From: Janthinobacterium sp. 61
GTDB lineage: Bacteria > Pseudomonadota > Gammaproteobacteria > Burkholderiales > Burkholderiaceae_D
DNA length: 64,000 nucleotides
Direction: 5' to 3'
NCBI RefSeq assembly: GCF_002846335.1
Contig: NZ_PJMQ01000001.1
Coordinates: 2,480,001-2,544,000 of the forward strand
Every line of letters begins with the position of its first letter. The first letter of the stretch is position 1. This document shows, in pieces, positions 1-64,000 of the stretch. Under the pieces are notes generated by a model. The model made no database searches, was not told the DNA's origin, and worked only from the letters and a program-made list of their open reading frames with translations. The position numbers were made by a program, and so were the translations under genes.

Positions 1-323
1 CTATCCCACTCGTCATCCTTCATGCGCATGGCCAGCTGGTCTTGCGTGATACCCGCATTGTTGACGAGGATCGACAGGCTGCCATAGGTTTTCTGCACTT
101 CATCGACGACGGCCGCGCAGCGCGCCGCATCGGTCACGTTCAGGACCAGACCCTTGCCCGCCACGCCTTCGGCGGCCAGGTAATCGGTGATGGCTTGCGC
201 GCCGCTTTCCGAGGTGGCAGTGCCAACTACGGTGGCGCCCTGCTTGCCCAGTTCGGTGGCGATGGCGCGACCGATGCCGCGCGAAGCGCCCGTCACCAGC
301 ACGACTTGATTTGCTAAATTCAT
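1..323 (-). CDS. fabG: 3-oxoacyl-ACP reductase FabG (partial, N-terminal part)
   Basis: This is the first NADPH-dependent reduction of the type II fatty-acid elongation cycle, a cytoplasmic SDR enzyme. Reading leftward from the ATG at 323, the protein begins MNLANQVVLVTGASRGIG, the Rossmann TGxxxGIG motif, and the NNAG motif lies near the window edge. Only about 107 residues are present; the catalytic Ser-Tyr-Lys part lies outside the window. It is downstream of fabD in the same direction with a 49 bp gap, the usual plsX-fabH-fabD-fabG order. Family assignment is secure. Confidence 0.95.
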   Translation of the reverse strand, partial: MNLANQVVLVTGASRGIGRAIATELGKQGATVVGTATSESGAQAITDYLAAEGVAGKGLVLNVTDAARCAAVVDEVQKTYGSLSILVNNAGITQDQLAMRMKDDEWD

Positions 324-372
324 GAGTATCCTTAAAAACAAGCGCGGCAGGCAGGCTGCCGCAATCTGATGT

Positions 373-1314
373 TTATTTGAGCTGCGTCAAAATGCGTTCC
401 AGCGAGGCCTGGTCAACAATGGCGTCGCCCACCAGCACCGGATCGATGCGCTTGGCCAGGCCCATCAGAACCTTGCCCGGACCGCACTCGATCACTTGCG
501 TGATGCCGTCGGCAGCCACTTTCTGCATGGTTTCCACCCAGCGCACGGGGCTCGCTGCCTGGCGCACCAGCGCATCCTTGATGCCGGCGACATCGTTGAC
601 GATGGCCACGTCGACGTTGTTGATCAGGGCGATCTGCGGTGCGGCGAACGCCAAGCCGGCCATGTACTCGCGCAAGCGGTCCGATGCTGGTTTCAGCAAC
701 GACGAATGGAATGGCGCCGAGACGGGCAGCTTCATGGCGCGCTTGGCGCCCTTGGCCTTGGCCAGTTCGCAGGCACGCTCGACTGCAGCCGTGTGGCCGG
801 CGATGACGACTTGCGCTGGGGCATTGAAATTGACAGGCTCGACCACCAGGGCCGGGTTCTCCGCCGCCGCTTCCGCACAGGCGGCGCGCACGTCGTCATC
901 CGACAGGCCCAGCACGACGGCCATCGTGCCCTGCCCTACCGGCACGGCTTCCTGCATGGCTTGCGCGCGGAAGCGCACGAGCGGCACGGCATCCTTGAAC
1001 GAAATGACGCCGGCGGCGACGAGCGCCGAGTATTCACCGAGACTATGGCCAGCAACAACGTTCGGCACGGGACCGCCCGCTGCCAGCCAGGCACGGTAGA
1101 AAGCCACGGCCGCCGTCAGCATCACGGGTTGCGTGTTGGTGGTCAGGTCCAGCTCTTCCTTCGGCCCTTCGGCGATCAGCTTGCCCAGGTCGAATTGCAG
1201 GGCTTCCGACGCTTCGGCCACGGTCTGCGCAACCACGGGGTTGCCGGCGAAACCGTCGAGCATCGCAATCGCTTGCGAGCCTTGGCCTGGGAAAACAAAT
1301 GCAAATTGTGTCAT
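373..1314 (-). CDS. fabD: Malonyl-CoA:ACP transacylase FabD
   Basis: Transfers malonyl from CoA to acyl carrier protein, supplying the extender unit for fatty-acid synthesis in the cytoplasm. The 313-residue length matches the family. The nucleophile elbow GHSLG places Ser91, Arg116 lies in VRFRAQAM, and the catalytic His203 is in SAPFHSSL. The N-terminal FPGQGSQ motif is present, which supports the start at 1314. It lies 31 bp after fabH and 49 bp before fabG on the same strand, so these are almost certainly co-transcribed. Confidence 0.97.
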   Translation of the reverse strand: MTQFAFVFPGQGSQAIAMLDGFAGNPVVAQTVAEASEALQFDLGKLIAEGPKEELDLTTNTQPVMLTAAVAFYRAWLAAGGPVPNVVAGHSLGEYSALVAAGVISFKDAVPLVRFRAQAMQEAVPVGQGTMAVVLGLSDDDVRAACAEAAAENPALVVEPVNFNAPAQVVIAGHTAAVERACELAKAKGAKRAMKLPVSAPFHSSLLKPASDRLREYMAGLAFAAPQIALINNVDVAIVNDVAGIKDALVRQAASPVRWVETMQKVAADGITQVIECGPGKVLMGLAKRIDPVLVGDAIVDQASLERILTQLK

Positions 1315-1345
1315 GTCGACTCCGTTTTTTAATAGTATTGCGGGA

Positions 1346-2344
1346 TTACATGCGCGCCAGCACGGCGCCCCAGGTAAAGCCGCCGCCCACGCCTTCCATC
1401 ATGACGTTGTCACCCTTCTTGACGCGGCCGTCGCGCACGGCGATGTCCAGCGCCAGCGGGATAGACGCTGCCGAGGTATTGCCATGCTGGTCGACGGTAA
1501 CAACCATCTTGTCCAGCGGCAAGCCGAGTTTCTTGGCCGTGCTGTTCATGATGCGGATGTTCGCCTGGTGCGGGATCAGCCAGTCGATCTGGTCCGATGT
1601 CATGTTGGCGTGGGCCAAGGCTTCGTGCGCGACCTTTTCCAGCACGGACACGGCCAGTTTGAACACGGCCGGGCCATCCATGTACAGGAAGGCACTGCCG
1701 GCCAGCGCCCCGCCTGCCACGCTGCCTGGTACGCTGAGGATGTTCGAGTGGCGACCATCTGCATGCAGCTTGGTAGCGAGGATGCCGGGCTCCTTGGAGG
1801 CCGTCATGACAATGGCGCCGGCGCCGTCGCCGAACAGCACGCAGGTGCCGCGGTCGTCGAAATTGAGGATGCGCGAAAACACTTCCGCGCCGATCACCAG
1901 CACATTCTTGTGCATGCCAGATTGAATAAAGCTATCGGCGGTAGCGACTGCATATACAAAACCGCTGCAGACGGCTTGCACGTCGACGGCGGCGCAGTTA
2001 TTCGTGATGCCCAGCTTGCTCTGCACGATGCAGGCGGTGCTGGGGAAGCTGCCGAAGAAATCGGGGGTCGAGCTGGCGACGATGATCAGGTCCAGGTCGT
2101 TGCCGCTCAGGCCCGCCATTTCCAGGGCTTTTTTGGCCGCTTCCACGCCCAGGTCCGAGGAGTTTTGCGACGGCGCCGCGTAATGGCGCGCCGAGATACC
2201 GCTGCGCGAGACGATCCATTCATCCGACGTCTCGATGCCCTTGGCGGCGAGCTGTTCTGTCAAGTCCTGATTGGTGACGCGCTTCTCCGGCAAGTAGCTG
2301 CCGGTGCCGATAATTTTGCTGTAAGTTTTGCTAAAAACAGTCAT
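1346..2344 (-). CDS. fabH: 3-oxoacyl-ACP synthase III FabH
   Basis: Condenses acetyl-CoA with malonyl-ACP to start fatty-acid synthesis. The 332-residue protein has the complete KAS III triad: Cys126 in QAVCSGF, His259 in IPHQANIRI and Asn289 in QHGNTSAAS. The C-terminal [10 protein letters not shown] motif is typical. It follows plsX after 15 bp and precedes fabD by 31 bp in the same direction. No unusual residues were seen in the catalytic motifs. Confidence 0.97.
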
Positions 2345-2359
2345 GCAAGTACCCGTCCA

Positions 2360-3427
2360 CTAAATGGTAGAGCTTGTTGAAGTAGGTTCATCCGGTACTG
2401 GCGTGCGCGGCATCAGCTCGGCGATCAGACTGGCCAAGTGCGCTTGCACGTCATTTTTTGCCGCATCAAAGGCACGGCGCAAGGCCCATTCAAACGAATA
2501 GGCATCGGCGCTGCCATGGCTCTTGAAGACAAGGCCACGCAAGCCCAGCAGGCTGGCGCCGTTGTAACGCGAAGGATTCAGGCGGTTGCCGATGGCCCTC
2601 AGGGCACCCCGGGCGATCAGTGCACCCAGCATGGTGATCGGGTTGCGCTTGAATTCGGAAGTGAGCACGTCCTTCATGAGGCGCGCCAGGCCCTCGATGG
2701 CCTTCAGGGTGACATTGCCGACAAAACCGTCGCAGACGACGATATCGGTCGTACCCTTGAAAATATCGTTGCCTTCCACGTTGCCGTAGAAGTTCAGCGC
2801 GCCACGCTCGTGGTCGGCCTGCAGCAGCTTCGCGGTGAGTTTCACCACTTCATTGCCCTTGATATCTTCCGTGCCCACGTTCAGCAAGCCGATCGTCGGG
2901 CGGGCTATACCTTCCATGGCGGACACCAGCACGGAACCCATGATGGCGAACTGGTGCAAGTGATGCGGTTCGCAATCGACGTTGGCCCCCAGGTCCAGCA
3001 TGTAGGTCGGGCCGTTCTTTTGATTCGGCAGGATGCTGCAGATGGCCGGGCGGTCGACGCCGGACATGGTTTTCAATACATAGCGCGACACGGCCATCAG
3101 GGCTGCCGTATTACCGGCGGAAACGGAGGCTTGCGCCGCGCCGCTCTTGACCTGTTCGATGGCCACGCGCATGGAGGAATCCTTCTTGCGGCGCAGGGCC
3201 ACTTCCAGGGGATCGTCCATGGTAACTTGTTCGGAGGCATGCAATACAGACAGGCGCGGATGCGTGTCGGCTTTATGTTTCTTCAGTTCGGCACGGATCA
3301 CGTCTTCCAATCCAACAAGGATCAGTTCGGCTTCAGGCTCATGTTTTACGAAGGAAATTGCTGCGGCGATAGTGACTGAGGGACCATGATCTCCGCCCAT
3401 GCAGTCGATAGAAATTTTGATTGTCAT
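2360..3427 (-). CDS. plsX: Phosphate acyltransferase PlsX
   Basis: Makes acyl-phosphate from acyl-ACP, linking fatty-acid synthesis to phospholipid synthesis through PlsY. I chose the ATG at 3427 because [16 protein letters not shown] is the conserved PlsX N terminus; an in-frame extension to 3463 has no family similarity. The product is about 355 residues, ending in a short proline/threonine-rich tail. SAGNTAALM and the LDLGANVDC block are typical of the family. It opens the plsX-fabH-fabD-fabG run, after a 210 bp gap from rpmF. Confidence 0.96.
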
Positions 3428-3637
3428 TTGTGTTGATTCAATACCGCTGCGGGCGTGCGGCAAGATGTGAATCGGACTGGAGCATATGCAGGGCGCAGCA
3501 TGTCATGCACAGACCTGGACAGCGTGATTCAAAATGACGGGTGCGCAAGATGAATTGCAGCCGATAGAAAAGAAGAAGCGGCGCCACGCCGAATAACCAC
3601 GCAACACCGCTTTCATCTTACCCAACAAAAACGTTGA

Positions 3638-3820
3638 TTACTCGTCGTTTTTGGTCTTCAACACTTTACGGCCACGATAGAAGCCGTTAGGGCTGATATG
3701 GTGACGCAGGTGTGTTTCGCCGGTAACTGGCTCGACGCTCAATTGCGGCGCGACCAGGAAGTCGTGCGAACGGTGCATGCCGCGCTTGGAAGGGGTTTTC
3801 TTGTTCTGTTGAACTGCCAT
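3638..3820 (-). CDS. rpmF: 50S ribosomal protein L32
   Basis: Small basic large-subunit protein of 60 residues beginning [20 protein letters not shown], the standard L32 start. It lacks the C-terminal zinc-binding cysteine pairs, so it is the zinc-free C-minus form. It lies between yceD and plsX on the same strand, the widely conserved yceD-rpmF-plsX arrangement. An ample leader upstream (3821-4011) separates it from yceD. Confidence 0.97.
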
Positions 3821-4011
3821 GATGACTCCTAATACATAAGTTCTAAAATTTTAGCACAATCGATTGGCAAATACATGCGAATCGAGTATCCCAGCGGCAA
3901 AGACTACCCGAAAATAGCCCGGACCGACATCGTTTATTACAATTACATTTTCACTACACTTGCCATACTCGATTACAACACGCGTTTGACACGTTCTTTA
4001 CGCACTACAAA

Positions 4012-4509
4012 TTATTCTGGCTTCAAGTCCTTCAGGGCCGCAAACGGCGACTTCTTTTCAGTCTTGAGAGCATCGAGCTGCGCCGTATCGGGGCAGACGT
4101 CGTGTTTGGGTACCTGCGGCAGGGCCAGCAAGGCTTCATCTTCGATCAGGGCCGCGGCATCCATGCTGCGGCTGCCGACGATCACGTCGATCGTTTCATC
4201 GTTGATGATTTCTTCGATCTCGTCCGCGTGCTCGTCATCCTTGCCCAGCATCAGAGTGGTCGTCGAATCAATTGCGTAAGCATACGGAGTCAGGCAGCGC
4301 TGGCAAACCAGCTGAACGGTGCCGTTGACCGACAAGGTCAGTTGTGGGTAGCCCAGCTTGCTGGTGCCGCCGACGATCTTCCAGGCGATCTCGCCGGAAG
4401 CATCTGCACAATCCTTGGTCAACCGGGTCATTTCAGCGACAGGAGTTACACCCTCGCGGCTCCCGCTGATACGACAAAAATCAAAGGCGTCGATCACAAA
4501 AGCATTCAT
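4012..4509 (-). CDS. yceD: YceD family protein (DUF177)
   Basis: DUF177 proteins are encoded beside rpmF in many bacteria and in plants are needed for 23S rRNA accumulation, so a ribosome-assembly role is likely but is inference here. The start at 4509 (MNAFVIDAFDFCR) gives 165 residues, the usual length; the in-frame extension to 4614 is not supported. The paired cysteines of LVCQRC near residue 72 and the C-terminal SPFAALKDLK motif are characteristic. It is divergent from maf, with a 235 bp intergenic region that must hold both promoters. Confidence 0.9.
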   Translation of the reverse strand: MNAFVIDAFDFCRISGSREGVTPVAEMTRLTKDCADASGEIAWKIVGGTSKLGYPQLTLSVNGTVQLVCQRCLTPYAYAIDSTTTLMLGKDDEHADEIEEIINDETIDVIVGSRSMDAAALIEDEALLALPQVPKHDVCPDTAQLDALKTEKKSPFAALKDLKPE

Positions 4510-4744
4510 TGGTAGAAAATTTCCCCGGAAAACCTGCGATAATAACAGGGTTTTCAGCACCGAGTCAAAGCCTAAGCATCTTTTTTGACGCAATGATTGC
4601 CGTATTCGTGACAAACTCAGTTATAAATTCATCAACACCGTCATGCCGCATGGGGCCTCAGTTAGGGGCTCTGCGCCCTGGAATTTGCGTGAAATTCCAC
4701 TGACATCGACCAGTGCGGCCATGCCGGCCGCCATCCACTACCGA

Positions 4745-5353
4745 ATGATACCAACTTCCGCCCCATTGCGCTTGATTCTTGCATCGAGTTCGACCTACCG
4801 CAAGGAATTGCTGCAACGCCTGCGCCTGCCTTTCGAGGTCGCCGTGCCCGATCTCGACGAAAGCCCCCTGTCAGGCGAAAGCCCCAGCGCCACAGCCCTG
4901 CGCCTGGCCCAGGCCAAGGCGCAGGCCGTACTCGACCGCCACCCTGGCAGCCTCGTCATCGGCTCCGACCAGGTCGCCACCCTGGATGGTGCGCAAATCG
5001 GCAAGCCGGGCAATCACGGCAATGCCCTGCTGCAGCTGCAAACCATGCGCGGGCGCCAGACCGTGTTCCACACGGCGCTGTGCCTGCTCGACGGGCGCCA
5101 GTCGCCCGCCGTGGCGCAAGTGGAAGATATCCAGACCCTCGTCACCGTGCGCGACTTGCCCGATGCCGAACTGGACGCCTACCTGCGCATCGAGCAGCCA
5201 TATGATTGCGCCGGCAGCGCCAGGAACGAGGGCCTGGGCATCGCCCTGCTCGAACGTATCGACAGTGTCGACCCTACTGCCCTCACCGGCCTGCCGCTGA
5301 TCGCCCTGACGGGCATGCTGCGCCGCGCTGGCGTGACGTTTTTTACATTTTAA
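4745..5353 (+). CDS. Maf-like nucleotide pyrophosphatase (YceF type)
   Basis: Maf proteins hydrolyse non-canonical or methylated nucleoside triphosphates; the YceF subgroup acts on m7GTP. The conserved start LILASSSTYRKELL sets the ATG at 4745 (202 residues). The GSDQVATLDG motif and the late E-L-D-A-Y-L-R segment match the family. The reading frame is open back to 4643, but that extension is not conserved. Placement next to yceD/rpmF/plsX is the classical yceF neighbourhood, which favours m7GTP as substrate. Confidence 0.9.
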   Translation: MIPTSAPLRLILASSSTYRKELLQRLRLPFEVAVPDLDESPLSGESPSATALRLAQAKAQAVLDRHPGSLVIGSDQVATLDGAQIGKPGNHGNALLQLQTMRGRQTVFHTALCLLDGRQSPAVAQVEDIQTLVTVRDLPDAELDAYLRIEQPYDCAGSARNEGLGIALLERIDSVDPTALTGLPLIALTGMLRRAGVTFFTF

Positions 5354-5360
5354 TCACCCT

Positions 5361-5430
5361 GGGGCCAGACCCGACGGGGCAGTGTGTTCCAGTGGAGCGC
5401 ACTGCGATCCCGGAGGGACTGACCCCGGCC
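5361..5430. repeat. Degenerate GGGGTC-type inverted repeat pair (REP-like)
   Basis: Two inverted copies, GGGGCCAGACCC at 5361-5372 and GGACTGACCCC at 5416-5426, flank about 43 bases that can themselves partly fold. The same heads recur in cleaner form at 14212-14298. It lies between maf and the methyltransferase gene. The organisation resembles REP/BIME elements; the family assignment is inference. Confidence 0.5.
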
Positions 5431-5447
5431 AATACAAAGCTAACAAT

Positions 5448-6197
5448 ATGACCGGCACCCTGTACCTGATTCCCAACCACCTCGGCCTGTCCGACAGCCC
5501 GGCCGACCCGCTGGCCCACATCATTCCCGAGCAGGTGCGGCAAATCACTTCGCAACTCGATTATTTCGTTGCGGAAAACGCCAAGACGGCGCGCGCCTTC
5601 CTGAAATTGATCGGCAACCAGCATCCGCTGGCCAAGCCCTTGCAGGAAATTACGATTTCCGAACTGAACGTGAATACCCCGGCGCAAGCGCTGGCCGGCT
5701 TGCTGGCGCCGCTGCTGGCGGGACGCGATGCGGGCCTGGTGTCGGAAGCGGGCGTGCCCGCCGTGGCCGACCCGGGCGCCGACCTGGTGCGCCTGGCGCA
5801 TCAGCACGGCATTAAAGTGCGCCCGCTGGTAGGCCCGTCGTCGATCCTGCTGGCCGTGATGGCCAGCGGCTTGAACGGCCAGAGCTTCGCCTTCAACGGC
5901 TACCTGCCCACCGATGCGGCCCTGCGCGCCAAACGCATCAAGGAACTGGAACTGCGTTCGCGCATGGAAAAGCAGACCCAGCTGTTCATCGAAACGCCGT
6001 ACCGCAATGCCGCCATGCTCGAAGCGCTGGTGGCGCAATGCGCACCTTCGACGCTGATCTGCGTCGCCACCGACCTGAGCCTGGACACGGAAAGCGTGCA
6101 AACGTGGAATGGCGGGCAGTGGAAGAAACAATTGGCTGCCGGCAAAGCACCGGACTTCCACAAGAAACCGACCGTGTTCCTGTTGTTGGGACAGTAA
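5448..6197 (+). CDS. SAM-dependent methyltransferase, RsmI/tetrapyrrole methylase family
   Basis: Member of the tetrapyrrole methylase-like superfamily to which RsmI (2'-O-methylation of C1402 in 16S rRNA) belongs. The ATG at 5448 begins MTGTLYLIPNHLG; the upstream in-frame stretch runs through a repeat and is not coding. The SEAGVPAVADPGADLV block near residue 100 and GPSSILLAVMASGLNGQSFAFNGYLP near 130 are signature segments, the latter binding SAM. At about 249 residues it is slightly shorter than RsmI, so the exact substrate is open. A terminator follows at 6203. Confidence 0.85.
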   Translation: MTGTLYLIPNHLGLSDSPADPLAHIIPEQVRQITSQLDYFVAENAKTARAFLKLIGNQHPLAKPLQEITISELNVNTPAQALAGLLAPLLAGRDAGLVSEAGVPAVADPGADLVRLAHQHGIKVRPLVGPSSILLAVMASGLNGQSFAFNGYLPTDAALRAKRIKELELRSRMEKQTQLFIETPYRNAAMLEALVAQCAPSTLICVATDLSLDTESVQTWNGGQWKKQLAAGKAPDFHKKPTVFLLLGQ

Positions 6198-6202
6198 ACG
6201 AC

Positions 6203-6234
6203 AAACGCCACGAACATATTTGCCGTGGCGTTTT
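6203..6234 (+). terminator. Rho-independent terminator after the RsmI-like gene
   Basis: A perfect 10-bp inverted repeat (AAACGCCACG at 6203-6212, CGTGGCGTTT at 6224-6233) with an 11-base loop starts 5 bases after the stop codon and runs into T-rich sequence. Confidence 0.8.
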
Positions 6235-6379
6235 ACTTTGCTCAACTACGATAGTTACGACACCTGACAAAACCGTCGCGAGCGGAAGGGAGAGGTGGCT
6301 AAGAAGCGCAACCGTACTCTAGTATGGTGAGCATCGCAGGCCGCCTATACCGACGCGCAGTAGGTTTGGCCAGGTGTCC

Positions 6380-7297
6380 TCAGACTCGGCGTGTGCCCGT
6401 GTTTTTCTGGCCGCCCTTACCTGTTTCCAGCACGAACTTGGCACCATCGTCGCGGCCCAATACCTTCACCAGGTACGGCATGACTTCGCGCAACATCGGC
6501 TCCAGCGTGTACGGCGGGTTCAAAATGAACATGCCGCTGCTGTGCAAGCCGAAACCGTCCGGCGACGGCGTGTTGACCGTCAGAGTCACGTGCAGCCAGT
6601 CCGAGCTGGGCAGTTGCTTGAGCTTGTCGGCGAACTGGCGCGATTCCATGCGCTGCAGCACCGGATACCAGACAGCGTAGATGCCCGACGGGAAGCGCAC
6701 GAGGGCGTCTGCCAGGGTATCCTTGACCTTGCGGTAATCCATCTTGTCTTCATACGGCGGGTCGATCAGCACCAGCGCGCGGCGCGATGGCGGCGGCAGC
6801 AGGGCTTTCAGGCTCTGGAAGCCGTCGGCCTTGGTGATGAGCACGCGCTTGCCGCGCACGGTAGGACGCTCGCCCTGGGCCAGCGCATGCGCCTCGACCT
6901 TGCGGAAGTTGTCAGCCAGAATCTTTGCATCGGCAGGATGCAGCTCGAACAGGCGCAGACGGTCTTGCTCGCGGCTGACCTTGTCGGCGCAGTACGGCGA
7001 CCCCGGGTAGTAGCGCATCTTGCCGCTCGGATTCATTTCCTTGATCAGCTTCATGTACTCGGCCAGCGAAGCGGGCAAGTCCGTGCGATCCCACAGGGGC
7101 GCGATGCCCGTTTCGTACTCGGCATTTTTCGAAGCATAACCACCGTCGAGCGCATACACGCCCGCGCCGGAGTGGGTATCGATATAACTATAGGCGGTAT
7201 CTTTTTGATTCAGATATTGCAATAACTGAATCTGCACATAATGCTTCAACACATCGGCGTGATTACCCGCGTGAAAGGCGTGGCGGTAACTCAACAT
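6380..7297 (-). CDS. rlmJ: 23S rRNA (adenine2030-N6)-methyltransferase RlmJ
   Basis: Methylates A2030 of 23S rRNA using SAM. The start at 7297 gives the conserved N terminus MLSYRHAFHAGNHADVLKH; the reading frame stays open to 7429 but that part is not conserved. The IDTHSGAGVYAL segment is the SAM-binding loop and LVLIDPPYE is the DPPY-type catalytic motif of N6-adenine methyltransferases. The roughly 305-residue product has a C-terminal tail about 25 residues longer than the E. coli enzyme. It faces the terminator of the upstream convergent gene. Confidence 0.93.
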   Translation of the reverse strand: MLSYRHAFHAGNHADVLKHYVQIQLLQYLNQKDTAYSYIDTHSGAGVYALDGGYASKNAEYETGIAPLWDRTDLPASLAEYMKLIKEMNPSGKMRYYPGSPYCADKVSREQDRLRLFELHPADAKILADNFRKVEAHALAQGERPTVRGKRVLITKADGFQSLKALLPPPSRRALVLIDPPYEDKMDYRKVKDTLADALVRFPSGIYAVWYPVLQRMESRQFADKLKQLPSSDWLHVTLTVNTPSPDGFGLHSSGMFILNPPYTLEPMLREVMPYLVKVLGRDDGAKFVLETGKGGQKNTGTRRV

Positions 7298-7576
7298 AAG
7301 CTGGCTAATTCCATAATAAAAATAAACAAAGGCGGGGCTGCGCTGACACCGGGCAGGGCATGAAAACAGACTGGAGGAGTCAGGCTGCGGGGCCAGGAAA
7401 CAGCATGGACCAGCGTAATCAGCGCGCAATTACCAGCATTATCCACCAGAAAGGTGTATTGCATCAAAAAACACCGTTAAACAAGGCCATGCTTTCCCGG
7501 GACTGCCGCGGTCGGGCGCGGTAGAATACGCGCATCGGGCGCCCCGCGCCCATCAGACGACTAATTAGACACAGCC

Positions 7577-8008
7577 ATGCACAGCCTGACCCTCACGACC
7601 GATAACCGCGCCGATGTCGCGGCAGCCCTGGCCGGCCCACGCTGGACGGTGGCCTGCCTGTGCGCGCTGTGGTGCGGCACCTGCGGCACTTACCGCGCCA
7701 CGTTCGAGGAACTGGCCGCGCGCCACCCGGACACCGTCTTCGTCTGGATCGACATCGAAGACCAGGCCGATGTGGTGGGCGACCTCGACATCGACAACTT
7801 CCCCACCCTGCTGATCCAGCGCGAGAACAATGTGGCTTTCTTCGGCACGGTGCTGCCCGACGGCGGCCTGGCGCACCGCATGGTGCAGGCGCAGCAGGCG
7901 CTCAGCGGGGACGAACTGGCGGCGCTGGCCAGCAGCACACAGGAGCGGCGCGACTGGCAGCGCGACTGCAATTTGCGCAACATGCTGGCCGCCACCCTGG
8001 CACAATAA
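7577..8008 (+). CDS. Thioredoxin-fold protein with CGTC active site
   Basis: A 143-residue cytoplasmic protein with the thioredoxin pattern: ALWCGTCGTYR puts the redox pair at Cys33 and Cys36, followed by FVWIDIEDQ and the cis-proline motif NFPTLLI near residue 76. No signal peptide. The active site is CGTC rather than CGPC, expected to change redox potential, so it may be a specialised reductase rather than housekeeping thioredoxin. It is convergent with the hydroxylase gene, only 3 bp away. Confidence 0.8.
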   Translation: MHSLTLTTDNRADVAAALAGPRWTVACLCALWCGTCGTYRATFEELAARHPDTVFVWIDIEDQADVVGDLDIDNFPTLLIQRENNVAFFGTVLPDGGLAHRMVQAQQALSGDELAALASSTQERRDWQRDCNLRNMLAATLAQ

Positions 8009-8011
8009 ACA

Positions 8012-10285
8012 TCAGGCCAGCCGCAGCGGCAGGCTGCGCAGCCGTTTCCCCGTCAAACTGAACACGGCATTGGCCACGGCCGGCGCGATCGGCGGCGTAC
8101 CGGGTTCGCCCACGCCTTCGGGATGTTCGGCGCTGGCGATGATGATGGTTTCCACTTCGGGTGCCTGGCCCATGCGCAGCACGGGATAGTCGTGGAAATT
8201 GCCTTGCTCGACTTTGCCATCCTTGAAGGTAATCTCGCCACCCAGCGCCGCCGACAGGCCGAATAGCACGGCCGACTCCATCTGCTGGGCGATGATGTTC
8301 GGATTGACGGCAATGCCGCAATCGATGGCGCACACCACGCGCTGCACGCGGATTTCGCCATTTTCCACGGACACTTGCGCCACCTGCGCGACGATGCTGC
8401 CAAACGACTGGTGCAAGGCCACGCCATGCGCATGGCCGGGCGGCGCACTGCCCGCCTTGGCAACTGCCGCGTCGAGCACGGCCAGGTGGCGCGGATGTTT
8501 CGATAGCATGGCGCGGCGGAAAGCAATACTGTCCTGTCCGGCCGCATGCGCCAGCTCATCGATAAAACTTTCCTTGAAGAACGCATTGTGCGAATGCCCC
8601 ACCGAGCGCCAGTAGCCTATCGGCACGGCACTGTCGGCGATCACGTGGGCGATGCGCTGGTTGGCGATTTCATACGGCATGTCGAATTCGCCTTCTGCCG
8701 TGGTCTTGTCAGGCCCCGCGCCGGGCAAGCCGAAGTTGCGTTGCAGAAACTGGTGCGTAATGGAACCGCTGACGGATTTATTATCCCAGGAGGCGATGCG
8801 GCCATGCTCGTCGAGGCGTGCCGAAAAACGGGCCAGCGCGGCGGGACGGTACATATCGTGCTGTGTATCCTGTTCGCGCGTCCACACCAGCTGCACGGGT
8901 GCACCATCGCACTGCAGCGCGATGGCCACGGCTTGCGCCACCATATCCACCTCCAGGCGGCGGCCAAAACCGCCACCGAGCAGCAGCACCTCGATCGTCA
9001 CATCCTTCGCGTCGACGCCAGCCACCTTCGCCGCCACGTCAACGGCGATGCCGGGCGCCTGCGTCGAGACCCACAGCATCACCTTGCCATCCTTGACCTG
9101 CGCGGTACAGTTGACGGGTTCCATGGCAGCGTGCGCGAGGAACGGCGCGCGGTACTCGGCCTTGACGCTGCGCAAACCCTGCAAGCCCTTGCCCTCGACC
9201 TCGCCGCTGGCGTGGTAGGCATGGCCAGCTTCCGTGTCCAAGCGGCGGGCAAACTCCGCGTAGACGCCGGCGCTGGACAGGCCCGCTTGGGCACCGGCCT
9301 TCCACTGCATCGGCAAGGCGGCGGCGGCCTGCCTGGCGCGCCACCAGGTATCGGCCACCACGGCGACGCAAGAGGCACTGCGCTGCGCCAGGTGCGGCGT
9401 CAAGTCCAGCACCTTTTTGACGCCGGGCATGGTCAGGATGGGTGCCGCATCGAACGCGGCGAGGGTGTCGCCCAGGCGCGGCGGCAAATGCAGGGCCGCG
9501 TACAGCATGCCGGGCGGGCGCGCATCGATGCCGAAACGTGCGCTGCCATTCACTTTGGAAGGCGTGTCGCGGCGCGGCGCTGGCTGGCCGATCAGCTTGA
9601 AATCCCTGGGCAGTTTCAGCACGGGCGTGCCCGGGGCTACGCTGGCGGCGCGCTGCGCCAGGCTGGCGTAGCTGGCGCGCCGGCCGTCCGGGTGGATCAC
9701 GGCGCCATCCTGCGTGCGGCATTGCGCGGCCGGCACTTGCCACTGCGCGGCGGCGGCGCCCACCAGCATGGCACGCGCGGACGCTCCCGCTTCGCGCATG
9801 GGAGCCCAGCCATCCTTCACGCTGGACGAACCGCCCGTGACGATCACGCCCAGCTCGCGCGCGGCCTTGGCCACCGTCCATTGCGCCAGCGCCTTGAGGC
9901 GGCCCTGGTCGTCCGGGTGGAAAGGCAGGCTATCCTTGAGCATGGCGACATTGCCAAAGATTTTATCCATGGGCGCCTGGATCAGCTTGACGCTGCTCAA
10001 AGGCACGTCGAGTTCCTCGGCCACCAGCATGGGCAAGGCCGTATGCACGCCCTGTCCCATCTCGCTGCGCGGCATGGCCAGGATCACCATGCCGTCCCCA
10101 CCGATGGCGAGCCAGCCGTTCAGGGCCACGGCGCCATCCTGGAGCGGCAGCGGCGCGCTGCCGTTCAGGCGCTGGCGCGGCGGCAGCACGCCCCAGCCCA
10201 GCACCAGGGCGCCCACGCCGGCCACGCCGAGGCCCAGGCCTCCCAGCAGGAAACGGCGGCGCGACGGGGAGGATTGTGCGGCCAT
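8012..10285 (-). CDS. Molybdenum hydroxylase large subunit, isoquinoline 1-oxidoreductase (IorB) type
   Basis: A 757-residue molybdopterin-binding subunit of the xanthine dehydrogenase superfamily. The N terminus carries a Tat signal (SRRRFLLGG followed by a hydrophobic stretch), so it is exported folded. The GGGFGRR loop near residue 440 and the C-terminal GVGEPGTPPIAPAVANA segment, with the glutamate expected to act as base, are typical of IorB-like proteins. Such enzymes need a small [2Fe-2S] subunit and often a cytochrome c; neither lies beside it. The physiological substrate cannot be deduced. It follows the GGDEF-EAL gene by 10 bp on the same strand. Confidence 0.88.
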   Translation of the reverse strand: MAAQSSPSRRRFLLGGLGLGVAGVGALVLGWGVLPPRQRLNGSAPLPLQDGAVALNGWLAIGGDGMVILAMPRSEMGQGVHTALPMLVAEELDVPLSSVKLIQAPMDKIFGNVAMLKDSLPFHPDDQGRLKALAQWTVAKAARELGVIVTGGSSSVKDGWAPMREAGASARAMLVGAAAAQWQVPAAQCRTQDGAVIHPDGRRASYASLAQRAASVAPGTPVLKLPRDFKLIGQPAPRRDTPSKVNGSARFGIDARPPGMLYAALHLPPRLGDTLAAFDAAPILTMPGVKKVLDLTPHLAQRSASCVAVVADTWWRARQAAAALPMQWKAGAQAGLSSAGVYAEFARRLDTEAGHAYHASGEVEGKGLQGLRSVKAEYRAPFLAHAAMEPVNCTAQVKDGKVMLWVSTQAPGIAVDVAAKVAGVDAKDVTIEVLLLGGGFGRRLEVDMVAQAVAIALQCDGAPVQLVWTREQDTQHDMYRPAALARFSARLDEHGRIASWDNKSVSGSITHQFLQRNFGLPGAGPDKTTAEGEFDMPYEIANQRIAHVIADSAVPIGYWRSVGHSHNAFFKESFIDELAHAAGQDSIAFRRAMLSKHPRHLAVLDAAVAKAGSAPPGHAHGVALHQSFGSIVAQVAQVSVENGEIRVQRVVCAIDCGIAVNPNIIAQQMESAVLFGLSAALGGEITFKDGKVEQGNFHDYPVLRMGQAPEVETIIIASAEHPEGVGEPGTPPIAPAVANAVFSLTGKRLRSLPLRLA

Positions 10286-10295
10286 GGGCTATCCT

Positions 10296-13200
10296 TTATG
10301 GTGGTGATTGATCGATCCAGCGCTCTAGCATATCCTGCGCCAGCACCGGGCGGCTATAAAAATAACCTTGCGCCAGCTTGCAGCCATGGCGCAGCAGGAA
10401 GGCGGCCTGCTCTTCCGTCTCCACACCCTCGGCGATCACCGACAAGTGCATGCTCTTGCCCAGCTGGATGATGGCAATCGCAATCGCTTCGTCATTCACG
10501 TCCGTCGAGATATCCTTGATGAAAGAGCGGTCGATCTTCAGGGTTTGCACGGGCAACTGTTTCAGATACGCGAGCGAGGAATAGCCGGTGCCGAAGTCGT
10601 CGATGGCCAGTCCCACGCCGATGGCATGCAAATCGTTGATGAAACCAAGCGCATCGCCCGTATTCATGATCACCGATTCCGTCACTTCCAGCTGCAGGCG
10701 CTGCGGCTCCAGGCCCGTTTCCTGCAAAATATCGGCCACCATGCCGGCGATGCTGCCCCGCTCGAACTGCTTGACGGACAGGTTCACGGCCATCTTCGGC
10801 ACGCGCAAGCCCTGCGCCTGCCAGCGCATCATCTGGCGGCATGCCTCGTCGAGCACCCATTTGCCCAGCTGGTTGATGAAACCGCTGTCCTCGGCCAGCG
10901 GGATGAAGCGTGCCGGCGGCACCAGGCCCAGTTCCGGGTGGTTCCAGCGCACCAGCGCCTCCACGCCGACCAGGCGGCCCGTGTCAATTTCCACCTGCGG
11001 CTGGTAATTGAGGAACATCTCGTTCTTTTCCAGCGAGCGGCGCAAAAAGGTTTCCAGGCGCAGCCGCTCGACGCCCTCGCCCGTCATCGACGGCGCATAG
11101 AAACGGTAGCCATTGCGCCCGCGCGCCTTGGCCTGGTACATGGCCACGTCGGCATTGCGGATCAACATGTTCAAGTCCAGCGCATCGTCCGGATACAGGC
11201 TGATGCCCACGCTGCAGGTGACGAACAATTCGTGGTCAGCCACCGTGAACGGCTGGTCGAACATGGTCATCAGCTTTTCCGCCACCTGCGTGGCGCCGTA
11301 CTCGCCGTCGATGCATTCGAGCAGCACGATGAATTCATCGCCACCCAGACGCGCCAGGGTATCGCCCTCGCGCAAGCGGGCAGCCAGCTGGCCGGCCACC
11401 TTTTGCAGCAATTCGTCGCCCACATGGTGGCCCAGGGTATCGTTGACGTTCTTGAAACGGTCCAGGTCGATGAACAGCACGGCCAGCTGCTCCTGCTCGC
11501 GCGCGGCGCGCAGCAGGGCGTGCTGCAGGCGGTCGTGGAAAAGCAGCCGGTTCGGCAACGCCGTCAACGGGTCGTGGTGCGCCATGTGGTCGAGCTTTTC
11601 CTGCGACTCCTTGATCAGCGTGATGTCACTGAACACGCCCACGTAATGGGTGGTGACGGCGCGCGTGTCGCGCACGGCGCTGATGGTCAGCCACTCCAGG
11701 TAGATTTCACCGTTCTTGCGCTGGTGCCAGATTTCGCCGCGCCAGAAACCGCTGGCCTTCAACTCGCTCCACATGGCCTGGTAAAACGCCGCGTCGTGGC
11801 GCGCCGAGCGGTTCAGCGATGAATGGCGGCCCAACGCCTCCGCTTCGCCGTAGCCCGTGATCTGCGTAAAGGCGGGATTGACAGTGACAATGATGCCCTC
11901 GGCGTCGACCACCATCACGCCGTCGGCGATGTGTTCCAGCACGGTGGCCGACAGGCGCAGCTTTTCTTCCGCTTCCTTGCGCGCCGTGATATCGGCGTAC
12001 ACCCAGATGCTGCCTTCGTTGGGGCGCAGGGGGTCGAGCGCACAGCCGCTGACCAGCGCCCAGAACAGGCTGCCGTCGCGGCGCTTGTACTGGCGCTCCT
12101 CGCTGAAATCGCCGCCCATCGCCAGCGCCGGATACTGGCGCTCGCCCGCCTCTTCGAAGTCATACGACGTCATGAACACGATGGCGGTTGAACTGCCCGT
12201 CATTTCGGCGTGACCGTAGCCGAACAGCTCCTCGCAGCGGCGGTTGACGGAAATGATGCGGCGGTGGCGCACGAACATCACGCCGAACATCACGTTGTCG
12301 AGGATGGCGCTTTGCTCCGTCAGCAGCGCCTCGATGCGCATCTCGTGGTGCTTGCGCTGGCTGATGTCCGCAATGATGCCGTCGACCCAGGTGACGCCCT
12401 GCTCGCCCGCCTGCGGCTGGCCATTCTCGGCCACCCAGCGCTCGATGCCGAAGGCGTCGATGATGCGGTATTCCAGCGCATACGGCCGCACCTCAAGCAC
12501 CGCCTGGCGCACGGCGCGGCGGTGCTCGCGGCGGTCTTCCGGGCAGATCAGGTCGGCCCAGGCGTGCGTGGTGCCCCGCATGAACTGGCGCGCCGAATAG
12601 CCGGCGATGTCTTCGATGGCATCGCTGACGAAATCGATGGGGCCGTCGGGCCGGTAGCGGAAGACGGCGCCCGGCACCTGCGTGACAATGGTGCGGAAAC
12701 GCTCTTCGCGCTGGCCCACATCCTCGAACAACTGGCGGATGGCGGCGCGCATTTGCTCGAGCTGGGCCGTCAGGCGCCCCAGTTCGTCGTTGCTGTGCGA
12801 GGCCAGGGGCGTGTCGAAATCGCCGTGCGACAGGCGGTCGGAAAAGCGCGTCAGGCGGCGCAGGGGCTTCAACAGGCGGCGGTTCAGGAACAGCACGATC
12901 AGCGCCATCGACACGGCCAGTTGTGCGCCCAGCACGAAAATATAGGACATCTGCTTTTCGCGCAGCTCCTGCTGGCTGCGCGCATCGTCCATCTCGACGA
13001 CGACGTGCCCGATGCGTTCGCCGCGCACGAGGATGTCGCGCTCGGCACGGTACAGATTGCCCACGGGCCGCTGCGGTGCCTGCAGGCTGATGAATTCCGT
13101 GTCGCCCTGCCCCAGCACTTTCACCAGCAGCACGGAGCGGTCGCGCATCACCGACTCGACCAGTGAATGGGCCGATTCCGCATTCATGTTCCACAGCGAC

Positions 13201-13421
13201 TCCTGCATGCCCAGCGCCAGGATGTCGGCATTGCGCTGCAAGGCTTCGTTCAGACTGGTCCGCGCCGACTGGCGCTCATGCACGCCGACCAGCAGATAGC
13301 TGCCGAAGATGGCCGGCACGACCAGGCCCCCGAACACCACCACCAGCAGGGCGCCATAGATCGACGAGCCGTACAGCACGCGCAGGCTGGCGCGCAGGCG
13401 CTGATAGGGCGAATTAAACAT
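10296..13421 (-). CDS. Membrane-bound GGDEF-EAL c-di-GMP protein with HAMP and PAS domains
   Basis: About 1,041 residues. A transmembrane segment near residue 25, a periplasmic stretch to about 150, a second transmembrane segment, HAMP, three PAS-like modules (roughly 235-575), then GGDEF (near 692) and EAL (from about 817). The GGDEF motif is intact and preceded by the REGD inhibitory site five residues upstream, so the cyclase is likely active and feedback-controlled. The phosphodiesterase residues are also present: EAL, NLSVKQF, EVTES, DDFGTGYSSL, KIDRSF and EGVETEE. Net output cannot be told from sequence. I chose the ATG at 13421 (MFNSPYQRL). Confidence 0.92.
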   Translation of the reverse strand: MFNSPYQRLRASLRVLYGSSIYGALLVVVFGGLVVPAIFGSYLLVGVHERQSARTSLNEALQRNADILALGMQESLWNMNAESAHSLVESVMRDRSVLLVKVLGQGDTEFISLQAPQRPVGNLYRAERDILVRGERIGHVVVEMDDARSQQELREKQMSYIFVLGAQLAVSMALIVLFLNRRLLKPLRRLTRFSDRLSHGDFDTPLASHSNDELGRLTAQLEQMRAAIRQLFEDVGQREERFRTIVTQVPGAVFRYRPDGPIDFVSDAIEDIAGYSARQFMRGTTHAWADLICPEDRREHRRAVRQAVLEVRPYALEYRIIDAFGIERWVAENGQPQAGEQGVTWVDGIIADISQRKHHEMRIEALLTEQSAILDNVMFGVMFVRHRRIISVNRRCEELFGYGHAEMTGSSTAIVFMTSYDFEEAGERQYPALAMGGDFSEERQYKRRDGSLFWALVSGCALDPLRPNEGSIWVYADITARKEAEEKLRLSATVLEHIADGVMVVDAEGIIVTVNPAFTQITGYGEAEALGRHSSLNRSARHDAAFYQAMWSELKASGFWRGEIWHQRKNGEIYLEWLTISAVRDTRAVTTHYVGVFSDITLIKESQEKLDHMAHHDPLTALPNRLLFHDRLQHALLRAAREQEQLAVLFIDLDRFKNVNDTLGHHVGDELLQKVAGQLAARLREGDTLARLGGDEFIVLLECIDGEYGATQVAEKLMTMFDQPFTVADHELFVTCSVGISLYPDDALDLNMLIRNADVAMYQAKARGRNGYRFYAPSMTGEGVERLRLETFLRRSLEKNEMFLNYQPQVEIDTGRLVGVEALVRWNHPELGLVPPARFIPLAEDSGFINQLGKWVLDEACRQMMRWQAQGLRVPKMAVNLSVKQFERGSIAGMVADILQETGLEPQRLQLEVTESVIMNTGDALGFINDLHAIGVGLAIDDFGTGYSSLAYLKQLPVQTLKIDRSFIKDISTDVNDEAIAIAIIQLGKSMHLSVIAEGVETEEQAAFLLRHGCKLAQGYFYSRPVLAQDMLERWIDQSPP

Positions 13422-13684
13422 GCGGCAACAGGGCAACAGGGATCAGGCAGGCGATCATGGAATTTTTTACAGGGGAATTCGGGTGATATGGCGGGGGAAA
13501 ACTTTTTCAGGAGCAATTATGCATGGAAAAAGCGGGAAAAGTCACCAATAAACACGTGCCAATGGCGACGTCATGCCATATAGACAGGGCTGAAAAACCA
13601 CACGCAGGCTGGCGCACCGGGCAAGCGCCAGCAGAAAAACGCGCGGCTTGCTATCATCGCGCCACTTTACCTCGAGGAACCACC

Positions 13685-14191
13685 ATGACCTTCTCCATCT
13701 ACTCCGCTTCCATCCCCGTCTTCAAACAGATCCTGGGCAGCCTGGCCGCCATCCTGGACAAGGCGGAAACGCATGCGCAAGACAAGAAAATCGACCCGAA
13801 CGCCTTGCTGCAATTCCGTTTGTTCCCGGACATGCTGCCGTTCGTGCGCCAGATCCAGATCGCCACCGACTTCGCCAAGGGCTGTGGCGCGCGCCTGGCC
13901 GGCGTGGCCGTGCCACCGTATGAAGACAGCGAACAGAGCTTTGCAGAGTTGAAGGCGCGCATCGTGAAAACCATCGCCTTTCTGGAAAACCTGCCGCAAG
14001 CGGACATCGACGGCAGCGAAACGCGCGCCATCACCACCGGCAGCGGCGAAAAGACCAAGCACTTCACGGGCCAGACGTATTTGTTCCACTACGCGCTGCC
14101 GCACTTCTTCTTCCACGCGACGACGGCGTACGACATCTTGCGCCACAATGGCATCGAAGTCGGTAAAAAAGACTTTATCGGCAGCTATTGA
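13685..14191 (+). CDS. DUF1993 family protein
   Basis: A 168-residue soluble protein starting MTFSIYSASIPVFKQILG, the characteristic DUF1993 opening. The C-terminal half has the HYALPHFFFHATTAYDILRHNG segment conserved in this family, which is structurally a DinB-like four-helix bundle in related proteins. The biochemical role is unknown. Its start at 13685 is preceded by a plausible ribosome site (GAGGAACC). It stands alone, divergent from the GGDEF-EAL gene. Confidence 0.82.
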   Translation: MTFSIYSASIPVFKQILGSLAAILDKAETHAQDKKIDPNALLQFRLFPDMLPFVRQIQIATDFAKGCGARLAGVAVPPYEDSEQSFAELKARIVKTIAFLENLPQADIDGSETRAITTGSGEKTKHFTGQTYLFHYALPHFFFHATTAYDILRHNGIEVGKKDFIGSY

Positions 14192-14211
14192 TCGTTGACG
14201 CTGAAAGATCT

Positions 14212-14298
14212 GGGGTCAGACCCTCGCGGACGCTGGCGCTGAGCTCAGCGTTAGCGGCCTTGGGGGTCTGACCCCGGCAGTCCAGGGGGTCTGACCCC
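14212..14298. repeat. GGGGTC(A/T)GACCCC repeat cluster (REP/BIME-like)
   Basis: Three copies: GGGGTCAGACCC at 14212-14223, GGGGGTCTGACCCC at 14262-14275 and again at 14285-14298. Between copies 1 and 2 sits the 14-base palindrome CGCTGAGCTCAGCG. The cluster lies in the gap between the convergent DUF1993 and DUF1289 genes. A related degenerate pair is at 5361-5430. Confidence 0.75.
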
Positions 14299-14318
14299 GG
14301 CAATTGCTGCTGGCTTAC

Positions 14319-14513
14319 CTAAGTATTCCGGCGCGGATAACCTTGAGAAAGAATCCGCACCCACACCACTTCCTTCTCTTCATCCGTCATCGATACCCAG
14401 TGGGCCACTTCCACTACACTGCGGCCGCAGCCGCGGCAGATTTCATCGAAGGTCGTCGAGCACACGGCCACGCAGGGCGTGTCTGGACGCGGCGGCAATT
14501 CCTTGCCACCCAT
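14319..14513 (-). CDS. DUF1289 family small protein
   Basis: A 64-residue protein matching DUF1289: PCVAVCSTTFDEICRGCGRS carries four conserved cysteines (spacing C-x3-C then C-x2-C), suggesting a metal or iron-sulfur site, though no function is established. Its ATG overlaps the TGA of the DUF1415 gene by one base (TGATG), indicating translational coupling. Confidence 0.85.
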   Translation of the reverse strand: MGGKELPPRPDTPCVAVCSTTFDEICRGCGRSVVEVAHWVSMTDEEKEVVWVRILSQGYPRRNT

Positions 14514-15091
14514 CAGGACACCTTCGGCAAGCCGAGCTTTTCCCAGCCTTCGACGCCTAGCGCTTCCAGGGTGGCGATATTCTTGTCAAAAATCTCCGAC
14601 GCTTCCGGAAAGGCTTCGACGGCGCGCTCGATGCTGTCTTCGCGCAGCAGGTGCAGGGTTGGGTAGGGCGAGCGGTTGGTGTAATTGCTGATGTCATCCT
14701 CGAATGTCTCGGCAAACTGGTAATTCGGGTGGAAACTGGCTACTTGCAGCTCGCCGGCCAGGTGCATGTCTTCCACGGCCGCGTCGGCCACATCAAGAAA
14801 CTCGTTGTAGTCGAGAAAATCATTCAGTGTGTACGGATGGATCAGCAAGGTCGTGTCGATCTGCTCGGGGTCCGTGTCGGCCAGGGTTTGCAGCTCGTCC
14901 ATCAGCATGGCCAGCAAATCTTCCGGATTGCTCGATTCGCACACCACATAGCGAATCTGCTTCTTGACGTGCACGGCCTTGGCGAAAGGGCACAGGTTCA
15001 GGCCGATCACGGCCTTTTCCAGCCAGGCAACAGTATTGGCGATGATGACGGCGTTGTCGTCGTCGTGGCGCGGCGGGGTGTTCATATGCAT
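14513..15091 (-). CDS. DUF1415 family protein
   Basis: A 192-residue cytoplasmic protein of the DUF1415 family; the NLCPFAKAV segment near residue 32 and the HPYTLNDFLDYNEFLD and SPYPTLHLLRE blocks are conserved landmarks. The function is unknown. A second ATG two codons downstream (15085) is an equally possible start. It is coupled to the DUF1289 gene and is divergent from the transglycosylase gene across 333 bp. Confidence 0.85.
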   Translation of the reverse strand: MHMNTPPRHDDDNAVIIANTVAWLEKAVIGLNLCPFAKAVHVKKQIRYVVCESSNPEDLLAMLMDELQTLADTDPEQIDTTLLIHPYTLNDFLDYNEFLDVADAAVEDMHLAGELQVASFHPNYQFAETFEDDISNYTNRSPYPTLHLLREDSIERAVEAFPEASEIFDKNIATLEALGVEGWEKLGLPKVS

Positions 15092-15424
15092 GACTCTCTA
15101 TCAATATGGCGGCTGGCAGCCGAATGGCCGGCCAAAGCCAAATTGTACGCACTCTTTGCTCAGTCTCATACCGGACGACTGCCAGGCTTGCGCCAACCTC
15201 CCCGCCATGTATGCTATAACAGCGGCCGAATCACGCATCGGGCAAATTAAATTTGCAATAATGACAGCATTTGCGAATGGAAACTCAGTCGTTTCCCACT
15301 TATTGCCGCTTATTTCCTGTCATCATGCTGACATAATTCTTGACTCCAGCATGTGGATATACGTACACTCGCAGCTTGATCATGGGTCTGTCCGATGTTT
15401 CTCCGACGACAACAATGGAACACT
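15092..15424. other. Divergent intergenic region before the transglycosylase gene
   Basis: 333 bases without a convincing gene, AT-richer than its surroundings. A weak sigma-70-like pair can be drawn toward the transglycosylase (TTGACT near 15342 and TACACT 18 bases later). No other structure stands out. Confidence 0.4.
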
Positions 15425-16840
15425 ATGCACGAAAACTCCTTTAAATCTACCGTCCTGGCGGCGTTGGCCTTGGCGCTTGCGCCCGCCCTCAGCCAGGCGT
15501 ACGAAGCCGGTGTTGAGAGCGATAACGCGCCAGTCGCCGCCGCCACCGCACCGGCCCTGATCCCGATGACCGCCCAGGTCACGGCGAAACTCCCCACCCT
15601 CGACAACCGCCTGCAAAAGACCGACCGTCTGCTGAAAAATCTCAGCGACAATTCCGATCCCCTGCGCGAAGCCGACGTCTGGGGCCGCATCCGCAGCGGC
15701 TATGCGATTCCCGACATCAACAACCAACTGGTGGCCAACCACGTCAACTGGTACGCCACCCGCCCCGACTACATCGCCCGCACCACGGCGCGCGCCTCGC
15801 GCTACATCTTCCACGTGGTGCAGGAACTGGAAAAGCGCGGCATGCCGACGGAACTGGCCTTGCTGCCATTCATCGAATCCGCCTTCAACCCGCAGGCATT
15901 CTCCAGCGCCAATGCGGCCGGCATGTGGCAATTCGTGCCCGCCACCGGGCGTGATTTCAACCTCAAGCAAAACATGTTCAAGGACGAGCGCCGCGGCGTA
16001 CTGGCCTCGACCGATGCGGCCCTGACGTATCTGCAGCGCCTGTATGACATGTTTGGCGACTGGCAACTGGCGCTGGCCGCCTACAACTGGGGCGAAGGTT
16101 CGGTGCAGCGCGCCATCAAGAAAAACCAGGCGCTGGGCAAGCCGACCGATTTCGAAAGCCTGGCCGACCTGATGCCGGCCGAAACGCGCAACTACGTACC
16201 CAAGCTGCAAGCGGTGAAAAACATCATCGCCAATCCGGCCCAGTTCGGCCTGACCCTGCCCGTGGTCGACAACCAGCCCTACTTCACGGCCATCGACAAG
16301 ACCAGCGACATCGACATCACCGTCGCCGCCCAGCTGGCCGAACTGTCGATGGATGAATTCAAGGCCTTGAATCCGCAATTTAACCGCCCTGTCATCATCG
16401 GCGGCGAAAAGACCAAGATTCTGCTGCCGCAGGAAAACGCCGCCAAGTTCACCACCAATCTGGCGCAATGGGGCCATGCCTTGTCGAGCTGGACCACGCA
16501 CAAGATCACCAATGCGCGCGAACGCATCGAAACCCTGGCGTCGAAATTCGGCACCACGGCCGACGTGCTGCGCCAGGCCAACAACATTCCCCAGCGCACC
16601 AGCCTGCGCGCCGGATCCACCATCCTCGTGCCGAAGACTTCGGCCACGATGAACAAGGACATCACCCAGGAAATTGCCGACAGCGCCACCATGCTGCTGG
16701 AAGCGGACCGGCCGGAACGGGCCGCCAAGGCACTGCGCCGCGTCGCCAAGGGCGGCAAGGTGCAGGCCGCGCCAATTTCCCTGGTAAAACCACGCATCCA
16801 GCGCGGCGGCGGCAATCACCGCGCCAAGGCCCGCCATTAA
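15425..16840 (+). CDS. Membrane-bound lytic murein transglycosylase, MltD-like with LysM
   Basis: Cleaves the glycan strand of peptidoglycan with 1,6-anhydro product. A Sec signal peptide (residues 1-25, cleavage near SQA-YEA) has no lipobox. The SLT domain has catalytic Glu151 in [10 protein letters not shown], then [13 protein letters not shown] and [12 protein letters not shown]. One LysM-type peptidoglycan-binding domain lies near residues 365-410. Total 475 residues. The ATG at 15425 gives a clean signal peptide; a start 30 bases upstream would spoil it. fabI follows 104 bp downstream. Confidence 0.9.
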
Positions 16841-16873
16841 ACTGCGCTACGTCTGATTCGTACTGGAAACACG

Positions 16874-16910
16874 CCACCGGCCGCCACAGCTTTGCTGTCG
16901 CGGCCGGTGG
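16874..16910. promoter_or_regulatory. Strong hairpin in the transglycosylase-fabI gap
   Basis: A perfect 10-bp stem (CCACCGGCCG at 16874-16883, CGGCCGGTGG at 16901-16910) extends inward with an ACAGC/GCTGT stem. No T-tract follows, so it may be a Rho-linked end of the upstream gene or a leader element 34 bp before the fabI start. Confidence 0.55.
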
Positions 16911-16944
16911 TACATCCGCCCCACCCACCCAGACAGGAGTCGTC

Positions 16945-17733
16945 ATGGCTTTCTTGCAAGGCAAAAAAATCCTCATCACGGGCCTGCTGTCCAACCGCTC
17001 CATCGCCTACGGCATCGCCAAGGCTTGCCACCGTGAAGGCGCCACCCTCGCCTTCACCTATGTGGGCGAGCGCTTCAAGGAACGCATCACGGAATTTGCG
17101 GCGGAATTCGGCAGCGAACTGGTGTTCGACTGCGACGTTTCCAGCGATGAACAGATCAGCGCCGTCTTCAGCGATCTGGCGCACCACTGGGATCAATTGG
17201 ACGGCCTGGTGCATGCCATCGGTTTTGCCCCGCGCGAGGCGATTGCCGGCGACTTCCTCGACGGCCTGTCGCGCGACAGCTTCCGCATCGCACACGATAT
17301 TTCCGCCTACAGCTTCCCTGCCATGGCCAAGGCCGCGCTCCCCCTGCTGCATCCGGGCGCCTCGGTGCTGACCCTGACCTACCTGGGCGCCGCGCGCGCC
17401 GTACCCTATTACAACACCATGGGCCTGGCCAAGGCGTCACTGGAAGCGTCCGTGCGCTACCTGGCCGAATCGCTGGGTCCGCGCGGCATCCGCGCCAACG
17501 GCATCTCCGCCGGCCCCATCAAGACCCTGGCCGCTTCCGGCATCAAGGATTTCAGCAAACTCCTGGGCTTCGTGGCCGAGCACGCCCCGCTGCGCCGCAA
17601 CGTCACCATCGAAGAAGTGGGCAACACGGCCGCCTTTCTGCTGTCCGACCTGGCCTCGGGCATCACGGGCGAGATTACCTACGTCGATGGCGGTTTTTCG
17701 CAAGTGATGGCGGTCAATCCCGAAGCAGATTGA
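16945..17733 (+). CDS. fabI: Enoyl-ACP reductase (NADH) FabI
   Basis: Catalyses the last step of each fatty-acid elongation round and is the triclosan target. The 262-residue length equals E. coli FabI, and the key residues fall at the same numbers: Tyr146, Tyr156 and Lys163 ([13 protein letters not shown]). The N-terminal [15 protein letters not shown] is the typical FabI NADH-binding variant. The start at 16945 follows an AGGAG ribosome site. It is unlinked to the fab cluster at the left edge, as is usual. Confidence 0.97.
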
Positions 17734-18349
17734 TACGGTGATGGCCGATATTGGCGGTATCGCATGCTGCCGGCCTCGCACCCCTAGAAAGACATCCGGG
17801 CGGCACTGCGCCACGCGGAAAGCCAGGGCTGGCGCGTGGGAAGGCAGCCCCACCATCTGGCACCTGGCCGACGTAGCGCAATCGACCCGGCAACATCAAG
17901 CTTGCTGGGGAAACGGCACAGGCGCCACCGCTGCCCGCCGACGTCGCCATCCCCGCCATGTTTGCCTGACTGATGGAAAACTACGTATTCCTACTGATTT
18001 CACATAGGAAACATGTTCAAAACGTGGTAGGACTTTCGTTTCCTCCCATTTAGACCGTGCAAAACGGCGGCAAATACGGTATAGTGTCGTTGTGCGCTGC
18101 AATATGTTCCCTTGAAGCGATGGCAACACGGCAGTAATCGCACTACAAACTTAGCAGCTTCGCAAGCCTTAGCGCATCCACAGGATGCCGCTTATAAAGC
18201 CCTCCCGCCTTGTGTGTCGCACCTGACACCGTCCCGGCGCAAAGCTTTTGTGCCGAAATTTCTTTCTAGTTGAGTCATTTCGTTTTGGTTGGCGTTGCTA
18301 TTTTGCGTTCTGCTTTTTGCAAGAACGCTGATTTTTACGAAAGAAAAGA
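17734..18349. other. Intergenic region with probable long leader of the RhlE gene
   Basis: 616 bases without a supported gene; short frames here have no recognisable content. A plausible -10 (TATAGT, about 18079) with an upstream TTTAGA would give a leader of roughly 260 bases. Long structured leaders are common for cold-induced DEAD-box helicases; this is inference. Confidence 0.45.
18305..18328 (+). promoter_or_regulatory. Leader hairpin next to the RhlE ribosome site
   Basis: GCGTTCTGC (18305-18313) pairs with GC-A-AGAACGC (18319-18328) around a T5 loop, ending about 10 bases before the purine-rich ribosome site and 21 bases before the start codon. Confidence 0.55.
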
Positions 18350-19756
18350 ATGACATTTGAATCCTTAGGCCTGCATCCGTCCATCATCGCCGCTCTGACC
18401 GAATCGGGCTACACCGCGCCAACCGCGGTACAGTCGCAAGCGATTCCAGCCGCGATCGAAGGCCGTGACCTGCTGGTCTCGTCGCAGACCGGTTCGGGCA
18501 AGACCGCAGCTTTCATGCTGCCGTCGTTGCACAAACTGGCCAGCGCCGAACAAAGCGCCGCCGGCAAGACGCCGAACCAGGAAATGCAAGCATCGCGCGC
18601 CCGCGGCGAGCGTCCACGCTTCAAGGCTGCCCAGCCAAAAATGCTGGTCCTGACGCCAACGCGCGAACTGGCCCTGCAAGTGACCACCAACACCGACAAG
18701 TACAGCACCGGCATCCGCCGCATCAAGGCCGTGTCGATTCTGGGTGGCATGCCTTACCCTAAACAGATGCAATTGCTGGCCAAGAATCCAGAGATTCTGG
18801 TCGCCACCCCAGGCCGTCTGATCGACCACATGGATTCGGGCAAGATCGACTTCTCGCAACTGGAAATCCTGGTGCTGGACGAAGCCGACCGCATGCTGGA
18901 CATGGGTTTCATCGATGACATCGAAAAAATCGTGGAAGCGACGCCAGAAGGCCGTCAAACCATGCTGTTCTCGGCAACGCTGGACGGCGTGGTTGGCAAC
19001 ATGGCCCGCCGCATCACGAAAAACCCGCTGGTCATCCAGATCGCCGGTTCGTCGAACAAGCATGAAAACATCACCCAGCGCGTCCACTTCGTCGACGATC
19101 TGTCGCACAAGAATCGCCTGCTGGACCACCTGCTGCGCGACGAAACGCTGGACCAGGCTGTTGTGTTCACCGCCACCAAGCGTGACGCAGACACCATCGC
19201 TGACCGTCTGAACATCGCCGGCTTCTCCGCTGCCGCCTTGCACGGCGACATGCATCAGGGCGCACGCAACCGCACCCTGGACGGCATGCGTCGCGGCCAG
19301 GTCAAAGTGCTGGTCGCCACCGACGTTGCCGCCCGCGGTATCGACGTACCGACGATCACCCACGTGTTCAACTACGATCTGCCGAAATTCCCGGAAGACT
19401 ACGTCCACCGCATCGGCCGTACCGGCCGCGCTGGCCGCAATGGCCTGGCCATCTCGCTGGTAAACCACGCTGAAGGCATGAACGTCAAGCGTATCGAGCG
19501 CTTCACCAAGCAATTGATCCCGGTCAATGTCATCGAAGGTTTCGAACCTAAGAAAACGGCCTCGGCACCACGCTCGAGCGCTCGTCCAGGTGGCTGGAAA
19601 CCAGGCGACAACCGTGGCGGCGCGAAGCCAGCGCAACGCACGTTCAGCAAGCCAGGCGCACCACGCAAAGATGGCGCACCTAGCACCGGCGGCGGCTACA
19701 AGGGTTCCAACCCGCGCAGCACCGACGGCGCACGCCGCAGCTACGGCGACCGTTAA
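18350..19756 (+). CDS. DEAD-box RNA helicase, RhlE family
   Basis: ATP-dependent RNA helicase of 468 residues, likely in ribosome assembly or cold-adapted RNA turnover. Motif I is SSQTGSGKT (ends at Lys51), with DEAD, SAT and HRIGRTGRAGR all present. Between motifs I and Ia there is an unusually long lysine/arginine-rich insert (about residues 62-98). The C-terminal tail (from about 400) is basic and rich in Gly, Pro and Arg, a typical RNA-binding extension. A strong terminator follows. A second RhlE is at 42654-43907. Confidence 0.93.
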   Translation: MTFESLGLHPSIIAALTESGYTAPTAVQSQAIPAAIEGRDLLVSSQTGSGKTAAFMLPSLHKLASAEQSAAGKTPNQEMQASRARGERPRFKAAQPKMLVLTPTRELALQVTTNTDKYSTGIRRIKAVSILGGMPYPKQMQLLAKNPEILVATPGRLIDHMDSGKIDFSQLEILVLDEADRMLDMGFIDDIEKIVEATPEGRQTMLFSATLDGVVGNMARRITKNPLVIQIAGSSNKHENITQRVHFVDDLSHKNRLLDHLLRDETLDQAVVFTATKRDADTIADRLNIAGFSAAALHGDMHQGARNRTLDGMRRGQVKVLVATDVAARGIDVPTITHVFNYDLPKFPEDYVHRIGRTGRAGRNGLAISLVNHAEGMNVKRIERFTKQLIPVNVIEGFEPKKTASAPRSSARPGGWKPGDNRGGAKPAQRTFSKPGAPRKDGAPSTGGGYKGSNPRSTDGARRSYGDR

Positions 19757-19795
19757 TCACGGCGCCATGCCGCCAGTAGGCGGCACGCAATAAAG

Positions 19796-19830
19796 AACGG
19801 CCACCAGATCACTCTGGTGGCCGTTTTTTT
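19796..19830 (+). terminator. Rho-independent terminator of the RhlE gene
   Basis: A 13-bp perfect stem (AACGGCCACCAGA / TCTGGTGGCCGTT) with a 4-base loop is followed by a run of T. It can also serve the convergent thioesterase gene. Confidence 0.9.
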
Positions 19831-19843
19831 ATGCCCGCCGCCC

Positions 19844-20314
19844 TTATTTCTTCGACACCCTCTGGCGCGACAGCTTGCGCAGCTTGGCTTGCTCAAAGCG
19901 CAGCTGCTGCTCCGGCGTTTCCAGCACCAGCGGCGGCACGGCCACCGGCTTGCGATTGGCGTCCACGGCCACCATCGTGAAATAGCAGCTGTTGGCATGG
20001 CGCACCAGGCGCTGCTGGATGTTTTCCGTCACCACGCGGATGCCCACTTCCATCGAGGTCGTGCCCGTGTAATTGATGGAGGCGAGGAACGTCACCAACT
20101 CGCCCACGTGGATAGGCTGCAAGAACATCACCTGGTCCACGGACAGGGTCACCACATAGCTGCCCGAATAGCGGCTGGCGCAGGCGTAGGCGACGCTGTC
20201 GAGGTATTTCAGGATGGTGCCACCGTGCACGTTACCGGAAAAATTGGCCATATCGGGCGTCATCAAGACCGTCATCGTCAGTTCGTGGGCCGACCAGTTC
20301 ATCGCACTGTCCAA
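19844..20314 (-). CDS. Acyl-CoA thioesterase, hot-dog fold (YciA-like)
   Basis: Hydrolyses acyl-CoA to free acid and CoA. The 156-residue protein has the hot-dog signature FSGNVHGGTILKYLDSVAY, with the expected catalytic acidic residue in the LDS segment, followed by VDQVMFLQPIHVGE. The basic tail (KLRKLSRQRVSKK) is common in this group. The substrate chain length cannot be predicted. It is convergent with the RhlE gene across the shared terminator. Confidence 0.88.
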   Translation of the reverse strand: MDSAMNWSAHELTMTVLMTPDMANFSGNVHGGTILKYLDSVAYACASRYSGSYVVTLSVDQVMFLQPIHVGELVTFLASINYTGTTSMEVGIRVVTENIQQRLVRHANSCYFTMVAVDANRKPVAVPPLVLETPEQQLRFEQAKLRKLSRQRVSKK

Positions 20315-20383
20315 AAGTGTTCTCCAAGGGGGAAATAAAAGTGAGGGGATGTGAAAACCGGCCCCAGGGGCCGGCTGCAGACC

Positions 20384-20752
20384 TTACAGGCCCAGGGTGT
20401 CGATATCGGCCAGCGAGTCGCGGCCCTTGTCGGAAATGTCGTGGCCCTCGCCTTCCGCGCGCGCCACGATGTGGGCTTTCTTGCCCAGGAAATAAGCCAC
20501 GTCCGAGTCCAGCTTGGTCAGCGGATCGACGGCGACAGCGCGCAAACCCATGATGCAGCGGCGCAGGAACAGCAGCTGTTGTGCTTTCTCGGTGATGGAC
20601 AAACGGCCATCGCGTGCATAGCTGAGCAGCTTCAGGCCGGACAGGCGCTTGGCATTGCGGGCAACGCAAGCACTGGGGCGCTCGGTTTTGATGCCGCGTG
20701 CAACTTGCTCCAGCGCGTCATATTCATCGGTTGTTAATTTCTCGTTCTTCAT
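20384..20752 (-). CDS. Hypothetical protein, winged-helix-like
   Basis: I chose the ATG at 20752 (MKNEKLTTDEYDAL), giving about 121 residues; the frame is open further upstream without conserved content. The pattern RLSGLKLLSYARDGRLSITEKAQQ near residues 45-70 resembles the recognition helix and wing of a winged-helix domain (L-x-x-L-x-x-Y-x-x-D-G-R-x-x-[IL]-T-x-K-[GA]). A DNA-binding role is only inferred. It is not otherwise recognised. Confidence 0.6.
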   Translation of the reverse strand: MKNEKLTTDEYDALEQVARGIKTERPSACVARNAKRLSGLKLLSYARDGRLSITEKAQQLLFLRRCIMGLRAVAVDPLTKLDSDVAYFLGKKAHIVARAEGEGHDISDKGRDSLADIDTLGL

Positions 20753-20881
20753 TACTTTTCCATAAAAGGCCAGGTGTTCGGCCCCCATGGTACGCGCCCC
20801 GCTGCGCATCGGCAACAGGCAACGTGATTCAGCCGCCGCCCGCCTCACGGACGGCGTGCTGAAAATGCGCGTGGCGCGCGC

Positions 20882-21019
20882 TTATTTGTAGGTGCGCAGC
20901 AGCAGCCATGCCAGGCCGCAACCAGCCACAGCGCCCGCCAGGGCCAGCGCTGCGAGGTTTTTGCTGGTGATCACAGGGCGCCGGCCCAGGTAGATTTTGT
21001 TATGCAAGGAATTGCCCAT
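20882..21019 (-). CDS. Small single-span membrane protein (45 aa)
   Basis: Translating leftward from the ATG at 21019 gives 45 residues: a polar, basic N terminus (MGNSLHNKIYLGRRP), then a hydrophobic alanine/leucine-rich span from about residue 22 to 41 containing one Cys, ending RTYK. A good AGGAG ribosome site lies 7 bases upstream. The polar start and single span are clear; the function is unknown. Confidence 0.6.
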   Translation of the reverse strand: MGNSLHNKIYLGRRPVITSKNLAALALAGAVAGCGLAWLLLRTYK

Positions 21020-21259
21020 GATGGTCTCCTGTACAAGAATTTTTATGATGTCTCATTATAAGAACAGAATCGTGACGGCCGCATGACACACAGCAGTTAG
21101 CGCTCTATTTGTATCCGCAAGGCAACGTTTATTGGCATTTTTGTTGTTTAAATGGCGTGGCAATCCCGCCGCCCGCGCAATCCATTTCCGACTAGAAATA
21201 AACAGCGCCCCGCAGTGGCATGCCAGCCTGGGTGCGCCCGGGTGCGCGACGACTTGCTC

Positions 21260-21430
21260 TTAACCCATCTTGACGGGCGGCGGCGGCGGCGTCGGTTCCT
21301 CGACGGGTACGGGATCCATATGCGGCGGCTGTTCGGGCGGCGGCGTCAGGGGATCGCCTTCTGGCGGCGGGATATCCGGTTCAGGCGTGCTGTGCGCACG
21401 CAGCGGGGCAGGACGGAATTGTGATGGCAT
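21260..21430 (-). CDS. Small proline-rich protein (56 aa)
   Basis: A 56-residue frame from the ATG at 21430 with a near-perfect ribosome site (AAGGAGGT) 5 bases upstream. The product is about one third proline, acidic in the middle (EPDIPPPEGDPLTPPPEQPP), with a run of six prolines near the C terminus. It should be disordered. No family recognised. The strong ribosome site and codon pattern argue that it is real. Confidence 0.6.
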   Translation of the reverse strand: MPSQFRPAPLRAHSTPEPDIPPPEGDPLTPPPEQPPHMDPVPVEEPTPPPPPVKMG

Positions 21431-21761
21431 GGTGACCTCCTTTGCCCCACTGTAGCCGATGACGGAAAAGACTGGCGCCCGCGAGCCGCACTACTCAAGC
21501 GTGAAAAAAACTCCCGCTGCAGGACACGCAATGAGCCTTGATTGGCCAATTGAGCTGTAATAAGCCTGCGCGTGTGAAGGCTGCGTAAAACGTCGATTTT
21601 TTTTACACAAACGCGAAAAACGGCAAGCCTGTTTTTATAAGCTGTTGAATTTAAATACAAATATTACATGGTACGAATTCTGCTCCAAGGGCGTATGAGG
21701 TTATCTGAGGCAGCCGCCACAGTGACCTGGTCCGATCAACCCTCACGCTGAAGGAAATGCC
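21431..21761. other. AT-rich region upstream of the first PEP-CTERM gene
   Basis: 331 bases with no supported gene. The right half is notably AT-rich and contains the sigma-54-like promoter listed separately at 21669. Confidence 0.5.
21669..21684 (+). promoter_or_regulatory. Sigma-54-like promoter (-24/-12) of the PEP-CTERM gene
   Basis: TGGTACGAATTCTGCT matches the consensus TGGCACGnnnnTTGCW at all but two fixed positions, with GG and GC exactly 10 bases apart. The start codon is about 78 bases downstream. PEP-CTERM genes are known to be controlled by the PrsK/PrsR-sigma-54 pathway. Confidence 0.65.
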
Positions 21762-22595
21762 ATGAAACCACTGTCCTCATTCCTGCGTTTCGCTCTCTCC
21801 GCGGCCGCCATCAGCGCCGCGCTGATCAGCGCTCCCGCACTCGCCGGTCCTTTGTTTACCGTCAACGAAGGCTCCGTCCCCGGTACCGCAGCCAATCAGG
21901 TTGTGGCCGACCGCATCAGCTTTGAATATCACGCGCGCGTCGAACAAACCATCGTTGGCGGTTTGGGTGGTGGCAACGACCCCTTCACTCAAACAGGCTT
22001 TCTGACCAAGGCCGCTTTCGGCAGCCCCACTGGCGGCAGCGTACCATCGCAATTGAATGCCCTCAATGGCTATGGCATATATGGCTTGTTTACCATTACC
22101 GGCCAGTCGGATACGCTGGCTGGCGGGATCCACGCCAACTTTCAAACCCTGACCATGACGCTATACATCGACCCCAACCAGGACACGTCATTGTCAGTCA
22201 GTAACGTAGCAGGCTCGCCAGTGAATGTGGGCGGCGCCTCCGGGGATGACTATGCGATCGTGACTTACACGCTCGATCTGGGCGAAGCCCACATTTTCGC
22301 CGGCCTGGCCCAAGGCGACTTCAAGGCCTTGCTGAACGCCACGCTGACGCCGCAAGGACAGTTGTTTTTCGTCAATCCCAACCCGTTTTTCCCGCTGGAG
22401 TCCCTCAGCGGGAATACGAACAGCTTCATCGGTGGCAGCCTGACCAACAGTTTCATCGCGATGGCCGACGGCGGCGGCCTGGAATTATTTCAGGCAGCCG
22501 TACCTGAGCCAGGCACCATTGCCCTGCTCGGCATCGGCCTGTTTGGCCTGGGCATGACTGCGCGCCGCCAGCAAGGCGGGCAGCGCCAGGCTTGA
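21762..22595 (+). CDS. PEP-CTERM sorting domain protein
   Basis: Exported, exosortase-processed surface protein of 277 residues. Signal peptide at residues 1-28 (cleavage after APALA). The C terminus has the full sorting tripartite signal: VPEPGTIALL, a hydrophobic span, then the basic tail ARRQQGGQRQA. The middle is a beta-rich, low-complexity secreted domain rich in Gly, Asn and Thr that I do not recognise. The window has no exosortase (EpsH/XrtA). A sigma-54-like promoter lies upstream. Confidence 0.9.
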   Translation: MKPLSSFLRFALSAAAISAALISAPALAGPLFTVNEGSVPGTAANQVVADRISFEYHARVEQTIVGGLGGGNDPFTQTGFLTKAAFGSPTGGSVPSQLNALNGYGIYGLFTITGQSDTLAGGIHANFQTLTMTLYIDPNQDTSLSVSNVAGSPVNVGGASGDDYAIVTYTLDLGEAHIFAGLAQGDFKALLNATLTPQGQLFFVNPNPFFPLESLSGNTNSFIGGSLTNSFIAMADGGGLELFQAAVPEPGTIALLGIGLFGLGMTARRQQGGQRQA

Positions 22596-22672
22596 CATGC
22601 GATCGTCCTCTTGAAAGGCCGCCGATGTCCTCAGCGGCTTTTTCGCTGCAGCCACCGGCAAACGCCTGGCGC

Positions 22673-23782
22673 TCACGCAGGCGTCCCCGCGTCGACCGGC
22701 GCCACCAGCAAGTCTTGCAGCGGCCGGCGCAAGGAACGCGCCTGGGCCGCCGGACCGGCGCCGATGCGGCCAAGGAACACGGCCCGCTCGACCACCACCG
22801 CACCCAGCACGGCCTGGCATTGCAGCGCCAGTTCCTGCGCCAGCTCCAGCATGCCGTCGGTGCGCGAAAAGGCCCGCCGTTCGCGCACATAACGGGAGAA
22901 GATCAGCGGTGTCAGTTCCGGCTGCAATTGCAGGCCCAGCTGCGTGGCCGCCAGCCAGAAGCGCTGCATGGCGCGGCCCGCCGCCACGTAATCGTCGATA
23001 TGGCGCGGCGGCGCCTCGGCCAGCAGCGCGAAATGCGCAGCGCAGTACAGACCAGGCAACAAATCCATCTGCAGCCGGGGCGCGACGGTGCCCGCCAGCC
23101 AGGTATTGAAAAAATCCACGCGGCGCCAGCTGTGCATGACCCAGCGCATCAGCTTTGCCGTCATCGGGTCGACGCCCAGCGCCTGCTCCGGGATGCGGTC
23201 GTTGCTGAAGCGCGCGCCCCATTCGATCACGTCGCGGTGTACCTTATGCGCTTCGGGCATGGTCAGGCGCAGCTTCGCATTGTCGAACATCAGGCGCGCA
23301 CAGGCCAGACGCACGCGCCAGCCTTCGAACCACTGCACAGTGTAGCCAAGCGGCAAGCTGGCAAGCAGCGCGGCCTTTTCGCTGGCGCGCAGGGGGCGTG
23401 TGCTGAGCCGTCGCCGCTGCACGCTGCGCTGCGGCAGGAAGGCTGCCAGCGGGTCGGGCAACATGCCGGGGCTGTCGACAAAGCGCACGTCAAACGTAGG
23501 CAGGGTGTCGGGCAAGCCGCCGCGTCGGCGCGCTTCCATGCGCATGCCATGGCTGCTGGCCGCCAGTGCCATGCTTTCGAGCAAGGCGCCCAGCGATAGC
23601 TGGCTGGGATGGCCGTCGAGGTCGTAGACACAATGGCTGCGCGTATCGAAGCCATGCACGACGACATGGCGCTGCGCCACGACTTCAAAGCGCCACGGCT
23701 GCGTGTTGTCGCCGCTGGGTGCCCAGCGCGCCTGGTCGAGGAGGTTTTCCAGCACGGGATCGATCAGCAATGCTTGTGCCAT
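22673..23782 (-). CDS. Nitroreductase-like flavoprotein paired with ThiF
   Basis: A 369-residue protein with the nitroreductase-fold opening ARWAPSGDNTQPWRFEVV near residue 20, where Ser/Asn/Arg contact FMN phosphate, and an ERRAFSRTDGML segment near 315. It is longer than simple nitroreductases (about 200). Its ATG immediately follows the TAA of the ThiF-like gene with no gap, so the two are translationally coupled and probably act together. The substrate is unknown; some relatives are annotated as MoeY-like without biochemical support. Confidence 0.75.
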   Translation of the reverse strand: MAQALLIDPVLENLLDQARWAPSGDNTQPWRFEVVAQRHVVVHGFDTRSHCVYDLDGHPSQLSLGALLESMALAASSHGMRMEARRRGGLPDTLPTFDVRFVDSPGMLPDPLAAFLPQRSVQRRRLSTRPLRASEKAALLASLPLGYTVQWFEGWRVRLACARLMFDNAKLRLTMPEAHKVHRDVIEWGARFSNDRIPEQALGVDPMTAKLMRWVMHSWRRVDFFNTWLAGTVAPRLQMDLLPGLYCAAHFALLAEAPPRHIDDYVAAGRAMQRFWLAATQLGLQLQPELTPLIFSRYVRERRAFSRTDGMLELAQELALQCQAVLGAVVVERAVFLGRIGAGPAAQARSLRRPLQDLLVAPVDAGTPA

Positions 23783-24652
23783 TTATGCCCCCTGCGCCGC
23801 GCGGCGGCGCTTGATGATGGCCATCGTCAGCCGTTGCAGCGGATGACGGTAGCCGCCGGGACGCCAGGTACGCACGAGCTTGTTGCGGTAGGCGTCGAAA
23901 TGCATGCCATGCGGCGCCGCCATTACCTTGCCGCGTTTCAGTAAAATTTTCAGCGCCTCGGTGGCGGCCGCGCCCGCGCACAACTGGCAGCCCATGATGG
24001 TCGACGGTCCGCGCCGCTCCTTCAGGTTAATGGCCGACGGGTCGATCAGGTAAGGGCCGTGCAAGCCGGCCGGCGCCAGCCCGACGAGAAAGCGCAGGGC
24101 TTTTTCTTCCTCGGGCAAGTCGCCCCAGCCAAAATACTCTTCGAACGTCATGCCGCGCGGCATGAAGCTGAGCACGGCCGTGCCCATGCCCAGCGGCGCG
24201 GCCGTGATGGCAGGGATGCCCAGGCGCGCGCAACTGGCGAAGGTGGCCTGGCGCGCGGGAAAGGCAAAGAAATCCAGGCCATCCACATACAGATCGACAC
24301 CGGCAAAAAACTCGGCCAGATTGCTGTCGTGTATGCCGTCAGGAAATTGCTTGATCTCCAGTTCGGGATTGATGTCCATCGCCATCTGCGCCAGCACCGC
24401 CACCTTGGGCTGGCCCAGGGTGGACATCATGGCGCCGGCCTGGCGATTGAAGTTGGCGATATCGAAGGTGTCGAAATCGGCGATGTGAAAAGCGCCGATG
24501 CCCAGCCGCGCCAGGGTCAGCAAGTGCACCCCGCCCACGCCGCCCATGCCGGCAATGGCCACGCGCCTGCCACGCAAACTGTCCTGCTCAGCCTGCGTGA
24601 CCCAGCCCAGGTTGCGGGCAAATGCCGCGTGATAGGAAAAACCGTCTGTCAT
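23783..24652 (-). CDS. ThiF/MoeB/E1-like adenylyltransferase
   Basis: E1-type enzymes adenylate the C terminus of a small protein or a peptide carboxylate. This 289-residue protein has the nucleotide-binding GMGGVGGVHLLTLARLG near residue 35, the FDIANFNRQ motif (conserved N and R) and acidic DLYVDGLD. A single GCQLC pair near the C terminus takes the place of the usual two-CxxC zinc site. No ubiquitin-like partner or rhodanese domain is adjacent; a nitroreductase-like gene directly follows. The biological substrate is unknown. Confidence 0.82.
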   Translation of the reverse strand: MTDGFSYHAAFARNLGWVTQAEQDSLRGRRVAIAGMGGVGGVHLLTLARLGIGAFHIADFDTFDIANFNRQAGAMMSTLGQPKVAVLAQMAMDINPELEIKQFPDGIHDSNLAEFFAGVDLYVDGLDFFAFPARQATFASCARLGIPAITAAPLGMGTAVLSFMPRGMTFEEYFGWGDLPEEEKALRFLVGLAPAGLHGPYLIDPSAINLKERRGPSTIMGCQLCAGAAATEALKILLKRGKVMAAPHGMHFDAYRNKLVRTWRPGGYRHPLQRLTMAIIKRRRAAQGA

Positions 24653-24731
24653 GCTTACCTCTTCTGTGCGTCAGCGAAGGACCAAGAATGGTTTGACAGA
24701 CGGTCGGGCGACAAGTTCCCGCTATGACGGT

Positions 24732-26324
24732 TTAGCGCGCCAGACGGCGCTGCACTGCCGGTGCAGCGGCTACGCGCGAGGGCGCCGCCGCATGCCGCGC
24801 CACTGCACCCACCTTGAACACGCTGACGATCTGCGCCAGCCCGGCCGCCTGCTCGTTCATGGCCTGCGCCGCCGCCGAAGCCTGCTCGACCAGGGCCGAA
24901 TTTTGCTGCGTCATGTTATCCATCTCGACGATGGCCTGGTTGATCTGCTCGATACCGGCGCTTTGCTCGGCGCTGGCCGAGGAAATCTCGGCCACGATAT
25001 CGGTCACATGCTGCACGCTGGAGACGACCTTTTCCATTGTCTCGCCCGCCAGCGCCACCAGTTTTTCACCGGCGCCCACTTGCTCGGCCGAACTGTCGAT
25101 CAATTGCTTGATTTCCTTGGCGGCCGCAGCCGAACGCTGCGCCAGATTGCGCACTTCACTGGCGACGACGGCAAAGCCACGGCCCTGCTCGCCCGCGCGC
25201 GCCGCTTCCACGGCGGCGTTCAAGGCCAGGATATTCGTCTGGAAGGCGATACCGTCGATGACAGCGATGATGTCGCCGATCTTTTTCGACGAAGCATTGA
25301 TGGCGCCCATGGTGTCGACCACCTGGCTCACCACGCCGCCCGCCTGTGTCGCCACTTGCGAGGCGGAAATGGCCAGCTGGTTGGCCTGGCGCGCATTATC
25401 CGCATTCTGGCGCACGGTCGAGGTCATCTCTTCCATGGTCGAGGCCGTCTCTTCCAATGATCCCGCCTGCTGTTCCGTGCGCGCCGACAGGTCGTGGTTG
25501 CCCGAGGCGATCTCGCCCGACGCCGTGGAAATGGCATCGGCATCGTTGCGCACCTGGCTCACCAGATGCGCCAGGTTGTCACGCATGGCCTTGATGGCCA
25601 TCAACAGACTGGACGTATCGCCGGGACGCGTATCGATCTGCGTGGTGAGGTCGCCCTGGGCGATTTGCGCCACGATGGCGGCTGCATAGTCGGGTTCGCC
25701 ACCGAGTTGGCCCAGAATACGGCGCAGCATCAAGGCCGCCAGGGAGCCCACTACCAGCATCAGCGCACCGCCGATGGCCAGCAGCACGCCGGCCTGGGCC
25801 CAGAACTTGTGGTTGATGTCATCGATGTAAGTGCCCGTGCCGATCAGCCAGTCCCACGGCGCAAATTTCACCACGGCATACATCTTCGCCACGGGGTCAG
25901 TCACGCCGGGACGCGTGCCGTCCGCCTGCACCAGGCCGATGCGGCTGTTGGCCAGCGCGGCCCGGTAGCGGTCGCCCGACTGCCGCATATTCTTTTGCGG
26001 CGTGCCGATGCGTGAGGGATTCGGATGCACATACAGCAAGTCGGTGCTGAAATCGCGCACAAAGTAATACATCTCATCCTTGACGAAGCTGCCGATGGCC
26101 AGCTTGGCCTGTTGCTGGGCCTGCTCACGCGTCAGCTTTCCCGACTGTTCCAGCGCATACGCCTTTTCCACCGACGCGTTGGCCAATTCCACCAGCACAG
26201 TCAATTGCTCGACCCTTTCGGCCATCATGGTCTGGCGCAAGGAATACAGGGAAAACGAGGCGATGAGGACGATGCCCAGCAAGGTGCTGAAACACAATAA
26301 AAGAATACGCGAACGGAGAGTCAT
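24732..26324 (-). CDS. Methyl-accepting chemotaxis protein with single Cache domain
   Basis: A 530-residue inner-membrane chemoreceptor. The N-terminal transmembrane segment (about 8-28) is followed by a periplasmic single Cache-type sensor ([45 protein letters not shown]), a second transmembrane span near 190-210, a HAMP-like linker, and the cytoplasmic signalling domain with the conserved hairpin tip [21 protein letters not shown]. The ligand cannot be predicted. It lies alone, without che genes nearby. Confidence 0.93.
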
Positions 26325-26393
26325 GGGAGCCTGGGTGGAAAATAAAGCATGGAATTATAAACAATTTCCATATGGAAATCTTTTCAGAAAAGC

Positions 26394-26442
26394 AAAGCGG
26401 GCGGCGCTACCAGGCTGATGCCCGGCAGGCACCGCCCGCTTT
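26394..26442 (-). terminator. Inverted repeat after the 65-aa gene
   Basis: AAAGCGGGCGG (26394-26404) and CCGCCCGCTTT (26432-26442) form an 11-bp stem 27 bases after the stop codon; the minus strand continues with a T-containing stretch. Confidence 0.65.
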
Positions 26443-26468
26443 GTTATTACTCGCTTGTTTTTAGAGGA

Positions 26469-26666
26469 TCACGCCAGCGCTTCCTTGGCCGCCTCTTCCG
26501 GCGTCAAGCCGTCGTAGAACTGATCGGTAAACCACTCGACCTGCTCTTCGATGTGGTCTTGCGCCTGCGCCACGGTGGCGCCGCCAGCCACGAGGAAGCC
26601 TTCGACCTCGATACACCAGTTGATCAATTCCAGGGTTTCCGGATCGAGCTCTTCTTTCTTAGCCAT
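26469..26666 (-). CDS. Hypothetical small acidic protein (65 aa)
   Basis: A 65-residue acidic protein starting MAKKEELDPETLELINWCIEVEGFL, with an evenly helical pattern and a C terminus YDGLTPEEAAKEALA. A good ribosome site (AAGGAA) precedes the ATG. No motif or family recognised. It has its own terminator and is therefore likely a separate unit. Confidence 0.65.
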   Translation of the reverse strand: MAKKEELDPETLELINWCIEVEGFLVAGGATVAQAQDHIEEQVEWFTDQFYDGLTPEEAAKEALA

Positions 26667-26759
26667 CGTATTTCCTTGCTTGTTAAATTGCGATCAAATT
26701 CATCAGCAGCAGTTTAACAGCTTCGCCACCCCGCCGCTCCTGCAATGGAACAATAAAAA

Positions 26760-29603
26760 TTACTTTAAGGTAACATTTTTGCGTTCCGGATACAGCACCA
26801 CCTGCACATAATTGTGCATGTCCAGGTAGCGCTGCGCCGCCTGCTTGACGGCTTGCGGCGTGATCGCCCGCACGCGCTGCTCGTAGCGCAATATCTGCGC
26901 GGGATCACGGCCCTGCGTCACCGAACCCATCAGTTGGTTCATCCAGTAATTATTTTCCCGCAATGACTTCTGCTGGCGCGTGATCCAGTTCAGCTTGACC
27001 TTTTCCAGGTCGGCCACGGACGGCCCCTCGGCCTTCATCTTGTTGATTTCGGCAAAGGCGGCGGCGATCACCTTGTCCACGTTTTCCGGGCCCGTCGGCA
27101 AGTTCAGCGCCACCGAATAATGGCCATACGGATGCTGGCCCATGGAGGTTTCGAAGCCGCCGCCATAGATCATGCTCATCTTTTCGCGCAGCACTTCGAT
27201 GACTTTCAGATTCAGCACCTCGCCCAGCGCCTGCAGGGTCAGCTTTTGCTCGTCCGAATACGTCGCGGCGCCATTGAAGGTGATGGAAATCGTGCTTTTC
27301 GGCTCGCTGCCCATATAGATGTCCTTCTTGACGATCCCGGCCACCGGGCGCATGCCCACGTCCCGGTAGGCGTGCGCCACCTCGGTCACGGGCAAGGTAC
27401 CCAGGTAGCTGGCGATCAGCGGCTTGATCTTGTCGAGCTCGAAGCTGCCCGTGAAGATGAAGGTCATGTCGCGCGCGCTGGAAAAGCGCTGGCGGAAGAT
27501 CTCCAGCGAGCGGTCCAGGCCCACCTTGTCGAAGTCGGCCGCGCGCGGTACGCCATCGACGCGCGGGTTGTCGCCAAACATGGCGTGCTGGATGGCATCG
27601 TAAAACACGGCTTCCGGCTGCGCCATGCTGTTTTTCGCCAGGTCCTGCTGCTTGCCGATGAAGGACTGGTACAGGCCCGCATCCTTGCGCACGTCATGGA
27701 AATACAGGGTCACCAGTTGCAGCATGGCTTCCACGTCGGCGCTGCTGGCCGAACCGCCAAAACCTTCGCTCAGTTCGCCCAGCGAAGCACCCACGTTGAC
27801 CGTCTTGCCGGCCAGCACTTTTTGCAAGTCCAGCGGCGCCAGGTCTTTCAAACCCATGCTGCCGACCACGGCGCTGGCATAGCGGGCATTGTAGATGTCG
27901 GCGTCGCCAAACAGGGACTGGCCGCCGAAGCGGGTCGAGCCCATCAGCACCTGGTCATTCTTGAAATCCGTCGGTTTCAGCAGCACGCGCACGCCATTGC
28001 CCAGGGTCAGTTCCGTCACGCCGATGGCGCTATTCAACTTTTCAGCGACGATGCTGCCGCCGGCCGGCGGGCCATCCATCAGCTTGCTGGCCAGCACTTT
28101 TTCCGTGCGCGGCTCGACCTTTTGCCGCTCGGCTTGCGCCACCGCGTCGAGCAATTGCTGCTGTGTCGGCACAGCCGAGGCCGTATCGCCCGCTTTCGGC
28201 TCGCCCCCCATGAAGACGACGAGTTTCTTTTGCTGGTCGGGGATGACCCTGGCCACCGTCTCATTGATTTCCTGCAAGGTTACCTGCGGCAAGAGTTCCT
28301 GTGCGTACAGCAATTCATTGGCGATGCCGGGGATGGCTTCCTGCTCCAGGAAGTTGCGCGAATACTCTGCCACGAAACCGGAGGAATCGGACTTGTCGCG
28401 CTCGCTGTATGCGCGCTCGTAATTGCGCAGCATGTTCTTGCGCGCGCGGTCCAGCTCATCCTGGCTGAAACCAAAGCGGCGCGCCCGCTCATCTTCGTGC
28501 ACCAGCGCGTCGACAGCCGGCTGCACGCCGCCCTTGCCCAGCAAGGCGTACGCGCTGAACGATTCGTAGCCACGCACCAGCTTGCCCATGCTGCTGCCGC
28601 CCTGGATGAATGGGGGATGGGCTTGCTGCGTCAATTCCTGCATGCGTGCGCTGAGCATCTGGCCGTACAGGTTTTCGATCATCTGGCGGCGGTAGTCGGC
28701 AATGGTGACGGGCTCCTGCGCGGCGCGGACCGGGTAGCGGATGAAGACGGTGTCGTCCGGCGCTTCCTTGTCCGTGATCACCAGCGCTTCCGTCTGCGAG
28801 CGCTGCGGCACTTCCGCATACAGGCGCGGCCGGGGTTTCGCGGGGTTTTTCAGCTTGCCGAAATGCTGCTGGATCAGCTTTTCAGCCTGTTTCGGCTCCA
28901 CGTCACCGACCACCATCACGGCCATCAGGTCGGGCCGGTACCAATCCTTGTAGAAACGTTTGATGGCTTCCGGCTTGAAGGTTTTCAAGACGGATTCCTT
29001 GCCGATCGGCATGCGTTCCGCATAGCGCGAACCGTTCAGCAGCTTGGGATACAGGACCTTGTTCATGCGGTCGCTGGCGCCCTTGCCCAGGCGCGCCTCT
29101 TCCAGCACGATGCCGCGCTCGCTGTTGATGTCGGCCGGATTGAATTTCAAGCCATGCGCCCAGTCTTCCAGCACGAGGAAGCCCTTTTCCAGGTTTTCCT
29201 TCTTGTTCGTCGGAATCGGCAGCACGTACACAGTTTCATCGAAACTCGTGTAGGCGTTCAAGTCGGCGCCGAACTTCACGCCGATCGATTGCAGATACGA
29301 AATCAGCTCATTGCGCTTGAAATGCGTGGAGCCATTGAAGGCCATGTGTTCGGTGAAATGCGCCAGGCCCTGCTGGTCGTCATCTTCGAGGATGGAGCCG
29401 GCTTTCACCACCAGGCGCAACTCCACTTTCTGGGCAGGACGGGCATTTTTCTTGATGTAGTAGGTCAAGCCATTCGGCAATTTCCCGACGGTCACTTCTG
29501 GTGCCAGTGGCAGGGGGTCGCTCAAACGGATTTCCGCCTGGGCCATGCAGGCGCACGCCAGCAAGACGGCGCCCGAGATCAGGCGTAATTTACTCAGCTT
29601 CAT
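26760..29603 (-). CDS. M16 family zinc metallopeptidase (exported)
   Basis: A 947-residue two-half insulinase-type protease. Sec signal peptide at 1-23 (ACACMAQA-E). The inverted zinc motif HFTEH gives His82, Glu85 and His86, and the third ligand glutamate lies in the ERGIVLEE segment (162-169). The second half lacks a zinc motif, as usual for the inactive partner domain. R/Y-type substrate-binding residues occur in the C-terminal half (near 860). It is expected to be periplasmic; the substrate is unknown. Transcribed away from the riboswitch-ribB unit. Confidence 0.92.
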   Translation of the reverse strand: MKLSKLRLISGAVLLACACMAQAEIRLSDPLPLAPEVTVGKLPNGLTYYIKKNARPAQKVELRLVVKAGSILEDDDQQGLAHFTEHMAFNGSTHFKRNELISYLQSIGVKFGADLNAYTSFDETVYVLPIPTNKKENLEKGFLVLEDWAHGLKFNPADINSERGIVLEEARLGKGASDRMNKVLYPKLLNGSRYAERMPIGKESVLKTFKPEAIKRFYKDWYRPDLMAVMVVGDVEPKQAEKLIQQHFGKLKNPAKPRPRLYAEVPQRSQTEALVITDKEAPDDTVFIRYPVRAAQEPVTIADYRRQMIENLYGQMLSARMQELTQQAHPPFIQGGSSMGKLVRGYESFSAYALLGKGGVQPAVDALVHEDERARRFGFSQDELDRARKNMLRNYERAYSERDKSDSSGFVAEYSRNFLEQEAIPGIANELLYAQELLPQVTLQEINETVARVIPDQQKKLVVFMGGEPKAGDTASAVPTQQQLLDAVAQAERQKVEPRTEKVLASKLMDGPPAGGSIVAEKLNSAIGVTELTLGNGVRVLLKPTDFKNDQVLMGSTRFGGQSLFGDADIYNARYASAVVGSMGLKDLAPLDLQKVLAGKTVNVGASLGELSEGFGGSASSADVEAMLQLVTLYFHDVRKDAGLYQSFIGKQQDLAKNSMAQPEAVFYDAIQHAMFGDNPRVDGVPRAADFDKVGLDRSLEIFRQRFSSARDMTFIFTGSFELDKIKPLIASYLGTLPVTEVAHAYRDVGMRPVAGIVKKDIYMGSEPKSTISITFNGAATYSDEQKLTLQALGEVLNLKVIEVLREKMSMIYGGGFETSMGQHPYGHYSVALNLPTGPENVDKVIAAAFAEINKMKAEGPSVADLEKVKLNWITRQQKSLRENNYWMNQLMGSVTQGRDPAQILRYEQRVRAITPQAVKQAAQRYLDMHNYVQVVLYPERKNVTLK

Positions 29604-29794
29604 GTATTCTCAACGGTAAGATTCAGTAGGCGTACCTTACACTGAAATCGTCTTTCGGCCATTAAAAACAGCTTAGGAAAGACGGCTTTCCCCAGGCAGC
29701 TTTGCCGCACAAGAAACTCAGCAGTACCCTGTCACATTTTTTCAATTGTGCTAAAGTATTGCCGCCGGTCATGTGGACCGGCACAACAATACGT

Positions 29795-29935
29795 CTTCGG
29801 GGCGGGGTGCGATTCCCCACCGGCGGTAAGACCGGCAACGGTCAAGCCCGCGAGCGCCTGTCAAACTTCGTTTGGCAGGGTCAGCAGATCCGGTGTGATT
29901 CCGGGGCCGACGGTATAGTCCGGATGAAAGAAGAT
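29795..29935 (+). ncRNA. FMN riboswitch (RFN element)
   Basis: The conserved RFN blocks appear in order: CTTCGGGGCGGGGTGCGATT, CCCCACCGGCGGTAA, AGCCCGCGAGCG, then GGTCAGCAGATCCGG and GGGGCCGACGGTATAGTCCGG, closing with GAAAGAAG. It sits 100 bases before ribB. Binding of FMN is expected to lower ribB expression. A 7-bp hairpin (CATCGAC/GTCGATG at 29956-29971) lies between aptamer and gene, but the switching mechanism is not clear. Confidence 0.97.
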
Positions 29936-30034
29936 GTGCAGTAAACGCGATGTCCCATCGACCCGTCGATGCGGCCGGCTGCGTCTATTCGCTTGCCCTG
30001 CAGCGTTTTTCGCCTATGCGAGGAGCGTTTCACC

Positions 30035-30682
30035 ATGTTAGTCAACAGCTATACCCTGCTTTCCAACGACCTGGAAGGTCGCATTCAATCCGCACTGGCC
30101 GCCATGCGCGCCGGCATCCCCGTCATCCTGCTCGACGATTTCGACCGCGAAAACGAAGCCGACCTGATCCTGTCTGCGGAAAAAATCACGAACGAAACCA
30201 TGGCTCTGCTGATCCGCGAATGTAGCGGCATCGTCTGCCTGTGCCTGCCCACGGACGTCGTCAGCGCGCTGGAATTGCCGCCCATGTCGTCCGACAATGG
30301 CAGCCGCTACGGCACGCCATTTACCGTCTCCATCGAGGCGCGCGACGGCGTCACGACGGGCGTGTCGGCCGCCGACCGCGTGACCACCATCCGCGCCGCC
30401 ATCGCGCCGAATGCCAAGCCGGCCGACCTGGTCCGTCCCGGCCACGTCTTCCCCCTGCGCGCCGCGCCCGGTGGCGTGCTCGAGCGCCGTGGCCACACGG
30501 AAGGCTCCGTCGACCTGTCGCGCATGGCGGGCCTGAATCCGGCCGCCGTGCTGTGCGAACTGATGAACCCGGACGGCAGCATGATGCGCGGCGACGATAT
30601 CGAGCGCTTCGCCGAACTGCATGGCATGCCGATCCTGACCATCGAAGAACTGGTGGAGTGGCGCAGCACGCGCGAGCAGTAA
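30035..30682 (+). CDS. ribB: 3,4-dihydroxy-2-butanone 4-phosphate synthase RibB
   Basis: Converts ribulose 5-phosphate to the four-carbon precursor of riboflavin. The start at 30035 is preceded by AGGAG; 215 residues equals the stand-alone RibB size, with no GTP cyclohydrolase II fusion. Acidic motif [23 protein letters not shown], the [17 protein letters not shown] stretch and [20 protein letters not shown] are all conserved. Expression is controlled by the upstream FMN riboswitch. Confidence 0.96.
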
Positions 30683-30686
30683 GCGC

Positions 30687-32060
30687 TCAGGCGGCGGCCA
30701 CGGCCTTGGGCAAATGTACGTGTCTGTACACGAGGCACGCCGCCAGGCCATACGCGGCGGCAATCGTCGCGTAGGCCAGCGGCAAACGCAGCGACCAGTC
30801 CTGCACCATGTGCAGGATGCTGCCGATCAACGCCACGCCCACCAGGGCACCGATCTGGCGGTTGGCATTCAGGGCCGCCGCCGCGCTGTTCGCATGCTGC
30901 TTGCCGGCCACCCGCATCACGGTGGCCGTCATGGCGGGAATGGCAATGCCGATGGCCACGTTCATCACAGCCGTGCCCAGCGCCAGCAGCGCGTAAGGCG
31001 TACCCGGACGCAAGCCCATCAGAAGCAAGGCCATGACGGCCCCCACCAGCAAACCTGACAGCATGGGCAAGCGCGTGCCATGACGTGCCGCAATACTTCC
31101 TGCCATGAAGTTCCCCACCGTATAGGCCGCCATCATGGGCAACAGGCGCAAGCCCGACTGCAAGGCATCGGCGCCGCCAGACTGCTGCAGGAACAGGCTC
31201 AATAAAAACAGCTGGCCGAATACGCAGAAATTAATCAAGAAGCCCACGCCATTGGCCGCGCCAAAGCTGCTGCTATGAAACAATTCACGCGGCAACAGCG
31301 GATGGCTGCCGCGACGTTCGCGCCGCAACAACTGCCAGGCCGACAGGACCATCAATGCCCCCGCCGCCAGCACGCCAGGCGACAGCCAGCCCAGCACTGG
31401 GCCTTCGATCAAGATAAAACTCAGGCCAGCCAGCGCCGCCACACCGAGCACATGACTGAACAGCGACAAGGCGCGCTGCTGGCGTGCCGGCGCGGCCAGC
31501 AGCACTTGCGCCATGACGATGGCCAGCACGCCCAGCGGCACATTCACCCAGAAGACGCTGCGCCAGCCGAACTGGTGCACAAGGATGCCACCGATCAGGG
31601 GGCCGGACGCGCCCGCCACGCCCACCAGCGCCGACCAGGCGCCCAGCATGCGCGTGCGTTCGCGCTCGTCGTCAAAGCTGTGCGTCAGCAAGCTGAGCGA
31701 ACTGGGCATGAACAGGGCCGCGCCCGCACCCTGCAACAGGCGCGCCGCCGTCAGGAAATGCCCGTCGGGTGCGGCGCCGCACAACACCGAACCGAGGATG
31801 AAGATGCCCAGGCCGCCCTGGTAGACGGCTTTCGGGCCAAAGCGGTCCGCCAGCGCGCCGCCGGCCAGCAACAGCGCGGCAAACGTCAGCGTATAGCCGT
31901 CGACGACCCAGACCAGACCCGTCAGCGGTATGGCCAGGTCCAGCGCGATATCGGACAGGGCCACGTTGACGGCAGTGACGTCAAGCATGGCCATGACGAA
32001 GCCAAAGGCCAGGGTCAGCAGGATCAAGCCGCTGGCGCGGCGCGGTGTGGCGGTAGACAT
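30687..32060 (-). CDS. MFS drug/H+ antiporter, DHA2 (EmrB/QacA) family
   Basis: A 457-residue inner-membrane exporter with about 14 hydrophobic spans. Motif DVTAVNVALSDI at the first span, GALADRFGPKAVYQGGL (motif A loop) and a G-P-L-I-G-G (motif C-type) segment mark the family. I chose the ATG at 32060 (MSTATPRR); the frame is open upstream to 32330 across the divergent regulator gene, which is not coding in this direction. Divergent from the LysR gene with an operator-like dyad between them, so probably regulated by it. The drug or metabolite exported is unknown. Confidence 0.9.
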   Translation of the reverse strand: MSTATPRRASGLILLTLAFGFVMAMLDVTAVNVALSDIALDLAIPLTGLVWVVDGYTLTFAALLLAGGALADRFGPKAVYQGGLGIFILGSVLCGAAPDGHFLTAARLLQGAGAALFMPSSLSLLTHSFDDERERTRMLGAWSALVGVAGASGPLIGGILVHQFGWRSVFWVNVPLGVLAIVMAQVLLAAPARQQRALSLFSHVLGVAALAGLSFILIEGPVLGWLSPGVLAAGALMVLSAWQLLRRERRGSHPLLPRELFHSSSFGAANGVGFLINFCVFGQLFLLSLFLQQSGGADALQSGLRLLPMMAAYTVGNFMAGSIAARHGTRLPMLSGLLVGAVMALLLMGLRPGTPYALLALGTAVMNVAIGIAIPAMTATVMRVAGKQHANSAAAALNANRQIGALVGVALIGSILHMVQDWSLRLPLAYATIAAAYGLAACLVYRHVHLPKAVAAA

Positions 32061-32138
32061 GATATTCCTTGCAGTGACGGCGGGGCAGCCATTATGGGAG
32101 CGTTGCACAATGCGGTAAACAGGCATAAACTCGGCGCT

Positions 32139-32158
32139 ATGATGCAAAAATGCATCAT
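32139..32158. promoter_or_regulatory. Probable LysR operator between MFS and regulator genes
   Basis: A perfect 8-bp dyad, ATGATGCA / TGCATCAT, separated by AAAA. It contains a T-N11-A arrangement and lies 20 bases before the regulator start and 79 from the exporter start. Confidence 0.6.
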
Positions 32159-32178
32159 GCAACCGAATAAGGAATGCC

Positions 32179-33045
32179 ATGGACTGGGATAACGCGCGCA
32201 TCTTTCTCGCCATCGGTCGCGCCGGCACCCTGCGCGGCGCGGCCGCCCTGCTGTGCATCGACCAGGCCACTTGCGGGCGCCGCCTGGCCGCGCTGGAAAG
32301 CTCCTTGGGCGCCACCCTGTTCCTGCGCACGCCTTCCGGCTACGTGCCCACGCCGGCTGGCGAACTGGCGCTCACAGCCGCCGAAGCGATGGAGCGGGCG
32401 GCCGACAAGCTGCAGCGCGAGATGCAGGGCGTCGACAACCGCCTGTCCGGCCTCGTGCGCGTGGCCACCACCGACACCATGGCCAGCCATTTCGTCATCC
32501 GTGCCATGCAGCAGCTGCACGCGGCCCACCCCGACATCCGCATCGTGCTCAACGTGGCGCCCGCGCTGGCCAGCCTGACGCGGCGCGAAGCGGACCTGGC
32601 CGTGCGCGGCGTGCGCCCGACCGACCCGGACCTCATTTCCCGCCACCTGGTCAAGCGCAGCCTGGGCCTGTACGCGTCGCAAGCCTACCTGGCCGAACGG
32701 GGCGAGCCCGTGCGCGGCACGGCGCTGGCCGGGCACGACATCGTCATTTACCACCATTCCGTGACGCCCCGTCATGGAGAAAAAATTGCCGGCGAGCCCG
32801 TCGCCAACGCCAGGGTCGCCATGGAAGTCAATTCGGCGGCGATGCTGCAGGAAGCCACGCGCGCCGGCCTGGGCGTGGCCGAGCTGGCCACCCACCTGGG
32901 CGACATCGACCCGCAACTGGTGCGCATCTGGCCCGAGCGGGCGGAAGCGTACGACGTATGGCTGGTCATGCATGCGGACCTGAACCGTTCGGCACGCGTG
33001 CGGGCGGCGGCCGACGCGATTATCGCCAGCGTGGCCGGACAATAG
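32179..33045 (+). CDS. LysR family transcriptional regulator
   Basis: A 288-residue regulator. The winged helix-turn-helix is at residues 1-60 (MDWDNARIFLAIGRAGTLRG, then AALLCIDQATCGRRLAALE), followed by a type 2 periplasmic-binding-like effector domain. The helix-turn-helix carries C-rich variants (LCIDQATCG) unusual for the family. It is divergent from the MFS exporter across 118 bp with an ATGATGCA dyad, the classical arrangement for local control of an efflux gene. The inducer is unknown. Confidence 0.9.
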   Translation: MDWDNARIFLAIGRAGTLRGAAALLCIDQATCGRRLAALESSLGATLFLRTPSGYVPTPAGELALTAAEAMERAADKLQREMQGVDNRLSGLVRVATTDTMASHFVIRAMQQLHAAHPDIRIVLNVAPALASLTRREADLAVRGVRPTDPDLISRHLVKRSLGLYASQAYLAERGEPVRGTALAGHDIVIYHHSVTPRHGEKIAGEPVANARVAMEVNSAAMLQEATRAGLGVAELATHLGDIDPQLVRIWPERAEAYDVWLVMHADLNRSARVRAAADAIIASVAGQ

Positions 33046-33112
33046 GGCCGCCCGCGCACGCCTGCACGGCCAGGGAATCGCTTGTATCGAGCGCATCCAA
33101 TGTTAAGATGCC

Positions 33113-33931
33113 ATGATGACCCTATCCGTCTCCCTCATCATCAGCCTGCGCCGCCTGCACCGGGCCACCATGGCCTGGCTGGTCAGCTGGTGGCGCATGC
33201 TGCATTTCGCCACCCTCGTGTTTTCGCTGGCCCTGTCGCCGTCGAGCTATAACCGCGACAACCGCCCCATCCTCGCGCACCGCCTGGTGACAAACACGGC
33301 GCCCAATCTCGTGTGGTTCAGCGTGGCCTGCGCGCTGGTCAGCCTGGTCCTCATCCGCATCGTTGTCGTCAGCGCGCAAAGCTACGGCCTGTCGCGCTAT
33401 GCGCTGGAAATGGTGGTGCGCGTGCTGGTGCTGGAACTGATACCGCTGACGGCCGCCCTGTTCGTGGCCCTGCGCCTGACCCTGCCCGACGGCATTGCGT
33501 TTGCGCAAATGCGCTCGAGTGGCGTGCTCGACACCATGCAGCACCAGGGCGTCGACCTGCTGCGCCGCGAATACTTTCCGCGCGTCATGTCCGGCATCTT
33601 CGCCGTGTGGATGCTGGCCATCGTCAGCTGCGTCACCTCGCTGATCCTCGCCTACCTCACCATCTATGGCTTTACGCCGTGGGCGCTGCAAGGCTACACG
33701 CGCGTGGTCGGGCAAATCTTCAATCCGGCCGTGGCCCTGATCCTGATGCTCAAGGTCATCTTCTTCAGCTTTGCCGTGGCCCTGATCCCGCTGGCCTCCT
33801 CGTATTACCCGGAGGAGCCGCACGGCAGACGCAAGCGCCTGTGGGCCGCGCACGGCCTGTCCGAAATGCTGCGCCTTTTTTCCGTCATCCTGCTGATCGA
33901 AGTGGCTTCGCTGATGGGCAATTACTACTGA
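33113..33931 (+). CDS. MlaE/YrbE-type permease of an MCE lipid transporter
   Basis: A 272-residue integral membrane protein with 5-6 spans. The pattern around AQSYGLSRYALEMVVRVLVLELIPLTAALFVALRL, the amphipathic MRSSGVLDTMQHQGVDLLRREYFPRVMSGIF helix and the LKVIFFSFAVALIPLASSYY segment correspond to the MlaE permease family, though divergent. An MCE protein gene and a lipoprotein gene follow directly. MlaE-type permeases normally need an MlaF-type ATPase, which is absent on both sides. Likely moves phospholipid between inner and outer membrane; direction unknown. Confidence 0.78.
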   Translation: MMTLSVSLIISLRRLHRATMAWLVSWWRMLHFATLVFSLALSPSSYNRDNRPILAHRLVTNTAPNLVWFSVACALVSLVLIRIVVVSAQSYGLSRYALEMVVRVLVLELIPLTAALFVALRLTLPDGIAFAQMRSSGVLDTMQHQGVDLLRREYFPRVMSGIFAVWMLAIVSCVTSLILAYLTIYGFTPWALQGYTRVVGQIFNPAVALILMLKVIFFSFAVALIPLASSYYPEEPHGRRKRLWAAHGLSEMLRLFSVILLIEVASLMGNYY

Positions 33932-33986
33932 TGCCCCGCCCGCCACCGCCAGCGATCCCGAATTACCCATACGAGAGCCAGAATCC

Positions 33987-35018
33987 ATGAGCCAGAGCCA
34001 GCCCCCCAATCCCGACCAGGTCGACGTCACCGCGCCTGCCGGTCTCACGCAAGATGCCGTCCTGCCCGCCCCGCCGCCCGTGCGCCACGCCGAACTGAAG
34101 GCGGCCATCCTGCTCGTCTTCATGTTCGTGCTGGTGGTCGGCTCCGTCGTCTACCTGATGTACGCGCGCGGCGCCTTCGAGGCAACGCAAACGCTGGTGC
34201 TGACTACCGACGATTCGGACGGCGTGGGCGTGGGCGCCGACCTGACCTTTTCCGGCTTTCCCATTGGCCGCGTGCAGCGCATCGAGCTGGCGCCGGACGG
34301 CAAGGCCCGCGTCATCATCGATGTGCCGAGAAAAGACGCGCACTGGCTGCGCAGCAGCTCCATCTTCACGCTGGAACGGGGCATCGTGGGCGGCGCCAAG
34401 CTGCGCGCCTATAGCGGCATCCTGACGGACCCGCCGCTGCCCGACGACGCCACGCGCGACCTGCTGGTGGGCGACATGGCGGCGGAAATCCCCCGCCTGC
34501 TGGCCGCCGCCAAAGACCTGTTGAACAACCTGGGCAGCCTGACGGGCACCGATTCCCCGCTCGACGGCACCCTGCGCAATGTGCAGGCCGTGACCGGCAA
34601 ATTGAGCGGCCCGGGCGGCGCCATGGGCTTGCTGACGGGCGACGACAAGCAGTCGCGCCTGCTGGTCGAACGGGCCAACGCCCTGCTGGTCACGGCCGAC
34701 CAGCTGGCGCGCCGCACGGATGGCCTGGTAGCCAATGCCGATACGCGCGTATTTGGCGAAAAAGGTGTCATGACGGATGCCCAGGCGACCATCGTGCAGC
34801 TGAACGCCCTCTTGGCCGACACGCGCGCCAGCCTGAAAAAGGTCGATGCCGTGCTGGTCGAGGCGCAAGCCGTGGGCGCCAATGCCAGGGTAGCGACAGC
34901 CGACCTGGGCCCGCTGCGCGCGGACGTGGAAAGCAATCTGCGCAAGGTCGAGCAACTGGTCAATGAAATCAACCGCAAATGGCCATTCAAGCGCAATCCG
35001 GAGATCAAACTGCCATGA
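33987..35018 (+). CDS. MCE-domain (MlaD-type) protein
   Basis: A 343-residue periplasmic substrate-binding protein anchored by a single N-terminal transmembrane segment (about residues 45-63), preceded by a proline-rich cytoplasmic stretch. The MCE domain follows (GVGVGADLTFSGFPIGRVQRIEL), then a long helical, alanine/leucine-rich region. Its TGA overlaps the ATG of the lipoprotein gene by four bases. It is longer than E. coli MlaD (183), closer to the MCE proteins of multi-component systems. Confidence 0.85.
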   Translation: MSQSQPPNPDQVDVTAPAGLTQDAVLPAPPPVRHAELKAAILLVFMFVLVVGSVVYLMYARGAFEATQTLVLTTDDSDGVGVGADLTFSGFPIGRVQRIELAPDGKARVIIDVPRKDAHWLRSSSIFTLERGIVGGAKLRAYSGILTDPPLPDDATRDLLVGDMAAEIPRLLAAAKDLLNNLGSLTGTDSPLDGTLRNVQAVTGKLSGPGGAMGLLTGDDKQSRLLVERANALLVTADQLARRTDGLVANADTRVFGEKGVMTDAQATIVQLNALLADTRASLKKVDAVLVEAQAVGANARVATADLGPLRADVESNLRKVEQLVNEINRKWPFKRNPEIKLP

Positions 35019-35686
35019 GAAATATCCATATCCTCCTGTCTGCCCTGGCCATGACAGCGCTTGCAGCCTGCTCCAGCGGCCCGCCCGTGCCGGACTGGAA
35101 AATGAATGCGCAAAGCTCCGTCGAACGGTTTCAGGCGGCTTACTTGAATGGCAACACCCTGGTCGAACAGACGGAATTCCGGCGCGCCCGCAGCCAGGTG
35201 GCCGGCACGGGCAAGCTCGACCTCGTGGCACGCATCGAACTGCTGCGCTGCGCCGCCCGCGTGGCCAGCCTGGCATTCGAGGACTGTGCCGGCTTTGACG
35301 CCCTGCAGGCCGACGCGACAGCCGCCGACCGCGCGTATGCGGCCTGGCTGGCCGGCAAGGCGCAGGGGCCCGACATCGCCCTGCTGCCGGAAACGCAGCG
35401 GGCGGCAGCCAGCGCCAGCTCGGACACGGCCGCCGCCAGCGCCGTGGCAGCCATCAAGGACCCGCTGTCGCAGCTGGTGGCGGCCGGCGTACTGCTACGC
35501 TCTGGCCGCGCCACGCCGGACCTGCTTGATACGGCCGTGGCTACCGCCTCGGATCAGGGCTGGCGCCGTCCTCTGCTGGCGTGGCTGGGCGTGCAGCGCC
35601 TGCGCGCCGAACAGGCGGGCGACACGCAAGCGGCGCAGCGCATCGCGCGGCGCATGGCGATCGTGGAGCAGCCGCTGGCGCCTTGA
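35015..35686 (+). CDS. Lipoprotein of the MCE operon
   Basis: The start at 35015 overlaps the MCE stop (ATGA) and yields a clear lipoprotein signal: MRNIHILLSALAMTALAACSSG with lipobox LAAC, Cys19. About 223 residues; the rest is helical and alanine-rich with no known domain. By context it may be the outer-membrane-side partner of the MCE system, analogous to PqiC or MlaA in position, but no sequence similarity to either could be seen. Confidence 0.75.
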   Translation: MRNIHILLSALAMTALAACSSGPPVPDWKMNAQSSVERFQAAYLNGNTLVEQTEFRRARSQVAGTGKLDLVARIELLRCAARVASLAFEDCAGFDALQADATAADRAYAAWLAGKAQGPDIALLPETQRAAASASSDTAAASAVAAIKDPLSQLVAAGVLLRSGRATPDLLDTAVATASDQGWRRPLLAWLGVQRLRAEQAGDTQAAQRIARRMAIVEQPLAP

Positions 35687-35773
35687 GCGTGCCGATGGCG
35701 AGCCTGGAGCAGGCAGAATCAGGCATAATCGAGCCAGGATGACAGCTATGCCGTGCAGCAGCGAGGTGTGACG

Positions 35774-37102
35774 ATGCAGTTCGAGGATTTCGACCTTTCT
35801 ACTCCCGATGCCGGCCGGCAAGCCGGGGCGGCGCCTGGCGATGAAGAGTCGGCGGCCACGGCAGTGCGTCTGCAATACCTGCTCGACAATACGCCCTCCA
35901 TCATCTATTGCACCGTACCCAGCGGCGACTTCAAGATGACTTTTGTCAGCAACAATGCCTTGAATGTGCTGGGCTACCGGCCCGCCGAGATGGTGGCCGA
36001 CCCCAATTTCTGGTTCGACCACATCCATCCCGAGGATGCGCCCGGCATCTTTTCCAGCCTGGCGCAGATCTTCGTCGAAGGCGCGCGCGCCTATGAATAC
36101 CGCTTCCGCGTGCGCGACGGCAGTTACCTGTGGATGCACGACAGCCTGCGCCTGGTGCGCGACGAGCACGGCGTGCCGTTCGAGATCATCGGCTCGCTGA
36201 CGGATATTACCGAACGCAAGCACATGGAAGCGATGCTGCAGGCGCGCGGCGAAGAACAGCAACTACTGATCAGCAAGTTGCAGGAAGCGCACGACCAGCT
36301 GCTGCAATCGGAAAAGATGGCCTCCATCGGCCAGCTGGCGGCCGGCATCGCGCATGAAATCAATAACCCGATCGGCTTCGTCAACTCCAACATGAGTTCG
36401 CTGCAAGGCTATGTCGACACCCTGTTCGGCGTGATCGCCCAGTATGAAGCGGCGATGCGCGAGACGCTCGACGGCGCTGCCCTGGCCGCGCGCGTGGCCC
36501 AGGTGCGCGCGCAGGCCGACCTGACCTTCCTGCAGGACGACATGGTGGACCTGGTCCGCGAATCGATGGATGGCCTCAAACGCGTGCGCGACATTGTGCA
36601 GGCACTGAAGGATTTTTCCCACGTGGGCGAGACGGACTGGCAAGTCGCCAGCCTGCATGCTGGCCTGGACAGCACGCTCAATATCGTTGCCAACGAATTG
36701 AAATACAAGGCGCGTATCGACAAACAGTATGGCGAACTGCCGCCGATACTCTGCCTGGCCTCGCAGCTGAATCAGGTGTTCATGAACCTGCTCGTCAACG
36801 CGGGCCAGGCCATCAGCGGCGAAGGCGTGATCAGTATCCGCAGCGGTCATGCGGACGACTGGGTGTGGGTGGAAATCGGCGACACGGGTGCCGGCATCGC
36901 GCCCGAGCACCTGAATCGCATCTTTGAACCGTTCTTCACCACCAAGGCTGTCGGCAGCGGCACAGGCCTGGGCCTGTCGCTCTCATACGGCATCGTCAAC
37001 AAGCACGGCGGACGCATCGAGGTGGCATCCGAAGTGGGCCAGGGCACGCGCTTTACCGTGCACTTGCCCGTATCACCCCCGACGGCCCGGGCCGCGCCCT
37101 AG
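35774..37102 (+). CDS. PAS sensor histidine kinase, cytoplasmic (first)
   Basis: About 442 residues with no transmembrane span. A PAS domain (YLLDNTPSIIYCTVPSGDF to GSLTDITERK) is followed by a coiled linker and the kinase core: H-box [13 protein letters not shown]-box MNLLVNAGQAI, G1 GDTGAGI, F FEPFFTTK and G2 [13 protein letters not shown]. The HEINNP signature resembles the HPK4 group. Its stop codon shares a CTAG with the stop of the convergent HD-GYP-type regulator. The signal sensed is unknown. I chose the ATG at 35774; a GTG at 35753 is possible. Confidence 0.9.
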   Translation: MQFEDFDLSTPDAGRQAGAAPGDEESAATAVRLQYLLDNTPSIIYCTVPSGDFKMTFVSNNALNVLGYRPAEMVADPNFWFDHIHPEDAPGIFSSLAQIFVEGARAYEYRFRVRDGSYLWMHDSLRLVRDEHGVPFEIIGSLTDITERKHMEAMLQARGEEQQLLISKLQEAHDQLLQSEKMASIGQLAAGIAHEINNPIGFVNSNMSSLQGYVDTLFGVIAQYEAAMRETLDGAALAARVAQVRAQADLTFLQDDMVDLVRESMDGLKRVRDIVQALKDFSHVGETDWQVASLHAGLDSTLNIVANELKYKARIDKQYGELPPILCLASQLNQVFMNLLVNAGQAISGEGVISIRSGHADDWVWVEIGDTGAGIAPEHLNRIFEPFFTTKAVGSGTGLGLSLSYGIVNKHGGRIEVASEVGQGTRFTVHLPVSPPTARAAP

Positions 37103-38430
37103 CCTTCCTTGACGGGCGCGTACACGCGGATGCTGAGCCGGCCGCCATTCTTGGCTTCGAAATCGAACAGCTGGGCAATCACGCGGGCCGTCAGCACGTG
37201 TTCGGCGGCAAGCAGCATCAGGCCATCGCGGCTGATCAGGTCGCGCGACAGCACCATGCCCGGTTCCAGCTGGCCCGACAGCACGGTCAGATCGCGCGCC
37301 GGCGGTTCCGTCTCCTCCATGATGGCGCGGAATGCGGCCACCACGGCAGGGTCGTAGCGCTTGCCGATGCTGTCGTAGATCAGGGTGCGGGCTTCTTCGG
37401 CGCGCAGGCTGCGCTGCACCATGGCGCCGATCTGCAAGCCGTCATAGTCAGACGCCAGCGCCAGGATGCGCGCGCCCAGCGGAATGGCCAGGCCCACCAT
37501 GCCATCAGGAAAGCCGCCACCGTCGAAGCGCTCCAGTTGCGAGCGCAGGATGACGGAGACGGCGCGCAATTCATCGAGCGCCATCAGCAATTGTTCGGCG
37601 CGCAGCGGATGCTTGCGGAAGGCCGCCAGCTGCTCGCCCGTCCAGGCGCTGGCCGGCAGTTCCAGTACATCGTCGCTCAAGCTGAGTTTGCCGATATCCT
37701 TGAGCAGGGCCGCGATGAACACGTCGCGCGCTTCCTGCCCTTGCAAGCCCAGCGCCTGCGCCAGCTTGCGCGACAATTCCGCCACGCGCCGCGCATGGCC
37801 GACCAGCTTGCCGCCACGCATCTCGATCAGATTGGAAAACACCTTGATCGTCGTCACGAACGTGGCTTTCAGGCGTTCGTTGGCCGCCTGCACTTCGTCG
37901 TGCGAGAGTTTCAGCTGCTGCGTGCGCGTGGCCACCTTCGCTTCCAGGCTGGCGTTGAGCGCCTGCAGCTGCACGTTCTGGCTGGCCGTCAGCGCTTCCA
38001 GGCGCAGTTTTTCCTGTTCCAGCGCGCGCCGTTCCAGCGCGTGGCGCACCACCAGCACCATATCGTTCTCGTCCCACGGCTTGGTCACGTAGCGGTAGAT
38101 TTCGCCCTGGTTGATGGCGTCGAGGATGGACTGGATGTCCGCGTAGCCCGTCAGCAGCAAACGCATGGTGCCGGGCCAGCGCTGGCGCACCTGGGCCAGG
38201 AATTGCGCGCCATCCATGTGCGGCATGCGCATGTCGGAAATGACCAGGTCCACCGTCTCGCTCTCGAGCAGGGCCAGGCCCGCCGCGCCGCCGTCGGCTG
38301 TCAGCACGCGGTAACCGTGCGGGCGGAACAAACGCCGCAGCGACGACAGGATGTTCGGTTCGTCGTCGACGCACAGGATGGTCGGCGCTGCGGCCGCGGT
38401 GCTGGTGCTCATGTTTTCCCGTTCGGTCAT
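37099..38430 (-). CDS. Response regulator with degenerate HD-GYP domain
   Basis: 443 residues: an N-terminal receiver (TILCVDDEPN, phospho-acceptor in DLVISDMRMPHMDG, KPWDE), a coiled linker, an HD-GYP-like domain, and a C-terminal EPGMVLSRDL beta domain. The HD motif reads LLKDIGKL (about residue 242) instead of LLHDIGKI, and the canonical HHExxDGxGYP reads QLERFDGGGFP (about 301), so three metal ligands are lost. A c-di-GMP phosphodiesterase activity is therefore unlikely; a sensor or scaffold role is more plausible. Start at 38430 overlaps the kinase stop (ATGA). Confidence 0.88.
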   Translation of the reverse strand: MTERENMSTSTAAAAPTILCVDDEPNILSSLRRLFRPHGYRVLTADGGAAGLALLESETVDLVISDMRMPHMDGAQFLAQVRQRWPGTMRLLLTGYADIQSILDAINQGEIYRYVTKPWDENDMVLVVRHALERRALEQEKLRLEALTASQNVQLQALNASLEAKVATRTQQLKLSHDEVQAANERLKATFVTTIKVFSNLIEMRGGKLVGHARRVAELSRKLAQALGLQGQEARDVFIAALLKDIGKLSLSDDVLELPASAWTGEQLAAFRKHPLRAEQLLMALDELRAVSVILRSQLERFDGGGFPDGMVGLAIPLGARILALASDYDGLQIGAMVQRSLRAEEARTLIYDSIGKRYDPAVVAAFRAIMEETEPPARDLTVLSGQLEPGMVLSRDLISRDGLMLLAAEHVLTARVIAQLFDFEAKNGGRLSIRVYAPVKEG

Positions 38431-39908
38431 GGTATGGCGGCCTGCGCCTGGCGCACGGGCAAGGTAATGCGGAAGGTGGTGCCGAGGCCGATGCTGCTGC
38501 GCACGTCGATGCGGCCGTGGTGCTTTTGCACCGTGCTGTAAGCCAGCGACAGGCCCAGCCCCGTGCCCTTGCCGACGGCCTTGGTGGTAAAGAAGGGATC
38601 GAAGATGCGCGACAGGTGTTCGGGCGCAATGCCGCCGCCCGTGTCCTCGATCTCGATCCACACTTCCCTGGCGTTGTCGCTGCCCGTGCGCAGGGTGATG
38701 CGTCCGCGCGCCTCGCCCATGGCGTGGGCGGCATTGACGACCAGGTTCATGATCACCTGGTTCAGCTCGGAAGGCTGGCATTCGATATCAGGGATGTCGC
38801 CATAGTCGCGCACCACGTCTGCCTTGTACTTGACCTCGTTATTCACGATATTGAGCGTGGTGTCGATGCCCTGGCGCAGGTCGGCCCAGACCCACTCCTG
38901 GTGCGCATCCGTGCGCGAAAAATCCTTCAAGTCCTGCACGATGCGGCGCACGCGCGAAATGCCTTCCTTCGATTCGCCCATCAGCAGCGGAATGTCGGTG
39001 CGCAGGAAATCGAGGTCGATCTGTTCGCGCAAGGCGCGCAGGCGCGCCGCCACCACGGCGTCGGCGACGGCCGGCTCGGCTTCCTCATAGGCGTCGAGCA
39101 TGCTGAACAGATCGTCCAGATACCCTTCCAGGGTGCCGACATTGGAAAACACATAGCCGATGGGATTGTTGATCTCGTGCGCCACGCCGGCGGCCAGCTG
39201 GCCGATCGAGGCCAGCTTTTCCGACTGCAGCAGCTTTTGCTGGGCCAGCGACAGCTTGCTGTTCAATTCCGTCAGGGCCAGGTTACGCTCGCGCAATTCC
39301 ATATCGGCGATCTGGCGCTGGCGGATATCGTCGGCCAGGCGCTCGTTCATTTCCGCCAGCTGGGCCGTGCGTTTGGCCACCAGATGTTCCAGGTTGTCGT
39401 GCGCCTTGCGCAGCGCGAGTTCGGCAAGGCGCCGCTCGCTCACGTCGCGCAGGGTTTCGATGGCGCCCACCAGGCGTCCCTGGCGGTCGCGCAGGGGCGC
39501 CGCCGTGAAGTGCAGCCAGTGACCATCGGGGCCGATATCGGCAAAGAAATCCTCGGCCTCGTAGGCGCCGGGGATCACGGGAGAGCGCTTCAGCTTGCCC
39601 AGGTAGAGGTCGTTTTCGCCGAGCGCGATATCGTCGGCCACCAGCAAGTCGGCCAGGCAGGCGCGCGGCTGCGGATAAAACGCCTTCCAGTGCTCGCGCG
39701 TGCCGACCATCTCGGCGGCCGTAAAGCCCAGCAACTGTTCGCAGGCGCTGTTCCAGTGCGTCACCACGTGGTCCGTGTTGATGGCGAAGGTGGCCACGGG
39801 ATGGCCATCGAAAAACGCCGATAGCGCGATGGTATCTCCCTGGCGGCGTTCCGGCGTGGCGGGCAGCGCCTGCCCTGCGTCTGTTTCCATGGCCTCTATC
39901 CTGTTCAT
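38427..39908 (-). CDS. PAS sensor histidine kinase, cytoplasmic (second)
   Basis: 493 residues, no transmembrane segments. A PAS domain ([30 protein letters not shown] to [14 protein letters not shown]), a coiled coil (about 170-245), then the HPK4-like core: [43 protein letters not shown] and [13 protein letters not shown]. Both flanking genes overlap by four bases, so it is expressed with the HDOD and HD-GYP-like proteins. It resembles the kinase at 35774-37102, suggesting duplication. Confidence 0.92.
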
Positions 39909-40744
39909 GCCAGCATGATCCGCGACATTTCATCGAAGGTGTGTTCCGTTTGCCGCAGCAGCGCCAGCCACGCTTGTTCGTCCAGGGCAAGGTTGCGCCA
40001 GACTGCGGGCGACAGCGGTGGTACCAGCGCGTCGTCGACACCGGCCAGGTCGAGCGCCAGAGCGATGGCGTTGGCCATGTGCACGGCCAGAGGCAAGCCG
40101 CCCGCCTCCAGGCGGTCGATGGCGTAGTGGTCAGCCACCGCCTGCTGTATCGCCTCGGGAAACTTCCAGTAGGCGGCCAGGGCGCTGCCCACTTGCGCGT
40201 GATCGATACCGATGACGGCCAGCTCCGCCTCGGCCATCTGGCAGTCGTGCGCCTGGCGGTAGCTGCGCACGAGCGCGTGCTCGGCCGGGAAGCGCGTCAC
40301 CAGCACCAGGGTGCCCAGGTCGTGCAGCAGCCCGGCCGTGAAAGCCGTCTCGGGATTGACACCCAAGTGCGGCGCCAGCAGGCGCGCGGCGATGGCCGTG
40401 GCCAGCGAATGGCGCCAGAATGCCTGGAAGTCGAAGCCGCCGGCCGCCGGCGCGAAGCTGCTCGTCAGGGCGCAGGCCGTGACGACGGTGCGGATGCTGT
40501 GAAAGCCCAGCACGGAAACGGCTTGCGGAATACTGGTGACCTTCGATTGCATGCCATAGAAAGAGGAATTGGCGATGCGCAAGGTCTTCGCCGCCAAGGC
40601 CTGGTCCAGCTCAATCTTTTGCGCCAGCACATGCACGTCCGTGTCGTCCTGGTCCATGCTCGACAGCAGTTCCAGCACCACCACCGGCAGCGAAGGCAGT
40701 TCCTGTATCTGGCGGACGATGTGCTCAAAACTGAGGCGTATCAT
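39905..40744 (-). CDS. HDOD domain protein
   Basis: 279 residues of a single HDOD domain, a non-catalytic relative of HD hydrolases common in signalling. ELPSLPVVVLELLSSMDQDDTD, LAAKTLRIANSSFYGMQSKVTSIPQAVSVLG and TAGLLHDLGTLVL are the typical motifs. It likely works as a scaffold or regulator for the adjacent kinases. Its stop overlaps the kinase start and its start overlaps the upstream stop, both by four bases. Confidence 0.92.
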   Translation of the reverse strand: MIRLSFEHIVRQIQELPSLPVVVLELLSSMDQDDTDVHVLAQKIELDQALAAKTLRIANSSFYGMQSKVTSIPQAVSVLGFHSIRTVVTACALTSSFAPAAGGFDFQAFWRHSLATAIAARLLAPHLGVNPETAFTAGLLHDLGTLVLVTRFPAEHALVRSYRQAHDCQMAEAELAVIGIDHAQVGSALAAYWKFPEAIQQAVADHYAIDRLEAGGLPLAVHMANAIALALDLAGVDDALVPPLSPAVWRNLALDEQAWLALLRQTEHTFDEMSRIMLA

Positions 40745-41085
40745 GCCGCATCCCCCTGCCGGTAGCGCTGCAGCAGCGCCAGCAGTTGCGCCCCGGAAGA
40801 ATCGGGCGGCGTGGCGCGGAACAGCACCGCCAGCCGTTCCAGGCGGCGCAAGCGTTCCTGCTCGGCAAGCTCCTGCGCGGCGGGGTCCAGCGTCTCTTCC
40901 ATGACGACGTAGCAGCGCTCCACATTGCGCCTGCGCAAGGCCGTCAGGCTGGCCGCCGTCAGGGTGGCGCCCTGGGCCAGCAGCACGGCGCCGCTGGCGT
41001 CGCTCAGCGCCTGCGCCAGCACCATGCCTTCCTGCGCCTGCTCCATCGAAATCTCGCGTCCGCTTTCACTCACGCTCTCACTCAT
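40741..41085 (-). CDS. Small protein resembling the HD-GYP C-terminal beta domain
   Basis: 114 residues. The segment EGMVLAQALSDASGAVLLAQGATLTAASLTALRRRNVERCYVV parallels the C-terminal domain of the degenerate HD-GYP regulator (EPGMVLSRDLISRDGLMLLAAEHVLTARVIAQL), so it is a stand-alone version of that domain with a helical tail. The function is unknown; the position between a response regulator and an HDOD gene, with four-base overlaps on both sides, argues for a role in the same complex. Confidence 0.75.
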   Translation of the reverse strand: MSESVSESGREISMEQAQEGMVLAQALSDASGAVLLAQGATLTAASLTALRRRNVERCYVVMEETLDPAAQELAEQERLRRLERLAVLFRATPPDSSGAQLLALLQRYRQGDAA

Positions 41086-41948
41086 TTATCCACTCCATGA
41101 CGACTCAGTGTGACCAGGCTGCCGCGCGAGCGCGAATGCAAGCCCATGGGATGGATCGCCACGACATACGGCTGCCCATCGATGGCGGCCAGGCGGGGCG
41201 TGTCCTGCCCGTCGAACAGCTGCGGCAAGACCAGCGCCGCCTCGTTGCCCAGCAGGGCCGCGCCCCGCTCGAACAGGTTGGCTGCCGCCGCATTGATGAA
41301 GGCGATCATGCCTTCGTCGTCTAGCCCGATCACGGGCAGCGGCAGAAATTGCAGCAGTTCGCGCGCGATGCCCAGACTGACCTCATCGCGGCTGATCTGA
41401 TGCTGCTGCTGGCGCACCAGCGCCTGCATGGCGGCATTGGCTGCCGCCAGCGCCAGGTTGGCCTCGCGCAACTGCTCGTTGAGGCGCACATTGTCGTCGT
41501 CGATGCCCTTCAGACGGAAGGCTTCGGCGATATGTTCGCGCAGCTGATGGTCGTCCCAGGGCTTGGTGAGGAACTTGAAGATGGCGCCTTCGTTGACGGC
41601 GTCCGTAACGGCCTGCAACTCGGTATAGCCCGACAGCATGATGCGGATGGTTTGCGGACACAGCAGCTTGGCCTTGCGCAGGAAGTCGGCGCCCAGCATG
41701 CCGGGCATGCGCTGGTCCGACACGATCACATCGACCGCATGGCTGGCCAGCACGTCCAGCCCTTCCTGGCCGCTGCCGGCCGTGAGGATATGGTAGGCAT
41801 CGCGCCGCAGCAGGCGCTTGAGGGAAGCGAGGATATTCGGCTCGTCATCGACCAGCAGCAAGGTGCGCGGCTGCGTCGCTGGCTGCTGCACGGCGTCCGC
41901 CGCCGGCACCGCGATGCCTGGCATACCATGCTCGTCGTGCAAATCCAT
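41082..41948 (-). CDS. Response regulator with PAS-like output
   Basis: 288 residues: a receiver domain (LLLVDDEPNILASLKRLLRR, phospho-acceptor in DVIVSDQRMPGM, KPWDD), a helical linker, and a PAS-like domain near 200-285 (FLPLPVIGLDDEGMIAFINAAAANLF). There is no DNA-binding domain, so output is probably protein-protein. It is the first gene of the five-gene run, with a 115 bp gap upstream, and is the natural phosphate acceptor for one of the two kinases here. Confidence 0.9.
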   Translation of the reverse strand: MDLHDEHGMPGIAVPAADAVQQPATQPRTLLLVDDEPNILASLKRLLRRDAYHILTAGSGQEGLDVLASHAVDVIVSDQRMPGMLGADFLRKAKLLCPQTIRIMLSGYTELQAVTDAVNEGAIFKFLTKPWDDHQLREHIAEAFRLKGIDDDNVRLNEQLREANLALAAANAAMQALVRQQQHQISRDEVSLGIARELLQFLPLPVIGLDDEGMIAFINAAAANLFERGAALLGNEAALVLPQLFDGQDTPRLAAIDGQPYVVAIHPMGLHSRSRGSLVTLSRHGVDK

Positions 41949-42095
41949 GGGACCATCCTCTCATCGCCACGGCGATATGGGAGCTTGCCTGGAGCGGGAA
42001 GCTGTCGCGCGAGACAGTCTTGCGAGTCTTGCGCGGCATCCCGCTTGCGCTGAAATTATACGACTAAATATTCCTTCATAGCACTTATCCGCCAC

Positions 42096-42566
42096 TTATC
42101 CGCGCCGTGCCGGACAGGGCGTGTCGCGGTAGAACACAAAGCCGCCCAGGCCGATGGCCTTGGTATCGGCTTTCACGCCATATACCAGCATGTTCTTGTC
42201 CGCCTCGATGCGCAGCAGGTTCAGGTGCTGCACGATTTGCGCGTGCGACAGTTCCAACGAAGGGGTCGGCGCCAGTTGCAAACGCAGCTCTGACGTGGCC
42301 GCATCGTAGGCCCAGCGGCCCGGATTATAGAAGGCGAAGCCGCCATCGAAACGCAGGCGGCCATCCTTGAACTGGGTCAGGCAAATACCGGGAAATTCGC
42401 TGGGCGGGTTGTACCAGGTGGCGGCCACGGCCGCATCGGCCGGCGTCTTGCCCGGCATCTGCATGCCAGCCGTGTCACCGACATTATTACCGTCCCCGCC
42501 CATGCCGGCGCAACCGGCCAGCGCCAGCGCGCAAGCCCATGCGCCCGCGCGCGTGATGAATCTCAT
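42096..42566 (-). CDS. Hypothetical lipoprotein
   Basis: About 156 residues with a lipoprotein signal: MRFITRAGAWACALALAGCAGMGG (lipobox LAGC). A start two codons upstream (42572) is possible. The mature part starts with a Gly/Asn-rich linker and has a compact domain with two cysteines (ICLTQF and TPCPAR). A pattern of GFAFYNPGRWAYDAATSEL could be beta structure. No family recognised. Confidence 0.7.
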   Translation of the reverse strand: MRFITRAGAWACALALAGCAGMGGDGNNVGDTAGMQMPGKTPADAAVAATWYNPPSEFPGICLTQFKDGRLRFDGGFAFYNPGRWAYDAATSELRLQLAPTPSLELSHAQIVQHLNLLRIEADKNMLVYGVKADTKAIGLGGFVFYRDTPCPARRG

Positions 42567-42653
42567 GTGCATTCCCGTCCCCTTGCTTTATAGAAACATA
42601 ATCTTAGTCCGGGAAACTTGGCTGTTCAAGCGGCCACCGCACATAAGGCGGAT

Positions 42654-43907
42654 TTAATTGCCTCCGGACGCCTTGGCAGCCGCCTCGCGCAATTTATCTT
42701 TTTTACTCTTGCGCGCGCCCTTCACGCCACCATTGACCGTATCCGTCACGGCACTCACGGGCGTGGGCAGTTCCGTCGGCTCGAAACCGGCCACCACTTC
42801 GCGCACGATGCGCAAGTCGTTGCGGTTTTCGATCAGGCGGAAATGCGCTTCCGTATCGGCCGTCACAAAACTGATGGCCGTGCCGCTTTCGCCGGCGCGG
42901 CCAGTGCGCCCGATGCGGTGCGTGTAGTCGACGGCCGAGCGGGGCAAGTCGTAATTGACGACGGCAGGCAAGCCGGCGATGTCGATGCCGCGCGCGGCCA
43001 CATCGGTGGCCACCAGCACCTGCAAGCGCCCCGCCTTGAAGTCGGCCAGCAGCTGGCTGCGCGTGCCCTGGCTGAATTCGCCATGGAAGGCGCCCACGTG
43101 CAGGCCCGCGCGCTGCAGCTTGTCGGCCACGTGTTCAGCCGCGTACTTGGTGGCGACGAACACCAGCACCCTATCCCACTGCTGCTGCAGGATCAGGTAG
43201 CGCAGCAGCTGCGTGCGGCGCGGCACGTCGACCGTGATGGCCCGCTGCACGATATCGGGCTTGTCCTGCGGTTCGGACGCCACCTCGATGCGCACGGGGT
43301 CCGTCAACAGGCTGTCGGCCAGCGCCTGCACGCTGTCGGGGAAGGTGGCGGAGAAAAACAGGTTTTGCCGCTGCTTGGGCAGCAGCGCCAGAATCGCGTT
43401 GATTTCCTCGCTAAAACCCATGTCGAGCAGGCGGTCAGCCTCGTCCAGCACGCACAGCGACACGCCGCCCAGTTTCACGGCATTTTGCCGCACCAGGTCC
43501 AGCAGGCGGCCCGGCGTGGCGACGACGATATCGGCGCCGCCGCGCAAGTCCATCATCTGCGGATTGATCGACACGCCGCCGAACAGCACGGAAATCTTCA
43601 ATTTGACGGGCAGCGGCTTGGCCAGCGCGTGTACCGTCTGTCCCACCTGCGCCGCCAGCTCGCGCGTGGGCACGAGGATCAGCGCGCGCACCTGGCGCGG
43701 GCCGGAAACGGGCGCCATCAGCGCCTGCAGCAGCGGCAGCGCGTAGGCGGCCGTCTTGCCGGAACCCGTCTGCGCCGCGCCCAGCACGTCGCTGCCGCGC
43801 AGGATGGCGGGAATGGCGGCCGCCTGGATGGCCGTCGGCGCGGCATAGCCGGCCTTGTCAACGGCACGGACCAGGGAGGGAATCAGACCCAGTGAGGAAA
43901 ATGGCAT
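42654..43907 (-). CDS. DEAD-box RNA helicase, RhlE family (second copy)
   Basis: About 417 residues. AAQTGSGKTAAYALPLLQAL (motif I), PTREL, DEADRLLDMGF, SATF and HRIGRTGRAG are all present. The ATG at 43907 (MPFSSLGLIPSLV) is the conserved RhlE start; an upstream in-frame extension is not. The C-terminal tail is short (KGARKSKKDKLREAAAK) compared with the other RhlE here, so the two probably have distinct RNA targets. A GC-rich hairpin lies 31 bases before the start. Confidence 0.93.
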   Translation of the reverse strand: MPFSSLGLIPSLVRAVDKAGYAAPTAIQAAAIPAILRGSDVLGAAQTGSGKTAAYALPLLQALMAPVSGPRQVRALILVPTRELAAQVGQTVHALAKPLPVKLKISVLFGGVSINPQMMDLRGGADIVVATPGRLLDLVRQNAVKLGGVSLCVLDEADRLLDMGFSEEINAILALLPKQRQNLFFSATFPDSVQALADSLLTDPVRIEVASEPQDKPDIVQRAITVDVPRRTQLLRYLILQQQWDRVLVFVATKYAAEHVADKLQRAGLHVGAFHGEFSQGTRSQLLADFKAGRLQVLVATDVAARGIDIAGLPAVVNYDLPRSAVDYTHRIGRTGRAGESGTAISFVTADTEAHFRLIENRNDLRIVREVVAGFEPTELPTPVSAVTDTVNGGVKGARKSKKDKLREAAAKASGGN

Positions 43908-43937
43908 AGCGGGCCTTCTTGTATATTCGTAAAGTGA

Positions 43938-43962
43938 GACCGGCCGCAATGTGCGGCCGGTC
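43938..43962 (-). promoter_or_regulatory. Leader hairpin before the second RhlE gene
   Basis: GACCGGCCGCA (43938-43948) and TGCGGCCGGTC (43952-43962) form an 11-bp perfect stem with a three-base loop. No T-tract follows on the minus strand, so it looks like a leader structure rather than a terminator. Confidence 0.55.
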
Positions 43963-44089
43963 GGATATGGTGACAGTATAAAGCAAGGGTACGATTAACC
44001 GGACAAAATGCTCAGGGCCAGGCGCCATGCCGCAGACAGTACGCTAGTACGGCAAGGCAATGGCAACAACGCTCTGGGGATTTTGTCGG

Positions 44090-45148
44090 CTATTGCTTGG
44101 GCACTTGCAGCTTGGGGTAGCCATTGTCATCGTAACCCGGCATGCCGCGGCGGATGGCGTGCGAAAAGTCCGCATCGTCGTTGGCGGCCCGCGCGCGCGC
44201 CGTGATGTGGCCCCCTGTACGCAGCTGCTGGAAGCTCTGGCCAGGCACCAGGCCCTTGACGTCGAACAGATAGCGGTCCAGGTAGCCCGAGGCCAGCAGG
44301 CGGTAGTCGAACGGCAGGCCCGGCACGATGCGGCGCACCATCTCGAAGACGATGGTGGTGCAGTTGGCCGTCAGCGTGTTGTAGAACTGCGGCTTGGCCT
44401 TCAGCGCTTGCGCTTCGTCCAGGTAGGCGAGGAACAGCGAGCGCATGGCCGCTTTCGGCATCATCACGCGGTACAGATGCATGTCCTCGTGCCGCGCATT
44501 CGTGCGCACGCGCAGGATGTCGCGCTCGTCGGCGGCAATCAGGCTCATCTCGAAATGCTTGAAAAAGCCGCCGATGGCGGAAAAGCTCTCGCCCTTTTCC
44601 TTGCGGATCTCGATGGAAAACGTCAAAAATCGCCCGTCGGCAAAGCCGAACGAGATCAGGGTATGCGCAATGTAGGGCCCCGTCCAGTACGACAGCGCCG
44701 TGTCCACCGTGCGCAGCTCGTCGAGGTCGTAGCTGCGCTGCTCCCACTTGACCGTGTAGTCGTCATCGCTGCGCCAGTCGAAATTGCGCACATTGTCCAG
44801 CGTGACGCGATTGCCCGTCACGGTGCCCGCGACATTGCGCGCCACGTCATCGGCCCACACGCGCTGCTGCTTCGGCGTGATCAGGCTCCACCACAGGAGC
44901 AGCAGGATAAAACCACCCGCATACGGCAGCAGCACGCGCGCATCGCCGCGCGTCCACCACAGCACCACGCTGGCCACGCCCAGCGCGCCCCACAGCAGCG
45001 CGCCGATGGCTTGTGCCGCCGTGCCGCCAGAGAGCTGGTACCACAGCGCCAGCGCACCCCACAGAGCAGTCAACAGGAGAATCAGGGAAACGGCCATTTT
45101 GCCGATGCTGCCCAGCACGGAGCGGGCACGAAATGATAAGAAAGTCAT
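44090..45148 (-). CDS. DUF4105 domain membrane protein
   Basis: 352 residues. Three N-terminal hydrophobic spans (about 18-36, 45-65, 70-90), then a large soluble DUF4105-like domain with DNVRNFDWRSDDDYTVKWEQR, HTLISFGFADGRFLTFSIE, and the NCTTIVFEMVRRI segment whose Asn-Cys is the conserved feature (a papain-like fold is proposed for such proteins). Role unknown; an envelope hydrolase is possible. It lies upstream of RhlE on the same strand with a 183 bp gap. Confidence 0.82.
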   Translation of the reverse strand: MTFLSFRARSVLGSIGKMAVSLILLLTALWGALALWYQLSGGTAAQAIGALLWGALGVASVVLWWTRGDARVLLPYAGGFILLLLWWSLITPKQQRVWADDVARNVAGTVTGNRVTLDNVRNFDWRSDDDYTVKWEQRSYDLDELRTVDTALSYWTGPYIAHTLISFGFADGRFLTFSIEIRKEKGESFSAIGGFFKHFEMSLIAADERDILRVRTNARHEDMHLYRVMMPKAAMRSLFLAYLDEAQALKAKPQFYNTLTANCTTIVFEMVRRIVPGLPFDYRLLASGYLDRYLFDVKGLVPGQSFQQLRTGGHITARARAANDDADFSHAIRRGMPGYDDNGYPKLQVPKQ

Positions 45149-45273
45149 GCCTCAATTATAGGGGCAAGTGAAGATGCGCAAGTAGTTCGGGCGTGTCCAG
45201 CGTATCTTGGAACAGACACGCAATATTATTTCGATGGCATAATGATTTCTTTTGCAATTAATTCTGCCTTCGC

Positions 45274-45708
45274 ATGCAACTCCATGGTTTTTCCATCGTC
45301 AAAGGTTTAACTAAGATCTTGCTTGAAGGGCAAGAACTTGACCTGCACAACGATTACGAATTCAGGCATCTCGACTACTGCATCGCTACGCGGCGGCTGC
45401 AGCTGCATTGGGTACGCCATGCCGGCCACTGGGTCAGGCCATCCATGCCCCCGGCGCTGACACTGGTTTGCGCAGGCGTGCATATGCTGAAAATCCGGGA
45501 ATCCGGCGACGATGAGCATGCCAACGGGGAAAAATGCCTTTCCTCGATCGGCTTCCTGTGGAATGCCATGCGCGATGACATGGATGGCGTCGCGTCGCAT
45601 GCAGCGAGCGAAGGATGCACGGATCTCTCGTGCATTTTCATGAGTGGCTTGAGCATCAAGATTGCCGCCATCGAAGCGCGCATCACAACCACGACAACAT
45701 TCAGGTGA
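45274..45708 (+). CDS. Hypothetical protein (144 aa)
   Basis: A 144-residue soluble protein starting MQLHGFSIVKGLTKILLEGQ. It has five cysteines and a central WVRHAGHWVRPSMPPALTLVCAGVH block. Base composition is less GC-rich than neighbouring genes and no ribosome site is obvious before the ATG, so expression is uncertain. No family recognised. The next gene starts four bases after its stop. Confidence 0.55.
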   Translation: MQLHGFSIVKGLTKILLEGQELDLHNDYEFRHLDYCIATRRLQLHWVRHAGHWVRPSMPPALTLVCAGVHMLKIRESGDDEHANGEKCLSSIGFLWNAMRDDMDGVASHAASEGCTDLSCIFMSGLSIKIAAIEARITTTTTFR

Positions 45709-45712
45709 CACC

Positions 45713-46417
45713 TTGCAGCATCAAGCGCTCTACGCCCTCGCCGGCAGTCTCAATTCCCTCTTCATCGTCGTCAGCCTGCTTGGTCTGTGGTCGCAGCTGC
45801 AAAAGATCTGGCGGCGCAAGCACGATGCCGGCATCGGCGCGGGCAAGACGACGGACATCCTTTCCATCAACCAGTTCACCGTCAGCTTCCTCGCGTACTG
45901 CGCGTTCTTTGTGTACGGCTATTCGATCACGCCGTTCAACCACTACATCGTCTGGCCCCGTTTGATCGCCTCCCTGATCGCGCTGGCCATCCTGTATGAA
46001 ATCGCCCGCGACCGCCGTAGCCTGGCCTCGCGCAATGCGCTGCTGGCCTGCATGCTGCTGCTGTGCGCGGGGGTGGCGGGGCTGGCCTTCGGCCCCACCT
46101 TCAGCGACGAAAAGCGCGTGATCTCGCAAAGCCTGATCGTCGCCGTCACGGTGCTGCTGGCGCAGGGCTATGCGCATCAGATCCGCCTGATCTGGCGCTC
46201 GGGCAAGACGGGCGCCGTGTCGCTGAAAATGAGCCAGTTCATCCTGGCGATGGATATCAGTACCATCTTCTTTGCCTGCGTCATGGGACTGAAAACAGGC
46301 TGGCCATTGCTGCTGCTCGCCTGCGTCAGCGCCACGACCAAACTGATCATCATGTGGCTGTTCCGCTGGGAAAAGACCAGTCCCGCCGCACAGGTGAAAC
46401 GGCAGGCGCCGGCCTGA
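45713..46417 (+). CDS. PQ-loop family membrane protein
   Basis: A TTG at 45713 with an AGGTGA ribosome site 5-8 bases upstream gives about 234 residues starting with QHQALYALAGSLNSLF; there is no ATG nearby. Six to seven spans are visible, with a PQ-loop-like duplicated pattern (SLLGLWSQLQKIWRRKHDAGIGA and AQGYAHQIRLIWRSGKTGAVSLKMSQF), as in SWEET/PQ-loop transporters. The substrate is unknown. Confidence 0.75.
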   Translation: MQHQALYALAGSLNSLFIVVSLLGLWSQLQKIWRRKHDAGIGAGKTTDILSINQFTVSFLAYCAFFVYGYSITPFNHYIVWPRLIASLIALAILYEIARDRRSLASRNALLACMLLLCAGVAGLAFGPTFSDEKRVISQSLIVAVTVLLAQGYAHQIRLIWRSGKTGAVSLKMSQFILAMDISTIFFACVMGLKTGWPLLLLACVSATTKLIIMWLFRWEKTSPAAQVKRQAPA

Positions 46418-46459
46418 GGCTAGAATGGTGGCCTTGCCACCTTTGTTGAAAGAGCCGCC

Positions 46460-46822
46460 ATGCAGCTGTCCCCCGCCATCCCCATCCTGCGCAGCTTTTC
46501 CGAAGCCAAGGCGCGCGAGTTTTACCTCGATTTTCTCGGTTTTACCCTGGACTGGGAACATCGCTTCGAGCCCACGGCACCGCTGTACCTGCAGGTGACG
46601 CGGGGCGAACTGGTGCTGCACCTGAGTGAGCACTACGGCGACGCCACGCCCGGTGCGGCGCTGCTGATCCCCGTCGATGACATCGCCGCCCTGCACGCGG
46701 AGCTGCAGGCAAAGGATTACCCGTATGCGCGGCCCGGCATCCGCGACGAGGACTGGGGCCGCATCCTGGAAGTGGCGGACCCGTTCGGCAACAAACTGCG
46801 CTTCTGGCAAACAACGCAATAA
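46460..46822 (+). CDS. VOC/glyoxalase-fold protein, bleomycin-resistance-like
   Basis: 120 residues with the beta-alpha-beta-beta-beta pattern of the vicinal oxygen chelate fold. PILRSFSEAKAREFYLDFLGFTLDWEH and the C-terminal ILEVADPFGNKLRFWQT are characteristic, with the final glutamate and aspartate pattern as in metal-binding or ligand-binding members. Dimeric resistance proteins of this class sequester drugs; many are of unknown function. Confidence 0.85.
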   Translation: MQLSPAIPILRSFSEAKAREFYLDFLGFTLDWEHRFEPTAPLYLQVTRGELVLHLSEHYGDATPGAALLIPVDDIAALHAELQAKDYPYARPGIRDEDWGRILEVADPFGNKLRFWQTTQ

Positions 46823-46860
46823 CGCTCGCTCCCCGTTCAGCGCGCGCATCTCCGCCTACA

Positions 46861-47091
46861 GGTTCGCCAGCATACCTGCAGGCGCAGGGCACGCCCGACG
46901 AACTGCCACGCCACCGTTGCATCGACAGCGGCCGCCTGCGCGTGGTGCTGGCCGACTATGCGCTGGCGCCGGCCGACCTGTACGCCTGCTACCCGAGCCG
47001 CCACCAGTTGCCCGCCAAAGTGCGCGCTTTTATCAATTTTCTCGGCCAGCAGTTGCAGCCGGAAGCGGCCACGGCAGCCGAATCAGGTTAA
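46861..47091 (+). pseudogene. Remnant of a LysR-type regulator (internally deleted)
   Basis: Frame from 46861 to the TAA at 47089 reads GSPAYLQAQGTPDELPRHRC, then directly DSGRLRVVLADYALAPADLYACYPSRHQLPAKVRAFINFL. The first part matches the early effector domain of LysR proteins and the second its C-terminal end; about 80 residues in between are missing, as is the whole DNA-binding domain. There is no start codon. I read it as a decayed relic. Confidence 0.75.
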
Positions 47092-47096
47092 ACTAC

Positions 47097-47118
47097 AATA
47101 TTGCGATATGGCAATATT
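47097..47118. promoter_or_regulatory. Dyad AATATTGC/GCAATATT before the MotA-like gene
   Basis: A perfect 8-bp inverted repeat with a 6-base spacer, directly upstream of the GAAGGAG ribosome site (47121). It could be an operator or a leader hairpin controlling the MotA-like gene. Confidence 0.5.
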
Positions 47119-47133
47119 TTGAAGGAGTAAGTT

Positions 47134-47997
47134 TTGCTAGTCATACTCGGATTTCTCGTCGTGCTGTTTTCCGTCTTCGGCGGCTTCGCCTTGCAGGGCG
47201 GCCACCTGGCGGCCCTGTTCCAGCCGCTGGAGCTGCTGATGATCGGCGGCGCCGCGCTGGGCACCTTCTTTGTCGGCAACGATGCCAAGGCCATCCGCGC
47301 CACGTTCGCCGCCCTGCCCACCCTGTTCCACGGCTCGCAGTACACGAAGGCGCGCTACATGGAACTGATGGGGCTGATGTATGAAATCCTCAGCAAGATC
47401 CGCAAGGAAGGCTTGATGTCCGTCGAGGACGATATCGACGATCCGTACCGCAGTCCCATCTTCGTGAAATACCCGTACACCCTCGGTGACGAGCACATCC
47501 TGGAATTCATCACCGATTACCTGCGCCTGATGGTGTCGGGCAATATGGATGCCTACCAGATCGAAAACCTGATGGATAACGAGATCGAGACGCACCATGA
47601 AGATGCGGAAATGCCGATCCAGACGATTTCGCAGCTGGCCGACGCCATGCCAGCCTTCGGCATCGTGGCCGCCGTGATGGGCGTGGTGCATACCATGGCA
47701 TCCGTCGGCTTGCCGCCGGCCGAGCTGGGCGTGCTGATCGCGCAGGCGCTGGTGGGCACCTTCATCGGCATCTTGCTGGCCTATGGCTTCATCGCCCCGC
47801 TGGCCAGCTTGCTGCGCCGCAAGCACCATGAAACGGCGAAGATGTACCAGTGCGTGAAAGTGACCTTACTGGCCAGCCTGAACGGCTATGCGCCGGCGCT
47901 GGCCGTGGAATTCGGTCGCAAGGTGATTTCCGCCACGGAACGCCCTTCGTTCAGCGAACTGGAAAACCACGTGCGCCAGGTGCGCACGAAGAACTGA
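47134..47997 (+). CDS. MotA-like flagellar motor stator protein (orphan)
   Basis: 287 residues, four spans with the proton-channel pattern of MotA: MLVILGFLVVLFSVFGGFALQGG, the cytoplasmic loop with EDDIDDPYRSP, and the paired late spans AMPAFGIVAAVMGVVHTM and LVGTFIGILLAYGFIAPLASLLRRKHH. The only plausible start is TTG at 47134, with a GAAGGAG ribosome site. No motB gene follows, although motA and motB are nearly always adjacent. It may serve as an alternative stator or pair with a MotB encoded elsewhere. Confidence 0.88.
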   Translation: MLVILGFLVVLFSVFGGFALQGGHLAALFQPLELLMIGGAALGTFFVGNDAKAIRATFAALPTLFHGSQYTKARYMELMGLMYEILSKIRKEGLMSVEDDIDDPYRSPIFVKYPYTLGDEHILEFITDYLRLMVSGNMDAYQIENLMDNEIETHHEDAEMPIQTISQLADAMPAFGIVAAVMGVVHTMASVGLPPAELGVLIAQALVGTFIGILLAYGFIAPLASLLRRKHHETAKMYQCVKVTLLASLNGYAPALAVEFGRKVISATERPSFSELENHVRQVRTKN

Positions 47998-48024
47998 TCC
48001 GGCCTGTTTCGCTTGCTCCGCGCC

Positions 48025-48423
48025 TCAGGCTTCCGGTGCCGTCCAGACCAGGTTCCACAGGTGGCCATCGATATCCTCGAAACCCTGGTCATACATGAAG
48101 CCATGGTCCTCGGGCGGATGCGGTATGCGGCCACCTGCGGCAACCGCCTTGGCGATCAGGCTGTCCACCTCTTCCCGGCTTTCGCAACTGAGGCAAATGA
48201 CGAATTCATTGGCTTCCTTTGCATTCACGACTGGTTTGTCGATCAGGGACTGGAAGAACGGTTCGGTCGTCAGCATGGCCTCGATGGCGCCGTCGACGAT
48301 GGTCATGAACGCCGCGTTCTCTCCGCTAAAGCGGGAATTGAAGGAAAAGCCGAGCGCGGAAAAGAAGGCCCTGGATTTGCCCAGGTCCTTCACGGGCAGG
48401 TTGAGGATGATCTGTTTCTTCAT
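48025..48423 (-). CDS. VOC/glyoxalase-fold protein
   Basis: 132 residues, start at 48423 (MKKQIILNLPVKDLGKSRAFFSALGF), the standard opening of this family; the frame runs open further upstream without conserved content. The C terminus GFMYDQGFEDIDGHLWNLVW is characteristic of the group related to bleomycin-resistance and PhnB-like proteins. Function unknown. It is convergent with the MotA-like gene and the last typical chromosomal gene before the cassette-like region. Confidence 0.85.
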   Translation of the reverse strand: MKKQIILNLPVKDLGKSRAFFSALGFSFNSRFSGENAAFMTIVDGAIEAMLTTEPFFQSLIDKPVVNAKEANEFVICLSCESREEVDSLIAKAVAAGGRIPHPPEDHGFMYDQGFEDIDGHLWNLVWTAPEA

Positions 48424-48813
48424 GGCGTTTCCTTGCTGAAGGTGAACTGGGCAATCGGTGCCTCGTCCCTGCGACGGGTGACGGCACACAAAATCGACAC
48501 GCTGGCGAAAAAATAGTTCCTCTAGAATATCAATAAATAATGAAAATGCAAAAAGTGACGGGCAAAACGGCGTGATCGATGGCATGCACGCAAGACTGGC
48601 ATTCTTTCCAACTATGTCTGATTGACCTGTCCGCCGCTGGCAGACTACGGCACGTCAAGACGTTAAATCACCTGATAGCGGCTGTCAGCGCAAGTCTGCG
48701 CGACGACACCTGATACGCCAGTGCGCTTTCGGCCGATTGCTGTCCTTGGCTGCTTTCGCCCCATAGCGGACTGCCATTCCCTGGCTGCAAATTGATGCGG
48801 CCTAGGAACGCGA
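48424..48813. other. Intergenic region holding the left-most attC-like repeats
   Basis: 390 bases without a supported gene. The left 180 are featureless and AT-rich; the right part contains the attC-like repeat at 48606-48668 and a second related segment at 48720-48780 (GTGCGCTTTCGGCCGATTGC and GGCTGCTTTCGCCCC). Confidence 0.5.
48606..48668 (-). repeat. attC-like site B
   Basis: Reading the minus strand, it begins ATTTAAC (RYYYAAC) and ends GTTGGAA (near GTTRRRY), 63 bases. Inner CTGCCAGCGGCGGACAGG matches site A. It follows the stop of the 166-residue gene, where a cassette recombination site is expected. Confidence 0.55.
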
Positions 48814-49314
48814 TTAGAAGACCACTAGCGTCCCATCAGGTAACAGACCACATGGCCAATTGCCGTCGCGATAATTCATCAAAGCGTCAAACCAAAAACT
48901 AGGTTGGGCATTCAAGACTTCCAAGGTAGCCATCCGCACACAATAGATTGCCGAATCTTTAGCCGCTTGTGTGAAGTCGTTCGCCCCAGAGAAAATCGTC
49001 CTGTCGGGCACCACCCTCAATGATTTCAATGCCAACTTGTAGGACTCCAAGACTTCTTGCTGGTACGCAGCTCCATTGTCCTTCAAGATGGTCCTGAGGT
49101 ACTCTCCATGGATCGGGTCGGGTTGATCGCGGGAGCTGGGCAGCCAGTCCATATCTGAAGCAATTTTTGCTAAGCTAGTGTCTAACTCCGCTGGGAAGCG
49201 TGGCCTGTCCCAGGCACTCAAATTCGGGAGAGCTATTTGGCCTTCGCTAGGGTGATAGCTACCTAGTGCGCTAAACCACTGGGCGTTAACGACTGCATGT
49301 CTTATTCTGTCCAT
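48814..49314 (-). CDS. Hypothetical cassette protein (166 aa)
   Basis: 166 residues, acidic, no signal peptide or transmembrane span, starting MDRIRHAVVNAQWFSALGSYHPSEGQIALPNL, an all-alpha pattern with GEYLRTILKDNGAAYQQEVLESYKLALKSL in the middle. An AAGAGG ribosome site lies about 10 bases upstream. No family recognised. It is AT-richer than the surrounding genome and sits between attC-like sites C (before it) and B (after it). Confidence 0.7.
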   Translation of the reverse strand: MDRIRHAVVNAQWFSALGSYHPSEGQIALPNLSAWDRPRFPAELDTSLAKIASDMDWLPSSRDQPDPIHGEYLRTILKDNGAAYQQEVLESYKLALKSLRVVPDRTIFSGANDFTQAAKDSAIYCVRMATLEVLNAQPSFWFDALMNYRDGNWPCGLLPDGTLVVF

Positions 49315-49333
49315 TAATCAACCAGCCTCTTAA

Positions 49334-49471
49334 GTCCAAGCATTTTCTACAAGGCCAGCTCCCGCAGCGATAGAGTCATGCTCTGCGCTTACGTGACTGG
49401 CCGGTTTTGGCCGGTTGCCGCTGTTGGCGGGGTCCGCCCCAAAGCAGACATTCATGACACGACCGTTAACT
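49334..49471 (-). repeat. attC-like site C
   Basis: 138 bases on the minus strand from AGTTAAC to CTTGGAC. Both ends are one base off the RYYYAAC and GTTRRRY consensus. The inner part carries the shared CCGCCAACAGCGGCAACCGG segment, with GGCCAAAACCGGCCAGTCAC. It lies just upstream of the 166-residue gene. Confidence 0.45.
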
Positions 49472-49558
49472 TCCACCCAAGAGGACACGCAAGGCAGGGC
49501 TCACTTGGCGGAAACGCTGGCACAGATGGAGTGCCTTCTTGGTTGCGGAACCGGCTTA

Positions 49559-49927
49559 CTACCACGGTTCAAACTCCAGTCCCGCGTAGCGTTCATGGTT
49601 TGCACCGATGGCGAATGCCTTTTCAATCCACGCTGAGCTTTCACCGATCGTTATAACTACAGTAAATGAGCCTCCCCGAGCGGGTACTGGAAAGTCCACT
49701 GCTACGATCTGCAAGAAACGTGCGTCGTCTACATCGTCAGGTATTCCGTCAATGAAAAAAAACTGAACAGTGTAGTCCTCCTCATCGATTAGCCCGAAGA
49801 AATTGCCTTGAACGCCCCTGCCATCTGCCCAGTGATTGAGCGCTTCGTTAAGCGTTAAATCGCGCGCTGCGGATGATTCCACAACGTCTTCCAGGTCCTG
49901 CCAGTATGCTTTCATTGTATGAACCAT
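49559..49927 (-). CDS. Hypothetical cassette protein (122 aa)
   Basis: Three ATGs in a row precede the gene; the third (49927) has the best ribosome-site spacing (AAAGG, 6 bases). The product of 122 residues is acidic and alpha/beta: MVHTMKAYWQDLEDVVES, NHWADGRGVQGNFFGLIDEEDYTVQFFFIDGIPDDVDDARFLQIVAVDFPVPARGGSFTVVITIGE. The fold pattern recalls immunity proteins of contact or polymorphic toxins, but that is only an impression. It begins 26 bases from the edge of attC-like site A. Confidence 0.68.
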   Translation of the reverse strand: MVHTMKAYWQDLEDVVESSAARDLTLNEALNHWADGRGVQGNFFGLIDEEDYTVQFFFIDGIPDDVDDARFLQIVAVDFPVPARGGSFTVVITIGESSAWIEKAFAIGANHERYAGLEFEPW

Positions 49928-49952
49928 CATCATCCTTTTCGTGTCGCTTGAG

Positions 49953-50050
49953 GTCCAACGCGGTAGCACATCGCAGCTCTAGCTGGGCGCGGTCACTGTC
50001 CGCTCCTGGCCGCTTGCCGCCGTTGGCAGCCCCCTACGCGGACGTTAAAT
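49953..50050 (-). repeat. attC-like site A (best preserved)
   Basis: 98 bases on the minus strand starting ATTTAAC (RYYYAAC) and ending GCGTTGGAC (GTTRRRY), both exact. The inner arms GTCCGCGTAG and CTACCGC are partly complementary. The segment GGCAGCCCCCTACGCGGACG (plus strand) closely resembles the end of Vibrio-type attC sites. It lies between the 81-residue gene (stop 11 bases away) and the 122-residue gene. Confidence 0.6.
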
Positions 50051-50060
50051 CATCGTTTAG

Positions 50061-50306
50061 TTATTCTACGAAAGACAAGGTGCGAACTGCCTGTTCGCTG
50101 CACAGGAATGCTCCTATTTGGTCCTGCGCCGAAGGTGAAAGACCGCTGTATTCTTCGTCCAGCCACGATGTGGCAGTAGCGGTATCCCAAGGGCCGAGTG
50201 AAGCCATGTAGTCATCATACTCATCTTGAATCTCACGCCAAGACGCATACGGTTTCCTAGAAATCAGTACTTCTTTTCTAGTCAGGATAATGTGCACTTC
50301 CGTCAT
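50061..50306 (-). CDS. Hypothetical cassette protein (81 aa)
   Basis: 81 residues, acidic: MTEVHIILTRKEVLISRKPYASWREIQDEYDDYMASLGPWDTATATSWLDEEYSGLSPSAQDQIGAFL. The ribosome site GGGGA lies 8 bases upstream. No family recognised; the size and shape fit small cassette or immunity-type proteins. Its stop codon is 11 bases from attC-like site A, the arrangement expected for an integron cassette read on the minus strand. Confidence 0.65.
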   Translation of the reverse strand: MTEVHIILTRKEVLISRKPYASWREIQDEYDDYMASLGPWDTATATSWLDEEYSGLSPSAQDQIGAFLCSEQAVRTLSFVE

Positions 50307-50359
50307 GAAATATCCCCTATAGAATGCGCTTCACATACGCAAACCAAGTGTCTGCTCTT

Positions 50360-51596
50360 GGCTGCGGATTCAATCGGTCAACGCAACACACTGTTCAAAT
50401 CGTTGAGCCGGTGTTTGGTAGTGTAGCGTCTTCCTGGGGCGCTCGTTTAGTCTTCTGGCTACCGCATCGAGTTGCTCTTGCGAATACGTGGAAATATCCA
50501 ATCCCTTGGGGAAATACTGGCGCAACAGGCCATTGGTATTTTTATTTGAACCGCGCTGCCATGGATTCTGTGGATCGCAGAAGTAGACCTGGATGTCGGT
50601 GGCCAACGTAAAGCGTTTATGCCCAGCGAGCTCGCTGCCGCGATCCCAAGTCAGTGACTTCTATAGTTCTTGGGGTAGCCTGCGGGCATTGTCGATCAAT
50701 GCGTTGACCACCGTTTCGGTATTCTTCGCGGCGACCTTTATCAGCATGACATAGCGCGTCTGGCGCTCAACCAAGGTCACGATCTGGCTGTTGTGGCTGC
50801 CGCATAGCAGGTCGCCCTCCCAATGCCCGGGCACCGCTCGATCCGCTGCCGTCGCTGGACGCTCGCTGATCGACACGGCGTCGACAATTCTGCCGTGGTT
50901 GTCCGTCTTTTGGGTGTGATGACGTGAACGGCGCATGGCGCGCGTCCGGCGTAAATGCTCCAGCAGCTCCTTCTTTAGGGCGCCTCGGGCCTGGATGTAG
51001 AGGCTGCGGTAAATGGTTTCGTGCGACACGTGATACTCCTCGTGGCGCGTGAACAGCTGCTTGAGCCAGCCAGCAATCTGTTCCGGCGACCACTGCAATT
51101 GGAGCTTGCTGGCAACCATGTTGGCCAGCATGTGGCTCTCCGTCAGCTTACAAGGTTTGGGGCAGCGCGCCTGATCCCAAGCATGCTGATCCGCCTGGAT
51201 CGCACGATATGTTTCGCGGCCACCATTGCGCCTGAGTTCCCTGCTGATGGTCGATGGTGCTCGGCCAAGGCGCCTGGCAAGTGCGCGGATGGATACGCCG
51301 GCAACGACGGCACGCGAGACCTCCTCGCGCTCGGCCAGTGTCAGCGCCAGTCTGGAACGGCATCGCGGCGCTGGCCGTATGCCACCAGATTCGGCCAGAA
51401 TCCGCTGTATCGACGAGTGATTCCGATCAAATAGCTGGGCTATCATCTGCAGGGAGTCGCCATGTTTCCAGCGCTCCCACATCAAGGCCTTCTGGCTCTC
51501 GGTGTAATAAATGCGTGGTTTCTGTTTCATCTTCAACACTCCTGTAACCTGGGCGTTTAGGTTAGAGTGTTGCGACCACCGATTGAATCCGCAGCC
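50360..51596 (-). mobile_element. IS30-family insertion sequence (inactive copy)
   Basis: About 1,237 bases bounded by inverted repeats: GGCTGCGGATTCAATCGGT at the left and its complement ACCGATTGAATCCGCAGCC at the right, followed inward by CGCAACAC on both ends. No clear target duplication was found. The transposase gene inside is broken. It is inserted in an attC-like repeat. Confidence 0.85.
50370..51530 (-). pseudogene. IS30-family transposase, amber stop and catalytic Glu lost
   Basis: Start at 51530 (MKQKPRIYYTESQKALMWERW, helix-turn-helix), after an AGGAG site. The frame stays open past residue 280 but contains TAG at 50661-50663 where [18 protein letters not shown] is expected; reading through it, the same frame continues to QYFPKG and the natural stop at 50370. 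The first Asp (HWEGDLL) and second Asp (TWDRGSE) are intact, but the third catalytic residue is Lys in [13 protein letters not shown] where IS30 enzymes have ENTNG. Full length would be about 386 residues. Confidence 0.88.
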
Positions 51597-51694
51597 GGTG
51601 GCCGTCGTTGACAGTTTACCCGGTCATTGACCTGCAAACAAAGCCGACCGGAATTGTTGAACAAATCCGGCTTGGCGCGAGTCCGCTCAGAAGG

Positions 51695-52873
51695 TCAGGA
51701 TTTTTGCGGCAAAATCAGGCCGCTTTGAAACGCCAGCTTTATATCCCTTTCGTGCGAGTAGGCGAAAGATTCCCAAACCTCCCCCGCTTGAAGCTTAGTG
51801 AATGTCTCAATGATATTACGCCGCCACGGGGATGGTCTGGAAGCGACGTATCCATTGAAAAATCGCTGCGCCTGGTCTTGGGTTCCGAAGCACAACAAGA
51901 ATGACAAAGGGGTAGGCGTTGGATCGCAAATGGCGGGAAAACCGCCCCCATACAACGCAAGATGTTCAAGCGCCTGCGGGCGATCGGCGAACAAAGAGAA
52001 CAGCGGCAGGGTGCGTTCGGTGAGCAACTGGCACATCTCCTCGATCGAGGAACGCGCTGTCAAACCCGCCACCTGCCAGATAATGGCGCTGAGATTTTTG
52101 TCGGGCCGACGTAACCCACCAAATAGAACGAAGCCATCGTAACCGGTTCCGGTCCCTCTCTCCGCAAGCCACCTTTTAAGAGCTTTGCTGGCGATGGAAA
52201 GGTCGACCGTCATGCGAACATCGCTGCGGGAATTATAGCGCTCGGACTCGAAGGATACCTGGAAAACAGTGTCCTTATCGGCAGCCATCTTCTTCCAAAC
52301 GGTTCCTGCTTTGTTGGGTTTAAAACCATGCGGCGCGAGAAATTTCCCGACCTCTTGGCAAGCATGAAGAAACTGGGTTTTTGGATCTCGCTGACGGTTG
52401 GCGGGATCGGCCGACCACGCTTGCCATTGGCTGAAGCGCTGGTCGAGGATGGGTTTCAGTTGATCGAATTTCTCCCAGGTATTCTGGACGTGATAGACGC
52501 TGCCATACTCAAAGCCATGCGCGGCGGCGTGGCGGTTGAATACGTCACAATAGTCTTGCATAAAGCTGCCATGCTGTTGGGCGAATGTCGACTTTTCATC
52601 GTAATAGTCAACGGTGAAAGCATTGCCCTGATCGTTGAGATCCTCTTCCCATAGCTTGCCATCGCAAGCATCGATCAGAAATTGAAGTCCGGTAATTTCC
52701 CGACTTGCCAGACGCCTTAGCTCCTCGGGGGAGTCTGTGCGGTGGAAATCGCTCGCCATATCCTGGCTAACCAACCAGGCCAAGAACATGCCGATATGGA
52801 TGCCGCCATTTTCTTCCGGCAAATCATCGGGATATTTCCCGCCAGAATGCCAATCAATCCTGTCATACGCCAT
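51695..52873 (-). CDS. Hypothetical protein with DUF7832- and DUF4304-like regions
   Basis: 392 residues, no signal peptide. The N terminus YDRIDWHSGGKYPDDLPEENGGIHIGMFLAW resembles the DUF7832 opening; around residues 170-260 the pattern FLAPHGFKPNKAGTVWKKMAADKDTVFQVSFESERYN resembles DUF4304. Both are found in proteins near toxin-immunity clusters, but neither has an assigned activity; the family reading is from memory of sequence patterns. It is large for a cassette gene. Its stop is 33 bases from the outer edge of attC-like site E. Confidence 0.68.
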   Translation of the reverse strand: MAYDRIDWHSGGKYPDDLPEENGGIHIGMFLAWLVSQDMASDFHRTDSPEELRRLASREITGLQFLIDACDGKLWEEDLNDQGNAFTVDYYDEKSTFAQQHGSFMQDYCDVFNRHAAAHGFEYGSVYHVQNTWEKFDQLKPILDQRFSQWQAWSADPANRQRDPKTQFLHACQEVGKFLAPHGFKPNKAGTVWKKMAADKDTVFQVSFESERYNSRSDVRMTVDLSIASKALKRWLAERGTGTGYDGFVLFGGLRRPDKNLSAIIWQVAGLTARSSIEEMCQLLTERTLPLFSLFADRPQALEHLALYGGGFPAICDPTPTPLSFLLCFGTQDQAQRFFNGYVASRPSPWRRNIIETFTKLQAGEVWESFAYSHERDIKLAFQSGLILPQKS

Positions 52874-53138
52874 TGTGCAAACCTATAAAAATATCTAAAT
52901 AATAACTCTTAGTTGCTCCAGCGCAATTTCCAGCGTGCTTGGTAACGCCCTGATCTGGGTAGTGGACGTCACTTATCCGCCTCAGAGTATCCTAATTATC
53001 TTTGCTTTTCTCAGTCCGCTATTGGCCGGTTTCGGGCGCTCGGAATGGCTCAGCGCACGAAACTGTGACCCTCATGGCTGGCAAGGGGTTTTGTTCGGCG
53101 CGCCAAGTCTTCTCCCTGCTATTTCCGCTCTCCGCCAT
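52874..53138. other. Right boundary of the cassette-like region
   Basis: 265 bases, no gene. A further copy of the repeat core, CAGTCCGCTATTGGCCGGTTTCGG, lies at 53012-53035; its outer ends cannot be placed with confidence. The chromosome-type DUF4153 gene begins right after. Confidence 0.45.
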
Positions 53139-54983
53139 TTACATGGCCGGCGCGGTTTCATCCGGGCAGCTGACCTCATCCTCTTGTGTATATAAGGTCA
53201 TCGGCACGCGCTGGCCGTCGACTTCCAGCTCGCGCACCTTCGGCGGCACCAGCTGGAACTCGCCCGCCTGCAGTTTCTCGCGCAAGGGCTTGCAGCGCAG
53301 GGCATCCACGGGGATTTGCCCGCGCGCAGTCCAGCTGCCATCGTCCTTTTCCGCCAGCAAGACCGACGAGGCGCGCGGGTCATTGCTGATCAGCAACACA
53401 TCCTGCTTGCCATCTCCATCGAAATCGAGCAGATACGCATCGCACTGCGGCCCTGCCCGCTTCAAACAGGCGGGCAAACGCCAGGCCGGACTCACTTGCG
53501 TCCAATCCTGGCGCAGGAAACTCTCCGGCAGCTTCGCCGTGGCCGGGCGCAGGGTCAGGTTGATCGACACGTCGCTCAGCGCACCCGTCTCGTCCAGGCG
53601 GTTCTGGCGCTTGAGCATGGCCTCGGCGCGGGCCCGCACTACTGCTGCGTCAGCGCCGGTCGTGCGTTTCGTCAATTCCTGCAGGGCCGCCTGGCCATAG
53701 CGGGCACCCTGGAAGCGCAGGTATTCGAAATCGAACTTGTCCACGCCAACCTTGCCGCTGTCCAGGCGCGCCATCTGGCTGGCCACGGAAATGCGCGCCG
53801 GGTCCGCCAGCGGCGAGAACAGCGCGAACAGCACCAGCAGAGTGACAAAGGCGGTGGCCACGTTGACGTTGGCGATCAGGTGCAGCCAGTCGCCATACTT
53901 GCTGGCCGCCCACGCATAGCCGGCGGCGTAGCAGGTGGCGACCAGCAGGCAGGCGGCAGCGATGAGGCGGTCGGCCGTCCAGCCATGCGACATCACGCGC
54001 AAGGTTAGCGCATAGATGGCGATGCCCACCACCCATGGCAGCAACAGGCAGGCCAGGCGCGTGCCCAGGCGGATGCCGCGCGCCACGCCATGGCCCACTT
54101 CGCCATTCTGGAAGGCGGCATTGATCAGTACCACCAGCACGCCGGCCATGCCCAGCAGCACGGACGCCGCATGGCGCGTGGCCCACAGGCGCTCGAAACC
54201 GATGAAGGGCAGGGTCAGCAGGAAGCCGGAGACCAGCACGGCGGCGATCGGCATCAGCCATGACAGCAGCACCAGAAGCAAGGTGCGGATGCCGCGCACG
54301 ATGGACGGGCGCACGTCGGTGATGTGGATGGCAAACGAAAACGCGAAGCAGATGACGGGAATCACGAACCAGGCCTGGCCCAGCAGCTTTTTCAGGAAAC
54401 TGAGCTTGATCAGCAGGAACAATTGTCCGCCCAGCCACAGCACCAGCCACAGGCCCAGCACGAACAGCAGGGAAAACAGCAACTGGATGCCCAGCTTCCA
54501 GGCGATTTCAAAATAGGTGGGATAGCGGGCGATGCGCCGGCCATCCTGGGCGCTGGCCAGCACCAGGGCATGGGCGATATACAAGCCCACCACGCAAAAA
54601 CCGAACAGCTGGGCGGAAATCACGCGCAGCGGTGCGCCCGGCTTGTAATTGCCCCAGATCACATGCTCGGCGCCGCGCGCCACGTCATGCCAGGCCAGCA
54701 CACCCAGCACGACGGCCGCACCGGCCATCCACAGGGCGATGCGCCGGAGCGACATATGGCCCAGGCTGGAGACCAGCAGGATGGGCAGCAGCAAGCTGAT
54801 CAGCATCAACGGGCCAAGCAGGTAAGCTTCCGTGGCGGGCCACACCTTGTCTTGCGCCGTGCTGTACAGCCAGTACAGCAGCAAGCCTTGCAGCAGGCCC
54901 GTCACCAGGCGCGTCACCGCGATGCGCGGCGCCACCACCGGATCGAGCAACGCCATGTTTTTTCCTGCGGCATCCTGCTGCAT
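53139..54983 (-). CDS. DUF4153 membrane protein
   Basis: About 614 residues with 11-12 predicted spans in the N-terminal 400 residues, then a soluble C-terminal domain (FDFEYLRFQGARYGQAALQEL, DFDGDGKQDVLLISND, an integrin-like calcium-loop motif). This matches the DUF4153 layout. I prefer the ATG at 54983 over 54989 because its spacing from AAGGG is better. Role unknown; a membrane-associated sensor or transporter is possible. It is separated from the cassette-like region by a repeat core. Confidence 0.8.
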   Translation of the reverse strand: MQQDAAGKNMALLDPVVAPRIAVTRLVTGLLQGLLLYWLYSTAQDKVWPATEAYLLGPLMLISLLLPILLVSSLGHMSLRRIALWMAGAAVVLGVLAWHDVARGAEHVIWGNYKPGAPLRVISAQLFGFCVVGLYIAHALVLASAQDGRRIARYPTYFEIAWKLGIQLLFSLLFVLGLWLVLWLGGQLFLLIKLSFLKKLLGQAWFVIPVICFAFSFAIHITDVRPSIVRGIRTLLLVLLSWLMPIAAVLVSGFLLTLPFIGFERLWATRHAASVLLGMAGVLVVLINAAFQNGEVGHGVARGIRLGTRLACLLLPWVVGIAIYALTLRVMSHGWTADRLIAAACLLVATCYAAGYAWAASKYGDWLHLIANVNVATAFVTLLVLFALFSPLADPARISVASQMARLDSGKVGVDKFDFEYLRFQGARYGQAALQELTKRTTGADAAVVRARAEAMLKRQNRLDETGALSDVSINLTLRPATAKLPESFLRQDWTQVSPAWRLPACLKRAGPQCDAYLLDFDGDGKQDVLLISNDPRASSVLLAEKDDGSWTARGQIPVDALRCKPLREKLQAGEFQLVPPKVRELEVDGQRVPMTLYTQEDEVSCPDETAPAM

Positions 54984-55044
54984 AGTCATTCCCTTAAAGT
55001 CGTTTATTGCTGTAAAGCACGGCCATTATTGCATTTCGTTATCG

Positions 55045-55482
55045 TCATCTCAACAGCGATTCGCGCGGCTGCCCTGCCCGCGCGCCTTCGTCGGAGCGCA
55101 GCGGCAGGCTTTGTGCCAGGCCCCAGGCCAGTTCCGGCACGAGAAACAGCCACAGCAGGGGCTGGCCCGTCACCAGCAGCGCCCACGCCATCCAGGTGGA
55201 AAACAGGTAGCGCGCCGCCGCATCGAAACGGCCGAAACGCGGCAGCGGATCGAGCATGCGCAGCACGGACCAGACCATCACCACGCTGCCCAGCAAGCTG
55301 CTGATGAGCAGATGAAACGGTCCGAAGTCGGGCAGCGGCACGCCGCCCAGGCCCACATTGAGGGCGCTCAAGTGCTCGCGCATGAGCAAGAACGTCCACG
55401 GCGTGGTAAACGGGGCAATCATGAACACATCATAAATGGCGCTGGCGCGCACCACGCTGCGGAAAGCAGAAACGGACAACAT
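55045..55482 (-). CDS. Hypothetical membrane protein under MerR control
   Basis: 145 residues with four spans (about 18-38, 55-75, 90-110, 112-132), starting MLSVSAFRSVVRASAIYDVFMIAPF. No family recognised. It is transcribed divergently from a MerR-family gene across an operator-like dyad with the 19-bp promoter spacing typical of MerR control, so it is probably the regulated target and may take part in detoxification or efflux. Confidence 0.68.
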   Translation of the reverse strand: MLSVSAFRSVVRASAIYDVFMIAPFTTPWTFLLMREHLSALNVGLGGVPLPDFGPFHLLISSLLGSVVMVWSVLRMLDPLPRFGRFDAAARYLFSTWMAWALLVTGQPLLWLFLVPELAWGLAQSLPLRSDEGARAGQPRESLLR

Positions 55483-55520
55483 GGCAACTCCTGTCTATGG
55501 AAAGCGCCCATGATCGAGGT

Positions 55521-55541
55521 TGGAGTACACTCCATGGTCAA
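55521..55541 (-). promoter_or_regulatory. MerR-type promoter/operator
   Basis: The perfect dyad TGGAGTACACTCCA (55521-55534) lies in the spacer after a TTGACC -35 hexamer on the minus strand (55541-55536); the -10 region is about 19 bases away, the elongated spacing seen in MerR-regulated promoters. Confidence 0.6.
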
Positions 55542-55565
55542 GCATTTTATGAAAGAAAAATAACC

Positions 55566-55949
55566 ATGCAGATCGGCGAGATGGCGCAGGCGACGGGCTT
55601 GAGCCGCGATACCCTGCGCTTCTATGAAAAACGGGGCTTGCTGCGCGCGCGGCGCGGCGCGAACGGCTACCGCGACTACCCGCCCGAGGCGGCCGACTGG
55701 CTGCGCTACCTGCGCACGGCGCAGCAGCTGGGTTTTACGCTGGCGGAAATCGAGGCCGACATGCCGCTGCTGGCCAGTGCCGGCGACCCCGCCACGGCGG
55801 AATTGCTGCGCGCGGCGCTGGCGCGCAAGCTGGGTGACATCGATGCGCGCATCGCGGGGCTAACACAATTGCGCGGCGAACTGGTGCAGCGGCTGGAACC
55901 GCAGGCGGCGACCTGCCCATTGCGCGGGGATGCCGACGCGGCGCGCTAA
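55566..55949 (+). CDS. MerR family transcriptional regulator
   Basis: 127 residues. The N terminus MQIGEMAQATGLSRDTLRFYEKRGLLRARRGANGYRDY is the MerR helix-turn-helix with the YxEKxGLL and GYRxY motifs. The dimerisation helix follows (GFTLAEIEADMPLLASAG and LARKLGDIDARIAGL). The C-terminal part has only one cysteine, so it is not a typical metal sensor; the effector is unknown. I chose the ATG at 55566; an in-frame extension upstream would remove the divergent promoter. Confidence 0.88.
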   Translation: MQIGEMAQATGLSRDTLRFYEKRGLLRARRGANGYRDYPPEAADWLRYLRTAQQLGFTLAEIEADMPLLASAGDPATAELLRAALARKLGDIDARIAGLTQLRGELVQRLEPQAATCPLRGDADAAR

Positions 55950-56010
55950 CTTACCGCCGTGGCTGCTGTTGCCGGGCGCGGGCGACGCGCAAGCCTCCCT
56001 GAAAAACAAA

Positions 56011-56038
56011 AACCGCCTGTGCTGAGCAGCAGGCGGTT
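56011..56038 (-). terminator. Rho-independent terminator of the second PEP-CTERM gene
   Basis: A 9-bp stem (AACCGCCTG / CAGGCGGTT, loop of 10) lies 22 bases beyond the stop codon; the minus strand then runs TTTGTTTTTC. It also faces the convergent MerR gene. Confidence 0.8.
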
Positions 56039-56059
56039 TGATCTCGGACAAAACCAGGC

Positions 56060-56701
56060 TTACTTGGCGGCCTTGCGGCGGCGCAGGAAACCCATCAGGC
56101 CCAGGCCAGCCAGCAGCATGGCGTAGGTTTCCGGTTCCGGCACGGCGGCCATCACGGACACGTTGTCGATCACGGCGCCCGAGAAATTGTCGAATGGCGT
56201 GCCGGCCTTGGCAGCGCTGGCAAACGACAGGGTCGCCAGGCCAGAGCTGGCAGCCGTGAAACTCAGGGTATTGCTGTACAAGGTGTTCGAAGCGTCGGCC
56301 GTCGAGTAGAAATCGCCTGCCACGCCGCCGAAATTGACGCTCACGCCCTGGCCTGCCGGGCCGCCGGAATTGCGCGCCATATCGAAGCTCAGGTTATACG
56401 TTTGGCCGGCAACCACGCTGAAATTTTGCGACAGGAAACCCGGACCTGGCGTACCCAGCAAATCAATGCTGTAGCCATTGATGGCATTGTAGGCATTGCG
56501 GATCAGGTCGACGGAACTGGCGCCCACGGTCCAGCCAGTGATGGCCGACGAACCGCTGCCGACAACTTTGAAACCGCTGTCGATGGTGTAGCCGGAAGCG
56601 ACCGTTTCAAAATCGCCATTCGTGATCAGGTTGACGGGGCTGGCGCTGGCGGTGCCTGCAGCAAACAGAGCGACAATTGCTGCGATGGTGGCGATTTTCA
56701 T
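56060..56701 (-). CDS. PEP-CTERM sorting domain protein, DUF642-like
   Basis: 213 residues from the ATG at 56701. Signal peptide MKIATIAAIVALFAAGTASA, then a DUF642-like galactose-binding-fold domain (NLITNGDFE, GWTVGASSVDLIR, YNLSFDMARNSG). The C-terminal sorting signal is complete: VPEPETYAMLLAGLGLMGFLRRRKAAK. The product should be handled by an exosortase not encoded here. A sigma-54-like promoter lies 126 bases upstream. Its terminator is at 56011. Confidence 0.93.
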   Translation of the reverse strand: MKIATIAAIVALFAAGTASASPVNLITNGDFETVASGYTIDSGFKVVGSGSSAITGWTVGASSVDLIRNAYNAINGYSIDLLGTPGPGFLSQNFSVVAGQTYNLSFDMARNSGGPAGQGVSVNFGGVAGDFYSTADASNTLYSNTLSFTAASSGLATLSFASAAKAGTPFDNFSGAVIDNVSVMAAVPEPETYAMLLAGLGLMGFLRRRKAAK

Positions 56702-56824
56702 GAGCTGATTTCCTTGCCTTGTTGATATTAAAGTTACCTTAAGTGAATTCATATCTCAGCCATGATGAAAATCAAAGAACTTTACAAAAATATATTTAAT
56801 GTAGACAATTTGCAACGTCATGAG

Positions 56825-56842
56825 TTGCATTGCCTGTGCCTT
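56825..56842 (-). promoter_or_regulatory. Sigma-54-like promoter of the second PEP-CTERM gene
   Basis: On the minus strand AGGCACAGGCAATGCA fits TGGCACGnnnnTTGCW at all but three fixed positions, with GG (56840-56839) and GC (56828-56827) exactly 10 bases apart. It lies right beyond the stop of the RraA-like gene. Confidence 0.55.
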
Positions 56843-57336
56843 TAATCAAGCTCCTGCCGCGCCACCAGGACGCCGTCCGCATCGGCGTAGATCCAGTCGC
56901 CCGGATGCACGGTCACGCCACTGAGCTGCACGCGCACGTTGCGCTGGCCCGTGCCCGCCTTGTTGCTCTTGCGCGGATGCGTGGCCAGGGCGCGCACGCC
57001 GATCTGGCAGACATTGATTTCCTCGCTGTCGCGGATGCAGCCGTCGACGACGATGCCGGCCCAGCCGTTGCTTTCAGCCAGCACGCCCAACTGGCCGCCC
57101 ACCAGCGCGCGGCGCAGGCTGCCGCCCCCATCGATCACCAGCACATGACCCTGGCCCGGCGTTTCCAGGGTGCTGCGCACCAGGGCATTGTCCTCAAACA
57201 CTTGCAAGGTGGTGGCGGGGCCACTGAAGCGCACGTGCTGGCCAAAGGCGCGGTACACGGGCGGCAGCACGGCCAGGGTGCCATCGTCCAGCATGGCTGC
57301 ATAGTCGTCGCACAAATCGGTGGTGGCAAAGGTCAT
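56842..57336 (-). CDS. RraA family protein (HMG/CHA aldolase or RNase E regulator type)
   Basis: 164 residues, start at 57336 ([12 protein letters not shown]). [43 protein letters not shown] holds the conserved G-G-x-L-R and D-G-x-x-R-D residues that bind metal and substrate in 4-hydroxy-4-methyl-2-oxoglutarate aldolases. The same family includes RraA of E. coli, which binds RNase E; sequence alone does not separate them. It is separated from the MFS gene by 32 bp, same strand. Confidence 0.9.
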
Positions 57337-57368
57337 GGCAACTCCTTTAGTGACAGATAGCAACGATT

Positions 57369-58616
57369 CTATGCCTTTTGCAGCGCCGCAGCGCGCGTTT
57401 TACCGCCCACGCCGACGGCCGTGGCAATGGCTAGCGCCTGGAACACGCCAATGAAGACGAACAGCAGGGCCGGATGGTCGCCATCCATCAACGCACCAAA
57501 AAACAGGGGCCCCACGGCCAGGCCGCTGTCGAGGCCCGAATACACGACGCCATACACGCGCCCCGTGGCATTCTTGGGCGCCGCAGCGCGTATCATCAGG
57601 TCGCGCGAGGGTCCCGCCACGCCGGATGTCAGGCCAATGGCGCCCATCAGCACCACCGCGCCCCAGGCCGGCACGACGGCCATGGACAGCAGCACGGCCA
57701 GCAGCGCGGCGGCAGAAAAGGCGATCGCCACGTTGCGGTCCGGCTGCTTGCTGCGCGCGCCCACCACGCCGCCGGCCAGCATGCCCACGGCCGAGGCCAG
57801 CATATAGGCCGTGTAGGCGCTGGTGGCCAGCGCCAGGCTCATGCCGTACAGCTTGACCAGTGCCACGCTGGCAAAGCTCTGGATGCCGCCCAGGGCGATG
57901 GCGGTAATAAAGAAGAAGGCAAAACACATCCACACGGCCGGCAGGCGCAGGAAATCCAGCGTGCCTTCGCTGGCCACCTGGCCTGGCGCCGCCTGCTTGA
58001 CAGGCTCGGGACGAATCGCGTGGCGGTTCAAAAACAGGATCAGCAGCACGCCAAACGGCAGCACGGCCGCGCATTGCAGCGCCACTCGCCAGTCATACTG
58101 GGTGGCGACATACGTCATGAACAGTGGCGCCAGCGCCCAGCCGATATTGCCGCTGATGCCATGCACGGAAAAACCGTAAGCCACGCGGGCCGCCGAGACG
58201 CGCTGGTTGAGTATGGTGTAGTCGGCCGGATGGAACACGCTGTTGCCCATGCCGGCCAGCATGGCACCCAGCATCAGCGCCGCATAGCTGTGGGCCGTGG
58301 ACAGGGCCAGCGCCGACACGCCCAGCAGGAAAATGCCGGAAAACAGCACGGCGCGGGCGCCGAAGCGGTCGACGACAAAGCCGGCCAGCGCCTGCCCCAC
58401 GCCCGAAATGATGAAGAACACCGTCATCAGCAGGCCCAGTTCCGCATACGACAGGTCGAACGCAGGTTTCAGCCAGACGAACAGGGCCGCGAGGATCAGA
58501 TGGTAGAAGTGCGACACGCCATGCGCCAGACCCACCAGGCCAATGACGCGCGCGTCGCTGCGCAAAGTTGGCGCTGACTGCGGTGGCAAGTCTATTGCCG
58601 AGTTAGTTGTTATCAT
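57369..58616 (-). CDS. MFS transporter (CynX/NimT-like)
   Basis: 415 residues with about 12 spans, start at 58616 ([16 protein letters not shown]). The [16 protein letters not shown] loop (motif A) near residue 75 and the [22 protein letters not shown] segment mark it. It is divergent from an AraC regulator, the arrangement seen for nimT and nimR in E. coli, where the exporter removes 2-nitroimidazole; that parallel is inference. Substrate unknown. Confidence 0.87.
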
Positions 58617-58716
58617 GTCATACCCTGTCTTATACTGGTGAAGCTCAAGTGTATGCAAAATACCATCGTCTGTTTTCCGACGGAATGACATAATTTATCG
58701 AATTAAGGCCAAGCTG

Positions 58717-59517
58717 ATGGGTGTACCTATCCTCCACCATACCCGCATGTGTCCGCCACGGGAAGCGCCCAGCGCGACTATCCCCGTGACGATGATCGCG
58801 CGCGACCTGCAATCCGACGAATTCTTGTTACCGCACAGCCATCCCTGGGGCCAGGTGACGATGGCACTCGAAGGCGTGCTGCGCATCACCGCCAACAACA
58901 GCAGCTGGGTGCTGCCGCCCATGCGCGCCATCTGGATCGCACCCAACGTGGAACATGCCGTCACGATACTGGAAAAAACCCGCTTGCGCCCCCTGTGCGT
59001 CCATGCCGCGCGCGCGCCGTTCGCGGGCCGCGACTGCAAGGTACTGGAGGTATCCAACCTGCTGCGCCAGCTGATCATGGCGCTGGAACAGCTGGACCCG
59101 GGCCAGGAACCGGCGCGCGAAGCATTGCTGGCCGAACTGATACTCGATGAATTGAAACGCTCGGCCACGCGGCCCATCCGCGTCCCCTTGCCTGGCGACA
59201 AGCGCCTGAAAACGCTGTGCGACAGCCTGATCGAAAAACCGGGCTCGAATCAGACCCTGGAACACTGGGCGCAGCAGGTCGGCGCCTCGGAGCGTACCCT
59301 GGCGCGGCTGTTCGAACGGGAATTGGGCATGAGTTTTGGCCAGTGGCGCCAGCAGGTGCGCCTGGCGCACGCGGCGCCCCTGATCGCGCGCGGCGTGCCG
59401 CTGTCGCAGGTGGCCGAAGAACTGGGCTACGCCAGTCAGTCGGCTTTTTCCGCCATGTTCAAGAAAACCTTCGGCAGTTCGCCATCGGCCTTCTTTGCGC
59501 AGGGTGGACGTCCTTAG
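58717..59517 (+). CDS. AraC family transcriptional regulator
   Basis: 266 residues. A cupin-like N-terminal domain (FLLPHSHPWGQVTMALEGVLRI) and the C-terminal two-helix-turn-helix (TLEHWAQQVGASERTLARLFERELGMSFGQWRQQVRL, then SQVAEELGYASQSAFSAMFKKTFGSSPSAF). It resembles NimR-type regulators and is divergent from the MFS gene. Its stop TAG overlaps the stop of the convergent FliD-like gene by three bases. Confidence 0.9.
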   Translation: MGVPILHHTRMCPPREAPSATIPVTMIARDLQSDEFLLPHSHPWGQVTMALEGVLRITANNSSWVLPPMRAIWIAPNVEHAVTILEKTRLRPLCVHAARAPFAGRDCKVLEVSNLLRQLIMALEQLDPGQEPAREALLAELILDELKRSATRPIRVPLPGDKRLKTLCDSLIEKPGSNQTLEHWAQQVGASERTLARLFERELGMSFGQWRQQVRLAHAAPLIARGVPLSQVAEELGYASQSAFSAMFKKTFGSSPSAFFAQGGRP

Positions 59518-60899
59518 GCCATGAAGTCGAACAAGGAGTTCTTGCCCGTATAACCGGGAAGGGCCGAGTTCGTTCCCATCTGTTCCTGGGCGGAATAGGC
59601 TTTCACCAGCGCCTGCGCCTGGGCCGTCAGCGCCTTGGCCAGCACGGCTTTCTTGTTGGTGAGGGTGGTGATGTCCTTGCCCACCGATTGCACTTCCTTG
59701 CGGATGATGCTCGTCTCGCCCGTCAGTTCACCGATCTTGCTGGAAAACTGGTCCGCCACACCCTTGCCGTTATTCGTAAACAGCTTGCTCACGGCGTCAG
59801 GATCGGCTGCGATGGCGGCCTTCAGTTTCTTATCGTCGAGCACCAGCTCGCCGCTCTTGCCCAGGGTCACGCCAGCGCTGCCCAGTATGGAAGCGGGCAC
59901 GCCCGTGCTCGCCGTGCGCAGCACTTGCTCCATCTGCGAACGCACCTGGCCCAGGGCTGTATCAGACTTCAAATCGCCCTGCTGCAGGCTTTGCAGCTTG
60001 CTGTTGAGTTCGTTGTAGGCAGTCACGAAGCTGGCCACGTTGCTGGCGATCTGGCTGCTATCCTTGGCGATGACGAGGTCGGTCGTGCCCTTTTTCTTCA
60101 ATTCGATGGTGGCGCCCTCGACGGCCGTGGTCAAGGTATTCGTGGCGCTCTTGATGTCCTTGCCGTCGACGGTGAGCAGCGCGTCCTGCGCCGCGGCCGT
60201 CTGCTGCAAGCCCTTGCTGGACCCTGGAGCGTAGGCCAGCAGGTTGCTGACGGCCGCGTCGCCCGACACGCTGATGCGCATGCTGCTGTCGGCGCCGCTC
60301 TTGCCGTTCAGGGCCAGCGAATAGCCATCGGCGCCCTTCACCACGCTGGCGTCGATACCCTGCTTCTTCAGCGCGGCGGCGATGCCGTCGAGGCTATTGT
60401 TGCTGCTGTCGATGGTCAACGAAATGATCTTGCCGCTGCCGGGGGTAAATTGCTTGCCGTCGGTCGCGCCCACTTCGATCTTCACCAGAGCCGGCGCGCC
60501 TGTGCCGATCGCCGCGCTCGATGATTTCTGCGCTCCGCTGAGCAGGGTCTGCCCCTGCGCCAACTGCTTGACGTTCAATTCATGGCTGCCGCTGACAGCC
60601 TTGTCGGTGGTGGTGGCGCTCAGCACATCCTTGGTGCTGGACGTGGCCGCTGTGGCCAAACCGCTGCCGGCCATGTTCTTGGCCACGGTCTGGAATTTCG
60701 CCAGCGCCGATTGCAACTGGCCCAGGCCAGAGAACTTGGCCTGGTCGCGCGCCAGGCTGGCATTGAGCTTGACGACGCCCGTGTTCTGCGACTGCATCTG
60801 GCGCTCCACCTTCGCATACACATCGGCCGAGATATTGCCCTGCGTCGTCTGCTGCGTGTTGTTGGTGTAAGCCCTGCTATTGATGGTCGAATTAAACAT
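59514..60899 (-). CDS. FliD-like flagellar cap protein (orphan)
   Basis: 461 residues, no signal peptide, as expected for proteins exported by the flagellar system. N-terminal and C-terminal coiled regions frame a central beta-rich Gly/Ser/Asp section. HELNVKQLAQGQTLLSG and the late GELVLDDKKLKAAIAADPDAVSKLF segment match the FliD family. It starts MFNSTINSRAYTNNTQQTTQG. No other flagellar genes are adjacent except the MotA-like gene 12 kb away, so it may be an extra cap protein or belong to a second system. Confidence 0.85.
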   Translation of the reverse strand: MFNSTINSRAYTNNTQQTTQGNISADVYAKVERQMQSQNTGVVKLNASLARDQAKFSGLGQLQSALAKFQTVAKNMAGSGLATAATSSTKDVLSATTTDKAVSGSHELNVKQLAQGQTLLSGAQKSSSAAIGTGAPALVKIEVGATDGKQFTPGSGKIISLTIDSSNNSLDGIAAALKKQGIDASVVKGADGYSLALNGKSGADSSMRISVSGDAAVSNLLAYAPGSSKGLQQTAAAQDALLTVDGKDIKSATNTLTTAVEGATIELKKKGTTDLVIAKDSSQIASNVASFVTAYNELNSKLQSLQQGDLKSDTALGQVRSQMEQVLRTASTGVPASILGSAGVTLGKSGELVLDDKKLKAAIAADPDAVSKLFTNNGKGVADQFSSKIGELTGETSIIRKEVQSVGKDITTLTNKKAVLAKALTAQAQALVKAYSAQEQMGTNSALPGYTGKNSLFDFMA

Positions 60900-61130
60900 G
60901 GTCGGCGTTCCCGTCAGGTGTTAGGTCATGGCACACGGTTCAGGTCTTGACCGCGCGCTGGGCTGGAAACGGACATCAAGCGCGCGTGACGCGGCAAGGT
61001 CCCTCTTCTGGTTGATAATTATGCAGTATTACCGGAATATCAAAACAGCGAACAGAACAAGTTTTTCCTGACTGCAAACCCATATGCACCATTTTAGCGC
61101 AATTACCTGGCGCCCATCTCCGGGCATGCC

Positions 61131-61451
61131 TCAGCGCATGAATTTCGAGATGGCACTGCTGACAGCCATGTCCAGCTGCAGGAAAGTGAGTCCCACCTTG
61201 AAACCCGCACTGCTGAAAATGCAGTGCGAGACGGACACGCGCGCCTCGATAATGTGTACAGAGCCATCGTAAAACAACTCGAACAGCACCTTGCCCTGTT
61301 TGCCTGTCGGCACCGGTTCAGCGATGACGGCCGACATGCCACCCGGCCCCACATCGAGGGTGCGTGCCGCCACAGGGCCCGCGCCATCCATTACCAACAT
61401 TGCCTTGGCACGCAATATCTTGCGTGCGCCCTGCCTTTGCTCAACTGACAC
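61131..61451 (-). CDS. PilZ domain protein
   Basis: 106 residues of a single PilZ domain, the c-di-GMP receiver. RQGARKILRAKAML gives the RxxxR-like site near the N terminus, and DVGPGGMSAVI takes the place of (D/N)xSxxG, with Ser replaced by Gly, which may weaken nucleotide binding. VGLTFLQLD closes the barrel. Its partners are unknown; the GGDEF-EAL protein in this window could supply the ligand. Confidence 0.85.
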   Translation of the reverse strand: MSVEQRQGARKILRAKAMLVMDGAGPVAARTLDVGPGGMSAVIAEPVPTGKQGKVLFELFYDGSVHIIEARVSVSHCIFSSAGFKVGLTFLQLDMAVSSAISKFMR

Positions 61452-61582
61452 TGTATTCCGCTTCTCTAGCTATGCATTGCCGATGCGAACTCGCTGCGCG
61501 AATCCATCAGACAAATATTATAGTTCTAAACGGAAATTCTGTTTGACTTGTCTCAAGCTTGGCATTTAAACCATACCAACTT

Positions 61583-62959
61583 TTACTCCAGATCGCGCAA
61601 CTTGTTGAATGCCTCGTCGATACGCTCGACGCCGATGACCTTGAGGCCCTCGATGGCTTGCTTGGGCAAGTTCGACTTGGGCACCACGGCCAGGGTAAAG
61701 CCCAGCTTGGCCGCTTCGCGCAAGCGTTCCTGGCCCCGTGGCGCGGGGCGGATTTCGCCGGCCAGCCCCACTTCGCCAAACACCACGAGTCCCCGCGGCA
61801 AGGGCTTGTTGCGCATCGACGAGTTAATCGCCAGCAACACGGCCAGGTCGGCCGCCGGCTCCGTGATCTTCACGCCGCCCACTGCGTTGATGAAAACGTC
61901 TTGGTCGAAGGCGGCGATGCCCGCGTGGCGGTGCGCCACGGCCAGCAGCATGGCCAGGCGGTTTTGCTCCAGGCCGACGGACAGGCGGCGCGCATTCGGC
62001 AGGTGGCTGGTATCGACCAGGGCCTGGATTTCCACCAGCAGCGGGCGCGTGCCTTCCTGCGTCACCATCACGCAGGAACCGGGCACCTGGTTGTCGTGCT
62101 GCGACAGGAACAAGGCGGACGGGTTCGACACCCCCTTCAGCCCCTTTTCCGTCATGGCGAACACGCCCAGTTCATTCACAGCGCCAAAACGGTTCTTGAT
62201 GGCGCGCACCAGGCGGAAGCTGGAATGGGCATCTCCCTCGAAATACAGTACCGTATCGACGATGTGTTCAAGCACGCGGGGACCGGCCAGCGCGCCCTCT
62301 TTCGTCACATGGCCCACCAAGATGATGGTCACGCCCGTCTGCTTGGCCGCCCGCGTCAGTTGGGCCGCGCACTCGCGCACTTGGGCCACCGAACCGGGCG
62401 CCGAGCTGAGCGCGTCCGAATACACGGTCTGGATCGAGTCGATCACCACCACTTCCGGCTTCAGGTCGTTCAAGGTGGACAGGATCTTTTCCAGCTGGAT
62501 CTCCGCCTGCAATTTCAATTCCTTGGCGTCGATGACGAGGCGCTTGGCGCGCAGGGCGATCTGCGCACCAGATTCCTCGCCACTGACGTACAGCACGCGC
62601 TTGTGATGCGACATATTGGCCAGCGCCTGCAGCAGCAAGGTCGACTTGCCGATGCCGGGGTCGCCGCCGATCAGCACGACGCCGCCCGCCACCATGCCGC
62701 CGCCCAGCACACGGTCGAATTCCTCGATGCCGGTGCCGAAGCGGGGCACGTCGATGGCGTCGATATCGTCGAGCGACAGCACGGGCGCCGTCTGCGCCAG
62801 CGACATGTGCTGCGGGTTCGAATAGCGGTTGTTGCCGCCCGTTTCGGGCAGGGTTTCCACCATGGTATTCCACTGGTTGCACGAGGTGCACTGCCCCATC
62901 CATTTATTGCTGATGGCGCCGCAATCGCTGCAGGTGTAGATGGTCTTGACTTTTGCCAT
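61583..62959 (-). CDS. radA: DNA repair protein RadA/Sms
   Basis: 458 residues, RecA-like branch-migration ATPase. N-terminal zinc finger with Cys10, Cys13, Cys24 and Cys27 (YTCSDCGAISNKWMGQCTSC), Walker A GGDPGIGKSTL, the KNRFGAVNELGVF motif special to RadA, and a C-terminal Lon-like domain (LPRGLVVFGEVGLAGEIRPA). The start at 62959 follows a typical spacing. A strong LexA-type box lies 31 bases upstream. Confidence 0.97.
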   Translation of the reverse strand: MAKVKTIYTCSDCGAISNKWMGQCTSCNQWNTMVETLPETGGNNRYSNPQHMSLAQTAPVLSLDDIDAIDVPRFGTGIEEFDRVLGGGMVAGGVVLIGGDPGIGKSTLLLQALANMSHHKRVLYVSGEESGAQIALRAKRLVIDAKELKLQAEIQLEKILSTLNDLKPEVVVIDSIQTVYSDALSSAPGSVAQVRECAAQLTRAAKQTGVTIILVGHVTKEGALAGPRVLEHIVDTVLYFEGDAHSSFRLVRAIKNRFGAVNELGVFAMTEKGLKGVSNPSALFLSQHDNQVPGSCVMVTQEGTRPLLVEIQALVDTSHLPNARRLSVGLEQNRLAMLLAVAHRHAGIAAFDQDVFINAVGGVKITEPAADLAVLLAINSSMRNKPLPRGLVVFGEVGLAGEIRPAPRGQERLREAAKLGFTLAVVPKSNLPKQAIEGLKVIGVERIDEAFNKLRDLE

Positions 62960-62989
62960 GGTGTACTTTGCCCGGGTAAGGTGAAACTG

Positions 62990-63005
62990 CTGTTTATATA
63001 TACAG
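62990..63005 (-). promoter_or_regulatory. LexA (SOS) box before radA
   Basis: CTGTTTATATATACAG is a perfect CTGT-N8-ACAG. On the minus strand the 20-base window TACTGTATATATAAACAGCA differs from the E. coli consensus at two positions. It lies 31 bases before the radA start, where a repressor would cover the promoter. Confidence 0.7.
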
Positions 63006-63028
63006 TATATACAAACGGCGGGCCGCCG

Positions 63029-64000
63029 TCACTGTGTCGCTACGATCACGGGCACGCGCGGCGCCAGTGCGCACATCAGCTCATAGCCGATAGTGCCGGC
63101 GGCCAGGGCCACCTCGTCAATCGGCATGCCCTGGCCCCACAGGGTGACGGAACTGCCGACCCGCGCACCGGGCACGCGCGTCAAATCAACCATCAGCATG
63201 TCCATCGAGACCCGGCCAATGAGCCCCGTGCGCACGCCGTCGACCAGCACGGGCGTGCCATCGGGCGCATGGCGCGGATAGCCATCCGCATAGCCGCAAG
63301 CCACCACGCCCACCTTGATATTGCCAGCCGCTTCGTAGCGGCTGCCATAGCCCACCACCTCGCCGGCGGCGATCTCCTGGATGCCGATGATGCTGCTGCG
63401 CAAGGTCATGGTGGGCAGCAAGCCGAACGCTTGCGCCGACGTGCCGCTGGGCGTGCCGCCATACAGCATGATGCCGGGGCGCACCCAGTCGCTGTCCAGA
63501 TGGTGCAGCAGCAATCCGGCCGAATTGCACAGGCTGCGCGGCAAGGCCGTGCCGATGCTGGCCACCCCGGCCTCGAAGCGCAGCATCTGCTGGGCCAGCG
63601 GCAAGCGCGTGGGCGCCGCCGCGTCCGCATTGGCGAAATGCGTCATCAGGGTGATCGTGCCAACGTGCGGCATGGCGCGCAGGCGCGCATACGCGGCGGC
63701 GATGGCTTGCGGCGTAAAGCCCAGGCGGTTCATGCCCGTATTCATCTTCAGGTGCACATCGATGGCGCGCGGCAAGCGCGCCGCTGCCAGCATGGCGATC
63801 TGCTCTTCGCAATGCACGCTGCCATTCAAGCCATATTGCGCCATGACCGGCAAATCGCTGGCGTCGAAAAAGCCTTCCAGCAGCAAGATGGGCTTGGTCC
63901 AGCCCAGTTCGCGCAAGCGCACGGCGTAATCGACCTCGACCAGCGCCAGGCCATCGGCGTCGGCAAAGCCCCGCATAGCTTGCTCCAGGCCATGGCCATA
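63029..64000 (-). CDS. alr: Alanine racemase (partial; N terminus beyond window)
   Basis: PLP enzyme that makes D-alanine for peptidoglycan. The frame runs leftward from the right edge (YGHGLEQAMRGFADADGLALVEVD, the C-terminal side of the PLP-lysine motif VKANAYGHG, whose lysine lies just outside). HLKMNTGMNRLGF, the SCDMP-like DMLMVDLTRVPGARVGSSVTLWG segment and the tyrosine region (VGYGSRYEAAG) are present. The first roughly 40 residues are outside. It lies 70 bp upstream of radA in the same direction. Confidence 0.95.
   Translation of the reverse strand, partial: YGHGLEQAMRGFADADGLALVEVDYAVRLRELGWTKPILLLEGFFDASDLPVMAQYGLNGSVHCEEQIAMLAAARLPRAIDVHLKMNTGMNRLGFTPQAIAAAYARLRAMPHVGTITLMTHFANADAAAPTRLPLAQQMLRFEAGVASIGTALPRSLCNSAGLLLHHLDSDWVRPGIMLYGGTPSGTSAQAFGLLPTMTLRSSIIGIQEIAAGEVVGYGSRYEAAGNIKVGVVACGYADGYPRHAPDGTPVLVDGVRTGLIGRVSMDMLMVDLTRVPGARVGSSVTLWGQGMPIDEVALAAGTIGYELMCALAPRVPVIVATQ

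Follow-up and report, generated by a model that had tools for sequence, protein, structure and literature searches.

The locus considered here lies in a 64,000-nucleotide stretch of the genome of Janthinobacterium sp. 61 (referred to below as the window). It is a hotspot bounded by a gene for a DUF4153-like membrane protein on one side and a VOC gene on the other, with minus-strand cassettes between them that are spaced by a site of approximately 60 nucleotides (Table 1). The anchor gene is present in 43 of the 100 genomes searched; the 5′ leader next to it is common to many relatives, and divergence begins after its end. The 3′ flank is partly common to genomes G038 and G018, with loci L042 and L050 matching up to positions 48771–48772. 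The initial annotation listed four minus-strand ORFs of 166, 122, 81 and 392 residues, all of which are present, and described them as having no family or only a tentative one. Their Pfam matches are given in Table 1; the 166-residue protein is a homologue of the immunity protein RhsI2. The 392-residue gene also occurs in genome G031 (locus L046), without a recognisable site boundary there.

Table 1. Features of the hotspot, in the order in which the minus strand is read.
Feature	Position in window	Strand	Remarks
DUF4153-like membrane gene	53139..54989	-	Conserved 5′ anchor of hotspot; Pfam DUF4153 sub-threshold
5′ leader	53014..53138	-	Ends in half-site GGCCAATAGCGGAC (53027-53014); weak repeat-model match (53032-53014), E 0.36
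392-aa gene	51695..52873	-	ORF; Pfam DUF7832
5′ part of site cut by IS30-like element	51594..51620	-	Weak partial repeat-model match, E 0.007
IS30-like insertion sequence	50363..51593	-	Inserted in GGCC of a site
3′ half of IS-split site, GCCAAGAGCAGACACTT	50346..50362	-	Same site as 5′ part at 51594..51620
81-aa cassette gene	50061..50306	-	ORF; one sub-threshold Pfam match, E 0.24
Site A	49996..50052	-	48.3 bits; junction near 50006
122-aa cassette gene	49559..49927	-	ORF; start inside 136-aa ORF; no Pfam match
Site C	49397..49458	-	67.4 bits
166-aa cassette gene	48814..49314	-	ORF; no Pfam match; RhsI2 homologue
Last site of array, after 166-aa gene	48719..48780	-	63.2 bits
3′ flank	48600..48718	-	Contains 48606-48668, initially annotated as site B; no repeat-model match

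The site has the consensus GTCYGC-centre-CGGCCA|RNAGCRGAC. Repeats occur in the window above the level expected by chance, with three full copies at 48–67 bits, and all five matches of one repeat model fall in the array region and on the same strand. Sites A and C had been recognised correctly as copies of a shared repeat; site B is matched by neither repeat model, and the site after the 166-aa gene is at 48780–48719. The repeat core had also been placed at 50347/51597 and at 53012. Repeat sequence is indeed found at the former pair of positions, but as two halves of a single site split by an insertion sequence, and at the latter there is a weak partial match only. The inserted element, which we take to be of the IS30-like family, has its transposase ORF broken in two (51539–50661 and 50606–50370); an element of 94.7% identity is also found at a site in genome G029.

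That the locus is a cassette array without an integrase, with genes and sites in agreeing orientation, is borne out; that its sites are integron-type attC sites is not. According to the excerpt of PMC3053210 used here, attC sites have RYYYAAC and GTTRRRY cores. Site A does have exact ends of this kind and is the only such pair (35–120 nt apart) in the 64 kb, but a first-order Markov control gave a mean of 3.3 pairs over both strands (about 1.65 distinct), which places it at chance level, and the ends lie off the cassette junction. GTTRRRY occurs near the 3′ end in one of 83 mapped sites, and the junction is CGGCCA|RNAGCRGAC and not G|TTRRRY. The Rfam matches did not include attC. The identity of the sites as attC was rejected on the grounds of core motifs at chance level and a different junction. 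No intI was found above the cut-off in the source genome, or in any of 40 Janthinobacterium genomes at E ≤ 1e-40, with a model that gave 387 bits for a positive control in genome G094 and matched in 18 of 155 genomes of the family. If the locus were the remnant of a real integron, a CALIN whose attC sites have degenerated, the cassette form and orientation, the integrase-free genome and the ends of site A would fit; however, the core motifs, the junction and the distribution of intI all argue against this, and we consider it very unlikely.

Sites were found in 30 of the 40 Janthinobacterium genomes, in strand-coherent arrays at several loci, the other 10 being site-free. The initial annotation had raised the possibility that the repeats are dispersed over the genome away from small genes; dispersed they are, but in strand-coherent arrays that bracket small ORFs (22 of the 23 loci with at least two sites). 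The longest ORF is on the strand of the site in 43 of 46 intervals between consecutive sites. Arrays of related sites occur in other Oxalobacteraceae. The 18-mer GGCCRARAGCGGACATTC matched two of 274 genomes, one of which, G1061, has an array, although there the genes and the site are on opposite strands. A scan of the genome collection with the long form of the site gave 14 stretches, 13 of them in Janthinobacterium and one in Wenzhouxiangella, the latter judged by eye to be a chance match. The pattern TGTCCGCTTYGGGN{12,41}AGCRGACRTT matched none of 398 genomes, the source genome being among the misses; it is too strict and hence uninformative. No description of these sites or arrays was recognised in the open-licence PMC papers searched.

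There is evidence that the cassettes move. The cassette gain and loss that the initial annotation proposed to look for is seen on comparing the locus between relatives: the order of genes is not conserved by vertical descent, and in 29 relatives the hotspot interval measures anything from -14 to 8414 nt. The hotspot has empty and filled states. The same cassettes recur in different loci and genomes. The 122-aa cassette has a 98.8% identical copy on the J. lividum plasmid NZ_CP139977.1, and the 166-aa cassette a 94.8% copy at another locus (L123) of the relative G015. The sites sit right behind stop codons, as would be expected if the repeats were just terminators or REP-like elements within a gene cluster gained by horizontal transfer, with no role in movement. 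This explanation is most improbable, since the identity of moved cassettes drops inside the repeat and their neighbours change from locus to locus.

The junction of moved cassettes maps to CGGCCA|RNAGCRGAC, identity dropping close to that position. In 14 right-junction comparisons (two reciprocal), the centre is kept on the side of the upstream cassette and the drop in identity comes after CGGCCA; it should be noted that the queries ended at the junction, so that the measure is a drop in identity and not a free end. In other comparisons, three right ends and the J. lividum plasmid copy break within the site centre instead, the plasmid copy diverging at site A (junction near 50006). Such breaks would fit the suggestion that the repeats are not recombinase sites and that ordinary homologous recombination between dispersed repeats of approximately 60 nt, with IS elements and DNA uptake contributing, shuffles neighbouring genes. 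The repeats are similar enough to pair, recombinase searches of array loci gave none, and the arms of the site are without covariation (75.7% of cells paired on 20 sites vs 74.6% when shuffled). Against this, breaks should then scatter over the site, as the 14 comparisons do not, and cassettes hold one orientation; we regard homologous recombination as a rather unlikely explanation. Single-strand DNA folds of nine sites, on both strands, were unremarkable (z from -2.5 to +0.9). When both ends of one cassette were matched with each other, as in a circle, their complementarity was not above shuffled (p 0.45 for the core, 0.33 for the outer part), and the same test on in situ ends gave p 0.94 for the core and 0.025 for the outer part.

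As regards the enzyme, phmmer searches with IntI, XerD and two phage integrases found no tyrosine recombinase in the Janthinobacterium array loci examined, and the integron-integrase model matches only XerC, XerD and two phage integrases in the source genome (names assigned by eye). When 864 ORFs from 59 loci were clustered, no recombinase other than IS transposases was recognised by eye among the clusters listed (at least three genomes). A 606-aa protein with DUF3701 and Phage_integrase domains lies inside the array region of genome G922, on the same strand, and could be imagined to be the common enzyme of the arrays. Near-full-length relatives occur at nine places in 155 family genomes, but the neighbourhoods of the eight other copies (L191–L198) are without an array, only one half-site per strand, far apart, being seen in L192. 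Furthermore, the source genome has no match at E ≤ 1e-30, and the only sampled Janthinobacterium that carries the protein, G013, has no site match. The candidate was rejected because its other copies are array-free, and the chance that it serves the arrays generally appears extremely small.

The 166-aa protein has a whole-length profile and fold match to the T6SS immunity protein RhsI2 (PDB 8cm0, 9t38) at approximately 20% identity, and is likely to be an RhsI2-type immunity protein, the predicted antidote to a toxin injected by a rival. For the 122-aa protein there are 14 homologues, and comparison of its model with the PDB gave nothing at E ≤ 0.001. Barstar, Tdi1, CdiI_2, Imm32, Imm35 and SUKH families account for a minority of array proteins, PADLOC gave three models, with one member each, among 56 array proteins, and no toxin domains were found in the neighbouring array genes scanned. 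The majority of array proteins are without a family, and there are enzymes among those that have one, which means that the payload goes beyond immunity. We infer from homology that part of the payload consists of immunity proteins, which would act against toxins that competitors inject.

Taken together, the locus is probably a hotspot on the chromosome in which mobile cassettes, each with one accessory or immunity gene, form an array and are moved by site-specific recombination. The cassette unit would run from RNAGCRGAC through a same-strand ORF to GTCYGC-centre-CGGCCA and would be inserted or excised, probably as a circle, at CGGCCA|RNAGCRGAC. A putative site-specific recombinase may act in trans; the source genome has no integron integrase. 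Counting against this reading are the searches that gave no recombinase, the own-end complementarity and single-strand folds, the breaks within the site centre, the mixed payload, the opposite strands of genes and site in G1061 and the 122-aa model without a PDB match. Such a system would be integron-like in form and similar in payload to the rAID system of Bacteroidales. There is perhaps an even chance of something more general, namely a second kind of cassette recombination that is independent of integrons. Its inverted-arm GTCYGC/GCRGAC site, with crossover at CGGCCA|RNAGCRGAC, would occur with differing centres in Oxalobacteraceae and in a small number of further genomes of the same taxonomic class. 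A putative recombinase, acting in trans and perhaps encoded in the core genome, would move the cassettes, and the arrays would gather genes for interbacterial immunity along with other accessory genes.

This is important because cassette arrays are usually sought via attC and intI, and a search of that kind would overlook arrays that use a different site; the present site provides a searchable signature. The arrays are a source of probable orphan immunity genes, and the hotspot, with its empty and filled states, is material for experiments. They also raise the question of which enzyme moves cassettes in a genus without an integron integrase in the genomes examined.

Amongst known systems, integrons and CALINs likewise have co-oriented one-gene cassettes and a site of approximately 60 nt with inverted arms and a junction at the 3′ arm, and the absence of an integrase gene is shared with CALINs. 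Like the present sites, attC sites have lineage-specific centres, and they are targeted by IS elements (IS1111-attC), as the present sites are by the IS30-like element. Unlike integrons, the arrays lack GTTRRRY/RYYYAAC cores and intI (40 of 40 genus genomes) and have another junction sequence. attC sites form single-strand hairpins with extrahelical bases; in the present sites the arms showed no covariation and the single-strand folds were unremarkable. In p-dif modules, genes lie between short XerC/XerD sites and are moved by XerCD; modules bounded by short recombination sites and a host recombinase in trans (here putative) are common to both, but p-dif sites are XerC/XerD sites, and the comparison is one of general layout. 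RhsI2 differs in its setting, being encoded beside its toxin, while the 166-aa gene lies in a cassette array. Recombinase-associated acquired interbacterial defence (rAID) of Bacteroidales, in the excerpt of PMC12247911 used here, comprises an upstream tyrosine recombinase, co-oriented short genes (about 100–300 codons), a conserved intergenic motif and orphan immunity genes. Compared with rAID as described there, the Janthinobacterium arrays have no tyrosine recombinase at the array in the loci examined, belong to another phylum, carry a mixed payload with enzymes and occupy several loci per genome; they resemble it in their short co-oriented genes and in having a conserved intergenic motif, a parallel that concerns the presence of such a motif.

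The window locus is best read as a mobile cassette array, integron-like in form, with a site that is not attC and a payload of mixed kind, probable immunity genes among it. The window (G000:C1:2480001-2544000) belongs to a 6.0-Mb genome of a single contig. The array has the DUF4153-like gene on one side and a VOC gene on the other, and is filled by minus-strand genes of 392, 81, 122 and 166 aa (ORF calls, Pfam). The repeats that separate them are about 60 nt long and have the consensus GTCCGCTTTGGGGCGGAACCTGCCAACGACGGCAACCGGCCAGAAGCGGNC. The further repeat cores proposed in the initial annotation reduce to one split copy and one half-copy (see the table), and its site B (48606-48668) matched neither of two repeat models. 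The only Rfam family at gathering score in the window is the FMN riboswitch.

Features of the array and of the rest of the window
Feature	Position	Strand	Basis
DUF4153-like gene	53139-54989	minus	Pfam match below threshold
Half-copy of repeat	53032-53014		weak match; closes 5' leader
Split repeat copy			interrupted by IS30-like element
IS30-like element	50363-51593		Pfam HTH_38
IS30-like transposase frame	50370-51539	minus	frame interrupted
Repeat copy 1	50052-49996	minus	profile match; full copies 48-67 bits
Repeat copy 2	49458-49397	minus	profile match; full copies 48-67 bits
Repeat copy 3	48780-48719	minus	profile match; full copies 48-67 bits
FMN riboswitch RF00050	29789-29939	plus	119 bits

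An attC site is a palindrome between RYYYAAC and GTTRRRY cores, as PMC3053210 describes it. Site A (49953-50050) does have such exact ends, but its pair is the sole one in 64 kb, where a Markov control gives a mean of 3.3 over both strands (approximately 1.65 distinct), and GTTRRRY occurs close to the 3' end in only 1 of 83 sites. Because the pair is no commoner than the control mean and GTTRRRY is so rare, the sites are judged not to be attC; of the CALIN-like array first proposed, the co-oriented cassette form stands and the attC sites do not. The lack of intI noted for the window extends to the genus genomes searched, as a profile search found none in 40 at E<=1e-40; the model scores 387 bits in a positive control (G094) and matches 18 of 155 family genomes. 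Among the array genomes of other genera, G922, G910, G100, G834, G905 and G056 are absent from these 18, and G858 has intI on a different contig. When 864 ORFs from 59 loci were clustered, inspection by eye of the clusters listed (three or more genomes) showed no common recombinase apart from IS transposases. A 606-aa tyrosine recombinase with DUF3701 lies inside a long array region of G922 (L170 4495-6312, minus; 156-kb contig), and was rejected as the common enzyme since its relatives elsewhere are not linked to arrays.

A scan of the genome collection with the long form of the site gave 14 stretches, 13 of them from Janthinobacterium, taken here as the genus. A search of 399 order genomes recovered this form in two (E<=1e-4), the own genome counted. 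There are 12 matches in the own genome (E<=0.1), and 30 of 40 genus genomes have matches at E<=0.001. Of 98 matches over 38 sources, 83 are 50-75 nt long, and loci with at least two such sites have them all on one strand in 22 of 23 cases, the exception (L044) being a weak match that overlaps an opposite-strand site. Genes and sites agree in orientation, as initially annotated: between consecutive same-strand sites less than 2.5 kb apart (46 intervals), the longest ORF is on the site strand in 43, on the other strand in two and absent from one. With ORFs sought solely within the interval plus 10-20 nt, the last stop and the following site are separated by -11 to +102 nt in the 44 intervals with a same-strand ORF, and the first start lies 5-103 nt past the previous site in 42 of them.

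Outside the genus, a 17-nt half-site pattern matches 75 of 155 family genomes, although single matches may be chance, and the reversed control matches too. Loci of G922, G910, G100, G834, G858, G905 and G056 carry several half-sites that have other centres and, with few exceptions, share a strand; the reversed motif gave zero matches in 39 of 40 loci. G094 belongs to a different family of the order; there a small ORF is flanked by a pair of full sites that have a centre of their own. In L146 (769-10529) of G094, sites of the Janthinobacterium type are interspersed with a true integron integrase and with two repeats that resemble attC. In G1061, of the same class, seven half-site matches lie on one strand with their own centre, and all eight genes of the array (L210 12246-19640) are opposite to the site strand, unlike in Janthinobacterium.

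Judged by comparison between loci, the cassettes move. In comparisons with queries not cut at the junction, one is present at the own 1.10-Mb locus and in the hotspots (the intervals 3' of the DUF4153-like gene) of G018 and G020; others are common to different loci of G034 and G029, and of G037 and G039. A 102-aa cassette occurs at own, G020, G034 and G015 loci, and the window 166-aa cassette is also in G015 (94.8% identity). A J. lividum plasmid carries the window 122-aa cassette (98.8% over 581 nt, query likewise uncut), the match beginning at GC(G/A)GCCAGGAGCGGAC. The 40 nt beyond the right junction are identical at 9-17 positions (14 comparisons, including two reciprocal and two with the IS in the other copy), and the 40 nt ahead of the left junction at 7-33 (19 comparisons, one being the IS itself); with queries trimmed to the junction, the figures describe a drop in identity and not a free alignment end. 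The right ends of three compared cassettes (c6, c27, c43) and of the plasmid copy break earlier, inside the centre, and in c27 and the plasmid copy a second repeated element comes next. This element, apparently noncoding and starting GGGGCGGAAGCGGACGGTRCCATT, is seen at cassette or array edges in L122, L120, L119, L052, L057, L060, L061 and L212, and some copies end like the IS30-like right end. On J. lividum plasmid p356839 (L213), WP_176386522.1 occurs twice in one array (4462-4737 and 7686-7961), a duplicated cassette. Movement would involve cassette circles and a moving enzyme, and the payload may be protective.

Gain and loss at the locus, for which a comparison of relatives had been advised, are evident in the hotspot. 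Of 31 relatives, 29 gave a measurable DUF4153-MotA distance; it ranges from -14 to 8414 nt (5142 in the window) and is below 200 nt in six; L052 has about ten small ORFs, all on the same strand. Many share a leader 3' of the DUF4153 stop and then diverge at a half-site. A half-site regex matched 17 of the 31, or 11 once six matches to leader text (L043, L044, L045, L047, L051 and L054) were removed, and a degenerate half-site was visible by eye in several of the remainder.

The sites also receive insertion sequences. The window element, which is IS30-like, is flanked by GGC and GCC and thus was placed in the GGCC of the site; given its interrupted frame, this copy looks inactive. By reading, 10 of 20 matches to its right end adjoin site sequence (two in the window, three in L130 and one each in L048, L051, L111, L119 and L128). 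One shared end, GTTTTTACAC(A/G)G, comes before the half-sites at L150 2599 and 6415, L149 132, L154 17327 and L156 6664, which in L150 and L154 adjoin a large transposase-like ORF; this end perhaps marks another site-targeting IS family, presumably IS1182-like. Some IS elements target attC, and insertion at our sites resembles this behaviour. In its mixed payload including probable immunity genes, the window-type array resembles the Bacteroidales interbacterial defence arrays (rAID), as they are described in PMC12247911.
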